Source of the DNA: Methylocystis sp. MJC1
GTDB lineage: Bacteria > Pseudomonadota > Alphaproteobacteria > Rhizobiales > Beijerinckiaceae
Direction: 5' to 3'
Assembly (NCBI RefSeq): GCF_026427715.1
Contig: NZ_CP107558.1
Coordinates: 3,503,001-3,567,000 of the forward strand
DNA length: 64,000 nucleotides
In this document: piece after piece, positions 1 to 64,000 of the stretch
Layout: the number at the start of each line of letters is the position of its first letter
Position numbering within the stretch: the stretch's first letter is position 1
Notes under the pieces: generated by a model
Told to the model about the DNA's origin: nothing
Databases searched by the model: none
Seen by the model: the letters and a program-made list of their open reading frames with translations, nothing else
Made by a program: the position numbers and the translations under genes

Positions 1-44
1 GCGAGACCGCAGATTCCGCCCCCGACAATTGCGACATCCAGCAT
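1..44 (-). CDS. FAD-dependent oxidoreductase, N-terminus only
   Basis: Read on the minus strand from an ATG at 44, the first codons give MLDVAIVGGGICGL. This is the beta-strand and glycine-rich turn (GxGxxG type) of a dinucleotide-binding Rossmann fold at the very N-terminus, as in FAD-dependent monooxygenases, amine oxidases and related flavoproteins. A ribosome site (AAAGGA) lies about 7 bases upstream of the ATG. The rest of the gene is outside the window, so the substrate cannot be inferred. Confidence 0.7.
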   Translation of the reverse strand, partial: MLDVAIVGGGICGL

Positions 45-133
45 GGCGCGTGTTCCTTTGGGAGGTGAGGGAGCAAGCGGTGTGCCGGGGGCCAAGTTTG
101 GGATAAGCCGGGCAGATTCTTATCGTGGCCCCG

Positions 134-250
134 CCCCCTCCCTGTCCCTCCCCCGCGTCGCGGGAGAGGGGACGCTCGCGATCAGCGCTTTGGATGAAGG
201 CCACAATCTGCTCCCTCTCCTGCGAAGCGGGGGAGGGTTGGGGAGGGGGC
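134..250. repeat. Dispersed repeat F, copy 1 (inverted relative to copy 2)
   Basis: GC-rich element whose two ends are near-inverted copies of a CCCTCCCCCGC-type sequence around a core reading GAAGGCCACAATCTGCTCCC. The same element recurs at 6043-6159 in the opposite orientation with only a few differences. No coding potential is evident. The rest of the 45-581 gap holds nothing I can identify beyond the leader of the minus-strand oxidoreductase at 1-44. Confidence 0.8.
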
Positions 251-581
251 CATCCAGCGCCAACTTCCCCGCCGCCGATTCCCGACGCAGGGCGATACTG
301 GAGGCCGGGACGCCCCGACCCCGTTCGGCCGAGGGTGTTTTCCCATTTCGGTAGTCATCCCGAGCGCGCGGCCGCAAATGCTATGCCCAGCCTTTTCGCG
401 GAAACATCCGCCCTCCACGCATCGGGAGGAAGCCCGGCAAGCGGCGCAAAACCCACACGAGGCGAGGGTCGCCGCCTTGCGTTTAACCGGCCCCGCCGGC
501 GCCGCCGATTCGACAGCGCCCCTGCAAGATGGCGAAGCGGGGGAAGCATAAGGCAGGTTTCGGGGGTGGGGATAAAATAAA

Positions 582-1208
582 CTAAGCCGCGTCGCGGACG
601 GCGGCGACGGCTTGTGCTTCCGCCGCTTCGATAGCCGCGCTTGCGGCGTCGGGACCAAGCGAAAGACCTTCGGCGCGCACGAAGGAGATGTCCGTCAGCC
701 CGAGGAAACCCAGCACCGCTTCGAGATAGGTCTCTTGATAATCCCACGCCCTTCTCGGGCCCTCGGTGAAAACGCCGCCCCGCGCCGAAACGACGATGAC
801 CTTCTTGCCAGCGGGCGTCAGGCCCACAGGGCCGGCCTCCGTATATCGGAAGGTTCGTCCGGCGCGGACGATGTGGTCGATCCAGGCTTTTAGCGCCGAC
901 GGGATCCCGAGATTATACATCGGCGCGCCGATGACGATGGCGTCTGCGCCCAAGAATTCGTCGACTGCAATATCCGAGAGCTGGACCGCTTGCGAAAGCG
1001 CCGCGTCGCGCTCTTCGGGGGCAGTGAAAAACCCGCCGATGGTCGAGGCGTTCAGATGCGGCAAAGGGTTTTTCGACAGATCACGCTCGATCACCTTGGC
1101 TCCTGGCTGCTTGGCCACGAGCTCCGCGACGACCTTCGCGGTCAACTTGCGCGAAACAGAACCTTCTCCCAAGGGGCTGCTATCGACCCGCAAAATGGTG
1201 AACGACAT
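582..1208 (-). CDS. azoR: FMN-dependent NADH-azoreductase
   Basis: The 208-residue length is typical of AzoR/AcpD flavodoxin-fold proteins, which use NADH and FMN for two-electron reduction of quinones and azo compounds in the cytoplasm. Visible family signatures are the N-terminal VDSSPLGEGSVSRKL phosphate-binding loop, the FMN-binding stretch GAPMYNLGIPSALKAWID near residues 94-111, RAGRTFRYTEAGPVGL, and SARGGVF near residue 142. The gene is divergent from an HxlR-family regulator whose start lies about 210 bases away. HxlR proteins commonly control neighbouring quinone or azo reductases in response to electrophiles, so this pair is probably a quinone/electrophile defence unit. Confidence 0.93.
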   Translation of the reverse strand: MSFTILRVDSSPLGEGSVSRKLTAKVVAELVAKQPGAKVIERDLSKNPLPHLNASTIGGFFTAPEERDAALSQAVQLSDIAVDEFLGADAIVIGAPMYNLGIPSALKAWIDHIVRAGRTFRYTEAGPVGLTPAGKKVIVVSARGGVFTEGPRRAWDYQETYLEAVLGFLGLTDISFVRAEGLSLGPDAASAAIEAAEAQAVAAVRDAA

Positions 1209-1416
1209 GCGACATCTCCTATAGTTACAAAAACATACTATGATGATAAGCAGGAACTAGGTTTAAAAGAAGACGGAACATTCAAGTTAGAGAGTTACAT
1301 GGAAGTAACCCATGGCGCGTTTCGCTGGCCGCGGCGCGCTTTGGCGACGCGCCGCATGGCTCTTTTATGGTTTCTTTCCGTGGCATAGGATCGCTCGGGC
1401 AACGCGGGGATGCGCC
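1209..1416. promoter_or_regulatory. Divergent azoR/hxlR control region with dyad
   Basis: This stretch is AT-richer than its surroundings and separates the two divergent genes. It contains an inverted repeat, GTTAC-N6-GTAAC, at 1294-1309, and a second GTTAC at 1224-1228 just upstream of azoR. HxlR-family dimers bind short dyads in shared promoter regions, so the dyad is a candidate operator. No confident -35/-10 pair was assigned. Confidence 0.45.
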
Positions 1417-1809
1417 TTGAAGTCTCGAAAAAACGCCGGTCAGATCGACTTTATCTCCCATCGCGAGGCATGCCCTTTCGTGCGCGATGTGCTGACCCGC
1501 GTCGGCGACAAATGGAGCGTGCTGGTCATTATGCTTCTGGGCGACGGCACGAAGCGCTTCAGCGAGTTGAAGCGGATGATCGACGGCGTCTCGCAGAGGA
1601 TGCTGACGCTCACATTGCGCGGACTCGAACGCGACGGACTGGTCTTTCGGAAGGTTTTCCCGACGGTCCCGCCGCGGGTCGAATATACGCTCACCCCGCT
1701 TGGCAAGACGCTTCTCAAAACCGTGACGTCACTGGCGATTTGGGGGATGGACAATCGCAAGGAGATCGAGCGCGCCCGTGACGAGTTCGATAATCGGGAG
1801 AGCTTTTGA
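1417..1809 (+). CDS. HxlR-family transcriptional regulator
   Basis: A 130-residue winged-helix protein with the HxlR layout: an N-terminal segment with one cysteine (EACPFVRDV), the domain opening VGDKWSVLVIMLL, helix-turn-helix FSELKRMIDGVSQRML, the RGLERDGLV helix, and the wing PPRVEYTLTPLGKTL. The conserved Cys near residue 17 sits where redox-sensing HxlR members (YodB/HypR type) carry their reactive cysteine. I chose the TTG at 1417 because GGGGA lies six bases upstream and homologues begin close to this cysteine. An ATG at 1312 would add 35 unlikely residues. It probably regulates the divergent azoreductase gene. Confidence 0.88.
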   Translation: MKSRKNAGQIDFISHREACPFVRDVLTRVGDKWSVLVIMLLGDGTKRFSELKRMIDGVSQRMLTLTLRGLERDGLVFRKVFPTVPPRVEYTLTPLGKTLLKTVTSLAIWGMDNRKEIERARDEFDNRESF

Positions 1810-1830
1810 GCGGCGCGCTGATCGAACCCC

Positions 1831-1973
1831 GAGGCGGCCTCGTCCTTCGAGACGCGAGCTTCACTCGCTCCTCAGGATGAGGCCTAAGTGTTTGGCGCAA
1901 AAGCCCCTCATGGTTGCAGAAGCCCTTCATGCTGAGGAGGCTGCGCAGCAGCCGTCTCGAAGCACGGAGGGCG
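1831..1973. repeat. Dispersed repeat A, copy 1
   Basis: First of four copies (others 24079-24237, 32382-32534, 36884-37030). The family consensus opens with GGCGGCCTCGTCCTTCGAGA, carries CTCAGGATGAGGCCTAAG in the middle and closes with GCGTCTCGAAGC followed by GAGGGCGTC. Opening and closing parts are inverted copies of each other, so a transcript could fold into a long hairpin. No open frame is shared among copies. The end of this copy touches the stop codon of the minus-strand gene at 1974. Confidence 0.85.
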
Positions 1974-3464
1974 TCAATGGCGCTTTGTCAGCGATGCCGT
2001 GATCTCTTCTACGACAAGCCGCCGCTCGCGCCCGCCATCGACGCGCAACCACGAGATCTCGCCGGTGTCCTTCGCCGTCTGCGCCTGCAGCACCGCGCGC
2101 GTTGCGTCGGAAACGTCATTGATCCGCTTGTCGACGCGCGACAGTCTTTGCGCTAGATCGACGTCGAGCCACACGCCCATGAAAGGAACGCCGGCCGCGC
2201 GCGCCGCGCTTTCGATTGCGGCGCGGTCCTGCGGCCGATCGAAAACGGCGTCGGCGACGACCGGCCAGCCAATCTTTGCGACCCGCTCCGCGGAGTCGAA
2301 CAGCTCGGCGTAGACCTTCGCTGAAACCTCGCTTTTATAAGCTTCGGGCGGAAGCCGCTCGGTCACTTCAGCGCCGAAGAGGCGCTTGCGGAGACGGTCG
2401 CTGTTGAAAATGCGTGCGCCGGGCGCGGGCGTCAGGCGCGGGGCGAGCGCCGCTGCGACGCTTGATTTGCCGGAGCCGCTAAAGCCGCCGATCGCAACCA
2501 CGCCCCCTTGCGCCGGCTGCAACATTTCGCGCGAGAGGTCGAAAAAGCCGCGCGCTGTGTCCCCATTGCCTTGCGACGCCTCGACATGGGCGCGGATCGT
2601 CGCGCGCAGCGACATGAAGAAGGGCAGCAGCGGCAGCCCGTCTTCCTCGGATTGCGCGCGCGCGTCGAGATAGCGGTTGAGCGTGAGATTGGAAAAATCG
2701 CAAAGCCCGACGCGCCACAGATCCATCAGCAGGAAGGCGAGATCATACAGGACGTCGATGGTCGAGATGTCGTCCGAAAATTCGAGGCAATCGAAAGGCG
2801 TCGGCTCGCCCTCGAAAAGGCAGATGTTGCGCAGATTGAGATCGCCGTGGCAGGGCCGCACCCTGTCCTGCGCGCGTCGCGCGTCGATCAATGTGACATT
2901 GGTCGCAAGCGCGTGGCGCAGATTGTCGAGATACGCCTCGATCTCGTCACTTGGCGCGGGCGCCGCCGCGCGCAGGCTCGCCTCCATACTGTCGATGATT
3001 TGGCGCATGGAGGCCGCTCCGCCGCGCGCGTGATCGGCGATCGCCGCGTCATGGGCTTTCGCGATGCGGCGCGCGAGCGTCTCGATCATCTCCTTCGTGA
3101 GCCGGCCCTCGCGCGCCATGCAATCGAACAAAGCGTCGTCGGGGAAGCGCCGCATTTCGACGACCGCGTCGAGAAAGGCGCCCTCCCCGTCGAGCGCCAG
3201 CCTTCCGTCGCTCTCCCGCGTGATCCGCCGCATGCCGAGATAAAGCGCGGGCGAGAAAGCCCGGTTGAGGGCGACTTCGCGCGTGCACATCTCGCCTCGC
3301 AGCGCCGGCGTCGAGAAATCGAGATAGGGCAGACGCACAGGGCGCTTGAGCTTGTAAACGCGATCGCGCCCGAGCAGCACGGTCGAAATATGCGTCGTCA
3401 CGATCTTGGGCGCGCCGAGCAGGCCGGAAAGAAAGGCAATGATTTCCGCTTGCTCGTCGCTCAC
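1974..3464 (-). CDS. Aminoglycoside phosphotransferase-like kinase fused to P-loop kinase
   Basis: A 496-residue two-domain protein. Residues about 1-315 form an APH/choline-kinase-like fold with nucleotide lysines in VYKLKRP (about 37-42) and the catalytic loop CHGDLNLRN at 205-213, followed by CLEFSDD. Residues about 320-496 form a P-loop kinase with Walker A GFSGSGKSS at 327-335. The architecture is common in proteobacteria (bifunctional APH/ATP-binding protein), but the substrate is unknown to me. I placed the start at a GTG (3464) that overlaps the TGA of the upstream gene as GTGA, with AAGGAGA five bases before it. The upstream in-frame ATG would overlap that gene by 82 bases. It is the last gene of a three-gene operon with the acyltransferase and SHMT-like genes. 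Confidence 0.85.
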   Translation of the reverse strand: MSDEQAEIIAFLSGLLGAPKIVTTHISTVLLGRDRVYKLKRPVRLPYLDFSTPALRGEMCTREVALNRAFSPALYLGMRRITRESDGRLALDGEGAFLDAVVEMRRFPDDALFDCMAREGRLTKEMIETLARRIAKAHDAAIADHARGGAASMRQIIDSMEASLRAAAPAPSDEIEAYLDNLRHALATNVTLIDARRAQDRVRPCHGDLNLRNICLFEGEPTPFDCLEFSDDISTIDVLYDLAFLLMDLWRVGLCDFSNLTLNRYLDARAQSEEDGLPLLPFFMSLRATIRAHVEASQGNGDTARGFFDLSREMLQPAQGGVVAIGGFSGSGKSSVAAALAPRLTPAPGARIFNSDRLRKRLFGAEVTERLPPEAYKSEVSAKVYAELFDSAERVAKIGWPVVADAVFDRPQDRAAIESAARAAGVPFMGVWLDVDLAQRLSRVDKRINDVSDATRAVLQAQTAKDTGEISWLRVDGGRERRLVVEEITASLTKRH

Positions 3465-4642
3465 ATCGTCTCCTTGCGAAACGGCAATTCCGCCTCCTGC
3501 GCCGCCATCATCTCGCCCAGCGCCGCGCGCTCCCGCTCGCAATAATCGGCGACGGCCGCCCGCAGCCCCGCGTCGGCGAAATCATGCGCCGACCATGTAA
3601 CGACCGGACGATAGCCGCGCGCGATCTTGTGCTCGCCCTGCGCGCCGGCCTCGACCCGGGTGTAGCCATGCGCAATGGCGTAATCGATCGCCTGATAATA
3701 GCAGATCTCGAAATGCAGAAAGGGCCGCTCGATCAACGCGCCCCAGTTGCGGCCATAGATCACGTCGTCGCCCAGGAAGTTGATCGCGCCCGCGACATAC
3801 TCCGCGCCATGCTTGGCCATCACCAGCAGAATGCGATCGGCCATAGCGGCGCCGATGAGATCGAAGAAAGCGCGCGTGAGATAGGGCCGGCCCCATTTGC
3901 GCGCGCCCGTATCCATGTAAAAGGCGAAGAAGGCGTCCCAATGCTCGGGGCGGATCTCCGCGCCCCTCAGACGCTCGATCGTGACATCGTCGCCAAGCGC
4001 CTCACGCCTTTCGCGCTTGATGCTTTTGCGTTTGCGCGACGACAGCGCGCCGAGGAAATCCTCGAAGCTCGAATACCCCTCATTGACGAAGTGAAACTGC
4101 TCGCCGGCGCGCAGAATGAAGCCTGCGTCGCCAAGCGCCTGCGCCTCCTCCGGCGTCGGAAAGGCCACGTGGAGCGAGGAGGCCTTGAGCGCCTGACGCA
4201 GCCCACGCAAGGCGCCGATCAGCGCGTCGCGCGCGCCTGCCGGCGCATCGCCGGCAACGAGCAGCCGCCGTCCCGTCGCGGGCGTGAAGGGCGCGGCGAT
4301 CTGAAGCTTGGGATAATATTTGCCGCCCGCCCGCTCATAGGCCTGCGCCCAGCTCTGGTCGAAGACATATTCGCCGAGACTATGCGCCTTGAGATAGGCG
4401 GGCGCGCAGGCGACGAGGCGCCCGCTTTCGTCCTCGACCAGCGCATGCACCGGCGACCAACCCGTCCGCGCGCCGACCGAGCTAGATCGCTCCAGCGCGG
4501 AGAGGAAGGCGTGGGTGATAAAGGGATTGAAGCGCTCGCCATCGGCTTGCGTCAATGTCGGCGGATTGGCGCAGGCGTCCCAAGCCGACGCCTCCACCTT
4601 TTCGAGCGATTGAACGAAGCGCGCCGTGAATTTTGCAGCCAT
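3461..4642 (-). CDS. FemAB-like GNAT acyltransferase (COG3146/DUF482)
   Basis: The 393-residue protein matches the DUF482/COG3146 family, sometimes named peptidogalycan biosynthesis protein, with the tandem GNAT fold of FemAB-like aminoacyl transferases. Signatures seen are FNPFITHAFLSALE near residue 38, WAQAYERAGGKYYPKLQ near 98-114, SSRKRKSIKRERR near 201-213, TGARKWGRPYLTRAFF, and the C-terminal FEICYYQAIDYAI followed by VEAGAQGEHKIARGY. The biochemical role has not been established for this family as far as I know. It starts six bases after the SHMT-like gene and its stop overlaps the start of the kinase fusion gene, so the three are almost certainly cotranscribed and translationally coupled. 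Confidence 0.85.
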   Translation of the reverse strand: MAAKFTARFVQSLEKVEASAWDACANPPTLTQADGERFNPFITHAFLSALERSSSVGARTGWSPVHALVEDESGRLVACAPAYLKAHSLGEYVFDQSWAQAYERAGGKYYPKLQIAAPFTPATGRRLLVAGDAPAGARDALIGALRGLRQALKASSLHVAFPTPEEAQALGDAGFILRAGEQFHFVNEGYSSFEDFLGALSSRKRKSIKRERREALGDDVTIERLRGAEIRPEHWDAFFAFYMDTGARKWGRPYLTRAFFDLIGAAMADRILLVMAKHGAEYVAGAINFLGDDVIYGRNWGALIERPFLHFEICYYQAIDYAIAHGYTRVEAGAQGEHKIARGYRPVVTWSAHDFADAGLRAAVADYCERERAALGEMMAAQEAELPFRKETM

Positions 4643-4648
4643 AAGCCG

Positions 4649-5908
4649 CTAGTAAATAGGAAAAGCCCGGCACAGCGCCAGCACTTCCTGGCGCGCCACG
4701 TCGATTGTACGAAGATCGGCCGGATTGCGTAAGACACGGGCAATCCACGCGCCGATGCGCTGGAATTCCGCAACCCCGAAGCCGCGCGTCGTCCCGGCGT
4801 TGCTCGAGAGCCGCAGGCCCGAGGGCGCCTCCGGCGGGCGCGGATCGAAGGGGATCATATTCTTGTTCACCGCGAGCCCCGCCTTCTCCAGCGCCTTGGC
4901 CGCGACGTCGCCGGTCACGCCCGTTGGCGAGAGATCGACGAGCATGAGCCCGGTATCGGTCCCGCCGGTCACGACGCGCAGGCCCGCGCCGACGAGCGCC
5001 GCGGCAAGCGCGCGGGCGTTTTCGAGCACGGCTTCATTATAGGCGCGAAACGCCGGCTGCAGCGCCTCGCCCAAACACGCCGCCTTGCCCGCCACGGCGT
5101 GCAGCATGACAGAGCCCTGCACGCCGGGAAATATGCCGGCGTCGATGCGCTTGGCGAGCGCTTCGTCATTCCACAAAACCATGCCGCCGCGCGCGCCGCG
5201 CAAGGATTTATAGGTCGTCGTCGTCACCACATGCGCATGCGGAAAGGGGTGCGGATAAAGCCCGCAAGCCACGAGCCCGGCGACATGCGCCATATCGACG
5301 AGAAGATAGGCGCCGACCTCATCGGCGATGGCGCGCAGCCCTGCAAAGTCGATCGCGCGCGGATAGGCCGAGCCGCCCGCGACGATCAATTTCGGCCGCG
5401 CCGCGCGCGCGAGGTCGCGCAATTCATCGAGGTCGATCAGCTCGCTCTCGCGATTCACGCCATATTGCGTGATCGAATAGTCGCGCCCGGTCAGCGTCGC
5501 GGAGTGGCCATGGCTGATATGCCCGCCCGCCGCGACATTCATGGAGAGGATGGGCTCGCCGAGCTTCAACAGGCCGAGAAACACGCCGGCATTGGCGTTG
5601 GAGCCCGAATGCGGCTGCACATTGGCGAAACGGCAGTTGAACAGCTTTTTCGCGCGGTCGATGGCGAGCGCCTCGATGGCGTCGACGAATTCCGCCCCGC
5701 CGTAATAGCGGGCGTAGGCCGCGCCCTCGACGGTCTTGTTGGTGAGGACGGAGCCCTGCGCGGCGAGCACGAGACGCGAGACGATGTTTTCGGAGGCGAT
5801 CAGCTCGATCCCGTCGCGCTGGCGCATGAGCTCGCCGGTGATCGCGGCTTCGAGTTCCGGGTCGGCTTCGAGGCCGCGCGTGAAATAGCCTGAGGGCGGC
5901 TGGGGCAT
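4649..5908 (-). CDS. Serine hydroxymethyltransferase-like PLP enzyme, atypical active site
   Basis: A 419-residue fold-type I PLP enzyme clearly of the SHMT family: ELIASEN at 35-41, RYYGGAEFVD near 67, SGSNANAGVF at 101-110, VDMAHVAGLVACGLYPHP at 204-221, Schiff-base lysine K234, and TTRGFG at 373-378. It departs from canonical GlyA at key positions. The tyrosine of NKYAEG (E. coli Tyr55) is Thr59, the histidine before the lysine (His228) is Tyr233, and the GTPA segment near the C-terminus is SSNA. Threonine at the Tyr55 position is linked to acceptance of alpha-substituted substrates, so alpha-methylserine hydroxymethyltransferase (D-alanine plus methylene-THF) is a real alternative to glycine/serine SHMT. 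TAGGAG lies eight bases before the ATG. It is the first gene of an operon with the FemAB-like and kinase genes. Family is certain, substrate is not. Confidence 0.85.
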   Translation of the reverse strand: MPQPPSGYFTRGLEADPELEAAITGELMRQRDGIELIASENIVSRLVLAAQGSVLTNKTVEGAAYARYYGGAEFVDAIEALAIDRAKKLFNCRFANVQPHSGSNANAGVFLGLLKLGEPILSMNVAAGGHISHGHSATLTGRDYSITQYGVNRESELIDLDELRDLARAARPKLIVAGGSAYPRAIDFAGLRAIADEVGAYLLVDMAHVAGLVACGLYPHPFPHAHVVTTTTYKSLRGARGGMVLWNDEALAKRIDAGIFPGVQGSVMLHAVAGKAACLGEALQPAFRAYNEAVLENARALAAALVGAGLRVVTGGTDTGLMLVDLSPTGVTGDVAAKALEKAGLAVNKNMIPFDPRPPEAPSGLRLSSNAGTTRGFGVAEFQRIGAWIARVLRNPADLRTIDVARQEVLALCRAFPIY

Positions 5909-6042
5909 GAAATGGGCTCCTATATTAAGGGATCCAGAGCCAAATCAGCGCCGGCTCTGCTCTAGAACGACGCTGTGCGCAGTCAAGTCGCCCAAAGAAA
6001 AGCATATCGGCGGGCAAGCGCGAAAGGCGTGGCGCTGCGTTA

Positions 6043-6159
6043 CCCCCTCCCCAACCCTCCCCCGCTTTGCGGGAGAGGGAGCAGATTGTGGCCTTCATCT
6101 ACGGTGTCGATCGTGAGCGTCCCCTCTCCCGCAAAGCGGGGGAGGGACAGGGAGGGGGC
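6043..6159. repeat. Dispersed repeat F, copy 2 (inverted relative to copy 1)
   Basis: Reverse complement of the element at 134-250, including the GGAGCAGATTGTGGCCTTC core and both CCCTCCCCCGC-type ends. The two copies face each other across the 5.9 kb that holds azoR, hxlR and the SHMT operon. The rest of the 5909-6273 gap holds the SHMT ribosome site and the upstream region of pepF, with no other feature recognised. Confidence 0.8.
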
Positions 6160-6273
6160 CGTGCAGCGCCGCCGTGCGCTTGCCGTCGCGGGTTGATCGC
6201 CCTCGGGCTTTGCTCATATGAATAAAGCAATTCGCCGCAACGACGTCCCCAACTCTCCCGATGGTTTCTCACA

Positions 6274-8109
6274 ATGCGCTTCACCTCATCCGTCACATTT
6301 TCACCCGCGGACGCCGCCGCGGGCCTTTCCGAAACCCTGCCTGAGTGGAACCTCGCCGATCTCTATGAGGGAACCGACTCGCCCCGGCTCAAGGCCGATC
6401 TGGCGCGCGTCGCCGAGGATGTGACCCAGTTCGGCAAGGATTATCGCGGCAAGCTGTCAGACCTCGCGACCAGTGCGCAGGCCAGCGCGACGCTCGGCGA
6501 GGCGGTCGCGCGCTATGAAGTTCTGCAGGATCTGCTCGGCCGGCTGATGTCCTTCGCCGGGCTGCTCTACAGCGGCGACACCACCGATCCGGCGCGCGCC
6601 AAATTCTATGGCGATGTGCAGGAAAAGATCACCACCGCCTCGGCGCAACTGCTCTTTTTCCAGCTGGAGCTCAATCGTCTCGACGACGCCGTGCTGATGG
6701 CCGCGGCCGACAAGGCGCAGCTCTCACGCTGGAAGCCCTGGCTCGAAGATATCCGCAAAGAGAAGCCCTATGAGCTCGACGACAAGCTCGAGGAGCTGTT
6801 CCACGAAAAATACATTTCGGGCGCGGCCGCCTGGAACCGCCTCTTCGACGAGACCATCGCCTCGCTGCGTTTCAAGGTCGGGGCCGAGGAGCTGGCGATC
6901 GAGCCGGTCCTCAATCTCATGCAGGATCAGAGCGAAGACAAACGGCGCGCGGCAGCTCAGGCCATTGGCGTGACGCTGAAGGCCAATTTGCGCACTTTCT
7001 CGCTCATCACCAATACGCTCGCCAAGGACAAGGAAATCTCCGACCGCTGGCGCGGCTTCAAGGACGTCGCCGACTCGCGCCATCTGTCCAATCGCGTCGA
7101 AGGCGAGGTGGTGGAGGCTTTGGCCAAGGCGGTGACGCAAGCGCATCCGCGCCTGTCGCATCGCTATTACAAGCTGAAGGCCAAATGGTTCGGCAAGGAT
7201 GCGCTGGACTATTGGGACCGCAGCGCGCCGCTGCCGACGACGCCGTCCAAGCGCTACTCCTGGGAGGAGGCGCGCGGCATCGTGCTCGGCGCCTATCAGG
7301 GCTTCGCGCCGCGCATGGCCGAGATCGCCGGCGATTTCTTCGACAAGCGCTGGATCGACGCGCCGGTGCGGCCGGGCAAGGCGCCGGGCGCCTTCTCGCA
7401 TCCGACCGTCCCCTCGGCGCATCCCTACGTGCTGCTCAACTACCAGGGTCGGACGCGCGACGTGATGACGCTCGCCCATGAGCTGGGCCATGGCGTGCAT
7501 CAGGTGCTGGCGGCGCCGCAGGGCGCGCTGATGGCGCCGACGCCTTTGACGCTGGCGGAAACGGCGTCGGTCTTCGGCGAAATGCTGACCTTCCGTTCGC
7601 TGCTGGCGCAGGCCCCCGACACGACGCAGCGCCGCGCGCTGCTCGCCTCCAAGGTCGAGGACATGCTCAACACGGTGGTGCGCCAGATGGCCTTCTACGC
7701 CTTCGAGCGCAAGGTCCACATCGAGCGCCGTAACGGCGAACTGACCGCCGACCAGATCTGCGAGATTTGGATGAGCGTGCAGGGCGACAGCCTCGGGCCG
7801 TCGATCCGTCTGGGGCCGGGCTATGAGACCTTCTGGGCCTATATCCCGCATTTCATCCATTCGCCCTTCTATGTCTACGCCTATGCCTTCGGCGACTGCC
7901 TGGTGAACTCGCTCTATGGCGTCTACCAAAAGGCGCATGAGGGCTTCGCCGAGCGCTATTTCGCGCTGCTCGAGGCCGGCGGCGCCAAGCCTTACGACGA
8001 GCTGCTGAAGCCCTTCGGGCTCGACGCGCGCGATCCGGCCTTCTGGGGCATTGGGCTGGAGATGATCGAGGGGCTGATTGACGAGTTGGAGGCGATGGAG
8101 GGCGCGTGA
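6274..8109 (+). CDS. pepF: Oligoendopeptidase F (M3 family)
   Basis: A 611-residue zinc metallopeptidase of family M3 (thimet/PepF type), which cleaves short peptides in the cytoplasm. The catalytic motif HELGHGVHQ lies near residue 404, with the third zinc ligand in the downstream helix LAETASVFGEM. FSHPTVPSAHPYVLLNY precedes the motif, and the C-terminal IPHFIHSPFYVYAYAFGD is the substrate-closure segment of the family. Length and opening (TLPEWNLADLYEG) match alphaproteobacterial PepF. The ATG at 6274 has only a weak ribosome site. The gene stands alone between repeats F and C and has no apparent operon partner. Confidence 0.95.
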   Translation: MRFTSSVTFSPADAAAGLSETLPEWNLADLYEGTDSPRLKADLARVAEDVTQFGKDYRGKLSDLATSAQASATLGEAVARYEVLQDLLGRLMSFAGLLYSGDTTDPARAKFYGDVQEKITTASAQLLFFQLELNRLDDAVLMAAADKAQLSRWKPWLEDIRKEKPYELDDKLEELFHEKYISGAAAWNRLFDETIASLRFKVGAEELAIEPVLNLMQDQSEDKRRAAAQAIGVTLKANLRTFSLITNTLAKDKEISDRWRGFKDVADSRHLSNRVEGEVVEALAKAVTQAHPRLSHRYYKLKAKWFGKDALDYWDRSAPLPTTPSKRYSWEEARGIVLGAYQGFAPRMAEIAGDFFDKRWIDAPVRPGKAPGAFSHPTVPSAHPYVLLNYQGRTRDVMTLAHELGHGVHQVLAAPQGALMAPTPLTLAETASVFGEMLTFRSLLAQAPDTTQRRALLASKVEDMLNTVVRQMAFYAFERKVHIERRNGELTADQICEIWMSVQGDSLGPSIRLGPGYETFWAYIPHFIHSPFYVYAYAFGDCLVNSLYGVYQKAHEGFAERYFALLEAGGAKPYDELLKPFGLDARDPAFWGIGLEMIEGLIDELEAMEGA

Positions 8110-8137
8110 GGCCGCTAGCGCCGGCGCGTCCTCCCTC

Positions 8138-8315
8138 GTCATGGCCGGGCTCGTCCCGGCCATCTACGCCGTGCAATGACGGCTCATGCCGGGGCGGGTG
8201 GGTCTCGTCCCTCCAAATCGAACGTGCCTGGATTGGTCCTTGGCGTAAACCTCGTCCCGTCCCCTGGGTAGCCGCGCCCCTCGGCGTGGATGGCCCGGAC
8301 GAGCCCGGCCATGAC
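8138..8315. repeat. Dispersed repeat C, copy 1 (inverted ends)
   Basis: An element of about 180 bases bounded by GTCATGGCCGGGCTCGTCCC and its near-perfect inverse ending in CCGGCCATGAC. Longer copies lie at 14629-14836, 16356-16545 and 60623-60793, and a condensed copy at 41584-41612. The inner sequence of this copy differs most from the others. There is no transposase-like frame. Confidence 0.8.
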
Positions 8316-8362
8316 GGTCAGACCATTATCCGGGTAGGAGAAAATCAGCGTTCCAAAAATTA

Positions 8363-8387
8363 AAACGCCGGCCAAAGGCCGGCGTTT
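8363..8387 (-). terminator. Rho-independent terminator of the small exported protein gene
   Basis: A perfect 11-bp stem with a 3-base loop (AAACGCCGGCC / GGCCGGCGTTT), followed on the minus strand by TTTTAATTTTT. It lies about 20 bases past the stop codon at 8408. Confidence 0.9.
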
Positions 8388-8407
8388 GGTCATCTCTTTA
8401 GGACGGC

Positions 8408-8776
8408 TTATTGCACGCCGGCGCGGATCGTGAACTTCTCGCTGCCGCACTGAACCGGGCCCTCATAGACCTTGCCGGACTCATTCGGCTTGCCGGTCCA
8501 GACGCAGTCCTTCTTGCCGTCGGTGCGGTCCTTGAGGTTCAGCGTGTAGACGCCGCCCTCGACCTTGCCGTCGATCTTATAGGTAACGACCGAGCCGTTA
8601 TCGAGCTGCATGTCGGCGGCGCCGGCAACCTTGTCGCCTTCGGTGCTCAGCTTCCACGTGCCATTGGCGCGCTTGATGCCCGACGTGGAAATTTCCGTGA
8701 CGCTGTAGCTGGCGGCGAACGCCGTGGCGCTGAAAGCCACGACGGCGATGGCCGTGGTCAAAGCAAGCTTGATCAT
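8408..8776 (-). CDS. Small exported protein of unknown function
   Basis: A 122-residue protein opening with a clear Sec signal peptide (MIKLALTTAIAVVAFSATA, probable cleavage after FAA near residue 22). The mature part of about 100 residues has two cysteines (KKDCVWTG and VQCGSEKF) that could form a disulfide, and a beta-rich pattern with GTWKLSTEGDKVAGAADMQ and YKIDGKVEGGVYTLNL. I chose the start at 8776 because GGGAG sits eight bases upstream and the signal peptide begins immediately. An in-frame ATG at 8791 lacks a ribosome site. It is monocistronic with its own terminator. I do not recognise the family. Confidence 0.75.
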   Translation of the reverse strand: MIKLALTTAIAVVAFSATAFAASYSVTEISTSGIKRANGTWKLSTEGDKVAGAADMQLDNGSVVTYKIDGKVEGGVYTLNLKDRTDGKKDCVWTGKPNESGKVYEGPVQCGSEKFTIRAGVQ

Positions 8777-8967
8777 CTGTTTCGCTCCCATAGATTTCGG
8801 CTTGGCGCGCCGGCTCGGCCGCAGGGAGACTGAGGCGCGAGACATGGCCATCCAGCCTTCCCTGTTCCGCCGCATGCTGCGAGCGAGAACCGCGGCACTT
8901 CGCACGAAGCGTCGGCCGAGGTCAAATGGTTTCGAGAATGTGGTTCAGCTTGGAATAAGGAGCGGAA

Positions 8968-9630
8968 ATGATAAACCAATGGCGCGCAGTTGATGACTAT
9001 ATCTCGGATCGCCTGATCCCTCCCGGCGAGCGGCTGGGCGCGACGCTGGACGCGAACCGGGCGTCCGGCCTTCCGGCGATCGACGTTTCCGCCCCGCAGG
9101 GCAAGCTGCTGCATCTGCTCGCGGCCTCGATCGGCGCGCGGCGCATTCTGGAAATCGGAACGCTGGGCGGCTATTCGACCCTATGGCTGGCGCGCGCGCT
9201 CGCTGATGGCGGCAGGATTGTCACCATTGAATTCGATCCGCGCCACGCCGAGGTCGCCCGGCAAAATATCACGCACGAGGGCTTTTCGGCGAAGGTCGAT
9301 CTGCACGTCGGCGCGGCGTTGGATATTCTGCCGAAGATCGAAGCCGAAGGCGGGGCGCCTTTCGATCTTTCCTTCATCGACGCCGACAAGGCGAACAACG
9401 CCGGCTATTTTGGGTGGGCGCTCAAACTGTCGCGGCCGGGGTCGCTCATTATCGTGGATAATGTGGTGCGCGACGGCACGGTCGCCGATCCCCATACGAC
9501 GGACGACGGCGGCCTGGGCGGCCGCAAGCTCTTCGATCTCGTCGCTGCCGAGCCGCGCGTGACGGCGACAGCCATTCAGACGGTGGGCTCGAAAGGCTGG
9601 GACGGCTTTCTGATCGCCCTGGTGAAGTGA
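8968..9630 (+). CDS. SAM-dependent O-methyltransferase (CCoAOMT-like)
   Basis: A 220-residue Class I methyltransferase of the caffeoyl-CoA/catechol O-methyltransferase family (COG4122). The SAM-binding motif ILEIGTLGGYSTLWLA lies near residues 60-75, VTIEFDPRHAEVARQNI near 88, and the metal-binding FDLSFIDADKANNAGYF near 132, followed by the IIVDNVVRDG loop with a second metal ligand. These enzymes use a divalent cation to methylate catecholic hydroxyls; the natural substrate here is unknown. AAGGAG five bases before the ATG supports the start. It is divergent from the small exported protein gene across 190 bases. Confidence 0.9.
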   Translation: MINQWRAVDDYISDRLIPPGERLGATLDANRASGLPAIDVSAPQGKLLHLLAASIGARRILEIGTLGGYSTLWLARALADGGRIVTIEFDPRHAEVARQNITHEGFSAKVDLHVGAALDILPKIEAEGGAPFDLSFIDADKANNAGYFGWALKLSRPGSLIIVDNVVRDGTVADPHTTDDGGLGGRKLFDLVAAEPRVTATAIQTVGSKGWDGFLIALVK

Positions 9631-9667
9631 GCTCTCGTAAGAACTCTATCGACCAGCGTTGGCCCTT

Positions 9668-9771
9668 GTCATTCCCGACGGGCCGAAGGCCCGATCGGGA
9701 ATCCAGGGGCAAAAGAGCGTTGGTTTTGCTCTGGATTCCTTATCGCTCGCCTTGCGAGCGTCGGGAATGAC
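9668..9771. repeat. Dispersed repeat B, copy 1
   Basis: A hairpin-forming element of about 104 bases that opens GTCATTCCCGACG and closes GCGTCGGGAATGAC, with an inner CCGAAGGCCCGATCGGGAAT arm. Other copies lie at 17153-17256, 57962-58066 and 58167-58271, with a fragment at 56478-56520. It resembles REP-type palindromic elements. Confidence 0.85.
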
Positions 9772-9846
9772 AGCGACGCAACCAGTGGATTTCCTATCAA
9801 ACAAGTGCGCCCCCGCATCTTTGACGCGGGGGGCGGCGGTTCACCT

Positions 9847-10317
9847 TTAGACTTCGGCCGGCCATTTGACCGGGCGGTCGATCGGCGCGCCATCGACGCC
9901 GAAAAAGGCGGCCTCGACGCGCCGGCCCTCGTCGTCATAGCGCCAGGCGATGCGCGCGGCGCCGACGTCCTTGGGGGCGGTCGGCTTGCCCTCCGTGTTG
10001 AAATAGGCCTCCTCGACCTGATTTCCCTGAGCGTCATAGGCCCGCGAGACGCGCGCGGCTCCTAGGCTCTTGCGCTTGATCGGGCGCCCGGTCGCGTCGA
10101 AATACATCTCCATCACCTCGACGCGGCCTTTCGCCGTCGCCTCAGCGGTTTCATGCGCGATGCGGATGGAGCCTTCGATCGCTTTGCTCAGCTTGCCGTT
10201 CTGCGAGCAGCGATGCTCGCGGGAGGAAACGCGGGCGACGGTTTTGGTCGGCTTTCGCGTGGGTTGGGTTTTCTGTTCCATTGATCCGAAGTCGCTGAAC
10301 GCGCTCCAGCCGGCCAT
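9847..10317 (-). CDS. Hypothetical protein with degenerate internal repeats
   Basis: A predicted 156-residue soluble protein, not recognised. From about residue 68 on it holds roughly three repeats of a YF(D/N)xxGxPxxxK..GAARxxxxYDxxGxxVE pattern (MYFDATGRP, AYFNTEGKP, AFFGVDGAP), similar in style to tyrosine/aspartate/glycine repeats in many uncharacterised bacterial proteins. The N-terminal third is basic and low in structure. The frame stays open to 10695, but that extension would overlap the next gene and is arginine-rich like a shadow frame, so I placed the start at the ATG at 10317. Neither this nor the ATG at 10281 has a good ribosome site, so the start is uncertain. Confidence 0.55.
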   Translation of the reverse strand: MAGWSAFSDFGSMEQKTQPTRKPTKTVARVSSREHRCSQNGKLSKAIEGSIRIAHETAEATAKGRVEVMEMYFDATGRPIKRKSLGAARVSRAYDAQGNQVEEAYFNTEGKPTAPKDVGAARIAWRYDDEGRRVEAAFFGVDGAPIDRPVKWPAEV

Positions 10318-10442
10318 GGTCGCGACGCGCGGTCCTTCGACCCGCGAGGTGAACGCCGATAATTGCCGGTGAAGTCGCTGCCTGAGAAGAGCCGCCCGTT
10401 TTAAGGGAACGGATCGTTCGACGCCGCTCTCCGCGGCGAGCT

Positions 10443-10835
10443 TCAGATCAGGGCTGGGGGCGCGCGCGAGCCGAGCGGCGGCGTCGCCGCCTCGGCGTTC
10501 GGAAGGGCGTGACCGAAAGCGAGCCGCGCCTCGACATAGGAGAGCGCCGGCGGGGTCTCGCCCACGAAAGGCGAGGGAGCCGCCGCGCCGCCGAAGGAGG
10601 CCATATGGACGACGCAGCAGGCGTCGCCATGGCGGCTGGTCCGGATCGGGGCGCCAGGAGCGCTGTCGAGCGCGCCGGAGGCTTTGCTTTGACAAATGGC
10701 GTCGGCAAAGAGCGCCGCGCCGCGGGCGCTGGTGACGGTACCCGCCGCGAGCCCCTGCAGGATAAGCAAATAGGCGACGAGCAGCGTCGCTGCCGTCGAG
10801 CCGAAGTGCCTATGTTTGTCGCTGCGGGTGCTCAT
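10443..10835 (-). CDS. DUF2946-like membrane-anchored small protein
   Basis: A 130-residue protein with one N-terminal membrane segment (STAATLLVAYLLILQGLA at about 13-30), then a periplasmic part carrying GDACCVVHM. A CC..H cluster after one anchor is characteristic of DUF2946 proteins, which often sit near copper-handling genes. Metal binding by this cluster is inference. AGAGGAT precedes the ATG closely. The upstream DNA contains a dyad overlapping a TTGACC box (see 10856-10872), as expected for a MerR-type metal-responsive promoter. No copper transporter is adjacent. Confidence 0.65.
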   Translation of the reverse strand: MSTRSDKHRHFGSTAATLLVAYLLILQGLAAGTVTSARGAALFADAICQSKASGALDSAPGAPIRTSRHGDACCVVHMASFGGAAAPSPFVGETPPALSYVEARLAFGHALPNAEAATPPLGSRAPPALI

Positions 10836-10855
10836 ATCCTCTAATAGCTAGTGAG

Positions 10856-10872
10856 TGACCCTGTTAAGGTCA
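10856..10872 (-). promoter_or_regulatory. Possible MerR-type promoter dyad
   Basis: The dyad TGACC-N7-GGTCA overlaps a TTGACC -35-like box. A possible GCTATT -10 follows after 19 bases on the minus strand, the over-long spacing typical of MerR-family-activated promoters. It lies about 20 bases upstream of the DUF2946-like gene. Confidence 0.35.
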
Positions 10873-10890
10873 ATGGCGCGAGGGTGCGGC

Positions 10891-12562
<1,672 letters not shown>

Positions 12563-12607
12563 AAAAGACTCCAAGCGAAAGACCGATTGTGGCCCCGGAA
12601 CGAACAA

Positions 12608-12632
12608 GGGGAAAGCGTCGGCCGCTTTCCCC
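12608..12632 (-). terminator. Stem-loop between rpmA and the GNAT gene
   Basis: A perfect 10-bp stem GGGGAAAGCG / CGCTTTCCCC with a 5-base loop in the 190-base gap inside the ribosomal operon. On the minus strand it is followed by TTGTTCG rather than a T-run, so it is better read as an attenuator or processing hairpin that reduces downstream expression than as a full terminator. Confidence 0.5.
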
Positions 12633-12752
12633 TAGAGACCCTTTGGGCCTTTTTTCCGGACATTTCGCTCAGGAGCTTCTTGCTCCCTCGGGTCGAAACG
12701 ACCTGTCCGCCGGGGAAGGACCGGCGGCGGGTCGCTTGACGATCCGTCCGCC

Positions 12753-13019
12753 TTACTCTGCGGCCTCAACGGCCGGTACGACCGATACGCTGGCGCGGCC
12801 GCGGGTGGATTTGAACTCCACGACGCCGTTGACAAGCGCAAAGAGCGTATGATCCTTGCCCATCCCGATATTGCGGCCGGGATGCCATTTCGTGCCGCGC
12901 TGGCGAATGATGATATTGCCCGCGACGACCGATTCGCCGCCGAATTTCTTGACGCCGAGGCGCCGGCCGTCCGAGTCGCGACCGTTGCGCGACGAGCCGC
13001 CCGCTTTCTTGTGAGCCAT
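12753..13019 (-). CDS. rpmA: 50S ribosomal protein L27
   Basis: An 88-residue L27 with its conserved opening [18 protein letters not shown], whose N-terminal tail reaches toward the peptidyl transferase centre, then [21 protein letters not shown] and [17 protein letters not shown]. There is no N-terminal extension needing cleavage, unlike in Firmicutes. It lies 57 bases downstream of rplU in the same transcript. Confidence 0.98.
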
Positions 13020-13076
13020 TGTCCTGCTCCGACTTGTTCCTGTTTGGCGACGTCAGCGCCGCCTGAATTCTGCTGC

Positions 13077-13379
13077 TTAGATCGAGAGAATCTTGACGAG
13101 CGTCAAGTCCTGCCGATGACCGCGCTTGCGCTTCGAGTTCTGGCGGCGGCGCTTCTTGAAAGCGATCGACTTGGGGCTGCGCGCCTGCTCGACGATCTCG
13201 CCGGCGACGCTCGCGCCCGCAATCGTGGGGGCGCCGACCTTGGGGGTGTCGCCCCCGATCATCAGCACCTCGTCGAAGGTGACCTTGTCGCCCGGCGCGC
13301 CATCGAGCGCCATGACCGTAATAATATCGCCAGCGGACACGCTATATTGCTTGCCGCCGGTTCTGATGACTGCGAACAT
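13077..13379 (-). CDS. rplU: 50S ribosomal protein L21
   Basis: A 100-residue L21, which binds 23S rRNA. It starts MFAVIRTGGKQYSVSAGD, and the family signature KKRRRQNSKRKRGHRQ lies near residues 75-90. AGGA lies seven to eight bases before the ATG. A small GTAACG/CGTTAC hairpin (13418-13434) lies in its leader. It is the first gene of the rplU-rpmA-GNAT-obgE operon. Confidence 0.98.
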   Translation of the reverse strand: MFAVIRTGGKQYSVSAGDIITVMALDGAPGDKVTFDEVLMIGGDTPKVGAPTIAGASVAGEIVEQARSPKSIAFKKRRRQNSKRKRGHRQDLTLVKILSI

Positions 13380-13481
13380 CGTTTTTTCCTGTGTTCGAGC
13401 CCGGCTCTCGCATGGCTGTAACGTGGTGCGTTACGCCAGCGGGCCGGCTTTTTGCAGTAGGACCGGTTGCGCTTCGTTTCC

Positions 13482-13512
13482 GAAAAACGAAAAACGCGGC
13501 GAGACCGCCGCG
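13482..13512 (-). terminator. Rho-independent terminator downstream of the alcohol dehydrogenase
   Basis: A 7-bp GC stem (CGCGGCG / CGCCGCG) with a 4-base loop at 13495-13512, followed on the minus strand by TTTTTCGTTTTT. It separates the alcohol dehydrogenase gene from the rplU operon. Confidence 0.85.
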
Positions 13513-13591
13513 ACGAAGCATTGGGTTCTCTAACTTGCTGGCAGGGCGGCTGTCAAGGCGATCGCGAGGATCATTTCGGACGACTGAGGCT

Positions 13592-14587
13592 TCAAGGAAT
13601 CAGCACTGCTGCTCCCTGCAAGCGGCCCGCGCGCAAATCGCTCAAGGCCTCATTGGCCTGCGATAGCGGATAAGGGATCGCATGCATCTTCAGCGGAAGG
13701 GTCGGCGCGAGCGACAGAAACTCCCGCGCATCCCCTCGCGTCAGATTGGCGACCGATTGCAGCCGGCGCTCGCCCCAGAGCAGCGCATAGGGAAAGCCCG
13801 GAATGTCGCTCATATGGATGCCGCCGCAAACGACGGCGCCGCCCTTCTTCACGCTGGCGAGCGCGCGCGGAACCAGCCCGCCGACGGGCGCGAAGATCAG
13901 CGCGGCGTCGAGCGGCTCGGGCGTCGGCGCGTCCGACCCTTGCGCGCTCGCCGCGCCGAGCGAGAGCGCGAATTGCGCCGCCGCATGGTCGCCGGGGCGC
14001 ACGAAGGCGTGCACGCGCTTGCCCTGCAGGATCGCGACCTGGGCGATGATATGGGCGGCGGCGCCGAAGCCGTAGACGCCGATCGTCTCCGCCGGCCCCG
14101 CCATTTTGAGTGTGCGCCAGCCGATGAGCCCGGCGCAGAGCAACGGCGCCAAAGCCGCGGCTTCGCCCGTCTCGGGCAAAGCGAAACTGAAGGAAGCGTC
14201 GGCGATGACATGGGTGGCGTAGCCGCCGTCGCGCGTATAGCCGGTAAAGAGCGGGTCGTCGCACAGGTTCTCGCGCATCGTGACGCAATAGGGGCAATGG
14301 CCGCATGTGTGCCCGAGCCAGGGCGCGCCGACGCGCTGGCCAATCGCAAAGCCCGAGACGTCGGGACCCATCGCCTCGACGCGGCCGACGATTTCATGGC
14401 CAGGGACGATGGGGAGCTTGGGATCGGGCAGATCGCCGTCGATGACATGAAGATCGGTGCGGCACACGCCGCAGGCCTCGACGCGCAGGCGCAGCTCACT
14501 GGGGCCGGGCGCGGGCAGCGGACGCTCTTCTATCACCAGGGCCGTGTCGGGGCACCGCAGGACCATGGCTTTCATGGTTTCGGTCAT
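13592..14587 (-). CDS. Zinc-binding alcohol dehydrogenase family protein
   Basis: A 331-residue medium-chain dehydrogenase. Catalytic zinc ligands are Cys42 (CGVCRTDLH) and the His of GHEIVG near 64. The structural zinc site is the four-cysteine loop near 95-109 (CGHCPYC then C). The cofactor-binding turn is GVYGFGAAAHI rather than the usual GxGxxG. PWLGHTCGHCPYC places it in the less-studied zinc-binding alcohol dehydrogenase family 2 rather than AdhP proper. The ATG at 14587 has AAGGAG two bases before a GC pair, while in-frame starts farther upstream would run into repeat C. It probably oxidises an alcohol or reduces an aldehyde with NAD(P); the substrate is unknown. Confidence 0.88.
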   Translation of the reverse strand: MTETMKAMVLRCPDTALVIEERPLPAPGPSELRLRVEACGVCRTDLHVIDGDLPDPKLPIVPGHEIVGRVEAMGPDVSGFAIGQRVGAPWLGHTCGHCPYCVTMRENLCDDPLFTGYTRDGGYATHVIADASFSFALPETGEAAALAPLLCAGLIGWRTLKMAGPAETIGVYGFGAAAHIIAQVAILQGKRVHAFVRPGDHAAAQFALSLGAASAQGSDAPTPEPLDAALIFAPVGGLVPRALASVKKGGAVVCGGIHMSDIPGFPYALLWGERRLQSVANLTRGDAREFLSLAPTLPLKMHAIPYPLSQANEALSDLRAGRLQGAAVLIP

Positions 14588-14628
14588 TGCTCCTTCCCGC
14601 ATTCCTCGCTCCGGCCATTCCGGGGCCC

Positions 14629-14836
14629 GTCTTGGCCGAGCTGGTCCTGGCAACCCACGCCGAGGGACACAAACTCTCAGGGCGGGCCATTGCTATGGAC
14701 GAAGATACGCAGGCTTCGAGACGCCTCCAAATCCTGCGTTGTAAATTGCTTGCCACGCAGGCCCCCCGCGTCCCGTTCACCCAGCGTTGCTGTCACCTGC
14801 ATGGCGTGGGTGGCCGGAACAAGCCGGGGCCATGAC
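14629..14836. repeat. Dispersed repeat C, copy 2 (inverted ends)
   Basis: An element of about 208 bases. Its left end reads CTTGGCCGAGCTGGTCCTGG then CAACCCACGCC, and its right end GCGTGGGTGGCCGGAACAAG then CCATGAC, inverted with respect to each other. The inner part shares ATTGCTATGGACGAAG-like sequence with copy 3. It occupies almost all of the 288-base gap. Confidence 0.8.
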
Positions 14837-14875
14837 GCGGGTGGAAACCGCCTCTTCACCCAAAAATTTCAAGAC

Positions 14876-15322
14876 TTATTTGTCGTCGCCAACGAGCCTC
14901 TTGCTCAGGTAAATCCGCTTCGCGCCCGGAGGGAAATCCGCGATTTCGCCGCAACGCGCATAGCCCTGCCGCTCATAAAACCCCGCGACCGCCGGATCGA
15001 ATGTATCGATATAGGCGCCGATCGCGCCTCGGGCGCGCGCCTCGCGCTCCCCTGAGTCGATGAGATTTTTTGCAAATCCCCGGCGGCGCCATGACGGCGC
15101 AACCCACAGATGCCTTATATAAAGCCATCGCCAATGGATGACGCCATTGAGCCCGCCCAGAAGCGCGCCAGCAGCGTCGCGGAGGGCGAGGGAAAACGGC
15201 GCCTCCTCGCGCGGGCCGAAACGCGCCGCGATCTCAGCGCCGAGATTTGCGGCGACTTCGGCGGATTCCGCCGCCTCGATGACGAGGTTCGGCTTCTCGA
15301 ACTCAGGCTTTTTGCTAAACAT
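14876..15322 (-). CDS. GNAT family N-acetyltransferase
   Basis: A 148-residue single-domain GNAT protein. The acetyl-CoA binding region VAPSWRRRGFAKNLIDSGE lies near residues 75-95, followed by the GAYIDTFDPAVAGFYERQGY strand-helix typical of family members acting on small molecules. I took the ATG at 15322, though it has no good ribosome site. The frame remains open upstream, but those codons overlap the divergent deacetylase gene. The two divergent starts would then lie only seven bases apart, so one of them may be misplaced. The substrate is unknown. Confidence 0.75.
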   Translation of the reverse strand: MFSKKPEFEKPNLVIEAAESAEVAANLGAEIAARFGPREEAPFSLALRDAAGALLGGLNGVIHWRWLYIRHLWVAPSWRRRGFAKNLIDSGEREARARGAIGAYIDTFDPAVAGFYERQGYARCGEIADFPPGAKRIYLSKRLVGDDK

Positions 15323-15329
15323 CGCGCCC

Positions 15330-16298
15330 GTGAAACTGACTCTCTCCGGCCTCGTATTTTGCGCGAGCATCTCAGCCGCCGCAACGGCATGGGCGCAGGA
15401 GGATTGTGGCCCGGCGGTAATTTCTCCCACGGCCGGCGCGACCGGGGCGCGCGTGCATGACTATGAGGCTGTGTTCGAGAGTTGCGCGAGGGAGGGCGAC
15501 ACGCGCCTCGCGACGCGCCGCTTGCGCATCGACAGCGAGAAGCTGTTGCTGACGGTCGATCCGCAGTCTCTGAAAACCTCGCTGGAGCGCGCCGCCTGCT
15601 GGCGCTGCGTCGAGACGGGCGACGCCGAACAGGCGGAAACCCGCTTCATGCAGGCGGTGCGTCCGCCGCAAGACCCGGGCCGGCCGCCGGCTTTGGTCAA
15701 CGCCGGGCTCATCCATGGCAAGGGCGCGGGCGCTTTCATTACAGGCGATCTCTGCCCGAGCCACAAGCCGCTCGACCGCGGCTTCATCGAGGAAGTCGCC
15801 GCGCAGGGGCCGGGAACGCCGCTGACGCTCGCGGTCTCGGGCGCCTGGATCGCGCAGCATGGCGAGGATTTCGCCTGGCTGCAGGAGAAGGCCCGCTCGG
15901 GAGCGCTGGACATTACCTGGGCCGATCACTCTTATTCGCACCCCTATATTCCTGGGCTGCGGGATGCGCAGAACTACCTGCTGCGCCCTGGCGTCGATCT
16001 CGACCGCGAGATTTTCGAGACGGAGAAAATCCTCATCGCCCATGGCGAGACGCCGTCGGTCTTCTTCCGTTTTCCCGGCCTCGTATCGGACGGCGCGCTG
16101 CTCGAGAAGCTGAAGGAGCGCCATCTCGTGGCGCTGGGGGCGGACAGCTGGCTCGCGCTTGGCCCGCCGCCTAAATCGGGCTCCATCGTGCTGGTGCATC
16201 CCAACGGCAATGAACCGGGCGGGTTGCAGATTTTCTCTCGGCTATTGAAGAGCGGGCGGATGCCAAAGCCATTTCGGGCGATCAACGAGGCTCCGTAA
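15330..16298 (+). CDS. Exported polysaccharide deacetylase-like protein
   Basis: With the GTG at 15330 this is a 322-residue protein with a signal peptide (MKLTLSGLVFCASISAAATA, cleavage near AWA). The C-terminal domain resembles the NodB fold: a zinc-type HSYSHPY motif near residue 197 and the FFRFPGLVSD motif after it. The usual first motif TFDDG, which carries the catalytic Asp, is replaced by FITGDLCPSHKP, so activity is uncertain. The N-terminal 90 residues contain several cysteines (DCGP, ESCAREG, ACWRCVET) of unknown role. It would act on periplasmic or surface polysaccharide. There is no ribosome site at the GTG. Confidence 0.7.
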   Translation: MKLTLSGLVFCASISAAATAWAQEDCGPAVISPTAGATGARVHDYEAVFESCAREGDTRLATRRLRIDSEKLLLTVDPQSLKTSLERAACWRCVETGDAEQAETRFMQAVRPPQDPGRPPALVNAGLIHGKGAGAFITGDLCPSHKPLDRGFIEEVAAQGPGTPLTLAVSGAWIAQHGEDFAWLQEKARSGALDITWADHSYSHPYIPGLRDAQNYLLRPGVDLDREIFETEKILIAHGETPSVFFRFPGLVSDGALLEKLKERHLVALGADSWLALGPPPKSGSIVLVHPNGNEPGGLQIFSRLLKSGRMPKPFRAINEAP

Positions 16299-16355
16299 AA
16301 AGCGTTGCATCCGTGGCGGCGCGCCCTCCTCAGAATGCTAAGAGAGTCGGGGGCC

Positions 16356-16545
16356 GTCATGGCCGGGCTTGTCCCGGCCACCCACGCCCAGGGGCACAGC
16401 CCAACAAGACGCGTTATCGCTATGGATAAAGCTCATACAGAGCTTTGGAGGCTCCGAAGCGTGTTCTTCTTGCCGACGCAAACGTATACCCAGCATTAGC
16501 TGCGAATTGCTTGGCGTGGGTGGCCGGGACAAGCCTGGCCATGAC
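16356..16545. repeat. Dispersed repeat C, copy 3 (best-preserved inverted ends)
   Basis: The left end is CATGGCCGGGCTTGTCCCGG then CCACCCACGC. The right end GCGTGGGTGGCCGGGACAAG then CCTGGCCATG is its inverse over about 30 bases with one mismatch. The inner part contains AACAAGACGCGTTATCGCTA, shared with copy 4 at 60623-60793. This is a MITE-like layout. The rest of the 16299-16682 gap holds nothing else recognised. Confidence 0.85.
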
Positions 16546-16682
16546 GCGGGCAGCGACATGAAGATGTGTGCGTGCGGCAACCTCAGCGTGAGCCCCAAGG
16601 GTTTGGCTCAGGGCAAGAAAAACTCCACTAGCGGGGCCCAGTTCAGCGGCCGAACAAGAGTATGTGCTTGATGCCCATACCC

Positions 16683-17090
16683 ATGGATGTTCAACATGCC
16701 TCGGAGCAATTCGAGAAGTTTCTTGCCGATGCCCGCGACATCTCAGGTCTTGCGACCCGCAATCAGACCTACACGATGGTCGAAGGCGTACTACAAGTGT
16801 TTCGCCGCCGTCTCTCGCTCTCCGACGCGATCCGCTTCGCAGGGGTGCTGCCGCCAATCCTGAGGGCGATCTTCATCTCCGACTGGGACACGGACGAGAT
16901 CAGGGCGCCCTTCGGCGATCTTGCGTCGATGGCCCTGGAGGCCCAGGCCTTACGTCGCGATCACAATTTCTCCCCGCCGTCCTGTATCAGCGATGTCGCG
17001 GCCGCCTTGCGCAATCATGTCGACGTGGCCGATTTCGAAAGGGTTCTGGCGTCGCTGCCGGACGGCGCGGCGGAATTTTGGCGCGTCTAG
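16683..17090 (+). CDS. DUF2267 domain protein
   Basis: A 135-residue protein matching the DUF2267 family: the opening YTMVEGVLQVFRRRLSLSDA (residues about 31-50), AGVLPPILRAIFISDWD, and a second helical half ending VADFERVLASLPDGAAEFW. These proteins are often stress-associated and their biochemical role is unknown. The start could be any of three close ATGs (16662, 16671, 16683), none with a strong ribosome site. I took 16683 as the most conserved-looking opening. It stands alone between repeats C and B. Confidence 0.7.
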   Translation: MDVQHASEQFEKFLADARDISGLATRNQTYTMVEGVLQVFRRRLSLSDAIRFAGVLPPILRAIFISDWDTDEIRAPFGDLASMALEAQALRRDHNFSPPSCISDVAAALRNHVDVADFERVLASLPDGAAEFWRV

Positions 17091-17152
17091 CAAGCGCTTC
17101 GCCTTGAGCGTGGCTCCATGTGGAGGCGACTAAGGTACGTCGTGGCGGGGCT

Positions 17153-17256
17153 GTCATCCCCGGTGGGCTGAAAGCCCGACCGGGGATCCAGAGCCACAAC
17201 AGCGCTGGTTTTGCTCTGGATTCCCGATCGCTCGCTGTGCGAGCGTCGGGAATGAC
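17153..17256. repeat. Dispersed repeat B, copy 2
   Basis: An element of about 104 bases, GTCATCCCCGG to GAGCGTCGGGAATGAC, with the same inner arms as copy 1. Just after it, at about 17273-17305, lies a short stretch resembling the end of repeat A (GCCGTCTCGAAGCG), perhaps a truncated copy. Confidence 0.8.
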
Positions 17257-17380
17257 ACCGAATACTGCGCGGAAGCCGTCTCGAAGCGCAGCGCCTTTTG
17301 TCAGCAATCTGAAAGCGGCAGCCCCCTCTTTAGGAACAACATTCTCGCCCGGGCGTTCGGTTGCTTTGGGAGAGCGTTTC

Positions 17381-17527
17381 ATGCCGGCGCGTAACCAAAA
17401 CTTTGCCAGAGAGATAACCGCGGTTCTGATTGCGAAGGGAATGGCCCTCGCCTTTCTGTATCTGGCGTTTTTCGCTTCCGCTCCCACCGTGCCGCGCGCT
17501 GCGGCGTGGCTTTTCGGGGCGCCGTGA
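17381..17527 (+). CDS. cydP: Cytochrome bd oxidase small subunit, CydP-like
   Basis: A 48-residue protein with a basic N-terminus (MPARNQNFAREI) and one membrane helix (IAKGMALAFLYLAFFASAP). Size, single helix and position directly before cydA match the CydP-like small subunits known upstream of cydAB in proteobacteria. GGGAGAG lies six bases before the ATG, and its TGA overlaps the cydA ATG (TGATG), so the two are translationally coupled. It probably stabilises or assembles the oxidase in the inner membrane. Confidence 0.75.
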   Translation: MPARNQNFAREITAVLIAKGMALAFLYLAFFASAPTVPRAAAWLFGAP

Positions 17528-19134
17528 TGGACGTCGCCGAGCTTTCACGACTGCAATTCGCCCTCACCGCGCTTTATCATTTTCTCTTCGTTCCATTGAC
17601 GCTCGGGCTCTCGGTTCTGCTGGCGATCATGGAGAGCGTCTATGTCATGACCGGCCTGCGCGTCTGGCGGGACATGACGATATTCTGGGGCATTTTGTTC
17701 GGCATCAATTTCGCCATGGGCGTCGCCACCGGCATTACGATGGAATTCCAGTTCGGCACGAACTGGTCCTATTATTCGCAATATGTCGGCGATGTTTTCG
17801 GCGCGCCGCTCGCCATCGAAGGGCTGATGGCCTTCTTTCTCGAGGCGACCTTCATCGGCCTGTTTTTCTTCGGCTGGGACCGCCTCAGCAAGCCCGGCCA
17901 TCTCGCCGTCACTTGGTGCGTGGCGTTCGGCTCCAATTTCTCGGCGCTGTGGATTCTCGTCGCCAACGCCTGGATGCAAAATCCGGTCGGCAGCCGCTTC
18001 AACCCCGACACGATCCGCATGGAAGTCACCGATTTCATGGCGGTGCTGTTCAATCCGGTGGCGCAGTCGAAATTCGTGCATACGGTGGCGGCCGGCTATG
18101 TCACGGGCTCGATCTTCGTTCTGGCGATCGGCGCCTGGTATTTGCTGAAAGGACGCCATCGCGCTTTCGCGCGGCGCTCCATGACTGTCGCAGCCTCCTT
18201 TGGTCTCGCCTCCGCCCTGTCGGTCGTCGTGCTCGGCGACGAGAGCGGCTACAACACGACCGAACATCAGAAGGTGAAGCTCGCGGCGATCGAGGGCATG
18301 TGGCGCTCCGAGTCGCCGCCCGCCGCTTTCACGATTTTCGGCATTCCCGATCCCGAGCGCCGGGAGACGCACTACGCCATCCAGGCGCCGTGGATGCTCG
18401 GTCTGATCGCGACGAGATCGCTGACGACCATTATTCCTGGAATCTTCGAGTTGGTGGATGACGCAAAGGCGCGCATCGGTCGCGGCGTCGAGGCCTATGG
18501 CGCGATGCGCAACCTCAACAACGCCGAGCCGACGGCGGATGTGCGCCAGACGATCGAAGAGCGGCAGAGGGATCTCGGCTACGCCTTGCTGCTGCGCCGC
18601 TATACGGACGATCCCGCGAAGGCGACGCCCGAGCAGATCGAGCGGGCGGCCTGGGACACGATCCCCAATGTGCCCGTCATCTTCTGGTCCTTCCGCGTGA
18701 TGGTGGCGCTGGGCTTCTACTTCATCGCGCTTTTCGCCGTGATGTTCTACGTCTCGTCGCGGCGCGCCTTCGAGCGGCGACGCTGGCTGCTGCGCCTCTC
18801 CTTCTGGTCCCTGCCCTTGCCCTGGATCGCGGCGGAGCTCGGCTGGATCGTCGCCGAATATGGGCGCCAGCCCTGGATCATCGAGGGCGTGCTGCCGACG
18901 TTCCTTGCGGCGTCGCCGATCCCGGCGGCAAACGTCTGGCTGAGCCTCGTCGGCTTTTTTATCTTCTACTCCGCGCTGCTCGTCGTCGACATCTTCCTGA
19001 TGGCGAAATATGTGCGGCTCGGCCCCGCGGAGACCTGGGAGATCCCCGATCTCGCGACCCGGCAGGCGCCGCCCGGCGGCGTCGCCCTCGACGACATCGC
19101 GCGCGGGATAACGCCTTCGACCCCTGGGGGCTGA
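17527..19134 (+). CDS. cydA: Cytochrome bd-type quinol oxidase subunit I
   Basis: A 535-residue polytopic inner-membrane protein that oxidises quinol and carries hemes b558, b595 and d. Family signatures are LSRLQFALTALYHFLFVPLTLG at the N-terminus (heme-ligand His in ALYHFLF), GITMEFQFGTNW, GDVFGAPLAIEGLMAFFLE, the quinol-binding loop with GDESGYNTTEHQ and KLAAIEGMW, and GRQPWIIEGVLPT toward the C-terminus. Such oxidases give high-affinity, often cyanide-tolerant respiration at low oxygen. The ATG overlaps the cydP stop and the stop lies one base before cydB. No FNR-type box was seen upstream of cydP. Confidence 0.97.
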   Translation: MDVAELSRLQFALTALYHFLFVPLTLGLSVLLAIMESVYVMTGLRVWRDMTIFWGILFGINFAMGVATGITMEFQFGTNWSYYSQYVGDVFGAPLAIEGLMAFFLEATFIGLFFFGWDRLSKPGHLAVTWCVAFGSNFSALWILVANAWMQNPVGSRFNPDTIRMEVTDFMAVLFNPVAQSKFVHTVAAGYVTGSIFVLAIGAWYLLKGRHRAFARRSMTVAASFGLASALSVVVLGDESGYNTTEHQKVKLAAIEGMWRSESPPAAFTIFGIPDPERRETHYAIQAPWMLGLIATRSLTTIIPGIFELVDDAKARIGRGVEAYGAMRNLNNAEPTADVRQTIEERQRDLGYALLLRRYTDDPAKATPEQIERAAWDTIPNVPVIFWSFRVMVALGFYFIALFAVMFYVSSRRAFERRRWLLRLSFWSLPLPWIAAELGWIVAEYGRQPWIIEGVLPTFLAASPIPAANVWLSLVGFFIFYSALLVVDIFLMAKYVRLGPAETWEIPDLATRQAPPGGVALDDIARGITPSTPGG

Positions 19135-19135
19135 T

Positions 19136-20281
19136 ATGCATGTCCCGATCGACTACGACACGTTGCGCGTCATCTGGTGGGCGTTGCTCGGCCTATTGCT
19201 GATCGGCTTCGCCGTCTTCGACGGCTTCGATCTTGGAACCGCGATCCTGCTGCCGTTCCTCGGGCGCAGCGACATGGAGCGGCGCATTCTCATCAACTCC
19301 ATCGGCCCGGTGTGGGAAGGCAATCAGGTATGGTTCATTCTTGGCGGCGGCGCGTCCTTCGCCGCCTGGCCGCCGGTCTACGCCGCCTCTTTCTCCGGCT
19401 TCTATGTCGCGATGTTCGTTACCTTGCTGGCGTTGATCCTGCGGCCCGTGGCGTTCAAATTCCGCGGCAAGGTCGACAACGCGTTATGGCGTTCGATCTG
19501 GGACTGGGCGCTGTTCTTCGGCGGCCTGGCGCCCGCGCTCATCTTCGGCGTCGCCTTCGGCAATCTTCTGCAGGGCGTGCCGTTTCGTTTCGATCAAGAC
19601 CTGCGGGCGGTCTACACGGGGGGCTTCTTCCAGCTCCTCAATCCCTTTGCGCTACTGTGCGGCCTCGTGAGCGTCTCCATGCTGGTCATGCACGGCGCGG
19701 CCTATGTGCAGGCAAAGACGATCGAGCCGATCGCCGGCCGGGCGCGTCGGGCCGGCATGATCGCCAGCATCGTGACCCTTGTGCTGTTCGCCCTCGGCGG
19801 CGTCTACGCCTATTCGATGCTGGACGGCTATGCGATCACGAGCCAGATTGCCGCCAATGCACCCTCCAATCCGTTACGCAAAACCGTCGAGGTCGCCGCG
19901 GGGGCCTGGATGCGCAACTATGAGCGTTATCCATGGTCGCCGGCCGCGCCGCTCCTGGGTCTCGTCGGCGCCTTGCTGGCCGCGGTGATGTTCGCCTTCC
20001 GCCGAGAGACGGCCGCCTTCGTCATGAGCGCCGCGGCCGTCGTGGGCATCGTGGCGACGCCGGGCCTCGCCATGTTTCCTTTCATCATGCCCTCGTCCAG
20101 CGAGCCGAATGCAAGCCTCACCGCCTGGGACGCCTCGTCGAGCCATCTGACCCTGTACGTCATGCTCATCGCCGTGGTGATCTTCCTGCCGATCGTTCTC
20201 GGTTATACGGCATGGGTCTATCGCCTGCTGCGCGGAAAGGTGCCGTCCCATATTTTCGAGCCGGGCGGGCATGCATATTGA
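19136..20281 (+). CDS. cydB: Cytochrome bd-type quinol oxidase subunit II
   Basis: A 381-residue inner-membrane partner of CydA without its own hemes. It opens with a typical IDYDTLRVIWWALLGLLLIG, followed by FAVFDGFDLGTAILLP and the conserved GPVWEGNQVWFILGGGA. Later GLVSVSMLVMHGAAYV and MFPFIMPSSSEPNASLTAWD are strongly family-like. No cydX-like frame follows, since the next gene ends only 11 bases away on the other strand. No cydCD transporter genes lie in the window. Confidence 0.97.
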   Translation: MHVPIDYDTLRVIWWALLGLLLIGFAVFDGFDLGTAILLPFLGRSDMERRILINSIGPVWEGNQVWFILGGGASFAAWPPVYAASFSGFYVAMFVTLLALILRPVAFKFRGKVDNALWRSIWDWALFFGGLAPALIFGVAFGNLLQGVPFRFDQDLRAVYTGGFFQLLNPFALLCGLVSVSMLVMHGAAYVQAKTIEPIAGRARRAGMIASIVTLVLFALGGVYAYSMLDGYAITSQIAANAPSNPLRKTVEVAAGAWMRNYERYPWSPAAPLLGLVGALLAAVMFAFRRETAAFVMSAAAVVGIVATPGLAMFPFIMPSSSEPNASLTAWDASSSHLTLYVMLIAVVIFLPIVLGYTAWVYRLLRGKVPSHIFEPGGHAY

Positions 20282-20292
20282 GTGCAATCGCC

Positions 20293-20688
20293 TCAACGCA
20301 GCCATTCTTTCGGCACGTCAAGCGCCAGCGCGATGCTCTCGCGCGCTTCCGGGGAGCCCTGGCTGCGCCCCCGTTCGATATCGCTCAGATAACCCTGCCC
20401 CAGCCCCGCCTTGGCGGCCAACTCCTGCTGCCGCACGCCGCGCCAGTCCCGCAGCGCGCGCACCAAGGTCGCGCCCCGTAATAGGGCTGCACTGACCTCT
20501 CGCGGCAAGACAGCCTTGGGGTTTTCCTCCAACTCGGCCATGCGCTGGTCGAAAACCGCGACATCCGCAGCCTCCTCCTCTTCCTCCAGCAATTCCCCCG
20601 TTCGGAGAAGAAGCGCCTCATATTCGGCGCGCGGTAGGACCACCAACTCCTCGCCTCCGGGGGTGCGGATGATTTGGACCTTGCTCAT
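20293..20688 (-). CDS. XRE-type antitoxin with C-terminal HTH
   Basis: A 131-residue antitoxin. The N-terminal segment VQIIRTPGGEELVVLPRAEY resembles toxin-neutralising or Phd-like extensions. A glutamate-rich linker (LLEEEEEAADV) leads to an XRE helix-turn-helix (RQQELAAKAGLGQGYLSDIE near residues 90-110). The ATG at 20688 has AGGAG five bases upstream and follows the toxin stop by one base, so the pair is cotranscribed with the toxin first (higBA-like order). It probably represses its own operon. The gene ends 11 bases from cydB, convergently. Confidence 0.88.
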   Translation of the reverse strand: MSKVQIIRTPGGEELVVLPRAEYEALLLRTGELLEEEEEAADVAVFDQRMAELEENPKAVLPREVSAALLRGATLVRALRDWRGVRQQELAAKAGLGQGYLSDIERGRSQGSPEARESIALALDVPKEWLR

Positions 20689-20689
20689 C

Positions 20690-20941
20690 TCAGCTCCTGG
20701 AATAGGTGGTGGTCTGCCGTCGCCCGACGTAAATCGCGAGGATTGTTGAAAGGTCGGCAGTGAAGAGGACGCGATAGGCCCCAACTCGCAACCGATAGCC
20801 TTCGCGGCCAGTAAGCTTCTTCACGTCTCCAACGCCTTCAACAGCGAAGCGCGAGAGCGCCTCGACCACTTGCTCGCGCGCCTCGAGCGGGAGAGCGTTG
20901 AGGTCCCGCGCAGCGGCTGCGGTGAATATAATCGTTTTCAT
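20690..20941 (-). CDS. RelE/ParE-superfamily toxin
   Basis: An 83-residue compact protein (MKTIIFTAAAARDLNALPLE start, then VKKLTGREGYRLRVGAYRVLF and a C-terminal ILAIYVGRRQTTTY). The pattern K-L-x(4-7)-Y/W-R-L-R-V-G-x-Y-R is diagnostic of the RelE/ParE fold. RelE-like members cut mRNA on the ribosome and ParE-like members poison gyrase; which applies cannot be read from sequence alone, although the final GRR...Y basic/aromatic pair is RelE-like. The start is the second of two adjacent ATGs, five bases after AGG. It forms a toxin-antitoxin operon with the next gene. Confidence 0.85.
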   Translation of the reverse strand: MKTIIFTAAAARDLNALPLEAREQVVEALSRFAVEGVGDVKKLTGREGYRLRVGAYRVLFTADLSTILAIYVGRRQTTTYSRS

Positions 20942-21201
20942 CATTGCCTGTAACGATAATATCGCAAAATATCGCGCCAGCGCTGGCGCCGACGCCACAA
21001 AATGCGCCGCTACCCCTTACATTGACAAGGGTCCCCCACCCTCTTATCTCTCCGGCGGAAATGCCGCGTCGACCCTGACGCCCGGTGAGCCGGTCGCTGT
21101 CGCAAGCGGTTGCTTTTCCATGACATTCGCGTGCTTCGCCCCGCCCGCCGACGACCGGCGCAAGCGTTGAGCGGCGGCGCGCCACAGAAAGGTTCGCGGG
21201 A

Positions 21202-24021
21202 ATGCTCGGCGCCCTCGCCAAGAAAGTTTTCGGCACGGCCAACGACCGCCGCCTCAAGACCTATGCGCCGAAAGTCAAAGCGATCAACGCGCTGGAGCCC
21301 GAGCTCGCCGCCCTTTCCGACGAGGAGCTGCGCGCCCGGACAGTCGCATTCCGCGAGCAGATCGCCGCCGGCGCCTCGCTCGACAGCCTTCTCGCTCCCG
21401 CCTTCGCCACCGTCCGCGAGGCGGCCAAGCGCACGCTCGGCCAGCGCCATTTCGACGTGCAGCTCATCGGCGGCATGGTTCTGCACGAAGGCGCCATCGC
21501 GGAGATGCGCACCGGCGAAGGCAAGACGCTCGTCGCGACCCTCGCCGTCTATCTCAACGCGCTCGCCGGCAAGGGCGTGCATGTCGTCACGGTGAACGAC
21601 TACCTCGCCAAGCGCGACAGCGAGTGGATGGGCCGCATCTATAACTTCCTCGGCATGAGCGTCGGCTGCGTGATCCACGACCTCGCCGACGACGAGCGCG
21701 CCGCCGCCTACGCCTGCGACATCACCTATGGCACCAACAACGAATTCGGCTTCGATTATCTGCGCGACAATATGAAATATGAATTCGCGCAGATGGTGCA
21801 GCGCGGACATCATTTCGCGATCGTCGACGAGGTGGACTCCATCCTCATCGACGAAGCGCGCACGCCGCTCATCATCTCCGGCGCCGTCGACGACAAGTCC
21901 GACCTCTACAACACCATCGACCGCCTCATGCCGAAGCTCGCGGCGGAAGACTATGAGCTCGACGAGAAGCAGCGCACGGTGCATCTCACCGACGCCGGCA
22001 ATGAGCATATGGAAGAGCTGCTGGCGGAGGTCGGCGCGCTGACCGAAGGCGCGCTCTACGAAGCGCACAACGTCACGCTCGTCCATCACATCAATCAGGC
22101 GCTGCGCGCCCACAAGCTCTTCCAGAAGGATAAAGACTACATCGTCCGCAAGGGCGAGGTAGTCATCATCGACGAATTCACCGGCCGCATGATGCCGGGC
22201 CGCCGCTATTCGGAAGGCCTGCATCAGGCGCTGGAAGCCAAAGAGCGCGTGCAGGTCCAGCCCGAGAACGTCACGCTCGCGTCGATCACCTTCCAGAACT
22301 ATTTTCGTCTCTACGAGAAGCTGGGCGGCATGACCGGCACGGCGTCGACGGAAGCGAACGAATTCGCCGAAATCTACAAGCTCGACGTCGTTGAAATCCC
22401 GACGAACCGTCCGGTCCAGCGCCGCGACGACGACGACGAGGTCTATCGCACGGCGAAAGAAAAGCTCAACGCCATCCTCGAAGAGGTCAAGGACGCCAGC
22501 TCGCGGATGCAGCCGCTGCTCGTCGGCACGACCTCGATCGAAAAGTCGGAGCAGCTCGCGGATTTCCTGATCCAGCAGGGCTACAAGATGATCGACTTCG
22601 CCGATCCGAAGGGATTGTCGAAGCTCTATGAGTCGGCGCGCGCAGGCAAGCCTTCGAAAATGCTCGCCGTCCTCAACGCGCGCTTCCACGAGCAGGAAGC
22701 CTATATCGTCGCGGAAGCGGGCGTGCCGGGCGCGATCACCATCGCCACCAATATGGCCGGCCGCGGCACCGACATTCAGCTCGGCGGCAACGTCGATATG
22801 CGCGTGGCGCATGAATGCGCCGAGCTGGAAGGCGATGCGCGTGCGGCCAAGGAAGCCGAAATCCGCGAGGAAGTCGCCCGCTTCAAGGAGCAGGCGCTCG
22901 CCGCCGGCGGCCTCTACATCATCGGCACGGAACGCCATGAGAGCCGCCGCATCGATAATCAGCTGCGCGGCCGCTCGGGCCGCCAGGGCGATCCGGGCCG
23001 CTCCAAATTCTTCCTGTCGCTGCAGGACGATCTCATGCGCATCTTCGGCTCCGAGCGCATGGATTCGATGCTCGTGAAGCTCGGCCTGCAGGAGGGCGAG
23101 GCGATCGTCCATCCCTGGATCAACAAGGCGATCGAGAAGGCGCAGCACAAGGTCGAAGCCCGCAACTTCGACATCCGCAAGAACATCCTCAAGTTCGACA
23201 ACGTCATGAACGACCAGCGCAAGGTCATCTTCGAGCGCCGGCGCGAGATCATGGGGGAGGAGAGCGTCGAGGAGCAGGTCTCCGACATGCGCGCGGAAGT
23301 CGTCGAGGCGCTGGTCTCGACGCATATTCCGTCGGACGCCTATGCCGAGTCCTGGGATGTCGCGGGCCTTGCCGAGGACGTTCACGCCAAGCTCAATATC
23401 GACGCGCCGGTTGCGGATTGGGCGAAGGAAGAAGGCATCGCCGACGAGGAGCTCAAGGAGCGCCTGCTGGAGGCCGCCGACAAAGCCTATGAGGAGCGCG
23501 TCGAACGCAGCACGCCGCCGCTGATGCGCATGATCGAGAAGCAGGTCGTGCTGCAGTCGCTCGATACGCTGTGGCGCGAGCATCTCATCGCGCTCGATCA
23601 TCTGCGTCAGGTGATCGGCTGGCGCGGCATGGCCCAGCGCGATCCGCTCAACGAATATAAGTCCGAGGCGCTGGACCTTTTCCGCAGCCTGATGAGCCGG
23701 TGGGACGAGGCCGTCACGGCGCAGCTGATGCGCGTGGAGGTGAGCTTCGAGGCGCCGCCCTCCGCGCCGCCGGAGCTGCCGCCGATGGAAATGTCGCACC
23801 CCAATCCGGTGGCGCTCTCGGCCGGCGCCAGCGTCGAGCAGACGGCGCTGGAGGACTTGAACGCCCGCCTCGCCGCCATGGATTTCTCCGCGCAGGCGGC
23901 CGAGCCGGGGGCGGCGCGCGACCCCTCCGATCCCACGAGCTGGGGCAAGGTCGGGCGCAACGAGCTCTGCCCCTGCGGCTCCGGCAAGAAATACAAGCAC
24001 TGCCACGGGCAGCTGGTCTAA
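21202..24021 (+). CDS. secA: Preprotein translocase ATPase SecA
   Basis: The 939-residue motor ATPase of the Sec system, acting with SecYEG at the inner membrane. Seen in order: [16 protein letters not shown]; Walker A MRTGEGKT near residue 100; [18 protein letters not shown] with the DEAD-like box; the preprotein-crosslinking domain; [36 protein letters not shown] (arginine finger motif). A proline-rich linker leads to the C-terminal zinc finger [13 protein letters not shown] that binds SecB and lipids. AAAGG precedes the ATG. It is monocistronic. Confidence 0.99.
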
Positions 24022-24078
24022 GCTCCGCCTGCTGAACCGCAGGCCTTCGTGCCCGCAGAATTCGCGCCTGAGGATAGT

Positions 24079-24237
24079 TTGTCGGCAAACTTCCGAGGCA
24101 GCCTCGTCCTTCGAGACGGGCGCTTCGCGCCCTCCTCAGGGTGAGGCCTAAGTGCGTGCGCAGATGCAGAAGCCCCTCGTACTGAGGAGCCTGCGCAGCA
24201 GGCGCCTCGAATTACGAGGGGCGTCGACGCCACTTTG
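24079..24237. repeat. Dispersed repeat A, copy 2
   Basis: A copy with GTCCTTCGAGACG at the left and GCGCCTCGAATTACGAGGGG at the right, plus the central CTCAGGGTGAGGCCTAAGTG. Its final 28 bases are repeated exactly in tandem (24210-24265). The rest of the 24022-24394 gap holds nothing else recognised. Confidence 0.85.
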
Positions 24238-24265
24238 AATTACGAGGGGCGTCGACGCCACTTTG
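24210..24265. repeat. Perfect 28-bp tandem duplication at the end of repeat A
   Basis: The unit AATTACGAGGGGCGTCGACG + CCACTTTG occurs twice in succession with no mismatch, which points to a recent slippage event at the boundary of the repeat A copy. Confidence 0.95.
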
Positions 24266-24394
24266 TGGTTCTGTGCGCGCCTTAAGGGCGCGCGGTCCGG
24301 CTGCGGGCTTCATCTCATCGTCGCCCATCCGTCGCAAAAGCTTCCACGGAAACCGCTACCTCTCCGAGCGTCCGCTCAGCTATGGAGGCAGAAA

Positions 24395-24487
24395 ATGGAC
24401 GGTTTCATTATTCCCGCGGCTATGCTCCTGATCGTTATCGGCGGCGGCATCTATATCGCCCGCACCAGCCGTAACGTGAATTCCTGA
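24395..24487 (+). CDS. 30-residue single-pass membrane peptide
   Basis: A short frame, MDGFIIPAAMLLIVIGGGIY followed by IARTSRNVNS. It has GGAGG at an ideal six-base spacing, one hydrophobic helix of about 18 residues, a small positively charged tail, and a strong terminator 28 bases after the stop. The combination of Shine-Dalgarno, transmembrane helix and terminator makes a real gene likely despite the length. The orientation rule predicts a cytoplasmic C-terminus. Function and family are unknown; small membrane peptides of this kind often modulate larger membrane complexes. Confidence 0.65.
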   Translation: MDGFIIPAAMLLIVIGGGIYIARTSRNVNS

Positions 24488-24515
24488 TCTATTAACCTTA
24501 CCTCTGGGAAAACTT

Positions 24516-24548
24516 GCCCCTCCGCGCCTTGCGAGAGGGGCCTTTTTT
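24516..24548. terminator. Bidirectional terminator
   Basis: Stem GCCCCTC-CGC ... GCG-A-GAGGGGC followed by CTTTTTT on the plus strand. The T-run covers the stop codon of the convergent CYTH gene at 24547, so the hairpin can serve both directions. Confidence 0.85.
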
Positions 24549-25077
24549 ATTGCTCCTGCCCCACGCTGCTCGACGGCGCGGCTCGCAAAAATGCGCCCCC
24601 ATGCGCCTCGCTCAATGCCGCAAGCCGTGCGGCGAGCATGTTGCTCTGGCGATAATCGGGATCGTGGGTGACTTCCCGCCCGACCCACGGCGGCAATGGA
24701 ACGAAGACGTTCTCGCTCATGAGCTCGACTTCCGCGATGACGACGCCTTCCAAAACGCCGTCATATTCGTCGATTTGCCAGGTAAAGCCCATGTGTTCGA
24801 CATAGTGGCGGGTCTTGGCGAGCACCTTTTCGCCGCTGTGCTTCGCGATCAGCTCGGTCGCGTCGGCGATCGGGATGTCATATTCGAACTCCGTGCGTTT
24901 CAGCCCCTCTCTCGCGCTTTTGACCGTGAGCGTGGCGCGCGTCTCGTAAAGTCTCACGCGAATTTTACGACCTTCGGCCGATGCGAGGAGGCCATCCACC
25001 AGCCGCTCGCGCATGTGGCTCAATGCGCGCCAGGCGTTGCTCGACAGGACGAATTTACGCTCGATTTCGATCGCCAT
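24547..25077 (-). CDS. CYTH-domain (triphosphate tunnel) protein
   Basis: A 176-residue CYTH protein. The ExExK signature appears as EIERKF right after the start (MAIEIERKF), and alternating charged strands IRVRLYETRATLTVKSA, TEFEYDIPI and YVEHMGFTWQIDEYDGVLEG build the eight-stranded tunnel, closing with AEVELMSE. Family members hydrolyse inorganic triphosphate or act as class IV adenylate cyclases; single-domain bacterial forms like this are usually tripolyphosphatases. The ATG at 25077 has ATAAGG two to three bases before it. The longer in-frame start at 25164 adds a basic, unconserved stretch. It shares the terminator with the small membrane peptide gene. Confidence 0.87.
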   Translation of the reverse strand: MAIEIERKFVLSSNAWRALSHMRERLVDGLLASAEGRKIRVRLYETRATLTVKSAREGLKRTEFEYDIPIADATELIAKHSGEKVLAKTRHYVEHMGFTWQIDEYDGVLEGVVIAEVELMSENVFVPLPPWVGREVTHDPDYRQSNMLAARLAALSEAHGGAFLRAAPSSSVGQEQ

Positions 25078-25180
25078 GGCCTTATCCGTCAAATATGCCG
25101 CCAGAGCATACGCTGGATGGCGGGAATTTGACCGAGGCGTTTTGCCGCGGCGTTCGTCTGTCACCTCTTAGGGAATGGGC

Positions 25181-26443
25181 TCAGCGCAGCGCCGGCCTCC
25201 GGCCTTCCTTTCGGCCGAACATTTCGAAATGCGCGAGAGGGTTCATGCCGCCCGTCGCGACGTCGGGGTTGCGGTCGAGATATTTGCGGCTCGAGAAGAA
25301 AGGTCCGGGGTCGAGCCCCTGCTGTGCGCCTTTGAGAAGATAATGCAGAGCGGGGTCGCCGACGCCGCCATAGCTCTCGATGTAATGCAGCGGATCGAAA
25401 AAGACCGAGCGGCTGATCGCGAGATATTGCTTGGCGAGAAACGGGTCCCGCCGGCGCATGAGCAGCGCCAGCGCGCGCGCGCCAATGGCGAGCGGGTTCC
25501 GGCCCGTCGATCGGCTAAGGATGTGAAAGCGCTCCAGAATTTCGAGCTGGCAGTCGCTTTTTGCGACGCTCCAATCCTCCCTCACAATGGCGCGCAGCTG
25601 CGCTTCACGCGCGGCGTAATAATCCTCGGTCTCGGCTGGTGAGAAGGTCGTATAGCCGACGAGCCGCAGATGCGCGACGAAGTCAGATTGTCCGGTGTCG
25701 GTCGCCTCTTCGACGACGAAAGGCGATAGTCCCAGGAAAAACAGATCGGAAAGGAGAAGGCGGAAGCTCGCCGGCGTAAAGGTCCAGCAGTGGACGTCAT
25801 GATAATGCGGATCGTTGCCCGTCCGCATGCTCTCCCAGGCGTCGAACGCCTCGCGGAGCCTGCGCTCGGGAACGATCTTCTCGAGCTTTTCGTCGAGCAG
25901 GAAGCAGACAAGCGACCTTTCTCCATCGACGAAGCGGGCCATTTGAGCGTTTTGCTCGAAAATCTGGCGGTATGTCGGCCGGCTTCGGCCATCGTGAAAG
26001 GCCTCGATCATCGCACCCAGACCCGTCAGCGGGCGGAAGAAATCGAAACAGGCGCGCTTGTCGGGCAACGCCATGGAGAGCACGCCGTCCTTTTTCAGAA
26101 CGCGCCCGCAGGCCTGAAGAAAAGCGATTGGGTTGGGAAAATGCTCGAAATTATGCGACGAGAGAATGTAATCGAGATCGCCCGCGACACCAGCGTCGCG
26201 GCAGAGCGCGTCGATGTCGGTGGCGCTGCCGACGAGGTCGACAGGCTCGATCAGATCGACCGCCCCATTAGGCAGGCTCGAATCTACGCGCGCCCGATGC
26301 CTGACCGCTTCCGTGTCGAAAACATCCAGCGAGAGGCAATTGTAGCCATCGCGTTTGGGCGCCAGCGGTGAGAAATAAGGGCCGATCTCAATCCCGCGCG
26401 CCTCTTTGGAAACATGCTTCAGAAGTTCCTTTTTGCGATCCAT
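25181..26443 (-). CDS. Class I methyltransferase with C-terminal NPDV-type repeats
   Basis: A 420-residue protein. Residues about 1-160 form a SAM methyltransferase domain (RGIEIGPYFSPLAPK, NCLSLDVFDTE, YILSSHNFEHFPNPIAFL, VLKKDGVLSMALPDKR). The C-terminal about 70 residues carry two copies of an FDPLHYIE.YGGVGDPALHYL / FFSSRKYLDRNPDVATGGMN pattern (F-x-x-x-x-Y-L-x-x-x-P-D-V-x-x-x-G-x-N-P-L-x-H-F), a repeat I know from bacterial rhamnan-synthesis and other large glycosyltransferases. This suggests a role in modifying a glycan or in a glycan-assembly complex, which is inference. The ATG at 26443 has GGGAT three bases upstream. Nearby glycan genes are absent. Confidence 0.75.
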   Translation of the reverse strand: MDRKKELLKHVSKEARGIEIGPYFSPLAPKRDGYNCLSLDVFDTEAVRHRARVDSSLPNGAVDLIEPVDLVGSATDIDALCRDAGVAGDLDYILSSHNFEHFPNPIAFLQACGRVLKKDGVLSMALPDKRACFDFFRPLTGLGAMIEAFHDGRSRPTYRQIFEQNAQMARFVDGERSLVCFLLDEKLEKIVPERRLREAFDAWESMRTGNDPHYHDVHCWTFTPASFRLLLSDLFFLGLSPFVVEEATDTGQSDFVAHLRLVGYTTFSPAETEDYYAAREAQLRAIVREDWSVAKSDCQLEILERFHILSRSTGRNPLAIGARALALLMRRRDPFLAKQYLAISRSVFFDPLHYIESYGGVGDPALHYLLKGAQQGLDPGPFFSSRKYLDRNPDVATGGMNPLAHFEMFGRKEGRRPALR

Positions 26444-26805
26444 TAATCCCACCGGAAAAGACCTGGGCATACAAACGGCTGACGCCGGTTCGCGCGCTAC
26501 GGCAAGGGTAAGGCTCCACCCACCCGACGCAGCATCGCTGCTCCACCCTCCCAGCAAAGACAGTGACGGCTATTCTGCGGCTGCCCCGGGCGAGGGCGGT
26601 TCGGCCCGGGCCGCTTATATAGAAATGACGCGTCTTTGGTAATAAGACTGTGCCGCGCGGCGGACGCCCCCTCCTATTTGGGAAGGTTCGGCGTTTTCTA
26701 TTCGCACCGGGCTCATTTCCTTACCGCCCGGCTCTGCGGATCGCCGGCCGTCGCCATCCCTCTCGGGGAGGCGCGAACTATGCAGCATTGGGACAGGAGC
26801 CTCGC
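26444..26805. other. Gap between divergent methyltransferase and PFK genes
   Basis: A 362-base region between the methyltransferase and phosphofructokinase starts. It presumably carries both promoters. The frame open here on the plus strand before 26806 is not conserved-looking and has no ribosome site. No repeat or hairpin of note was seen. Confidence 0.5.
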
Positions 26806-28023
26806 GTGTCGTCCATCGATTTTTCCAAAGTGGTCGTCGCACAGGGCGGCGGACCGACCGCCGTCATCAACCAGTCGCTCGTCGGAGCGGTGCTGGAAGC
26901 GCGCAAGTTTCGCGAGGTCGAACGCGTCTATGGCGCCTTCCACGGCGTGCGCGGCATCGTCAATGAGGACTTCGTCGATCTCACCCAGGAGACGACCCAT
27001 AATCTCGAGATGGTGGCGAACACCCCTTCCTCGGCGCTCGGCTCCACCCGCGACAAGCCGGACCTGAAGTATTGCCAGGAAATCTTCAAGGTGCTGCGCG
27101 CCCATGGCGTCGGCTGCTTCTTCTACATCGGCGGCAACGACTCCTCGGATACGGTCCGCATCGTCTCGGAAGAGGCCCAGAAATCCGGCTATCCGCTGCG
27201 CGCCATGCATATCCCCAAGACCATCGACAATGATCTGATGGTCAACGACCATACGCCGGGCTTCCCCTCGGCGGCGCGCTGGGTTGCCCAGGCCTTCGCC
27301 GGCGCCAATCTCGACAATTGGGCGCTCCCGGGCGTCTATATCGCGGTCGTTATGGGCCGCCACGCGGGCTTTCTGACCGCCGCCTCGGCGCTCGGCAAGA
27401 AATTCCCCGATGACGGGCCGCATCTCATCTACATCCCCGAGCGCGCCTTCGTCATCGAGAAATTCCTGGCCGACGTAAAAGCGACCATGGACAAATATGG
27501 TCGCTGCGTCGTCGCCATCTCGGAAGGCGTCAGCGACGAAAACCATGTGCCGATCGCCGAGAAGCTCGCCGAACAGGTGGAGCGCGACGCCCATGGCAAT
27601 GTCCATCTGGGCGGCGGCGGCCTCGCCGACGAGCTCACCGAGCTCGTCAAGAAGCGGCTCGGCTACAAGCGCGTGCGGGCGGACACTTTCGGCTATGTCC
27701 AAAGGAGCTTCGTGGGCTGCGTCTCGGACGTGGACCAGCGCGAAGCGCGGGAAGTGGGCGAAAAAGCCGTCCAATACGCCATTTGGGGCGATCGTGACGG
27801 CTCAGTGACAATCCACCGCACCGGCTTTTATTCCGTCGACTATCAGCTCACGCCACTTGAACAAATTGCTGCAAAAACAAAAGTGATGCCGGATGAGTTC
27901 ATCAGCCCCTGCGGCACGGACGTCACCGACGCCTTCCGTATGTATTTGCGGCCCCTGCTCGGCAGCGGCATGCCGGACGCCTACCGGCTGCGGCTCAACC
28001 GCGTACCCAAGATACTGACCTAA
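26806..28023 (+). CDS. 6-phosphofructokinase, pyrophosphate-dependent type
   Basis: A 405-residue PFK: AQGGGPTAVINQSLVGAV at the N-terminus, FFYIGGNDSSDTV near 105-117, IPKTIDNDLMVNDHTPGFPS near 136, AVVMGRHAGFLTAASAL near 181. The acidic residue after GGN (position equivalent to E. coli Gly104) and the lysine in PKTIDND (equivalent to Gly124) are the accepted determinants for PPi rather than ATP as phosphate donor. It interconverts fructose 6-phosphate and fructose 1,6-bisphosphate, reversibly in PPi enzymes. PPi-PFKs are characterised in methylotrophic proteobacteria. I chose the GTG at 26806, which has AGGAG six bases upstream. The usual first Asp of the GGDD motif is Asn111. Confidence 0.92.
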   Translation: MSSIDFSKVVVAQGGGPTAVINQSLVGAVLEARKFREVERVYGAFHGVRGIVNEDFVDLTQETTHNLEMVANTPSSALGSTRDKPDLKYCQEIFKVLRAHGVGCFFYIGGNDSSDTVRIVSEEAQKSGYPLRAMHIPKTIDNDLMVNDHTPGFPSAARWVAQAFAGANLDNWALPGVYIAVVMGRHAGFLTAASALGKKFPDDGPHLIYIPERAFVIEKFLADVKATMDKYGRCVVAISEGVSDENHVPIAEKLAEQVERDAHGNVHLGGGGLADELTELVKKRLGYKRVRADTFGYVQRSFVGCVSDVDQREAREVGEKAVQYAIWGDRDGSVTIHRTGFYSVDYQLTPLEQIAAKTKVMPDEFISPCGTDVTDAFRMYLRPLLGSGMPDAYRLRLNRVPKILT

Positions 28024-28335
28024 AAGGGGATTCAACAGAGTCGCGGCCGGGGTCCTCCCGGCCCGGCGAGCGCAGGCGCAGCGGGGCGCGAATCTTGCTA
28101 ACCAACAGAGTTGCGGCAAGGTTGCAATTCCAGGCGCGCCTCAAATAAAGTAGGGCCGCGCGGAGGAGCGAGCGGCCCGCGCGGCTCGGAGGGCGCCAAT
28201 ATATGCGCCAAGGGCCTACCTCGAGAGTCGGAGAGACGCGCGACATGCGCTCTCCACCTTTTGTTAGGCCGGAGCCGGTACCTAATTTGTGTTTGGATCG
28301 ATTCGCGCCATGGATCGGTTCATCGGGAGAACATC

Positions 28336-29601
28336 ATGAGCAAAGTCGGCGGCGGCGATTCGAAGAATACGCTTTACTGCTCGTTTTGCGGCAAGAGCCA
28401 GCATGAAGTCCGCAAACTCATCGCCGGCCCCACTGTCTTCATCTGCGACGAGTGCGTCGAGCTTTGCATGGACATCATCCGCGAGGAGAACAAATCCTCG
28501 CTGGTGAAGCAGCGCGACGGCATTCCGACGCCCCGCGAAATCTGCAAAGTCCTCGATGATTATGTGATCGGCCAGGCGCAAGCCAAGCGCGTGCTCTCGG
28601 TCGCTGTCCATAATCATTACAAGCGCCTGAACCACGCGACGAAGCATGGCGACGTCGAGCTCGCGAAGTCCAACATCCTGCTGATCGGCCCGACCGGCGT
28701 CGGCAAGACGATGCTGGCGCAGACGCTCGCCCGCATCCTGGACGTGCCCTTCACCATGGCCGACGCCACGACCCTCACCGAGGCGGGCTATGTCGGCGAG
28801 GACGTCGAGAACATCATCCTCAAGCTGCTGCAGGCCTCCGACTATAATGTCGAGCGCGCCCAGCGCGGCATCGTCTATGTCGACGAAATCGACAAGATCT
28901 CCCGCAAGAGCGACAATCCCTCGATCACCCGCGACGTGTCGGGCGAGGGCGTTCAGCAGGCCCTGCTCAAGATCATGGAAGGCACCGTCGCCTCCGTGCC
29001 GCCGCAGGGCGGGCGCAAGCATCCGCAGCAGGAGTTCCTGCAGGTCGACACGACCAACATCCTCTTCATCTGCGGCGGCGCCTTCGCCGGGCTGGAGAAG
29101 ATCATTTCGTCGCGCGGCCGGAGCACGTCGATCGGCTTCGGCGCCAGCGTCCAGGCTCCCGACGAGCGCCGCACCGGCGACATCTTCCGCCAGGTGCAGC
29201 CGGAGGACCTGCTGAAGTTCGGCCTCATCCCCGAATTCGTCGGCCGCCTGCCGGTCATCGCGACGCTCGAGGACCTCGACGAGGACGCGCTCAAGAAGAT
29301 CCTCACCGAGCCGAAGAACGCTCTGGTCAAGCAGTATCAGCGCCTCTTCGAGATGGAGAATGTCGAGCTCACCTTCCAGGACGACGCGCTTTCCTCCGTC
29401 GCTCGCAAGGCGATCGAGCGCCATACCGGCGCGCGCGGCCTGCGCTCCATCATGGAAGGCATTCTGCTCGACACCATGTTCGACCTCCCAGGTCTGGAGG
29501 GCGTCGAGCAAGTGGTGATCGGTCCGGAAGTCGTTGAAGGCAAAGCGAGACCGCTGTATATCTACGCAGAGCGTAGCGAAAAAAGCGGCGCCAGCGCTTA
29601 A
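28336..29601 (+). CDS. clpX: ATP-dependent Clp protease ATP-binding subunit ClpX
   Basis: A 421-residue AAA+ unfoldase that feeds substrates to ClpP. The N-terminal zinc domain has four cysteines (CSFCGK and CDECVELC). Walker [16 protein letters not shown] lies near residue 120, Walker [11 protein letters not shown] near 183, the pore loop motif GYVGEDVE before it, IGF (ClpP-docking loop) in [10 protein letters not shown], and sensor 2 near [15 protein letters not shown] lies five bases before the ATG. clpP is not adjacent, although in many alphaproteobacteria it lies directly upstream. The 312-base gap upstream carries a GGCCGGG hairpin near 28045 and no gene. Confidence 0.98.
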
Positions 29602-29630
29602 AGCCGCGCCGTCTTTCGCCAATAGGGCGC

Positions 29631-29648
29631 GCCGGGCCCGAGCCCGGC
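29631..29648. terminator. Hairpin after clpX
   Basis: A perfect 7-bp stem GCCGGGC / GCCCGGC with a 4-base loop 30 bases past the clpX stop, followed by CCCCGTTT. The poor T-run makes termination only partial. Confidence 0.5.
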
Positions 29649-29900
29649 CCCCGTTTCACCTCTCCTTGAATCGGCGATTTGCGTTTCCCATTTCTGCGTT
29701 GACGGGGCTATTCGGGCGTTTCGCCGCGGCTTCGTTAGGCATGCAGGCGCGAGAGCGAGCGGCTGTGCGGCCAAGTCTTACTAGAAGGTCAGCCGACTCA
29801 TTGCGGCCCAACTCTTGCTAGTTTAGACAAACTCTAAGTTCGCTCGCAATTTTCGCATTGCCGCCGGGCGGGGTGCGCAAACAAAAGCAGGATAATCATC

Positions 29901-32327
29901 ATGAGCAACGAAAAGCGCGACGCCATTACGCCGGGAGCGGTTGAAAGCTATCCCGTCCTTCCTCTGCGCGATATTGTGGTGTTCCCCCATATGATCGTGC
30001 CGCTCTTCGTTGCGCGTGAGAAATCCATCCGCGCCCTGGAAGAGGTGACGAAGAGCGATCGCCTTATTCTGCTGGCGACGCAAAAGAACGCCGGCGACGA
30101 CGATCCGGCGACCGACGCCATCTACCCAATCGGCACGCTGGCTTCCGTGCTGCAGCTTTTGAAACTGCCCGACGGCACTGTCAAGGTTCTGGTCGAGGGC
30201 GTTGCCCGCGCTTCGGTGCGTAATTATTCGCGCATCGACGACTTCTACGAGGCGGACGCCGAGGCGCTCGCCGACGACGCGGGCTCGCCGGTCGAGGTCG
30301 AGGCGCTGGGCCGCTCGGTGATCTCCGAGTTCGAAAGCTATGTGAAGCTCAACAAGCGCGTCTCCTCCGAGGTCGTTGGAGCGGTCACGCAGATCGATGA
30401 CTTCTCCAAGCTCGCCGACACCGTCGCCTCGCATCTCTCGGTCAAGATCGCCGACAAGCAGGACGTGCTGGAGACGCTCAACGTCGCCAAACGTCTGGAG
30501 AAGTGCCTCTCGCTGATGGAAAGCGAAATCTCGGTCCTTCAGGTCGAAAAGCGCATCCGCACGCGCGTCAAGCGCCAGATGGAGAAGACTCAGCGCGAGT
30601 ACTATCTCAACGAGCAGATGAAGGCGATCCAGAAGGAGCTGGGCGACGAGGAGGGCAAGGACGATCTCGCCGAGCTCGAGGAGCGCATCAAGAACACCAA
30701 GCTCTCGAAGGAGGCGCGCGACAAGGCCGTCGCCGAGTTCAAGAAGCTTCGGCAGATGTCGCCCATGTCGGCGGAAGCCACCGTCGTGCGCAATTACCTC
30801 GACTGGATCCTCTCGATCCCGTGGGGCAAGCGCTCGAAGGTCAAGCGCGATCTCGAACAGGCTCAGGAAGTGCTCGACGCCGAGCATTTCGGTCTGGAAA
30901 AGGTCAAGGAGCGCATCCTCGAATATCTCGCCGTGCAGAGCCGCGCCAATAAGCTGACGGGTCCGATCCTCTGCCTCGTCGGCCCGCCCGGCGTCGGCAA
31001 GACCTCGCTCGGCAAGTCGCTCGCCAAGGCCACGGGACGCGAATTCGTTCGCATGTCCCTGGGCGGCGTGCGCGACGAGGCTGAGATCCGCGGCCATCGG
31101 CGCACCTATATCGGCTCGATGCCCGGCAAGATCATCCAGTCGATGCGCAAGGCCAAGAGCTCCAATCCGCTCTTCCTGCTCGACGAAATCGACAAGATGG
31201 GCATGGATTTCCGCGGCGATCCGTCCTCGGCGCTGCTGGAGGTGCTCGATCCCGAGCAGAACCAGAGCTTCAACGACCATTACCTGGAGGTCGACTACGA
31301 TCTCTCCAATGTGATGTTCGTCACGACGGCGAATACGCTGAACATCCCTGCGCCGCTGATGGACCGCATGGAGATCATCCGCATCGCCGGCTACACCGAA
31401 GCCGAGAAGCTGGAGATCGCCCGCAAGCATCTCATCCCCAGCGCCGTCCATAAGCATGGGCTCGCGCCGGAAGAGTGGATGGTCACCGAAGACGGCCTGA
31501 TGGAGCTCATCCGCCGCTACACCCGCGAGGCGGGCGTGCGCAATCTTGAGCGTGAAATCTCCAACCTCGCCCGCAAGGCGGTGAAGGAAATTCTGCTCAA
31601 GAAGGCCGAGAAGATCGTCGTCACCGCCGAGAACATCTCCAACTATCTCGGCGTGCAGAAGTTCCGCTTCGGTCAGGCGGAGCTCGAAGATCAGGTCGGC
31701 GTCGTCACGGGTCTCGCCTGGACGGAGGTCGGCGGCGAGCTGCTGACGATCGAAGGCGTCATGATGCCCGGCAAGGGCAAGATGACCGTCACCGGCAATC
31801 TGCGCGACGTGATGAAGGAGTCGATCTCGGCGGCTGCGTCCTATGTGCGCTCGCGCGCGGTGGACTTCGGCGTCGAGCCGCCGCTCTTCGACCGCCGCGA
31901 CATCCATGTGCACGTGCCGGAAGGCGCGACGCCCAAGGATGGCCCCTCGGCGGGCGTCGCCATGGCGACGGCCATCGTCTCGATCATGACAAGTATCCCG
32001 GTGCGCCGCGATATCGCCATGACGGGGGAAATCACGTTGCGCGGTCGCGTGCTGCCGATCGGCGGCCTGAAGGAGAAGCTGCTCGCGGCGCTGCGCGGCG
32101 GCATCAAAAAGGTGCTGATCCCCGAAGAGAACGCCAAGGATCTGGCGGATATCCCAGACGCGGTGAAAAACGGCCTGGAAATCGTGCCGGTGGCGCGGAT
32201 GGACGAGGTGCTTCAGCACGCCCTCGTCTCCCTGCCCACGCCGATCCAGTGGGAGGAGGACACCTCCGCCCTCTCGAAGCGGGCCGCGGCTCTGGCCGAA
32301 GACGACTCGGGCGTGCGCGCCCACTGA
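29901..32327 (+). CDS. lon: ATP-dependent protease Lon
   Basis: An 808-residue LonA protease. The N-terminal substrate-recognition domain opens [20 protein letters not shown]. The AAA+ module has Walker [16 protein letters not shown] near residue 357 and Walker [14 protein letters not shown]. The C-terminal protease domain has the catalytic serine in [14 protein letters not shown] and the lysine in [14 protein letters not shown]. It degrades damaged and regulatory proteins in the cytoplasm. AGGA lies eight bases before the ATG. A 299-base gap with a short AGTTT/AAACT dyad near 29820 separates it from clpX. It has its own strong terminator. Confidence 0.98.
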
Positions 32328-32348
32328 GCCTTGGGAAAATAACTGCGA

Positions 32349-32381
32349 AGAGCCCCGTCCCTCGGATGGGGCTCTTTTTTT
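32349..32381 (+). terminator. Rho-independent terminator of lon
   Basis: A 12-bp stem (AGAGCCCCGTCC / GGATGGGGCTCT, one GU pair) with a 3-base loop, followed by TTTTTT, about 20 bases past the lon stop. A decayed second version lies at 32546-32578. Confidence 0.95.
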
Positions 32382-32534
32382 GACAAACCTCCAAGGCGGC
32401 CTCCTCCTTCGAGGCGCGAACGTCGCTCGCGCCCCAGAATGAGGCATAAGTGTTTGATGTAGCTTTAGAAGCTCCTCACGCTGAGGAGCCGCGCAGTAGG
32501 CGTCTCGAAGCACGAGCGGCGTCGGCGTCACTTT
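32382..32534. repeat. Dispersed repeat A, copy 3
   Basis: Begins GACAAACCTCCAAGGCGGCC, immediately after the lon terminator T-run, with CTCACGCTGAGGAGCC and GCGTCTCGAAGCACGAGC at the right. It lies between two similar terminator hairpins. Confidence 0.85.
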
Positions 32535-32545
32535 ATCAACAGTCC

Positions 32546-32578
32546 GAGCCCCCCTCTTTTCGGATGGGGCTCTTCTTT
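32546..32578 (+). terminator. Degenerate second copy of the lon terminator
   Basis: GAGCCCC ... GGATGGGGCTC followed by TTCTTT, nearly the same sequence as the hairpin at 32349-32381 with an expanded loop. It lies directly after the repeat A copy. Confidence 0.7.
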
Positions 32579-32827
32579 AACCTGTCATTTTCTTGGGTTG
32601 GGGCGCTCAGCCTGCGCAAAACCGCCACAATTGCGAAGCTTTTCTGCACTGCAGCGCTTGTTTCCCCGGATTTCCCGCGATTTCTGGGGGCCGGCGCCGC
32701 CAATCCCTTGCGTTTCGGGCGATTCCAACCCAACACTCCCCCCACGCTTCGCGCCGTCGATTCGACACCGCCGCCTCGTCGCGCGGACATCCTCGGCCTC
32801 GCAGCGCGTCAAGAGAAGGAAATGACC

Positions 32828-33109
32828 ATGAACAAATTGGAACTGGTCGAGCACGTCGCGGCCGAGACCGAGTGCTCCAAGGCCGCCGCCGCCGCTGCGA
32901 TCGACGCCGTCCTCAGCGGCATCACCGATGCTCTGAAAAAGGGCGAAGAAGTCCGTCTGGTCGGCTTTGGCACCTTCTCGGTCAAGGAGCGCGCCGCCGG
33001 CACGGGCCGCAATCCGGCGACCGGCGCGGAGATCGAAATTCCCGCCTCCAAGAGCGCCCGTTTCAAGCCCGGCGCGACGCTGAAGACCGCGCTCAACGAC
33101 GGCAAGTAA
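32828..33109 (+). CDS. hupB: DNA-binding protein HU
   Basis: A 93-residue histone-like protein: MNKLELVEHVAAETECSKAA dimerisation helices, LVGFGTFSVKERAA, then the DNA-binding arm GRNPATGAEIEIPAS and the closing KSARFKPGATLKTAL. It bends DNA and organises the nucleoid. I chose the second ATG (32828) because AAGGA lies seven bases before it and only one base before the first. The position after lon is standard for alphaproteobacteria. Confidence 0.96.
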   Translation: MNKLELVEHVAAETECSKAAAAAAIDAVLSGITDALKKGEEVRLVGFGTFSVKERAAGTGRNPATGAEIEIPASKSARFKPGATLKTALNDGK

Positions 33110-33168
33110 AACCCCCCGGAACGTCTAGGGTCAGGCACGGCCGTCGGACCAACCGCGCGGCGCTCGCC

Positions 33169-33249
33169 GCCATCGCGAGGGCAGCGAAGCAATCCACCGC
33201 AACCATAAATGGCTTTGGGTTGCTTCGTCGCTTCGCTCCTCGCAATGAC
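33169..33249. repeat. Dispersed repeat E, copy 1
   Basis: A hairpin element of about 80 bases: CGAAGCAATCCACCGC on the left, TTGCTTCGTCGCTTCGCTCC then GCAATGAC on the right. Copies lie at 50447-50526 and 60444-60524. Confidence 0.8.
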
Positions 33250-33362
33250 GCGCTTCGCCCGCGAGGCTCATTCCGCGGCCGTTCGCCATTTTGACTTATG
33301 GCGCTTGCCTATGGTTCGCGCCCTCACTAAAAGCGTGCCGCCGGCCTCGAAAAGCCGGGCGT

Positions 33363-33438
33363 GGGCGGTTAGCTCAGCTGGTAGAGCATCTCGTTTACAC
33401 CGAGAATGTCGGGAGTTCGATCCTCTCACCGCCCACCA
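33363..33438 (+). tRNA. tRNA-Val (anticodon UAC)
   Basis: A 76-base cloverleaf. Acceptor stem GGGCGGT/ACCGCCC; D stem GCTC/GAGC; anticodon stem TCTCG/CGAGA around loop TTTACAC (anticodon TAC); T arm GGGAG-TTCGATC-CTCTC; discriminator A and encoded CCA. It decodes GUA and other GUN valine codons. Location after hupB is typical for the order. Confidence 0.97.
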
Positions 33439-33666
33439 TAAATCGCTTTCTGCCTAAATCTCTCCATGCAAGCTGCTCGCCATTCCCGGCGCTTCGCGCC
33501 AGCGCCCTCCGATGGCTTGACGCGGCTGGCGAGGCCCCGTAACTCGCATCCCCAATGGGTGGGCCGGCGGCGCGCCCTCGCCTCCGACCTTTTCATGGTC
33601 GTCGTGCGAAAGTCCTTTGCCGCTCGCGTGTTGCGAATTAGGCTGGGGCCGGTGAGGACACACGTG

Positions 33667-34356
33667 ATGCGGGCGATCATGAAACTGCGGACTTTGGCGC
33701 TCGGCGCCCTCGGCCTCTTTGCTCTGGCGACCTTCTCTCCCCCCGCGGGCGCCGCCGAGGAAATGAACTTTCGCGTCGTCGGTCTCGACGGCGGCAATTG
33801 CGGCGCGCATTGCCCACAGGTCATCGCCGCCCAGGGCGAGATCGGCGAAAGCACCCCGAACGCCTTTTTGAGCTTCGTGCGCGAGAATGTCGGCGGGGGA
33901 AATCTGCACGGCATTTTACTGCTCGACTCGCCCGGCGGGAAGGTCGTCGCCTCCATGGAGCTCGGACAGGCGCTACGGCGTCTCGGCATGGCGGTGATCG
34001 TGGCGCGCCCGGCGGCCGAACAGGCTTCCCGGAACATGGCGCTGGTCTCTGGCCGCTGCTATTCCGCCTGCGTCTATGCGCTGATGGGAGGCCGGAAACG
34101 GGTCATTCCGCCGCAGAGCCGCGTCGGCATCCACCGCATGTTCAACTATTCGACGAGCTTCGACCTGTCGGAAGGCTTTGTCCGCGAGCGCAATTACGAC
34201 GACGGCGGCATGCGCGCCATGCTCGCGCGCTACGCCAGCGGCATGGGCGTGAATCCGGAGCTCGTCAATCTCGCGGAGCGCACCTCGCCCGATCAGCTTT
34301 ATATGCTATCGGGAGCCGACATTGCGCGCTGGCGTCTTGGATCGCGCAAGCTATAA
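33667..34356 (+). CDS. Periplasmic ClpP/crotonase-fold protein (COG3904-like)
   Basis: A 229-residue exported protein with a signal peptide ([20 protein letters not shown], cleavage near PAGA). The mature part has a Clp/crotonase-like fold: [20 protein letters not shown] near residues 80-100 and the catalytic-serine region [20 protein letters not shown] near 126-145, where the Ser of SAC matches the nucleophile of COG3904 periplasmic proteins. RVGIHRMF supplies a candidate histidine. It might be a periplasmic serine peptidase, but no activity is established for the group. GAGGA eight bases upstream favours the ATG at 33667 over that at 33679. It lies 38 bases before pccB. Confidence 0.75.
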
Positions 34357-34394
34357 AGGCGCCAAAAGACATAACGAAAGAAACAGGGCTGGAC

Positions 34395-35930
<1,536 letters not shown>

Positions 35931-35941
35931 CGCACTCTCGA

Positions 35942-35987
35942 TACTACAACTTGTAGTAGGCGCGGCGTCGAGCCGCGCCTTTTTCTT
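35942..35987 (+). terminator. Palindrome and rho-independent terminator after pccB
   Basis: A perfect 17-base palindrome TACTACAA-C-TTGTAGTA (35942-35958) is directly followed by stem AGGCGCGGC / GCCGCGCCT (35958-35980) and TTTTCTTT. The second hairpin is the terminator. The palindrome may be a protein-binding dyad or part of an extended RNA fold. Confidence 0.85.
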
Positions 35988-36096
35988 TCGTGCCGATTTG
36001 AAACGACTTGGCGCTAAGTAATGCTTAAATGGAGGGCGCCCGTCTCGAATTTTCGCCAGCTTGCACAATTTCGAGTGACAGACATTTTATTTTCGC

Positions 36097-36343
36097 CTAA
36101 TGTCCCCTCGCCAAGTTGGTTGGGTAAGCCTAAGCGTTTGTAGCGTTTAGCCTTCAATTTCCCAGCAACGGTCCAAGTCGGGGAGGACGCCGGAGGGAAC
36201 GCGACTCGCAATAAGGCTCGACGAACGAGCCATAGCGAGCGGTTATCGGAGCGCTTAAGACTTCGGGACCAGGCGTTCAATTCGGTAAAGGACAGGGTGC
36301 CAAAGAGTGGGGAGCGGCCCGGCCGTCCCCGCTCTTTGTGTTT
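36097..36343 (+). ncRNA. Candidate small RNA, unidentified
   Basis: This lies in a 558-base gap without a convincing gene. Upstream is a possible promoter TTGCAC-N17-ATTTTA (about 36060-36088). Downstream is a strong hairpin (12-bp arms at 36302-36313 and 36326-36337, AAAGAGTGGGGA / TCCCCGCTCTTT) followed by GTGTTTG. The roughly 250 bases between read as a compact, GC-moderate stretch with possible inner stems (GGCTCGAC...GAACGAGCC). It lacks the signature sequences of RNase P RNA, tmRNA, 4.5S RNA or known riboswitches as far as I can tell. It could be a trans-acting RNA, an unrecognised 6S-type RNA, or a very long trxA leader. Confidence 0.4.
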
Positions 36344-36488
36344 GAGGGGGCATTATAGAGATTTCCTCTTAATCCATAGCCCCATCGCCAAGCCGTCGCC
36401 GGCGTGACCGCTGCTTGACGCACAAGAATCCCCTTCCTACGTTCCAACCACCAGATTCCCGCCGTCGGCCCGAAACGAAAGGCCCCTC

Positions 36489-36809
36489 ATGTCCACGCAA
36501 AAAATTACCGACGCCACTTTCGAGCAGGAAGTCCTGAAATCCGCTGAGCCCGTCGTCGTCGACTTCTGGGCCGAGTGGTGCGGGCCCTGCCGCATGATCG
36601 CCCCCGCGCTCGAGGAAATCGCCGCGGAGATGAAGGGCAAGATCAAGGTCGTGAAGCTGAACATCGATGAAAATCCCGCCGTCGCCAGCAAGCTCGGCAT
36701 CCGCTCGATCCCGACGCTGATCATCTTCAAGGACGGCAAGGCCGCCTCGCAGAAGGTCGGCGCCGCGCCCAAGGGCGAACTGGCGCGCTGGATCAGCGGG
36801 GCCGTCTGA
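36489..36809 (+). CDS. trxA: Thioredoxin
   Basis: A 106-residue thioredoxin with the active site [13 protein letters not shown] (Cys33-Gly-Pro-Cys36 region), the cis-proline segment [13 protein letters not shown], and the usual [11 protein letters not shown] strand. It is a cytoplasmic dithiol reductant for ribonucleotide reductase and others. AAAGG lies six bases before the ATG. It stands alone, followed by twin hairpins. Confidence 0.97.
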
Positions 36810-36819
36810 CATGATTTTT

Positions 36820-36876
36820 GCGAGCCCGAAGGCTCGCGGTCCGGGAATGCCCTGGATCGCGAGCCTTCAGGCTCGC
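36820..36876. terminator. Twin hairpins after trxA
   Basis: Two hairpins with identical 7-bp stems, GCGAGCC-CGAA-GGCTCGC (36820-36837) and GCGAGCC-TTCA-GGCTCGC (36859-36876), 21 bases apart, starting 11 bases after the trxA stop. No long T-run follows. They could stabilise the 3' end or give partial termination, and resemble paired REP units. Confidence 0.6.
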
Positions 36877-36883
36877 TCCGTTT

Positions 36884-37030
36884 GTTGACAAACCTCCGGG
36901 GCGGCCTCGTCCTTCGAGACGCGAGCTTTGCTCGCTCCTCAGGATGAGGCCTAAGCGACGTGCAGAAGCCCCTCATGCTGAGGAGCCTGCGCAGCAGGCG
37001 TCTCGAAGCGCCAGGGGCGTCAACCCTTTC
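36884..37030. repeat. Dispersed repeat A, copy 4
   Basis: Begins TTGACAAACCTCCGGGGCGG, with CTCAGGATGAGGCCTAAGCG in the centre and GCGTCTCGAAGCGCCAGGGG at the right. It is the closest match to the family consensus and lies just before modB. Confidence 0.85.
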
Positions 37031-37066
37031 GTCGGCAGGCGCTCTTTTTAGTAATCCTACGAGGCG

Positions 37067-37762
37067 TTGCGACTCTTGTTCGATTTATCGCCAGACGATC
37101 TCGCGGCAATATTTCTCAGCCTAAAGGTCGCGAGCGCCGCCACCGTCTTTTCCCTCCCAGCGGCCGTCTTCATCGGCTATGCGCTGGCGCGCTGGAGCTT
37201 CCCGGGCCGCACGGCGCTGAACGCCCTCGTTCACCTCCCCCTCGTCATGCCGCCGGTCGTCACGGGCTTCGCGCTTTTGCTGCTGTTTGGCCGGCATGGG
37301 CCCATCGGCGGCTTTTTCGATCAATATCTGGGCATCGTCTTCGCTTTCCGCTGGACGGGCGCGGCGCTCGCCGCCGCGGTGATGAGCTTTCCGCTCATGG
37401 TGCGGCCGGTGCGCCTCGCCTTCGAGAGCGTCGATCCGCGTCTCTCCACGGCCGCCCGCTCGCTCGGCGCCAGCCGCCTTTGGGCCTTCGCGCTGATAGA
37501 ATTACCGCTGGCCGCCAACGGTCTTCTCGTCGGCGCCATTCTCGGCTTCGCCAAGGCGCTCGGCGAATTCGGCGCGACCATCACCTTCGTCTCCAGCATC
37601 CCCGGCGAGACGCGCACGATTCCCGCCGCCATCTATGCGCTGTTGCAGGCGCCGGACGGCGATTTGTCCGCGATAAGGCTTGCCGCGATCTCGGCGGCGA
37701 TCGCCGTCGCCGCTCTCGTCGCTTCCGAAGCGCTGCAAGCTCAACTCGGCGCCCGGAAATGA
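37067..37762 (+). CDS. modB: Molybdate ABC transporter permease
   Basis: A 231-residue inner-membrane permease with about five to six helices. The ModB signatures are present: LVHLPLVMPPVVTGFALLLL early on, RSLGASRLWAFALIELPLAA near 140, and the EAA-type loop GFAKALGEFGATITFVSSIP near 161-180. It forms the channel of a molybdate importer with ModC, whose ATG overlaps its stop (ATGA). No modA (binding protein) precedes it; only repeat A and trxA lie upstream. The start at a TTG (37067, GAGG two bases upstream) is uncertain, and a TTG at 37076 is an alternative. Confidence 0.9.
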   Translation: MRLLFDLSPDDLAAIFLSLKVASAATVFSLPAAVFIGYALARWSFPGRTALNALVHLPLVMPPVVTGFALLLLFGRHGPIGGFFDQYLGIVFAFRWTGAALAAAVMSFPLMVRPVRLAFESVDPRLSTAARSLGASRLWAFALIELPLAANGLLVGAILGFAKALGEFGATITFVSSIPGETRTIPAAIYALLQAPDGDLSAIRLAAISAAIAVAALVASEALQAQLGARK

Positions 37763-38835
37763 TCTCTCTCGACGTCCGGTTGAAGAGAAAGGGCTTCGAG
37801 CTCGCCTGCGCCCTGCAGAGCGACGCGCGCGTCCTCGCGCTTCACGGCCCTTCTGGCGCGGGAAAGTCGACGCTCGCCCATCTTATCGCCGGGGTCGCTC
37901 GTCCCGATAGCGGCCGGATCGTTGTCGACGGCGTCACGCTGGTCGATACGGAAAATCGCGTCTTTCTGCCGCCTGAGAAGCGGCGCATCGGCGTCGTCTT
38001 CCAGGACGCTCTGCTCTTCCCGCATTTGAGCGTGAAGACGAATATCCTCTTTGGACAGTTTTTCACCCCCAAGCCGGAACGGCGGGCGCCTTTCGACGCC
38101 ATCATAAACACCCTCGGCGTGGGGCATCTTCTGGAGCGGAGCCCCGAGACGCTCTCTGGCGGCGAGCGCCAACGCGTCGGCCTCGCCCGAGCGCTGCTCT
38201 CCTCGCCCCGGCTACTGCTGATGGACGAGCCCATGGCGGCGCTCGATCACGCGCGGCGGCTCGAGATCATGACGCTCATCGAAAGGCTGCGGGACGAGTT
38301 CAACACGCCGATCGTGCTGGTTTCGCATTCGGCGGAAGAGATCGCCCGGCTTGCGGACGAAGCGGTGATCATCAACAAGGGGCGGATCGTCGCGCAAGGG
38401 CCGCCGCTCGACGTATTGCCCGGCGCGAGCCGGCTCATCGAGGGCGGGCGCTTCGGCCTCATCAATACGCTCGCCGCGCGCATCGCGGCCGTCGACGACG
38501 CTTATGGCGTGACGCGGCTCTCTCATCCGGCGGGCGAGATCCTCGTCGCCGCAAGGCTCGCCGAAACGGGCGAGGCGCGCGTGGCCATCAAGGCGACCGA
38601 CATCGCGCTCGCCCGATCGCCCGCCGAGACGAGCGTGCGCACGATCCTGCACGGGCGCATCGCGCGGATCGAGGTGAACGGCAATGCGCTCGCCTTCGTC
38701 ACGCTGGACCTCGAGGGAGGCGACAGGCTCATCGCCGCCGTCACGCGGCTTGCCCTCGACGAGCTGGGTCTGGCGGAGGGCTCTGAGGCCTATGCGCTGG
38801 TGAAATCCGTCGCGCTCGACGAGCGCGCTTTATAG
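37759..38835 (+). CDS. modC: Molybdate ABC transporter ATP-binding protein
   Basis: A 358-residue ATPase. Walker A GPSGAGKSTLAHLIAG near residues 31-45, Q-loop VVFQDALLFPHL, signature LSGGERQRVGLARAL near 135, Walker B LLLMDEPMAALD, and H-loop VSHSAEE. The C-terminal 80 or so residues form a molybdate-binding TOBE/MOP domain (HGRIARIEVNGNALAFVTLD). It drives molybdate uptake for molybdenum-cofactor enzymes. The last six bases overlap the end of the convergent DUF4010 gene. Confidence 0.95.
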   Translation: MISLDVRLKRKGFELACALQSDARVLALHGPSGAGKSTLAHLIAGVARPDSGRIVVDGVTLVDTENRVFLPPEKRRIGVVFQDALLFPHLSVKTNILFGQFFTPKPERRAPFDAIINTLGVGHLLERSPETLSGGERQRVGLARALLSSPRLLLMDEPMAALDHARRLEIMTLIERLRDEFNTPIVLVSHSAEEIARLADEAVIINKGRIVAQGPPLDVLPGASRLIEGGRFGLINTLAARIAAVDDAYGVTRLSHPAGEILVAARLAETGEARVAIKATDIALARSPAETSVRTILHGRIARIEVNGNALAFVTLDLEGGDRLIAAVTRLALDELGLAEGSEAYALVKSVALDERAL

Positions 38836-40128
38836 GCCCGCAACCGCCGGAACAAGGAACAGCGCAGCGCCGCCGGCGGCCATTGCGAGGGCCGATGCTA
38901 CCGCCAGGCGCAGTCCCATCGCCCGACCGCCCATCATCCAGGCCATGCCCGACTTGGCGACTGTGTTGGAAAGTACAGCGAGCAGCACTGTGAGCGCGGC
39001 TGGCGCAAAGCCGATCTCCGCCTCCCCATGCCGCGCCATGGCGAGCGAAATGGCGTCGACATCGGCTACGCCGGAGACCAACCCCAGCACATAAGCGCCC
39101 GGCCCGCCGGCAAATGTCGTGGCGATCTTGGCAAGAACCATCACCACGGCGAGCAGCGCCCCGAATTTCAACACGGCGGGCAGATCGAGCGGATTAGTCA
39201 TCGCCGGGGGATTTTCCGCCTCGTTGCGGGTCCCGCCACTGCGCCACATCAAGACGCCGCCGGCGATCAGATAAACGATCCCCACGCAGACGAGCGGCGC
39301 CGCAAGACGCAGGCCGAAGGCAGGATTGATGACGATCAAAACGGCAAGCACACGCGGCCCCATGACGGCATTGGCGAAAGCCGCGCCGGCCGCCAGTATG
39401 TCCACGTCGTCGGGGCGTTCGCTCGCCAGACGCGACATGGCGGCCGTCGCCGCAGTCGACGAGGCCAAGCCGCCGGCGAGTCCCGCGACCGCGACGCCGC
39501 GCCGATAGCCGATAAGCTTGACGGCCACATAGCCCGCAAAGGAAATGGCGGCGATGAGCACCGTCATCAGCCAGAGCTCGTGGGGATTGATCGCGCCCCA
39601 GCGGTCGATGGGCCGATCTGGCAGCGCCGGCAGAAAGATGAAGCTCATGACCAGCAGCACGAGGCCGGAGCGCAGCTCCTCCAAGGTGAGGCGCGCAAGC
39701 CGCTCGTGCAGGAATTCCTTCAAGGCCAAAATCGACGCCGTGGCGACGGCGCCGGCGGCGGCGGCCGTTTCGTCGCCGATGACGGAATAAGCGCCGAGCG
39801 CGAAGGACAGCATCATGGCGACAATGGAGGTAGCGCCGAAGGTCCGGTCGCGCAGCGTCTCGCGGTAGCGGAACACGGTCATCGCCGACGCATAGACGAC
39901 GAAGGCCGCGCCGAGCGCGATCGCGCCGCCCTGATAGGCGAATTGCCGGGCAATCGCGCCCCAAACGCCCCCGAGCAGCCCCGCAAGGCCGTAGGTGCGC
40001 AAGCCCGCAGTGCGCTCGCCCTCCTCCTCCGCCCGGGCGCGCCAGCCGCGCTCCAGGCCGATGAGCAGGCCGACCGCCAGCGCAAAGACAAGGCGCTGAA
40101 TGAGCTCGGCGGCGGTGAGGTCATACAT
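38830..40128 (-). CDS. MgtC/SapB-DUF4010 family membrane protein
   Basis: A polytopic inner-membrane protein of about 432 residues. The N-terminal third is MgtC-like (LIQRLVFALAVGLLIGLERG, then RTYGLAGLLGGVWG), followed by a DUF4010 domain with many helices (FLHERLARLTLEELRSGLVLLVMSF, AGGLASSTAATAAMS, GLVSGVADVDAISLAMA). Its transported substrate, if any, is unknown to me. The start is at 40128 because homologues begin near MYDLTAAEL. The ATG at 40155 cannot be excluded. It is convergent with modC, overlapping by six bases. Confidence 0.85.
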   Translation of the reverse strand: MYDLTAAELIQRLVFALAVGLLIGLERGWRARAEEEGERTAGLRTYGLAGLLGGVWGAIARQFAYQGGAIALGAAFVVYASAMTVFRYRETLRDRTFGATSIVAMMLSFALGAYSVIGDETAAAAGAVATASILALKEFLHERLARLTLEELRSGLVLLVMSFIFLPALPDRPIDRWGAINPHELWLMTVLIAAISFAGYVAVKLIGYRRGVAVAGLAGGLASSTAATAAMSRLASERPDDVDILAAGAAFANAVMGPRVLAVLIVINPAFGLRLAAPLVCVGIVYLIAGGVLMWRSGGTRNEAENPPAMTNPLDLPAVLKFGALLAVVMVLAKIATTFAGGPGAYVLGLVSGVADVDAISLAMARHGEAEIGFAPAALTVLLAVLSNTVAKSGMAWMMGGRAMGLRLAVASALAMAAGGAALFLVPAVAGL

Positions 40129-40314
40129 CAGCGCAAGCCCCCGAATAAAAGCCATCGCGGAAAGGCCTGCGACGCGCTTTCCTGGGCGTGTCCCTCGATT
40201 TTAAGTCCGGGGGCTTTTTGTTTGCCCGAAAATGTCTTTATTCAGCCGGTCGATCGAGGGGTCCGAGCGCCCCGATCTTAACCGTGGTCTGGTTAAAATA
40301 TAGGAAGCCGCCGA

Positions 40315-41484
40315 ATGCCGCCGCGCCCCTCCCGCCGATCCGCCGTCGCGCCCTTCATGGCGATGGACGCCCTACGAGACGCCAAGGCGCTCGAACGCGC
40401 GGGCAGACACATCGTGCATATGGAATTGGGGGAGCCGGGCGCGCCGGCGCCCCTTCTCGTGCGCGAGGCGGCGGGCGCAGCGTTGCGCAACGGAAAGCTC
40501 GGCTATGGCGAAGCGCTGGGCGACCGGGCGCTGCGCCAGCGCATCGCAACCCATTATGGCGCGCGATATGGCGCCTCGGTTTCGCCCGACCGCGTAAATG
40601 TCACCACAGGCTCATCGGGCGGCTTCATGCTGGCGCTCGTCGGCGCCTTCGACGCCGGCGCGCGCATCGCCGTCACGGCGCCGGGCTACCCGGCCTACGC
40701 CAATATTCTCTCCTCCCTCGGGCTGGAGGCGGTCCCGATGGAGGTCGGCCCGGAAACGCGCTTCGCGCCCACCGCCGCCATGCTCGCGGCCGCGCATCGC
40801 GAGAAGAAGCTCGACGGCGCGCTGTTCATGAGCCCGGCCAATCCGACCGGGTCCATGATCGAGGCGGACGAACTCTCGAAAATCTGCACATTTTGCGATG
40901 AGGCGGGGATCGTCCTGGTGTCGGACGAAATCTACCATGGGCTCGAATATGAAGCGCCGGCCGAAACGGCTTTGCGCTTTACCCCGAACGCTATCGTCGT
41001 GAATTCCTTCTCGAAATATTACGCCATGACCGGCTGGCGGCTCGGCTGGCTGATCGCGCCGGAAGAACTGATGCGGCCGCTGGAGCGGCTGCAACAATCG
41101 CTGGCGATCTGCGCTCCAACCATCTCGCAGCAGGCGGCGCTCGCGGCCTTCGACGCCACGGAGGAGCTGGAGGAAAACCGAGCGGCCTATGCGCGCAACC
41201 GCGCCTTGCTGCTCGAGCGTCTGCCGGCGATGGGGCTCGCCCGCTTCGCGCCGCCGGACGGCGCTTTCTATATTTACGCCGATGTCTCGGATTTTACCGG
41301 GGACTCGATGGACTTCTGCAAGCGCCTGCTCGTGGAGGCGGGCGTCGCGGCGACTCCCGGCCTCGATTTCGACCGAAGCCGCGGACGAACGACGGTCCGT
41401 TTCTCCTATGCGGGCGCGGAGACAGAAGTCGCAGAGGGCGTCGCCCGGCTCGGGGCGTGGCTTTCCACCCAGCGCGTTGGGTGA
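40315..41484 (+). CDS. Class I/II aminotransferase (PLP)
   Basis: A 389-residue fold-type I aminotransferase. HMELGEPGAPAP replaces the usual substrate-binding GEP segment near the N-terminus. GYGEALGDRALRQRIA, NVTTGSSGGFMLAL, SPANPTGSMIEADEL (Asn binding PLP), VSDEIYHGLEY (Asp and Tyr) and the Schiff-base lysine in VNSFSKYYAMTGWRLGW follow in order, with GRTTVRFSYAG near the end for the carboxylate arginine. Most like aspartate/alanine-type transaminases of subgroup I-gamma; the substrate pair cannot be read from sequence. AGGA lies nine bases before the ATG. Confidence 0.9.
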   Translation: MPPRPSRRSAVAPFMAMDALRDAKALERAGRHIVHMELGEPGAPAPLLVREAAGAALRNGKLGYGEALGDRALRQRIATHYGARYGASVSPDRVNVTTGSSGGFMLALVGAFDAGARIAVTAPGYPAYANILSSLGLEAVPMEVGPETRFAPTAAMLAAAHREKKLDGALFMSPANPTGSMIEADELSKICTFCDEAGIVLVSDEIYHGLEYEAPAETALRFTPNAIVVNSFSKYYAMTGWRLGWLIAPEELMRPLERLQQSLAICAPTISQQAALAAFDATEELEENRAAYARNRALLLERLPAMGLARFAPPDGAFYIYADVSDFTGDSMDFCKRLLVEAGVAATPGLDFDRSRGRTTVRFSYAGAETEVAEGVARLGAWLSTQRVG

Positions 41485-41583
41485 CGCCTAGCAACTCACG
41501 TCGGGCATAGCCGGGGCAATGCGTGAGCCCGTATCCCTCCCTTATCCGGCTGCCGTATGCTCACATGGGCCCTTCACAGCCTC

Positions 41584-41612
41584 GTCATGGCCGGGACAAG
41601 CCCGGCCATGAC
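41584..41612. repeat. Condensed copy of repeat C
   Basis: The palindrome GTCATGGCCGGGACAAGCCC + GGCCATGAC consists of little more than the two inverted ends of repeat C joined directly, as expected from an internal deletion of the full element. Confidence 0.75.
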
Positions 41613-41631
41613 GCTCCCAAAATGCGTGGTC

Positions 41632-41753
41632 CCGCTTCACGGGGAGGAAGCGGGGTCGGGTGGGATAAGGCCCCACCACTATCGTTGCGGCGCGAACCCC
41701 ACCCGGCGGCCTTTGGCCGCCGACCTCCCCGTAAAGGGGAGGTATTTGAGGCG
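41632..41753. repeat. Dispersed repeat D, copy 1
   Basis: Contains AGCGGGGTCGGGTGGG, CGAACCCCACCCGGCGGCC and CGACCTCCCCGTAAAGGGGA as in the copy at 54574-54750. The right part forms a hairpin. It ends a few bases before the rne stop codon. Confidence 0.8.
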
Positions 41754-41758
41754 CCGTT

Positions 41759-44700
41759 TTACTCCCCGAAGGGAGTCTTCACCCGCTGCCACCAGCCGCC
41801 TTTTTTCGGCGCGGATGGATCGGCCTTGGTGATCACCACCTCGGTCGGCTTCCTTGGCGTGACCGACTCGGGCGCGGGCGCGGCGGCCTCGGACGGGGCC
41901 GGCGTCTCCGCCGCCGGCGGGGTCGACACTGGCTCTGCCGGCGCAACTTCCGGCTGGGTTTCGACCTCGGCGACCGCAGCCTTCGGCGCCTTTACTGGAG
42001 CCGGCTCGGGCGCGGTCGGCGCCAAAGGCGACTCCGCCGGCAGTTGCGGCGCAGGCGTCGCTATGGTCGACGCAGCGCCCTCCGCCTCGGGCGCTAAGTC
42101 CGGCATATGCGCCTCGCGCGGGGTCACCAAAGCTTCCTGCTCCTGCGCGCCCTCGTCGGACGGGAAGAGTGCGGAGGGATCGCGGAACTCGTCCGGCAGC
42201 GGCGCCGAACGGCGCCAGCGGCCTGGACCGCGGCCGCGTGTCGCCCGCGGCTCCCGCGCCTCGCGGGGCGCGGGCTGTCCTTCGATCGCCGCCATGAAGG
42301 CGAGGCCCTCGTCGGACGGCTGCTCGGCGCCAGGGGTCAAAACCGCCTCACCATTGAGCCCGCCGCCGCGACCGCGACGGCGACGGCGACGGCGGGAGCG
42401 CTGGGCGCTCTCTTCGCCTTCTTCCCCATTCGCGTGACGCGGCTCGCGGCTCTCGCGGCGACCATTGGCGACAGCAGGCTCTCCAACCTCGGCGATTTCT
42501 TCCTCGGCGAAAGCCTCTTCTTCGAGGATTTCCTCCTCGAGCGGTTCAGCCTCGACCGAATCGACGCGCAGCGGCGCCGGCGCGGCGGGGATGCGCGGAC
42601 CGGAGGCCGGCTCGCCGCGCTCCAGCGCGTGATAATTGGCGCCCGTCAACGTATCGTCGGCCGCGACGGTGATGTGCACGCCGAAGCGATTCTCCATCGC
42701 CTGCAGATGGGAGCGCTTCTGGTTGAGGATGTAGAGCGCAACGACGGCGCGGGTGCGCAGCGTCACGTCATGCGACGCGCTCTTGAGCAGCGCCTCCTCC
42801 AGCACGCGCAATACGTGCAACGCGACCGAGGCGGTGGACCGCACATGCCCGGCGCCCGCGCAATGCGGGCAGGGCACGGTCGAGCCCTCGACGACGCCGG
42901 CGCGGATGCGCTGGCGTGACATCTCCAAAAGGCCGAAATGCGAAATGCGGCCGACCTGGATGCGGGCGCGGTCGTTCTTGAGCGCATCTTTCAGCCGCCG
43001 CTCGACAGCGCGATTGTTGCGGCTCTCCTCCATGTCGATGAAATCGACCACGATGAGGCCGGCGAGGTCGCGCAGGCGGAGCTGGCGGGCGACTTCGTCC
43101 GCCGCCTCCAGATTGGTGCGCAGCGCCGTGTCCTCGATATTGTGCTCGCGGGTCGAACGGCCGGAATTCACGTCGATCGCGACCAGCGCCTCGGTCTGGT
43201 TGATGACCAGATAGCCGCCGGACTTCAGCGTGACGTTATTCGAGAACATGGCGTCGAGCTGCGCCTCGACCCCCGCTTCCGCGAAGATCGGCACCGGCTC
43301 GCGATGCTGCTTCACATTCTTCGCATGGCTCGGCATGAGCATGCGCATGAAGTCCTTGGCCTCGCGATAGGCGTCGTCGCCGGAGACCACGATCTCCTCG
43401 ACGTCGCGCCCGTAGAGGTCGCGGATGGCGCGCTTGATGAGCGAGCCTTCCTCATAGACGAGCATCGGCGCCGAAGAGCGCAGCGTCAGCTCGCGCACGC
43501 TCTCCCAGAGCCGCAGCAGATATTCGAAGTCGCGCTTGACCTCGGCCTTGGTGCGGGTCGCGCCGGCGGTGCGCAGGATGACGCCCATCCCCTCGGGCAC
43601 TTCGAGGTCGTGGACGATCTCCTTGAGGCGCTTGCGGTCAGCGCCGTCGGTGATCTTGCGGGAAATGCCGCCGCCACGCGCGGTGTTGGGCATCAGCACC
43701 GAATAGCGGCCGGCGAGCGAGAGATAGGTGGTGAGGGCCGCGCCCTTGTTGCCGCGCTCCTCCTTGACGACCTGAACGAGCAGCACCTGACGGCGCTTGA
43801 TGACTTCCTGGATCTTATACTGGCGGCGCGGACGCACCACGCGGAAGGGCGCCTCGTCCATGGCGTCGCCGCCGATGTGCTCGACGTGCTCTTCCTCGTC
43901 GTGGTCGTCGTCGTCGTGGTCGTCGTCGTGATGTTCTTCCTCGGCCGGGGCGCGGGCGTGGATCGCGGCCTCTTCTTCATCGGCCTCCGCGCCTTCCTCG
44001 TCCGAGCTTTCCTCGTCCTCTTGAGCTTCGTCCGTGTTTTCCTCGCGGGCGCGCTCGCGCTCTTCGTCGCGCTCGTCCTGGCGACGGGCCTTCAGCTCAT
44101 GGTCGGGGGCGGAAGACTCTTCGGCGAATTCTTCGGCCTCGCCCTCTTCCACCGAGCCGAACCCCGAGGGATCGACGGATATCGTGTGACGCGCCTCTTC
44201 GGCGACAGGCGCAGCGGCCTCCTCGGCCTTAGCGGATTCAGGCTGAACCGTTTCGGCCTCGACTTCGACGTCCGTCGGCGCGACCGCTTCGGAAGATTCG
44301 GCCGACTCGGCCTCGACGACGATCGTCGGCGCGCCGGCTTCCGCGTCGGGGGCTTCGCCCTCCTCGGCGGCCTCGATCAGGGCCTCGACGTCGACCGGCT
44401 CGCTGACGAGCGTCTCATCCTCGGCGGCGCGCTTTTCGGCCGTCTCGTGCTGGCGGCGGCGGGAGCGGCGGCGACCATGCGGGCGGTGCTCCTCCTCCTC
44501 ATGCTCGCGATGCGCGCGGCTCTCTTCCTCGATCAGCGCCTGACGGTCAGCGACGGGGATCTGGTAATAATCCGGGTGAATCTCGGCGAAGGCCAGGAAG
44601 CCGTGGCGATTTCCGCCGTAATCCACGAAGGCGGCCTGGAGCGAAGGCTCCACGCGGGTGACCTTGGCGAGATAAATGTTGCCGCGGAGCGGTTTTTTGT

Positions 44701-44800
44701 CTGCGGCTTCGAAGTCGAATTCCTGGACGCGGTTACCGCGCAATACAACGACGCGCGTCTCCTCCGGATGGGAGGCGTCGATCAGCATTTTGTTTGCCAT
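41759..44800 (-). CDS. rne: Ribonuclease E/G
   Basis: A 1013-residue endoribonuclease, the core of the RNA degradosome. The S1 RNA-binding domain starts NIYLAKVTRVEPSLQAAFVD and is split by an acidic insertion of roughly 230 residues that includes an Asp/His-rich stretch (EEEHHDDDHDDDDHDEEE), before resuming at IQEVIKRRQVLLVQVVKEE. The catalytic DNase I-like domain has IDVNSGRSTREHN and LIVVDFIDM with the two metal-binding aspartates, then the zinc-link CPHC (VPCPHCAGAG). The C-terminal about 250 residues are disordered, rich in Arg, Ala and Pro, and probably bind RNA and partners. I start it at the ATG at 44800 (GAG in the leader); a TTG at 44845 is also in frame. The long leader (44801-45516) suggests post-transcriptional autoregulation as in other bacteria. 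Confidence 0.95.
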   Translation of the reverse strand: MANKMLIDASHPEETRVVVLRGNRVQEFDFEAADKKPLRGNIYLAKVTRVEPSLQAAFVDYGGNRHGFLAFAEIHPDYYQIPVADRQALIEEESRAHREHEEEEHRPHGRRRSRRRQHETAEKRAAEDETLVSEPVDVEALIEAAEEGEAPDAEAGAPTIVVEAESAESSEAVAPTDVEVEAETVQPESAKAEEAAAPVAEEARHTISVDPSGFGSVEEGEAEEFAEESSAPDHELKARRQDERDEERERAREENTDEAQEDEESSDEEGAEADEEEAAIHARAPAEEEHHDDDHDDDDHDEEEHVEHIGGDAMDEAPFRVVRPRRQYKIQEVIKRRQVLLVQVVKEERGNKGAALTTYLSLAGRYSVLMPNTARGGGISRKITDGADRKRLKEIVHDLEVPEGMGVILRTAGATRTKAEVKRDFEYLLRLWESVRELTLRSSAPMLVYEEGSLIKRAIRDLYGRDVEEIVVSGDDAYREAKDFMRMLMPSHAKNVKQHREPVPIFAEAGVEAQLDAMFSNNVTLKSGGYLVINQTEALVAIDVNSGRSTREHNIEDTALRTNLEAADEVARQLRLRDLAGLIVVDFIDMEESRNNRAVERRLKDALKNDRARIQVGRISHFGLLEMSRQRIRAGVVEGSTVPCPHCAGAGHVRSTASVALHVLRVLEEALLKSASHDVTLRTRAVVALYILNQKRSHLQAMENRFGVHITVAADDTLTGANYHALERGEPASGPRIPAAPAPLRVDSVEAEPLEEEILEEEAFAEEEIAEVGEPAVANGRRESREPRHANGEEGEESAQRSRRRRRRRGRGGGLNGEAVLTPGAEQPSDEGLAFMAAIEGQPAPREAREPRATRGRGPGRWRRSAPLPDEFRDPSALFPSDEGAQEQEALVTPREAHMPDLAPEAEGAASTIATPAPQLPAESPLAPTAPEPAPVKAPKAAVAEVETQPEVAPAEPVSTPPAAETPAPSEAAAPAPESVTPRKPTEVVITKADPSAPKKGGWWQRVKTPFGE

Positions 44801-45516
44801 GGGGGACTCTTTGCGGCGTTGCGCGCGCGACGGCCGGGGGAGCAAGCCGCGATCCGTTCAAGGATGCGGCGGCCGCTGTTCGGCGAAGCGCGAGGGCGCG
44901 AACGCTTGTTGTCAGGGAAAAGGGAAAAGGCCGAAGGCCTCGAACACGCTGGCCGGCGCTAAGGCCGGCGGACAGGTCGCCTGGGCGGATCGCCGCGACT
45001 GCGGCGATCGACCGAATAAGATGACGATCCCGAACGCGACCATTTCTGGAGTCGCGGTCCATCGGGCAAAGATCACGAAGCGCAAGATATGAGCGCAGCC
45101 GCATCGCGCGGACGAACCGGGCGAGACGAGCCTTCGCTGCAGCGCTTATCATGGTCGTAGCCATGAGATCGTCAAAAAACCTTTCGCGACGCCCAGAGGC
45201 GGCGAGTATGCGTCACAACTGGCACAAGGCCGCGCGTGACGAAAGACGTCAGCCCGTCCTGAAAATCCATCGACCGCCAATGCAAGGGGCGCCTGCCCCG
45301 GCTGCGGCGACAGACTTCCACAGAGCGCTTCGCACTTCATAGCGGTCGGCCGCAAGACGCGCAAGCGTCGCTTCTGCGACATTTACTACAGCATGGCTCC
45401 AAAAAAGAGACGACTCTCAGGCTGAAGCTGTGGATGCTAACGGTCCCTTAAGGGACGCGCTTGAAGAATCGTTTATATAGTCTTCCAGTTTGACGCAATT
45501 TTGCGGGATTCGGGCC
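44801..45516. promoter_or_regulatory. Long divergent leader region of rne and amiC
   Basis: A gap of about 716 bases with no convincing gene. It includes GGCCGGCGCTAAGGCCGGC-type hairpins near the rne start (about 44950-44970) and, close to amiC, a perfect 14-base palindrome GTCCCTTAAGGGAC (45443-45456) upstream of a TATATA box (45473). Most of it is probably the rne 5' untranslated region, whose structures could mediate feedback by RNase E. The short frames present are not conserved-looking. Confidence 0.5.
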
Positions 45517-46776
45517 ATGCGACAGCCGCCTTTCTGCCGGAAAAAGACCAGCTCGCGCCTCGCTTTCGGCGCGGCGGCGGCCGTTCTGGCCGGCTTGGGC
45601 GTCGCCCGGGCCGCGGAGCCCCCCGCCCCTATCTCGGCGATCGCCGGCCACGTAGAGACGCTCGCCGACCACGCCCGCCTCGTTTTCGAGCTGACGCAAG
45701 CTGTGAAGGCGAATGCGCATGTTTCCGCCAATCCGGCGCGCGTCATTGTCGATCTGCCCGAGGTCGCCTTCCATATAGACCCCAAGGACGGCCACGCCTC
45801 CGGCAAATCCAAGCTCCTGAAATCCTACCGTTACGGCCAATTCGCGCCAGGCCGCTCGCGGGTCGTCATCGACCTTGCGGCGCCGGCGCAGATTTTACGG
45901 GCCGAGAGCGAGCCCGCCGGCGACGGGTCGCGACTGATCGTCGAGCTGGCGCCGACCTCCGAAGCGCAATTCAACGCCGCCGCCGCCCAGAGCGCCGCCG
46001 CCCTGGCGCAGGCCGAGCCCACGCCCGCCGAGGCGACAGCCGCCGCGACGCCTTCGGACAAGCCGGTCGTCGTCATCGACCCCGGCCATGGCGGGGTCGA
46101 CATGGGCGCGACGGGCAAGCACGGGGAGCAGGAAAAAGCCGTGGTTTTCGAATTCGCCCGCGCGCTCGCGGCGAAGATCGAGGCGGGCGGCCGGCTAAAA
46201 ACCGTGCTGACGCGCAATGAGGACATTTTCCTGCCGCTCAATGAGCGCGTCCAGATCGCCCATCGCAACAACGCCGCGCTCTTTTTGTCGATCCACGCCG
46301 ACACGCTCGCCGAGGGCCATGTCGAGGGCGCGACGGTCTATACGGTTTCGACCAAGGCCTCCGACGCCGAGGCCGCGAAAATCGCGGAAAAGGAAAATTT
46401 GGCGGACAAGGCGGCGGGCGTCGAGAGCAAGCAGGACGTCGAGCAGGTCGGCGACATCCTCTTCGAGCTCACCCAGCGCGAGACCCGCGCTTTCAGCGCC
46501 CAGTTTTCGCAAACGCTGATCTCGCATTGGAAGGAGGCCGGCAGCCTCAATAAGAACCCCGCGCGCGCAGCCGGATTCGTCGTGCTCAAATCCTACGACA
46601 TTCCCTCGGTGCTGTTGGAGCTTGGCTATCTTTCCAGCGAGAAGGACCTCGCGCGATTGACTTCGGTGGAATGGCGCGATCGCGCCGCAGGCAAGACCGC
46701 CGAAGCGATCGAGGCCTTTTTCGCCGCGCGTTCGCGGGAGGCGCGCGCGCCCGTCAAGCAAGAGCGCCCACAATAA
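45517..46776 (+). CDS. amiC: N-acetylmuramoyl-L-alanine amidase, AmiC type
   Basis: A 419-residue periplasmic cell-wall amidase: signal peptide (RKKTSSRLAFGAAAAVLAGL then ARAAE); AMIN domain near residues 40-140 (ARVIVDLPEVAFHID, SRVVIDLAAPAQI); an Ala/Pro-rich linker; then the Amidase_3 domain with zinc ligands His and Glu in VIDPGHGGVDMGATG and QEKAVVFEFA, His in LFLSIHADT, and the catalytic Glu in VLLELGYLS. It cleaves peptide stems from glycan at the division site. I chose the ATG at 45517; an in-frame TTG at 45490 is possible. Confidence 0.93.
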   Translation: MRQPPFCRKKTSSRLAFGAAAAVLAGLGVARAAEPPAPISAIAGHVETLADHARLVFELTQAVKANAHVSANPARVIVDLPEVAFHIDPKDGHASGKSKLLKSYRYGQFAPGRSRVVIDLAAPAQILRAESEPAGDGSRLIVELAPTSEAQFNAAAAQSAAALAQAEPTPAEATAAATPSDKPVVVIDPGHGGVDMGATGKHGEQEKAVVFEFARALAAKIEAGGRLKTVLTRNEDIFLPLNERVQIAHRNNAALFLSIHADTLAEGHVEGATVYTVSTKASDAEAAKIAEKENLADKAAGVESKQDVEQVGDILFELTQRETRAFSAQFSQTLISHWKEAGSLNKNPARAAGFVVLKSYDIPSVLLELGYLSSEKDLARLTSVEWRDRAAGKTAEAIEAFFAARSREARAPVKQERPQ

Positions 46777-47131
46777 AACACAAAATCGGGTCATTCAGGA
46801 GAAGGCGCCGTCAGAGAGCGCGGCTCGCTGCGCGCCAGAAACAGACCGGCGAGCTCACGCCTGGCCACGACGGCGGCGCGACGATCGGCCAAAAGCCACT
46901 GGATCGGCGGGCGTCGGCGATGCTAAAGCATCGGCCGCGCCACGAGGCGAATTGACGGGTGATTTCCGTTTCGAGTGGGCCCCATCCAGAAAAGCTAATC
47001 GCGCGCGTGGCGGCGGAACAACGCCGAATTGCGCGCTTGCCGGCCAGCCCTAGCGAAAGGGCGGGCGCCGGCGCCATATAAGGTCAGGCGAAAAGCCACG
47101 GGCTTCCCGGCCCGCTGAGAGGAAGAATTTC
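46777..47131. other. Gap between amiC and PBP1A
   Basis: 355 bases. No terminator with a T-run, repeat family or convincing gene was seen. A weak minus-strand frame is rich in Ala, Arg and Ser and looks like a shadow. It presumably holds the PBP1A promoter. Confidence 0.5.
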
Positions 47132-49540
47132 ATGCGACTTCTCGCAAGGTTTCTAGGCTTTGTCTTCGCGACCGGCACGATCGTCTTTTTGATCGGCGCC
47201 GTCGCGGCCTCCGCGCTGGTCTATTACTATTCCAAGGATCTGCCGGATACGGCGCAGCTGCGAAACTACGAGCCCCCGGTCACGACGCGTCTCCACGCCA
47301 ATGACGGCTCGATTCTGGCCGAATACTCCCGCGAGCGGCGCCTGTTTTTGCCGAGCTCCGCCATTCCGACGCTCGTGAAGCAGGCCTTCATCTCCGCTGA
47401 GGACAAGAATTTCTACACCCATAACGGCATCGACCCTGAAGGCGTCGTGCGCGCCCTGGGCGTGCTGGCGCAGGGCGGCCGGCATGTGCAGGGCGCCTCG
47501 ACCATCACGCAGCAGGTCGCTAAGAACTTCCTCGTGGGCAACGAGCGCTCGATCGACCGCAAGATTCGCGAGGCGCTGATCTCGTTCCGCATCGAGGCCG
47601 CCTATTCCAAGGAGCGCATCCTCGAGCTCTATCTCAATGAGATCTACCTCGGCCTCGGCAACTATGGCGTCGCCGCGGCGGCGCTCAATTACTTCAACAA
47701 ATCGGTCAATGAGCTGACGCTCGCCGAAGCCGCCTATCTCGCCGCGCTGCCCAAGGGCCCCAACAATTATCACCCCTTCCAGCATCGCGACCGCGCGATC
47801 GAACGCCGCAACTATGTCATCGACCGCATGGAGGCCGATGGCGTCGTGACGCATCTGGAGGCGGACAAGGCCAAGGCGGAGCCGCTCGGCGTCAATCCGC
47901 GCGCGCTCTCGCCCAACACTTACGTCGCCGGCTATTTCGCCGAGGAAGTGCGCCGCGAACTGCTCGACCGCTACAAGGACAAGGGCCTTTACGAGGGCGG
48001 CCTGTCGGTGCGCACGACGCTCGACCCCAAGATGCAGGCCTGGACCCGCAAGGCGCTGGCGGACGGCCTCGTGCGCTTCGACGAGGCGCATGGCTTCCGC
48101 GGCGCCATGAACCATATCGACGTCTCGTCCGACTGGGGCGTCCCGCTCGCCGGCATTCCCGCGCTCGGCGACATCAAGCCCTGGCGCCTCGCCGTCGTGC
48201 TCGACATGAGCGACGGCGGCGCCCGCGTCGGCCTGCAGCCCGGCCGCGAAGCGTCCGGCGAAGTGGCGCGCGAACGCGAGACCGGCCTGCTCACGACCGA
48301 AGGCATGCGCTGGACCGGCCGCGGACCCCGCGGGACGCTCACCGTCGGCGACGTGATCTATGTCGAGCCCATGGTCGGCAATCCGGGTCACTACCGCCTG
48401 CGCCAGATCCCCGAGATCTCCGGCGCCATGGTGGCGATGGACCCCTATACGGGCCGCGTCTTCTCCATGGTCGGCGGCTTCTCCTTCGACCAGTCGGAGT
48501 TCAATCGCGCCAGCCAGGCGCTGCGCCAGCCGGGCTCCTCCTTCAAACCCTTCGTCTATGCGACGGCGCTCGACAACGGCTATACGCCCTCCTCGTCGAT
48601 CCTCGACGAGCCGATCTCGATCCAGCAGGCGGATGGCAGCTATTGGACGCCGGAGAACTTCGAAGGCGGCCACGGCACCGGCGCGCATCCGCTGAACTAC
48701 GGCGTCGTCCACTCCAAGAACATGATGACGGTGCGTCTCGCCAAGGACGTCGGCATGCCGCTCATCGCCGAATACGCCAAGCGTTTCGGCATCTACGACG
48801 ACATGGGCCCCTATCTCTCGCTGTCGCTCGGCGCCGGCGAGACGACGCTGCTCAAGATGGTCACCGGCTATTCGATGCTGGCGAATGGCGGCAAGCGGAT
48901 CAAGCCGACGCTGATCGACCGCGTGCAGGACCGCTGGGGCAAGACCATCTTCCGCCACGACGAGCGCCAGTGCCTGGGTTGCGACGCGGCCAAGTGGGAC
49001 AATCAGAATGAGCCCAAGCTGATCGACAAGCGCGAGCAGGTGCTCGACCCGCTCACCGCCTATCAGATCACCAACATCATGGAAGGCGTGATCCAGCGCG
49101 GCACGGGCGTGTCGATCAAATCCGTTGGCAAGCATCTCGCCGGCAAGACCGGCACGACCAACGAGGCGAAGGACCTCTGGTTCGTGGGCTTCTCGCCCGA
49201 CCTCGCCGTCGGCGTCTATATCGGCTACGACCGCCCGCGCTCCATGGGCAGCCACGCCCAGGCCGCGCTCTTCGCCGCGCCGATCTTCCGCGACTTCATG
49301 ACGGTCGCCCTCAAGGACAAGCCGGACACGCCCTTCCGCGTGCCGCCGGGCATCAAGCTGATCTCGGTCAATCCGAGCACGGGCCTGCGCACCGCGAGCG
49401 GCGGCGAGCTCTGGCCGTTCAAGCCGGGCACCGCGCCGCCCGATTCCTACTCTGGCGGCGGCGAAGGCGGCCCCCGCCAGCTCAATACGCCGCATGACGT
49501 CGACCAACAGGTCGGCAGCGGCACGGGCGGGCTTTACTGA
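47132..49540 (+). CDS. mrcA: Penicillin-binding protein 1A
   Basis: An 802-residue bifunctional class A PBP anchored by one N-terminal helix (LGFVFATGTIVFLIGAVAAS). The glycosyltransferase domain has FISAEDKNFYTHNGID with the catalytic Glu, QGASTITQQVAKNFLVGNER, and LELYLNEIYLGLGNYGVAAA. The transpeptidase domain has SxxK in RQPGSSFKPFVYA, SxN in HSKNMMTVRL, and KTG in AGKTGTTNEAKDLWF. An insertion between the domains matches the OB-like domain of PBP1A. It polymerises and crosslinks peptidoglycan, a fitting neighbour for the amidase gene upstream. GAGAGGAAG lies before the ATG. Confidence 0.97.
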   Translation: MRLLARFLGFVFATGTIVFLIGAVAASALVYYYSKDLPDTAQLRNYEPPVTTRLHANDGSILAEYSRERRLFLPSSAIPTLVKQAFISAEDKNFYTHNGIDPEGVVRALGVLAQGGRHVQGASTITQQVAKNFLVGNERSIDRKIREALISFRIEAAYSKERILELYLNEIYLGLGNYGVAAAALNYFNKSVNELTLAEAAYLAALPKGPNNYHPFQHRDRAIERRNYVIDRMEADGVVTHLEADKAKAEPLGVNPRALSPNTYVAGYFAEEVRRELLDRYKDKGLYEGGLSVRTTLDPKMQAWTRKALADGLVRFDEAHGFRGAMNHIDVSSDWGVPLAGIPALGDIKPWRLAVVLDMSDGGARVGLQPGREASGEVARERETGLLTTEGMRWTGRGPRGTLTVGDVIYVEPMVGNPGHYRLRQIPEISGAMVAMDPYTGRVFSMVGGFSFDQSEFNRASQALRQPGSSFKPFVYATALDNGYTPSSSILDEPISIQQADGSYWTPENFEGGHGTGAHPLNYGVVHSKNMMTVRLAKDVGMPLIAEYAKRFGIYDDMGPYLSLSLGAGETTLLKMVTGYSMLANGGKRIKPTLIDRVQDRWGKTIFRHDERQCLGCDAAKWDNQNEPKLIDKREQVLDPLTAYQITNIMEGVIQRGTGVSIKSVGKHLAGKTGTTNEAKDLWFVGFSPDLAVGVYIGYDRPRSMGSHAQAALFAAPIFRDFMTVALKDKPDTPFRVPPGIKLISVNPSTGLRTASGGELWPFKPGTAPPDSYSGGGEGGPRQLNTPHDVDQQVGSGTGGLY

Positions 49541-49550
49541 TCAAGAGGAA

Positions 49551-49587
49551 AGCGGCTGGAGACGAAAGTTTCCGGCCGCTCTATTTT
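49551..49587 (+). terminator. Terminator of the PBP1A gene
   Basis: Stem AGCGGC-TGGA ... TTCC-G-GCCGCT (49551-49580) followed by CTATTTTT, starting ten bases after the stop. Confidence 0.85.
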
Positions 49588-49618
49588 TAATCTGGACGTT
49601 TCAGGAGAGCCCTCACCC

Positions 49619-50419
49619 ATGACCGCAGAAGCCGACAGCAGTGAATTCGTTCTCCTGGAAGAGGCGGGGCATGTCGCGCGACTGACGCTCAACAAGCCGG
49701 CGTCGCGCAACGCTTTGTCGATAGCGATGCTGCAGGCGCTGTCGGAGCGGCTCGACGCCCTTGAGAAGCGCGGCGACATCCGGGTCGTGGTGCTGCAGGC
49801 CGAGGGCCCGGCCTTCTGCGCCGGTCACGATCTCAAGGAGCTGACGGCGCACCGCAATGACCCGGACGGCGGGCGTGAATTCTTCGACGAGACGATGCGC
49901 GCCTGCTCGGCGCTGATGCAAAAGGTTGTCGCCCTGCCGAAACCCGTTATCGCCGCCGTCGACGAAATGGCGACTGCGGCGGGCTGCCAGCTCGTCGCGA
50001 GCTGCGATCTCGCCGTCGCCGGCCCAAACGCGCGCTTCTGCACGCCGGGCGTCGACATCGGCCTGTTCTGCTCGACGCCCGCCGTGGCGCTCTCCCGCAA
50101 TCTCGCGCCGAAACACGCCTTGGAAATGCTGCTCACCGGCTTCCCTATCGGCGCGGAGGCGGCGCTGCGCATCGGGCTCGTCAACCGCGTCTCGCAGGAC
50201 GGCGCGCGCACGGGCGCGCGGGCGCTCGCCGAGCTGGTCGCGGCGAAGTCGCCGGAGGCGATCCGCTTCGGCAAGAAGGCGTTTTACGCCCAGCGCGAGA
50301 AGCCGCTCGCCGAGGCCTATGATCTCGCAAGCGCCGTGATGGTGGAGAATATGCTCGCCGCGGACGCGAAAGAGGGGATTGCGGCGTTTCTGGAAAAGCG
50401 GGCGGCGGAGTGGCGATAG
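49619..50419 (+). CDS. Crotonase-superfamily protein, ECHDC3-like
   Basis: A 266-residue crotonase fold: LLEEAGHVARLTLNKPASRNALS, then FCAGHDLKEL, the oxyanion strand DEMATAAGCQLVASCDLAVA near 115-134, and CTPGVDIGLFCSTPAVALSR. The two glutamates that hydrate enoyl-CoA (Glu144 and Glu164 of rat hydratase) are replaced by Gln (GCQL) and Gly (TPGV). The same substitutions and the GLFCSTP stretch define the ECHDC3 group, whose reaction is unknown. Ordinary enoyl-CoA hydratase activity is therefore unlikely; CoA-ester binding remains probable. AGGAGA lies about ten bases before the ATG. Confidence 0.88.
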   Translation: MTAEADSSEFVLLEEAGHVARLTLNKPASRNALSIAMLQALSERLDALEKRGDIRVVVLQAEGPAFCAGHDLKELTAHRNDPDGGREFFDETMRACSALMQKVVALPKPVIAAVDEMATAAGCQLVASCDLAVAGPNARFCTPGVDIGLFCSTPAVALSRNLAPKHALEMLLTGFPIGAEAALRIGLVNRVSQDGARTGARALAELVAAKSPEAIRFGKKAFYAQREKPLAEAYDLASAVMVENMLAADAKEGIAAFLEKRAAEWR

Positions 50420-50446
50420 CCGTGATGTGGCAATGACAGCAGGTCC

Positions 50447-50526
50447 GTCATTGCGAGCGTAGCGAAGCAATCCAGAGCCGCATCGGGGCTCCTGGATTGC
50501 TTCGTCGCTGCGCTCCTCGCAATGAC
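50447..50526. repeat. Dispersed repeat E, copy 2
   Basis: GTCATTGCGAGCGTAGCGAA on the left and its inverse CGCTCCTCGCAATGAC on the right, with AGCAATCC / GGATTGCT arms inside; the whole can fold into one hairpin. Confidence 0.85.
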
Positions 50527-50537
50527 GGCAGTCGTCC

Positions 50538-51209
50538 CTATTCCCCCAAATGCCGCAAAGCCGCCGCCGCCGCGAAGGGGCAGAGTGCCAGCGCAACCAG
50601 CGTGATGGCGCAGAGGATTGCGAAGGGCGAAAAGAAAGGCACCGTCCCGCCCGTCGCCGCCTCGCAGGCCGAGACGCCGAAGATCAGCACGGGAATCGTC
50701 AGCGGCAGCACCAGCAGCGCCATCAGCAGACCGCCGCGCCGTACGGTGACCGTCGCCGCCGCGCCGATGGCGCCGATGAGGGTCAGCGCCGGGGTGCCCA
50801 CTAAGAGCGTCGCGACCACGCCCGCCAGCGCCATCGTCTCCTGCTGCAGCATCAGCCCCAGAAAGGGCGCTGCGATGATGAGCGGGAGCCCGGTCGCGGC
50901 CCAATGCGCGGCGCATTTCACCAGCACGGCCAGCTCCAGCGGCGTCTCGCCCAGATGCAGGAGGTCGAGCGAGCCGTCCTCGGCGTCCGCCTGAAACAGC
51001 CGATCGAAGGCGAGCAGGCTCGCGAGCAGCGCCGCGATCCACAGGATCGCCGGGCCGATGCGGGCGAGGAGGTTCGGGTCCGGCCCCACGGCGAAGGGGA
51101 CGATGGTCACGAGGGTGAGGAAGAACACCACCCCCATGGCCCCCGAGCCGCCGACGCGGCGGGCGATGCGCCATTCGCGCAGGAAGAGCGCTCCGATCGG
51201 CGAGGTCAT
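50538..51209 (-). CDS. ccmB: Heme exporter subunit CcmB
   Basis: A 223-residue inner-membrane permease with six helices. Typical features are LFLREWRIARRVGGSGAMGVVFFL at the N-terminus, GPAILWIAALLASLLAFDRLFQ with DAEDGSLDLL, LPLIIAAPFLGLML, and LLVLPLTIPVLIFGVSAC. It belongs to the CcmABCD complex used in system I cytochrome c maturation. Its ATG overlaps the ccmA stop (ATGA). ccmC and ccmDE are not here. Confidence 0.95.
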   Translation of the reverse strand: MTSPIGALFLREWRIARRVGGSGAMGVVFFLTLVTIVPFAVGPDPNLLARIGPAILWIAALLASLLAFDRLFQADAEDGSLDLLHLGETPLELAVLVKCAAHWAATGLPLIIAAPFLGLMLQQETMALAGVVATLLVGTPALTLIGAIGAAATVTVRRGGLLMALLVLPLTIPVLIFGVSACEAATGGTVPFFSPFAILCAITLVALALCPFAAAAALRHLGE

Positions 51210-51868
51210 TTCGCGCCTCCCAAAGCAAGTTCGCCAGCTTCCTCGAGCCCCAGCGGCTCATGGGTTGCGGCGATGATGAGGCCGCCCTTGGCGCAGTGAT
51301 CGCGCATGACGGCGGCGAATTTTTCCCGCGAGGCTCTGTCGAGCGCGGTCAGCGGCTCGTCGAGGAGCCACACCGGGCGGAACGCCACGAGGAGCCTTGC
51401 GAGCGCGGCGCGGCGCTTCTGACCCGCCGAGAGCGCGCCGAATGGGGCGCGCGACGCGAATAAGAGGCCGACGGTGGCAAGCGCCTCTGAAATCGCTCGG
51501 GCGCGCGGATCGGGCGCGGGCGCGAGATAGGCCGACCAGAATTCGAGATTTTCTTCGAGGGAGAGCGCCGCCTTCATCCCATCGGCATGCGCGAGATAAT
51601 GCGCCTGCTGGGGCAATTCGGCCTCCTCGCCGGCGCCCTCCAACCGCATCTCGCCGGCCGCGCGCGGCAAAAGGCCCGCGAGCGTGCGCAGCAGAGTCGA
51701 TTTCCCGGCGCCGTTGCGGCCCGTCACCACCAGCGCCTCGCCGCCCGAAAGGGCGAAGCTGACATCGGCCAGCACGGGCCGGCCGCCGCGGGAGACGGCG
51801 AGATTCTCCACGGTCAGCCGGAGGGCCGAACGGACATCTGCATGGGGGCGATGCGGGCTCATTTCCAT
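51206..51868 (-). CDS. ccmA: Heme exporter ATPase CcmA
   Basis: A 220-residue ATPase of the CcmAB heme export/apocytochrome-release complex. Walker A TGRNGAGKSTLLRTLAGL near residue 50, LSAGQKRRAALARLL signature near 146, Walker B VWLLDEPLTALD, and H-loop ATHEPLG. I placed the start at the ATG at 51868 (an ATG at 51862 and a TTG at 51880 are close alternatives, none with a good ribosome site). It is cotranscribed with ccmB and divergent from the oxoamine synthase gene. Confidence 0.94.
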   Translation of the reverse strand: MEMSPHRPHADVRSALRLTVENLAVSRGGRPVLADVSFALSGGEALVVTGRNGAGKSTLLRTLAGLLPRAAGEMRLEGAGEEAELPQQAHYLAHADGMKAALSLEENLEFWSAYLAPAPDPRARAISEALATVGLLFASRAPFGALSAGQKRRAALARLLVAFRPVWLLDEPLTALDRASREKFAAVMRDHCAKGGLIIAATHEPLGLEEAGELALGGAK

Positions 51869-51998
51869 GAGCAAAGCCAATAGAGAAAGCCGGGCGCAAG
51901 CGCCATAGGCGCGCTCGCGCTTTCCTGCCCGCCTGCCCTGAGCGCAGGCGCACTGGCGCGAGGCCGAGGAGGGTGCTAAGGGACCCGATCAACTTCCG

Positions 51999-52022
51999 GG
52001 CGCCCTGAGGGCTCAGGGCGCC
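51999..52022. promoter_or_regulatory. Perfect hairpin upstream of the oxoamine synthase gene
   Basis: A 10-bp stem GGCGCCCTGA / TCAGGGCGCC with loop GGGC lies about 60 bases before the GTG start at 52086. It may sit in the leader of the lipid cluster transcript or insulate it from the divergent ccm genes. No T-run follows. Confidence 0.55.
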
Positions 52023-52085
52023 TTGATTCTTCGGGAAAAGCAAGCGCGCGCGGCCGCGCCCGGCCATTCAGGGACTGCGAATTCA

Positions 52086-53330
52086 GTGACGAGACACAGA
52101 AGCCTCCCCGACTATGCCTCGCGGAGATTCCGCTTCGCGGGCAACGCCCTGCTCGAGTTCAACAACCCCTTCTTCGCGCAGATCGACAAGCTCAAGGCGG
52201 ACTTCGAAGCGCAGGGGACGCATTTCGTCAGCTTCGCGAATTACGACTATCTCGGCCTCGCCAATCACCCGCGCATCCGCGAGGAAGCCAAGCGCGAGGT
52301 CGACGGACTCGGCGTCGGGGCGCTCGCCTCGCGTCTCGTGGGCGGCGAACGCACCACACATAAGCAGTTCGAGGCGGAGATCGCCGAATTCATCGGCATG
52401 GAGAGCGCGCTGGCGCTCGTCTCCGGCTATCTCTCGAACGTCACCACCATTTCCTATCTGATGAACGGCAAGCGCGACGCGATCTTCATCGACGAGCTCG
52501 CCCACAACAGCATCGTCTATGGCGCGGAGGGCGCGCCGGCCCATGTCATCAAGTTCCGCCACAACGACATGGATCATCTCGACCATCTGCTGGCGCGCCA
52601 TCGCGAGGAATATCGCAACGTGCTCGTGGTGGTCGAAGGCGTCTACAGCATGGACGGCGACACCGCCGATCTGCCGCGCCTTTACGAAATCAAGGACAAA
52701 TATCAAATCTGGCTGATGGTCGACGAAGCCCATTCGCTCGGCGTTCTGGGCGATCACGGCCGCGGACTTGCCGAGCATCAGGGCGTCGATCCGCAGCGCA
52801 TCGACCTCATCATCGGCACGCTCTCCAAATCGCTCGCCTCCTGCGGCGGCTATATCTGCGCCAAGAAGGAAGTGATCGAGTGGTTCCGCTACACGCTGCC
52901 GGGCTTTGTTTATAGCGTCGGTTTCTCGCCGGTCATTCTCGCAGCGGCCCGCACCGCCTTGCGGCTGATGCAGGAGGAAACCTGGCGCATCGGCAAGCTC
53001 GCGCAGAACGCCGAGCTCTTCCGCCAGGTCGCGCATGAGAACGGCTTCTCCACCGGCCCGGCGATCGGCCGCGGCGTGGTGCCGATCCTTTTCGAGAACG
53101 ATCTCGAGACCATGTGGGCGGCGCGGCATCTGCTCGAAAAGGGCTATTACGTGCCGCCGGTCGTGCGAGTCGGCGTGCCCAAGGACGGACCGCGCCTGCG
53201 CTTCTTCTTTTCGGCGAACCATACGGAGGCTGAAATCCGCGGCGTCATAAAGGCATTGCGGGATACGCCGCCTGTGTCGGAGGAGGCGCAGCGCATCGTG
53301 GCCGCCGCCATGTCCGGCGCCGCCGCCTGA
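52086..53330 (+). CDS. Alpha-oxoamine synthase, serine palmitoyltransferase-like
   Basis: A 414-residue PLP enzyme of the family that joins an amino acid to an acyl thioester with loss of CO2 (serine palmitoyltransferase, BioF, Kbl, HemA). SFANYDYLGLANHP near residues 49-62, His140 (ELAHNS) for ring stacking, FRHND at 157-161, GVYSMDGD at 185-192, VDEAHSLG at 212-219, Schiff-base Lys248 in GTLSKSLASCGGY, and carboxylate arginine Arg372 (LRFFFSANHT) are all present. FRHND and the following genes favour serine palmitoyltransferase over BioF; no biotin gene is near. I started it at the GTG at 52086, since codons before it are unconserved; the ribosome site AGGGA is distant. It would make 3-ketosphinganine as the first step of sphingolipid synthesis (inference). 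Confidence 0.8.
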   Translation: MTRHRSLPDYASRRFRFAGNALLEFNNPFFAQIDKLKADFEAQGTHFVSFANYDYLGLANHPRIREEAKREVDGLGVGALASRLVGGERTTHKQFEAEIAEFIGMESALALVSGYLSNVTTISYLMNGKRDAIFIDELAHNSIVYGAEGAPAHVIKFRHNDMDHLDHLLARHREEYRNVLVVVEGVYSMDGDTADLPRLYEIKDKYQIWLMVDEAHSLGVLGDHGRGLAEHQGVDPQRIDLIIGTLSKSLASCGGYICAKKEVIEWFRYTLPGFVYSVGFSPVILAAARTALRLMQEETWRIGKLAQNAELFRQVAHENGFSTGPAIGRGVVPILFENDLETMWAARHLLEKGYYVPPVVRVGVPKDGPRLRFFFSANHTEAEIRGVIKALRDTPPVSEEAQRIVAAAMSGAAA

Positions 53331-53397
53331 TACGACAGCGCGGGCGCGTCATCATGACGCTTTCCGCGTTCCCCCGCAAAGGCATAAGGAATCAAGC

Positions 53398-54540
53398 ATG
53401 GCGCGAATCGAGATCGTACCGGTCGCTGGGCTCTCGACGTTCACGACCTTCTGCAAGCTGCCGCGCCTTCTCTACAAGGGCGCGCCGGGTTTCGCGCCGC
53501 CGCTCGACATCGAGCGCTGGACGCTCTTCGCCCATATGCTCAACCCCCATTACAAGCTGGTCGAGGATCAGAAATTCCTCGCCCGCCGCGACGGCGAATG
53601 GGTCGGCCGCATTGCCGCGCATGTCTATAAGGAAGGGATCACGCCCGTCGCCGCGAGCCCGGCGCAATTCGGCGCGCTCGACGCCGTCGACGACCTGGAA
53701 GTCGTGCGCGCACTCGTCGAGGCCGCGGAGAATTGGCTGAAGGCGAAGGGCGCGACGCGGATCAACGGCCCCTTCTCGCCGACGATTAACGGCGAAGTCG
53801 GCATGCTGATCGAGGGCTTCGAGGCGACGCCCATGTTCCTCACGCCCTGGCATCCGCCCTATCTCTCGCGCCATTTCGCGGCGCTCGGCTATGAGAAGGC
53901 CAAGGACCTCGTCTCCTATCGCATAGCCATCGACGAGACGTTCCTCAATGAAAAGCCCCTCATCTCGAACCGCAAGGAATGGCGAGACCGTTTGAAGCTT
54001 CGCCCGCTCGATCTCGACAATCTGAAGACGACCGAGACAGCGCTGATGGAAGAGCTCTTCAACGACGGCTGGCGCGATAACTGGGGCTTCGTGCCCTTCA
54101 CCAAGGCGGAATTTGATTCGACCGCCGACGCTTTGAAATATGTCATGCCGCCGGAATTCGGCGTCATGGTGGAACTCGACGGCGAGCCGGTGAGCTTCTT
54201 GGTCGCGCTTCCCAATCTCTTCGAGATCGTCTCCGACTTCGACGGCCGCTTGTTCCCCTTCGGCCTGCCGAAGCTGATCTCGCGCATGCGCAACCACAAG
54301 TTCGACGCCGCGCGCGTCGTGCTGCTCGGCACGCGCAAGGCGCTGCAAAACAGCGCGACGGGCGGCGCCATTCTGCTCTCCATGATCGAGGAGATGCGTC
54401 GCCGCGGCGCCAAGGCCTCGGTCACCCAAATGGAGGCGGGCTGGGTGCTCGAAGACAATATGGCGATGCGCAAGCCGATCGAAATGTTCGGCGGCAAGAT
54501 CGACAAGGTTCACCGGATTTATGAGAAGCGTATCGGTTGA
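53398..54540 (+). CDS. GNAT-fold acyltransferase, candidate bacterial ceramide synthase
   Basis: A 380-residue member of the YghO-like GNAT group: KLPRLLYKGAPGFAPPLDIE near the N-terminus, FLARRDGEWVGRIAAHV near 60-76, NGPFSPTINGEVGMLIEGFE near 121-140, FLTPWHPPYLSRHFAALGYE, and C-terminal SATGGAILLSMIEEMRRRGA then WVLEDNMAM. The bacterial ceramide synthase described in Caulobacter is also a GNAT-fold protein of this size. Together with the flanking genes this suggests N-acylation of a sphingoid base. AAGGA lies seven bases before the ATG, and the gap to the oxoamine synthase is only 67 bases. The assignment is context plus family; there is no direct proof. Confidence 0.7.
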   Translation: MARIEIVPVAGLSTFTTFCKLPRLLYKGAPGFAPPLDIERWTLFAHMLNPHYKLVEDQKFLARRDGEWVGRIAAHVYKEGITPVAASPAQFGALDAVDDLEVVRALVEAAENWLKAKGATRINGPFSPTINGEVGMLIEGFEATPMFLTPWHPPYLSRHFAALGYEKAKDLVSYRIAIDETFLNEKPLISNRKEWRDRLKLRPLDLDNLKTTETALMEELFNDGWRDNWGFVPFTKAEFDSTADALKYVMPPEFGVMVELDGEPVSFLVALPNLFEIVSDFDGRLFPFGLPKLISRMRNHKFDAARVVLLGTRKALQNSATGGAILLSMIEEMRRRGAKASVTQMEAGWVLEDNMAMRKPIEMFGGKIDKVHRIYEKRIG

Positions 54541-54573
54541 GTTCAGGTTCCAGTGGGGGCGTCGGGCGTGAGC

Positions 54574-54750
54574 CAATCCCTCCCCTTTACGGGGAGGGTG
54601 GCCCCGCGCAAGCGGGGTCGGGTGGGGTAAAGCCCCATCAGAGTCATTGCGGCGTGAACCCCACCCGGCGGCCCCGCAGCTAAGTTTACGCAGGCTGCGT
54701 AGACTTGCCTGCATCCGCCGACCTCCCCGTAAAGGGGAGGTATTGGAGGG
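54574..54750. repeat. Dispersed repeat D, copy 2 with inner insertion
   Basis: Bounded by CCTCCCCTTTACGGGGAGG and CCTCCCCGTAAAGGGGAGG, with GCGGGGTCGGGTGGGG and GTGAACCCCACCCGGCGGCC inside. Relative to copy 1 a stretch of about 40 bases (AGCTAAGTTTACGCAGGCTG and following) is inserted before the right hairpin. Confidence 0.8.
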
Positions 54751-54811
54751 CTAACGACGCCAGTTACTATCCACCCGATTGCTCCGCTTCCAACTGAAGG
54801 AAACGTGATCC

Positions 54812-55798
54812 ATGAACGGCATTTCGGTCACCGCCCAGGGCGCCGACCGCTCGCATGTCGAGCGCCGCCGCTTGATCTTGGAAAAATATCCGCAGGTGCG
54901 CGAGCTTTTCGGCAGAGACCCAGTGACCTTCAAGATCACGGCCGGCATCTTCGCGGGCCAATTCGTGATCGCGGCCGTCATGGGCTGGCTCGGGTTCTCC
55001 TATTGGTGGCTGTCGCTGCTGCTGGCGATCTGCGTCGGCGCCTTCGCGAACCACGCGAATTTCGTCATCATCCACGACGCGATTCATAATTGCGTCTTCG
55101 AGGACCCGCTCGCCAATAAATGGACGGCGATCCTCGCCGATCTCCCCAATGGCTTCCCCACGGCGATGGGCTTCCGCTGCTATCACATCAAGCACCACTC
55201 GCATCTCTCGGCCTATGACTATGACGCCGACGTGCCGAGCCAGTGGGAAGTGGAGTGGGTCGGCAATAGCGCTTGGCGCAAGGCCGCCTGGCTTTTTGCC
55301 TTTCCCGCCATCCAGCTCGCGCGCCTGTCGCGGCTGAAGGGCACCGTGCCGATCATGGGCAAATGGACCTATATCAACATCGCGGTCATCATCGCCTTCG
55401 ATCTCTTCATGCTCTGGGCCTTCGGCCCCAACGCCTTGCTCTATCTGTTCCTCTCCTTCTGGTTTTCGGTTGGCGGGCTGCATCCATTGAGTGCGCGCTG
55501 GCTGCAGGAGCATTTCGCCTTCGGGCCCGATCAGGGCACATTCGATTATTACGGCCCGCTCAACAAGCTCGCGCTCAATATCGGCTATCACAACGAGCAT
55601 CACGACTTTCATGAGATTCCCTGGAACCGCCTGCCGGAGCTCACGGCCATGGCGCCGGAGTTCTACGACACGCTGCGCTGCCACCGCTCCTGGTTTGCGC
55701 TGCTCGTCACCTTCATCTTCGATCCGACCTATTCGCTCGGCACGCGGTCGGTAAATGTCACGCAAGCGGCGCAGCAGATCGCTGCCCCGGCGGAGTAA
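54812..55798 (+). CDS. Sphingolipid delta-4 desaturase-like membrane enzyme (DEGS family)
   Basis: A 328-residue di-iron membrane desaturase. His boxes: H88DAIH92, HIKHHSH at 125-131, and HNEHH at 260-264. The sequence follows eukaryotic DEGS1 closely outside the boxes as well: ERRRLILEKYPQVRELFG near the N-terminus, GGLHPLSARW, then YYGPLNKLALNIGYHNEHHD and LPELTAMAPEFYDTL near 246-288. That C-terminal block is diagnostic for dihydroceramide delta-4 desaturases rather than DesA or acyl-CoA desaturases. It would introduce a double bond into the long-chain base of a ceramide at the membrane; regiochemistry is inferred from homology. AAGGA lies about ten bases before the ATG. The hydroxylase gene follows after four bases. 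Confidence 0.85.
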   Translation: MNGISVTAQGADRSHVERRRLILEKYPQVRELFGRDPVTFKITAGIFAGQFVIAAVMGWLGFSYWWLSLLLAICVGAFANHANFVIIHDAIHNCVFEDPLANKWTAILADLPNGFPTAMGFRCYHIKHHSHLSAYDYDADVPSQWEVEWVGNSAWRKAAWLFAFPAIQLARLSRLKGTVPIMGKWTYINIAVIIAFDLFMLWAFGPNALLYLFLSFWFSVGGLHPLSARWLQEHFAFGPDQGTFDYYGPLNKLALNIGYHNEHHDFHEIPWNRLPELTAMAPEFYDTLRCHRSWFALLVTFIFDPTYSLGTRSVNVTQAAQQIAAPAE

Positions 55799-55802
55799 AA
55801 TC

Positions 55803-56450
55803 ATGACGCAGGACACACGCACAGAAGCGCTGGACGCCTCGCCGCGCATTTTCGAGAACGACCTTCTCGACCGTTTCTCGCGCGTGCATCACCTCACGCC
55901 CGTGATCATCTACACGCCGATCATTCTGGGCCTGCTCTTCTATTCCTTGTCGCTGCAGGGCGCAGGGCTCGTTCTGCTCGGCCTCGTGATCGGCTATGTC
56001 GCCTGGACGCTGACCGAATATTTCGGCCACCGCTATCTCTTCCACACGGTGTTTCCGCTGCCTTTCGGCTTCGGACCGCGCTTCCAGTTCCTGATCCACG
56101 GCGTGCATCACATCTATCCGAGCGACCCGCTGCGGCTCGTCATGCCGCCGCTGCTCTCCGCGCCGATCATGCTCATCGCGCTGACGATCATCCGGCTGAT
56201 CTTCGGCGCGACCTTCGCCTGGCCGGTGCTCGCAGGCTTCATGGCCGGCTATGTGGCCTATGACTGCGTGCATTACTGGACGCATCACGGCCAGCCGACC
56301 TCCGATTTCGGCAAATTGGTGAAGCGCCTGCATATGCTTCACCATTTCCGCGACGCCGAGAAGGGTTTCGGCGTGCATGCGATCTGGTGGGACTATGTCT
56401 TCGGCACGGCCTACCAGAAGGGCGAGACGCCGGGGACCAAGGCCGTTTGA
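55803..56450 (+). CDS. Fatty acid 2-hydroxylase-like membrane enzyme (FA2H family)
   Basis: A 215-residue di-iron hydroxylase of the sterol desaturase superfamily with four predicted helices. Histidine motifs run in order: LTEYFGHRYLFH at 70-81, HGVHH at 99-103, YDCVHYWTHHG at 153-163, and HMLHHF at 177-182. SDPLRLVMPPLLS, FGVHAIWWDYVFGT and overall spacing match FA2H/Scs7, which put a hydroxyl on C2 of the ceramide acyl chain; carotenoid and sterol enzymes of the superfamily differ there. It lacks the cytochrome b5 domain of the eukaryotic form. GGAG overlapping the desaturase stop region lies seven bases before the ATG, so the two are coupled. The substrate is inferred from homology and context. 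Confidence 0.85.
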   Translation: MTQDTRTEALDASPRIFENDLLDRFSRVHHLTPVIIYTPIILGLLFYSLSLQGAGLVLLGLVIGYVAWTLTEYFGHRYLFHTVFPLPFGFGPRFQFLIHGVHHIYPSDPLRLVMPPLLSAPIMLIALTIIRLIFGATFAWPVLAGFMAGYVAYDCVHYWTHHGQPTSDFGKLVKRLHMLHHFRDAEKGFGVHAIWWDYVFGTAYQKGETPGTKAV

Positions 56451-56477
56451 GCCTTTGAATAACGCGCTTAGGGCCGT

Positions 56478-56520
56478 GTCATTCCCGGCGGGCTGACAGC
56501 CCGACCGGGAACCCAAAGCC
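56478..56520. repeat. Fragment of repeat B
   Basis: GTCATTCCCGGCGGGCTGAC + AGCCCGACCGGGAACCCAAAGCC: left half of repeat B only, between the hydroxylase and Fe-S genes. Confidence 0.7.
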
Positions 56521-56592
56521 AAAGTAACGCTTTTGTGAGTTTCCCCATCAGCGGCCCCGATTTTGCTTTTTGCTGCCGGAAATGGACCCGGC

Positions 56593-57936
56593 ATGAAAAC
56601 CTTTCTCGATTGGTCGGCTTACGACACCTACGGCATTGGCGACGCCTATTCGGGCATCCCGGCCACGGGCGGCAATTACGCCAAGGCTGTCGCTGTGTGC
56701 ATGCACAGCCGCGATTGTCAGAAAGCCGGCAAGGGCGTCATGTGCCCGAGCTACCGCATCACCGGCGACCCCAAACATTCCACCGAAGCGCGCGTCGCGG
56801 CCTTCAAGGCCGCCCTCAACGACCCCGCCAATGAGCGCGCCTTCGCGGATCCGCGCCTCGCGGAAGCGATGGATTTGTGCGTCTCCTGCAAGGCCTGCAA
56901 GAAGGAATGCCCCAGCGCCGTCGATATGACGCTGATCAAGACGGAATATCTCGCCCAGCGCCACGCCATCACGGGGGTTCCGTTGCGCACGCGGCTCTTC
57001 GGCGGCGTGCCGGAATGGACCGGCCGGCATCGCGCTGTGCTGGGCTTCGCCATCCGCCTGCGCAATCGTTTCTCGGCGCTCGCCAAATTTGCGGAGAGAC
57101 GGCTCGGGATCACGGCGCGCCGCCCGCTTCCGGAGCTGGCGGTGAAACCCTTTACTCCCGCCAAAGCGGCAAGCGCGGGCGCGCGCGGCGACGTCATTCT
57201 GTTCGTCGACACTTTCTGCCATCACTTCGACCCCGAGATCGCCGAGGCCGCCGTCGCGGTGCTGGAACACGCGGGCTACAGCGTGCGCTTCGCCAGACCC
57301 GCGCCGACCGACGCCGAGCCCAACCGGCCGCTCTGCTGCGGTCGCACCTATCTCACGACCGGCATGGCGGATAAGGCGAAGGGCGAAGCCAGCCGCGTTC
57401 TCGCCGCCTTCCGAGGCGCGATTGCGGCCAAGACGCCGATCATCGGGCTGGAGCCGTCCTGCCTTCTCTCCTTGCGCGACGAGCTTTACAGCCTGGGACT
57501 GGGGCCCGAGGTCGGCGATCTCGGCAAGCAGCTTTACCTCTTCGAGGAATTTCTGGCCCGCGAGCATCAAAACAACGGCCTGCGGCTGGAGCTGAAACCG
57601 CTGGATTTGCCCAAGGCGCTGCTGCACGGCCATTGCCACCAGAAAGCCTTCGGCGTGATGAAGGCGACGCGCAAGGTGTTGAGCTGGATACCGGGCTTTT
57701 CCTTCGAGGTGATCGACTCGAGCTGCTGCGGCATGGCGGGAAGCTTCGGCCTGGAGGCCGAGCATTACGAGGCCTCCATGGCGATGGCCGAGCAGTCGCT
57801 ACTGCCGGCGGTGCGCGCCGCGTCGGAAGACACGCCGCTGATCGCCAACGGCTTCTCCTGCCGTCACCAGATCGAGCACGGCAGCGGCCGGAAAGCCCGG
57901 CACATCGCGCTGCTGCTGCGCGACGCGCTCGCGTGA
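56593..57936 (+). CDS. Fe-S oxidoreductase with two CCG domains (GlpC/HdrD-like)
   Basis: A 447-residue protein. It has one four-cysteine ferredoxin-like motif near residues 97-108 (CVSCKACKKECPS), further cysteines earlier (CMHSRDCQKAGKGVMCPSYR at 36-55), and two cysteine-rich CCG domains (PLCCGRTYLTTG near 250 and SSCCGMAGSFG near 380). The architecture equals the C-terminal half of fused FAD-linked dehydrogenases of the D-lactate or D-2-hydroxyglutarate type, but no FAD domain is present or adjacent. It may pass electrons from an unlinked flavoprotein, or supply the neighbouring di-iron enzymes; the latter is speculation. The ATG at 56593 has a weak GGA-rich leader. Confidence 0.85.
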   Translation: MKTFLDWSAYDTYGIGDAYSGIPATGGNYAKAVAVCMHSRDCQKAGKGVMCPSYRITGDPKHSTEARVAAFKAALNDPANERAFADPRLAEAMDLCVSCKACKKECPSAVDMTLIKTEYLAQRHAITGVPLRTRLFGGVPEWTGRHRAVLGFAIRLRNRFSALAKFAERRLGITARRPLPELAVKPFTPAKAASAGARGDVILFVDTFCHHFDPEIAEAAVAVLEHAGYSVRFARPAPTDAEPNRPLCCGRTYLTTGMADKAKGEASRVLAAFRGAIAAKTPIIGLEPSCLLSLRDELYSLGLGPEVGDLGKQLYLFEEFLAREHQNNGLRLELKPLDLPKALLHGHCHQKAFGVMKATRKVLSWIPGFSFEVIDSSCCGMAGSFGLEAEHYEASMAMAEQSLLPAVRAASEDTPLIANGFSCRHQIEHGSGRKARHIALLLRDALA

Positions 57937-57961
57937 GGCTTCTTCAACCCTCGGTCGGGAC

Positions 57962-58066
57962 GTCATTCCCGACGCTTCGCGTCAGCGAAGTGATCGGGAA
58001 TCCAGAGCCAAAGTAGCGGGCGTTGCCCTGGATTCCAGATCGGGCCTACGGCCCGTCTGGAATGAC
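57962..58066. repeat. Dispersed repeat B, copy 4
   Basis: GTCATTCCCGACGCTTCGCG at the left and GGCCCGTCTGGAATGAC at the right. With the flanking 3' gene end it forms the first unit of a tandem duplication whose second unit begins at 58107. Confidence 0.85.
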
Positions 58067-58106
58067 GGTCGCCATCGTGGCGTACCCCTTGCCCAGTCCC
58101 CTTGAG

Positions 58107-58142
58107 CACATCGCGCTTCTGCTACGCGATGCACTCGCGTGA
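58107..58142 (+). pseudogene. Remnant of the 3' end of a second Fe-S oxidoreductase gene
   Basis: Twelve codons encoding HIALLLRDALA plus stop, identical in protein to the last codons of the Fe-S gene ending at 57936 but differing at four bases, all synonymous. The following DNA (ACTCTTCAACCCTCGGT and a repeat B copy) is also duplicated. The codons before it do not match. This is the remains of a diverged copy, not a gene. Confidence 0.85.
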
Positions 58143-58166
58143 GACTCTTCAACCCTCGGTGGGGAC

Positions 58167-58271
58167 GTCATTCCCGACGCTTCGCGTCAGCGAAGTGATC
58201 GGGAATCCAGAGCCAGCATAGCGGAGGTTGCCCTGGATTCCAGATCGGGCCTACGGCCCGTCTGGAATGAC
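58167..58271. repeat. Dispersed repeat B, copy 5
   Basis: Near-identical to copy 4 about 205 bases upstream, part of the tandem duplication. It ends about 30 bases before the ligA stop codon. Confidence 0.85.
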
Positions 58272-58303
58272 ACGGCCCCGGCCCAAGAGACTCATTAGGG
58301 CGA

Positions 58304-60524
<2,221 letters not shown>

Positions 60525-60622
60525 GGGGAAATACGAAGCGGTGCAACCTACCGCGTTCGGGGCGGCGGCGCGAGGGGCTCTGCCGCGAGAGCAAATCGGG
60601 TTAACGGCAATCTTTCCGAGCC

Positions 60623-60793
60623 TTCATGGCCGGGCTTGTCCCGGCCACCCACGCCCAGGCGCACAACCCAACAAGACGCGTTATCACTATGGATAGATGC
60701 AGGGCTTTGGAGGCTCCAACTCCGAAGAGATGTATGCCCAGCTTGAGCTGTCATTTGCGTGGCGTGGGTGGCCGGGACAAGCCCCGCCATGAC
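60623..60793. repeat. Dispersed repeat C, copy 4 (inverted ends)
   Basis: Left end TTCATGGCCGGGCTTGTCCC, right end GGGACAAGCCCCGCCATGAC. The inner AACAAGACGCGTTATCACTA is shared with copy 3, and the sequence after the right end (GCGGGCAGCGACATGAAG) is also common to copies 3 and 4, so the element may extend further. The remainder of the 60422-60854 gap has no other feature. Confidence 0.85.
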
Positions 60794-60854
60794 GCGGGCA
60801 GCGACATGAAGGTGTCACTCTGGGCGTTACCCGCTCACGACCCTCGACGAGCGC

Positions 60855-61451
60855 TCATCCGGCAGCCGCCATCTCCAGCGCCTGATCCAAGCGGTCGCCG
60901 CCCCAAAATAGCTCATCCTTCACGAAGAAGCTGGGCGCGCCGAAAACGCCCCGGCGGATGGCCTCGTCCGTATTCGCCCTCAGCCGAACCTTGATGTCGT
61001 CCTCTGTCCCGCGCCGAAGCAGTTCTTCCGCCTCAAAGGAAAGACTGCGCAGCGCTTCTTCGAGGACTGCCGGGTCGCTTATGTCGCGGTCCTGCGCGAA
61101 ATTCGCGCGGTAAACCGCCCGAGCGAAGGGGGCCAAACGGTCCGTCCCTTCGAGAGCGACCGCCACGCGCGCCGCCAGAAGACCGCTGCGCGGGAAAACG
61201 CTCGGACGCCGCCAAGCGATCCCTTTTCTCTCGCAGAGCCGCTCCATGTCGCGCCACATATAGGCGCCCTTGGCCGGATAGAGATTAAAAGGCGAGTCCG
61301 ACCAACCCTGGCCGGCAAAAATCGGCCCCAACAGGAACGGTCGCCAAATCACCTCGACATTAGCCGCCCGGGCTTTTTCCTCGATCTCCTCCGCCGCGAG
61401 ATACGAGTAGGTGCTCGCGAATTCGAACCAGAACTCCAGCCGCGCCGCCAT
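60855..61451 (-). CDS. 2-hydroxychromene-2-carboxylate isomerase-like (DsbA fold)
   Basis: A 198-residue member of the NahD / kappa-class glutathione transferase group. It opens LEFWFEFASTYSYLAAEEIE, with a catalytic Ser in the position of the first DsbA cysteine (FASTYSYL), FLLGPIFAGQGWSDSP and YMWRDMERLCERKGI in the middle, and the C-terminal GVFGAPSFFVKDELFWGGDRLD that forms the thioredoxin-like cis-Pro loop. Such enzymes isomerise aromatic intermediates with glutathione; no aromatic degradation genes are near, so the real substrate is open. It starts 14 bases after the EAL gene on the same strand. Confidence 0.9.
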   Translation of the reverse strand: MAARLEFWFEFASTYSYLAAEEIEEKARAANVEVIWRPFLLGPIFAGQGWSDSPFNLYPAKGAYMWRDMERLCERKGIAWRRPSVFPRSGLLAARVAVALEGTDRLAPFARAVYRANFAQDRDISDPAVLEEALRSLSFEAEELLRRGTEDDIKVRLRANTDEAIRRGVFGAPSFFVKDELFWGGDRLDQALEMAAAG

Positions 61452-61465
61452 AGGCCTCTCCGATG

Positions 61466-64000
61466 CTACGCCGCCTCCGGCGCTGCGCCCACGAGACGGC
61501 GGGCTTCCTGCGCGCTGATCGGGCGCCCAAAGGCGTAGCCCTGCGCATAGCCGCAGCCGAGCTGATAAAGTTCGATCGCGTCGGCCTCGGTCTCCGCGCC
61601 CTCCGCGACGACATCCATGCCGAGATCATGCGCCAGCGCGATGATCGAGCGGAGGATGACGGGGCGCGCGCCCTTGCCGCTCTGTTTGACGAAGGAGCGG
61701 TCGATCTTGATCGTATCGAAGGGGAAGCGCTGCAGATAAGAGAGCGACGAATAGCCCGTGCCGAAATCGTCGAGCGACAGCCCTGCCCCGAGCTCCTTGA
61801 TGCGCGCCAGCATTTGCGCGGCATATTCGGGGTTCTCCATCACCAAGCTCTCGGTGAGCTCCAGCTTCAGGCTGCCCTTCACAATGTCGTGATGCATCAG
61901 CACGCTTTTGACGTCGCGCAGGAGATCGTGACGCAGAAGCTGGCGCGAGGAGACGTTCACCGAAGCGAAGATCGGCGGATCGACCGCCAGCGCGCGCTGC
62001 CAGGCGGCAAGCTCGCGCGCCGTGCGCTCCAGGGCGAGCAGGCCCATGTCGATGATGAGGCCGGTCTGCTCGGCGATCGGTATGAATTGGCCGGGCTCCA
62101 GGCGGCCGAGGCGCGGATGGTCCCAGCGCAGCAGCGCCTCGAAACCGGCGATGGTGCGGTCTTCCAGCCGCACGATCGGCTGAAAGAAGACCTTCACCTC
62201 GCCGCGCTCCAACGCGCGGCGCATATCGGCTTCGAGCGTCAGACGGTCGGAGCGTTGCGCGCGCATAGAGGGACGGAAAACCTCGATGCGATTGCCGCCC
62301 GTGCGCTTGGCGTGCCGCATGGCGATCTCGGCGTCCTCCAGCATGTCGTCGGCGCCGGGGTGAATTTGCTGGTCGTAGAGCGCGATGCCGATGGAGGCGA
62401 AAAGCGCGATCTCGCGATCCGTGAAACGCACCGGCGTCGCCAGCGAGCGGCGCACCGAGTCGGCGAGCGTAATCACATGGTCGGCGTGCGTCTCGGAGGC
62501 GAGGATGATCGCGAATGCGTCGCCATGCAGCCGCGCCAGCGTGTCCTGCGGCTGCAGCAGGCGCGTGAGGCGATGCGCGACGGTGAGCAGGATGCTGTCG
62601 CCCATGGCGATGCCGACCTGCTCGTTGATCTGCTTGAAGCGGTCGATGTCGATGACGAGCACCGTCGGGCGCACGTCCTTCTCCATGCGCGCGAACACCA
62701 GCGCCGCTTCGAGACGGTCGAAGAACAGCTCGCGATTGGGCAGGCCGGTCAGATTGTCGTGCACCGCGTCGTGCAGCAGGCGCTCCTGGGCGTTGCGCTC
62801 ATCGGTGACGTCGGTCAGCGTGCCGACGACGCGAATGACTTCGCCATCCGGCCCGACCACGGGCCGCGCCCGCAGCCGATAGGCAAGATAATGGCCGTCG
62901 GCGCCGCGCAGGCGGAACTCCTGATTGATGCGGCCCCGGCGCTGCTCCAGCAGCGCGTCGAGGCAGGCGCGGTAGCGGTCCTGCTCAAAGGGGTGCAGAA
63001 GGTCGAGCCAGGAAGAGGCGGCGCCCTCCAGACCGCCGCGGTCGAGGCCAAGCGCGGCCTCCGCCTCGGGGCTGACGTAAATATGGTCGGACGGCACGTC
63101 CCAATCGAAGACGATTTCATTGGCGCCGGTCATCGCCAGCGCCTTGCGCTCGACGTCGCTGATGGCGCCATGGGAGAGTCCGCCTGTGGCAAAGGCGTTT
63201 TGCATCACCGTGAAGCCGATGAGCATGACGATGAGCACGAGGCCGCCGACAAGCGCGGGCGACACGAGGTCGTTCGTCATCCAGCCGGCGACGGCGAAGC
63301 CCGCCGTCGCCACCCAGACGACGAGCAGGAACCAGGTGGGGATCAGCATGATGGCGCGGTCGAAACCGTGCGAGGCGAGATAAAGCACCAGCACGAAGCC
63401 GACGACCGCGACGGTCGCCAGAGAGATGCGCGCGACGCCTGCCGCCACGGGGGCGTCGAAGACGGCGAGCCCGGCGAGATCGAGCAGAATCAGCAGCCAC
63501 AGCGCCGCGACATGCCAGGCGCGCACATGCCAGCGATTGAGATTGAGATAGGCGAACAGAAAGACGACCAGCGTCGCCGACAGCACGGTCTCGGCGCCGG
63601 CGCGCCAGATGCGGTCGGCATTGGCGTCCGAGCCGAAAATCTTGTCCCAGAAGCCGAAGTCGATGCAGACATAGGCCAGCACGGCCCAGGCGAGCGCCGC
63701 CGCCGCCGGGAAAATGACGGCCCCCTTCACCACGAAGACGATGGTGAGGAAGAGCGCCAGCAGGCCGGCGATGCCGATGACGATGCCCTTGTAGAGCGTC
63801 AGGCTCGTCACCTTGTCCTTATAGGCGTCGGGCTCCCACAAATAGAGCTGCGGCAGGTTGGGCGTGCGCAGCTCCGCCACATAAGTGACGGTCGTGCCCG
63901 GATCGAGCGTCAGGCGGAAGACGTCGGCGTCGGCGGAATCTTCGGCCTCCGGCGGGAAGCCCTGGCTCGCGGTGATCGCGGAAATGCGCGTCGAGCCGAG
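61466..64000 (-). CDS. Membrane PAS-GGDEF-EAL protein, 5' end beyond window
   Basis: The frame is open to the window edge. The visible 844 residues begin in a periplasmic sensor tail ([20 protein letters not shown], then [16 protein letters not shown]), as in 7TMR-DISM receptors. About seven helices follow, then a PAS domain ([20 protein letters not shown]). The GGDEF domain is degenerate ([10 protein letters not shown] in place of GGDEF), so cyclase activity is unlikely. The EAL domain keeps [39 protein letters not shown] and VAEGAET, all needed for cyclic di-GMP hydrolysis. It is probably a membrane-bound phosphodiesterase tuned by a periplasmic and a PAS signal. The start codon lies outside the window. 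Confidence 0.92.

Follow-up and report, generated by a model that had tools for sequence, protein, structure and literature searches.

The serine-palmitoyltransferase-like gene cluster of a Methylocystis

Does a Methylocystis encode the enzymes for ceramides that carry both a C4 modification and a 2-hydroxylated acyl chain? The question is raised by four genes at 52086-56450 of the window, by which we mean the whole 64,000-nt stretch of DNA that was analysed. As the initial annotation had stated, the four are consecutive and lie on the same (+) strand; all are intact, and the fourth starts 4 bases past the stop codon of the third.

52086..53330, + strand: oxoamine synthase (AOS), serine-palmitoyltransferase (SPT)-like, PLP-dependent, 414 aa, PF00155
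53398..54540, + strand: tandem-GNAT N-acyltransferase (AT), bacterial ceramide synthase (bCerS)-like, 380 aa, GNAT fold
54812..55798, + strand: DEGS-family membrane desaturase (DES), sphingolipid delta-4 desaturase / C4-hydroxylase family, 328 aa, PF08557 and PF00487
55803..56450, + strand: Scs7/FA2H-type fatty acid 2-hydroxylase (FAH) without a cytochrome b5 domain, 215 aa, PF04116

Our analysis established the family-level identities of these genes, their conserved residues, their synteny and their co-occurrence. The best reading of the sequences, to which we assign a probability of about 0.6, is that the four genes supply the core and the tailoring steps of a (glyco)ceramide pathway whose products would carry a delta-4 (or C4) modification and a 2-hydroxyl, and that a second operon makes this pathway complete.

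The oxoamine synthase, the acyltransferase and the choice of amino acid

AOS, whose start codon is ambiguous (GTG at 52086 or TTG at 52023), scored 162.5 bits against PF00155 and has the PLP lysine and stacking histidine of the alpha-oxoamine synthase superfamily; specifically, K248, H140 and R372 are present, together with DEAH at 213. Its top match in the PDB was a serine palmitoyltransferase (3a2b, E 1.6e-62), with E. coli KBL narrowly second (2.9e-60). It scored below all three curated NCBIfam SPT cut-offs (NF047599, NF047600 and NF047603; 293 bits against 500, 288 against 640 and 210 against 670), and its top NCBIfam score, 339.7 bits for BioF, was likewise under the cut-off of 426. A phylogeny was built from the AOS of 28 of the 60 AOS-bearing loci, of 8 of the 9 SPT-like loci (L136, truncated, was dropped) and from three of the genome's own paralogues. 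The window AOS and 19 sequences from Methylocystaceae/Beijerinckiaceae formed one clade (support 100/100), outside the clade (100/99) of the eight sequences from alphaproteobacterial SPT-type loci, two of which were checked against NCBIfam; the tree program issued a long-branch warning. The description of AOS as an SPT-like synthase thus held for its superfamily and its three residues, but not for the SPT cut-offs or the SPT clade. Because AOS lies under every curated SPT cut-off and in a clade of its own, its use of serine is suggested by its context. An enzyme that takes glycine, alanine or another amino acid, as these scores, the BioF ranking and the separate clade would allow, would lead to N-acyl amino-ketone or amino-alcohol lipids, which are related to sphingolipids but are not true sphingolipids. 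However, the narrow lead of serine palmitoyltransferase over KBL speaks against such an enzyme, as do its partners AT, DES and FAH, which look like members of ceramide-acting families, and we consider it unlikely.

AT is an N-acyltransferase with the GNAT fold, which we take to be the fold of bCerS. Of 20 loci of other Alphaproteobacteria that hold AT homologues, 9 have an SPT-like gene nearby, and the two of those SPT-like genes that were scanned, ~1 and ~4 kb from the acyltransferase gene, both scored above the NCBIfam SPT cut-offs. Fold and neighbourhood are in keeping with the proposal that AT belongs to the bCerS-type GNAT group.

The desaturase, the hydroxylase and their neighbourhoods

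DES scored 37.1 bits against PF08557 (Lipid_DES; cut-off 23) and 83.5 bits against PF00487, and it is 32-37% identical to 14 vertebrate DES1/DES2 proteins (E 4e-48 to 5e-59). The histidine boxes are common to both groups: among 29 sequences H88, H92, H128, H129, H260, H263 and H264 were invariant and H125 was conserved in >90%. A BLAST search with DES (E up to 0.01) matched DES1/DES2 and not the two other desaturases of the genome, and outgroup branches were too long for rooting; the desaturase tree is therefore unrooted, and holds sequences from 46 of 80 loci, L140 and 14 of the 120 eukaryote-query matches listed, among which the named organisms are vertebrates. The domain, the histidine boxes and the motifs uphold the initial assignment of DES as a DEGS relative, but not its delta-4 specificity, which sequence cannot separate from C4 hydroxylation. 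If DES were mainly a C4-hydroxylase of the DES2 kind, the same pathway would yield phytoceramide-type 2-hydroxy lipids instead of delta-4 ceramides. The DEGS family does take in dual desaturase/C4-monooxygenases, some close bacterial homologues are so labelled in a source database, and DES is equally near DES2 and DES1, its best vertebrate match being a DES2 (36%). On the other hand, other close homologues bear the delta-4 desaturase label, and no sequence feature that we examined tells the two activities apart; we regard a mainly hydroxylating DES as unlikely.

The assignment of FAH to the FA2H-type hydroxylases is likewise supported. PF04116 (58.3 bits) was the sole domain match in its 215 aa, the PDB entry 4zr1 (Scs7) matched with E 2.6e-23, and histidines 76, 81, 99, 102, 103, 157, 161, 162, 177, 180 and 181 were invariant in 13 bacterial sequences including that of the window, in keeping with the Scs7 motifs. 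FAH grouped with Scs7, apart from the other FA_hydroxylase clade found at AT loci: Scs7 scored 83-120 bits against 10 FAH-group homologues and 37-60 bits against 7 PF04116 proteins of AT loci. Five of the 22 loci in this comparison yielded no FAH and fell out, and the genome's two other PF04116 loci, which gave no phmmer match at 1e-4, are absent from the tree. No fused N-terminal cytochrome b5 domain was found in FAH. Such a fusion is not universal, an Arabidopsis homologue being reported to lack it. Cytochrome b5 itself was rejected as the electron donor: none was found in the whole genome, so the electrons for both di-metal enzymes must have another source. An Fe-S oxidoreductase gene (56563-57936) was also considered, as a fifth gene or as the donor, and set aside; among 80 loci, L010 alone has it next to the cluster, and L032 has a single weak match (54 bits, 27%) ~9 kb away.

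We then turn to gene neighbourhoods, for which the counts rest on score thresholds that we set. Among 80 desaturase loci, AOS was present in 60, AT in 60 and FAH in 45. The initial annotation had suggested a search for other bacteria with the same four-gene order. AOS-AT-DES occurred together in 51 of 57 alphaproteobacterial desaturase loci; in distant phyla the set recurs independently and in a different order, with all four families arranged as DES-FAH-AOS-AT in 7 of 10 Verrucomicrobia/Acidobacteria loci. Each of the remaining three, a short contig, has two or three of the four genes, and the AOS of these phyla belongs to a different clade from that of the window. No AOS, AT or FAH was detected in the scanned DNA of 13 of 13 Bacteroidota desaturase loci, nor in L070, L140 or L060, in a scan that recovered both of its two positive controls; the desaturase family is thus not always locally tied to such genes. 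These Bacteroidota homologues, and the diversity of membrane desaturases and hydroxylases in the two superfamilies, would fit a DES and FAH that modify acyl chains not of ceramides but of phospholipid, lipid A or hopanoid, and that simply adjoin an amino-lipid operon. Yet the linkage to AOS and AT recurs in two gene orders and in distant phyla, and PF08557 and the Scs7 grouping both indicate ceramide, which makes this arrangement highly improbable.

A second operon and the proposed pathway

The initial annotation had found no ketoreductase or acyl carrier protein in the window. Candidates for both turned up in this genome ~74 kb upstream of the cluster, where they belong to an operon (ACP-KS-DH-MaoC-KR-GT21-GT2, C1:3475610-3481241, + strand; genes typed by Pfam). 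In relatives, such operon genes abut AOS-AT-DES: the 80 desaturase loci included GT in 17, KR in 16, MaoC in 16, DH in 15, KS in 13 and ACP in 12, with all six together in 11. DES is patchy in its own family (52 of 199 genomes, 10 of 43 genera); the operon GT2 is also found in 52 of the 199, and 51 of the 53 genomes having either gene have both. In 19 of these 51 the two genes share a contig and lie no more than 6 kb apart. By genus, 9 have both, 1 has DES only and 33 have neither (Fisher 1.8e-8, uncorrected for descent). Three genomes from another family carry, next to AT, reductases of the operon KR clade, with modest support (88/79) in a tree of sequences from 10 of 16 cluster loci and 10 of the genome's 13 other SDR matches. 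For a CerR-type reductase there was no convincing candidate: a genome search with an epimerase-family gene that lies beside a curated SPT in L138, rather than with Caulobacter CerR, gave only five weak matches (best 63 bits, 32%). The possibility that GT21 is the hopanoid enzyme HpnI was ruled out (156 bits against a cut-off of 310), the true HpnI (392 bits) being elsewhere in the genome.

From these assignments we infer the reactions, their order, the amino acid and the headgroup as follows. The dedicated ACP, ketosynthase and dehydratase-like proteins would provide an acyl chain, which AOS would condense with serine, the most likely amino acid, into a 3-keto long-chain base. AT would N-acylate this base, and the short-chain reductase of the operon would reduce the 3-keto group after N-acylation. 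DES would desaturate (or hydroxylate) at C4, FAH would hydroxylate C2 of the acyl chain, both drawing electrons from a donor other than cytochrome b5, and GT21/GT2 would add a sugar, to yield a glycosylceramide closely resembling fungal and animal ones. A literature search, judged mostly by titles and the starts of abstracts, found no lipid report from any carrier.

Flectobacillus, which belongs to a different phylum (Bacteroidota), has sphingolipids in which a 4E base carries a 2-hydroxylated acyl chain; to our knowledge, the responsible enzymes have not been identified. Compared with eukaryotic DEGS1/DEGS2 and Scs7/FA2H, the Methylocystis proteins share the histidine boxes, the Lipid_DES domain and the hydroxylase metal motifs, but differ in the 32-37% identity of DES and in the missing b5 domain of FAH. 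The ceramide pathway of Caulobacter/Rhodobacteria comprises Spt, AcpR, AasR, bCerS and CerR, as described in PMC11087976 and PMC11324152, and resembles that proposed here in combining an AOS, an acyltransferase, a dedicated ACP and a reductase; AT is homologous to genes near curated SPTs. In contrast, the Methylocystis AOS is of another clade, the reductase proposed for it is a classical SDR encoded within a KS/MaoC operon rather than the NDUFA9-like CerR of those accounts, and its predicted acyl hydroxylase is of the Scs7/FA2H type, whereas PMC11324152 attributes acyl hydroxylation in Caulobacter to CC_0202, a DesA-family enzyme. PF08557 was found in 0 of 14 control genomes, Caulobacter among them.

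Judging by sequence, we see roughly even odds that eukaryote-type glycosphingolipids (ceramides that are delta-4 unsaturated, 2-hydroxylated and glycosylated) are made by type II methanotrophs and by some further Beijerinckiaceae, by way of their own AOS lineage, an ACP/ketosynthase operon, a classical SDR and cytochrome-b5-free DEGS/FA2H relatives, and that in Verrucomicrobia/Acidobacteria the same tailoring pair was combined with a second lineage of AOS. If so, well-studied methane oxidisers would hold every gene needed for ceramides bearing two features regarded as typically eukaryotic, which would bear on the origin of sphingolipid tailoring, and finding 4E, 2-hydroxy ceramides in a soil or sediment would not necessarily point to eukaryotes. 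It would also offer small bacterial DEGS/FA2H relatives, including a new electron donor, for structural and mechanistic study. Named carriers include Methylocystis rosea, Methylosinus sporium, Methylocapsa palsarum and Beijerinckia mobilis, so that the (glyco)ceramide reading is directly testable.

Gene content of the cluster

The gene system is real, conserved and coherent, and the family-level identities of its members are firm, that of the oxoamine synthase within its superfamily excepted. We infer its chemistry, and propose that the system is a variant of bacterial ceramide synthesis. The window spans C1:3503001-3567000 of a Methylocystis genome (G000). As the initial annotation had it, four consecutive genes lie on the plus strand; no internal stop interrupts any of the four reading frames:

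52086-53330, +, oxoamine synthase (AOS)
53398-54540, +, acyltransferase (AT)
54812-55798, +, desaturase (DES)
55803-56450, +, hydroxylase (FAH)

The cluster is flanked upstream by a divergent ABC/CcmB pair and downstream by an Fe-S oxidoreductase gene. DES and FAH are separated by 4 bases; the AT-DES gap spans 271 bases, versus fewer than 80 in loci L012-L034 of other genomes. A palindromic repeat is found between AT and DES (54579-54740; elsewhere in the window, 41718-41742), a 25-base arm matching three times in the window against a mean of 0.00 in shuffled sequences.

The proposed kinship of DES with DEGS desaturases was supported: it carries Lipid_DES and FA_desaturase domains and is 32-37% identical to 14 vertebrate DES1/DES2 proteins, and the two other desaturases of the genome gave no BLAST match to it at E 0.01. 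The nearest named homologue, from Methylocystis sp. Sn-Cys, is 98% identical. FAH is Scs7-like and lacks a cytochrome b5 domain, and by sequence the proposed FA2H-type 2-hydroxylase remains its probable identity. No cytochrome b5 was found in the genome as a candidate electron donor; the Fe-S protein adjoining the cluster was rejected for this role, since it is not conserved among loci.

No family was assigned to AT by Pfam or NCBIfam. Its predicted fold is a tandem GNAT, in keeping with the GNAT-fold acyltransferase first suggested, and its structural neighbours include mycothiol synthase and N-myristoyltransferase, the latter an enzyme that uses long-chain acyl-CoA. AT has relatives in 41 of the 289 genomes that represent the class, this one included; at 9 of 20 such loci examined, the 20 kb of sequence around AT contain an SPT-like gene. 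Of ten alphaproteobacterial AT loci examined, seven have a hydroxylase of a different FA_hydroxylase (PF04116) clade (L127, at 10081-10845, L120, L121, L124, L128, L131 and L133), adjoining AT in all six whose position was determined.

The designation of AOS as serine palmitoyltransferase (SPT)-like held only in part. Superfamily membership stands (PF00155, with Lys248 and His140 present), and the closest solved structure is a bacterial SPT (E 1.6e-62), with E. coli KBL near (2.9e-60); however, all 14 listed NCBIfam scores, three SPT models among them, fall below the curated cut-offs, and the protein belongs to a clade of its own. In a 40-row tree, for which the program warned of long branches, AOS and its Methylocystaceae/Beijerinckiaceae orthologues form one clade (100/100), separate from eight AOS of alphaproteobacterial AT/SPT-type loci, from the AOS of Verrucomicrobia/Acidobacteria clusters and from the three paralogues of its own genome, among which L003 is ALAS. 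Two of those eight were scanned, scoring 835 against a cut-off of 670 (L138) and 644 against 500 (L122). We regard the amino acid used by AOS as the weakest link of the whole reading.

Distribution of the cluster

PF08557 (Lipid_DES) is rare: within the phylum, 5 of 398 genomes have it, and none of 14 control genomes, Caulobacter among them, does. A scan of named genomes returned at least 568 desaturase relatives, and the best 80 were analyzed, 57 of them alphaproteobacterial (L010-L065 and L070). Within these 57, AOS, AT and DES occur together in 51 loci and FAH in 35, and the same four-gene order on one strand, which the initial annotation had proposed to seek in other bacteria, was found in 32. 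Four of the six exceptions to AOS-AT-DES run into a contig end (L035, L039, L056 and L059). In Beijerinckia mobilis (L060) the desaturase adjoins reductase (KR) and glycosyltransferase genes, with no AOS or AT in the sequence around the locus; at L070 it stands alone, with no AOS, AT or FAH around it. No FAH gene lies close to the cluster in 12 of the 13 loci named Methylocapsa, Methylocella, Methylovirgula or Beijerinckia.

The ten Verrucomicrobia/Acidobacteria loci are ordered DES-FAH-AOS-AT: all have DES-FAH, nine also AOS and seven also AT. A single locus (L081) bears the name Acidobacteria, and it closely resembles the other nine. In Verrucomicrobia clusters a CDP-alcohol phosphatidyltransferase gene lies between AOS and AT (PF01066, tested in L088, region 13080-16435); the intervening genes of L074 (region 13085-16322), L068 and L081 resemble it by eye, and a myo-inositol-1-phosphate synthase gene (PF01658) adjoins the cluster in L074. 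Clusters with such genes perhaps direct ceramide phosphoinositol synthesis. Some Bacteroidota are known for unsaturated sphingoid bases; AOS, AT and FAH are absent around all 13 Bacteroidota desaturase loci (L066, L069, L072, L073, L075, L077-L080 and L082-L085).

Flectobacillus reportedly contains 4E, 2-hydroxy sphingolipids, described chemically. Open-licence full-text literature, judged by titles and abstract openings and by passages of PMC11334938, PMC11324152, PMC11765627, PMC5155239, PMC11087976, PMC6460317 and PMC12134224, yielded no report of a ceramide cluster that includes a bacterial relative of DEGS or FA2H, nor of sphingolipids in type II methanotrophs. Because close DES homologues are already labelled 'sphingolipid delta-4 desaturase' in a source database, the single-gene annotation is not new; what is added here is the four-gene cluster, the second operon and the co-occurrence of both.

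A second operon with candidates for the missing steps

A GT2 glycosyltransferase gene adjoins the desaturase at 17 of the best 80 loci, all of them from Beijerinckiaceae or related groups. Eleven of these also carry genes for ACP, a FabF-like ketosynthase, DH (a working label for a small protein whose copy in this genome has no Pfam family), MaoC and an SDR reductase of the classical type. At three of the loci (L039-L041), a GT21 gene stands among them. The same seven genes form an operon in the Methylocystis genome itself:

C1:3475610-3481241, single strand, about 74 kb before AOS: ACP-KS-DH-MaoC-KR-GT21-GT2

Of 199 family genomes, 52 have the desaturase (E 1e-40) and 52 the operon glycosyltransferase (E 1e-60); both are present in 51, and each gene occurs without the other in one genome. 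The desaturase is present in 10 of 43 genera: nine have both genes, one the desaturase alone and 33 neither (p 1.8e-8, kinship ignored). The two lie within 6 kb on the same contig in 19 of the 51 genomes having both. Three genomes from another family have, next to AT, a reductase that groups with the operon's own, a clade whose tree support is modest (88/79). Since operon genes stand beside the desaturase in relatives, are present in this genome and co-occur with the desaturase, the ketoreductase and ACP, initially reported as absent from the window, very probably exist elsewhere in the genome. A sugar headgroup is predicted on the lipid.

In Caulobacter, acylation has been proposed to precede reduction, and the reductase is described as periplasmic (PMC11087976); the Methylocystis candidate, in contrast, is of a different SDR type and probably cytoplasmic.

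Further copies lie away from the other operon genes: a ketosynthase (L166, 8328-9545; G000 C1:405327) with 66% identity to that of L053, and a reductase (L167, 9217-9996; G000 C1:971216) at 48%. Another GT21 gene (L171, 1168-2310; G000 C1:3129894) encodes the best Glyco_transf_21 match of the genome; its assignment as HpnI was rejected (170 bits versus a cut-off of 310), and it is a second candidate ceramide glycosyltransferase.
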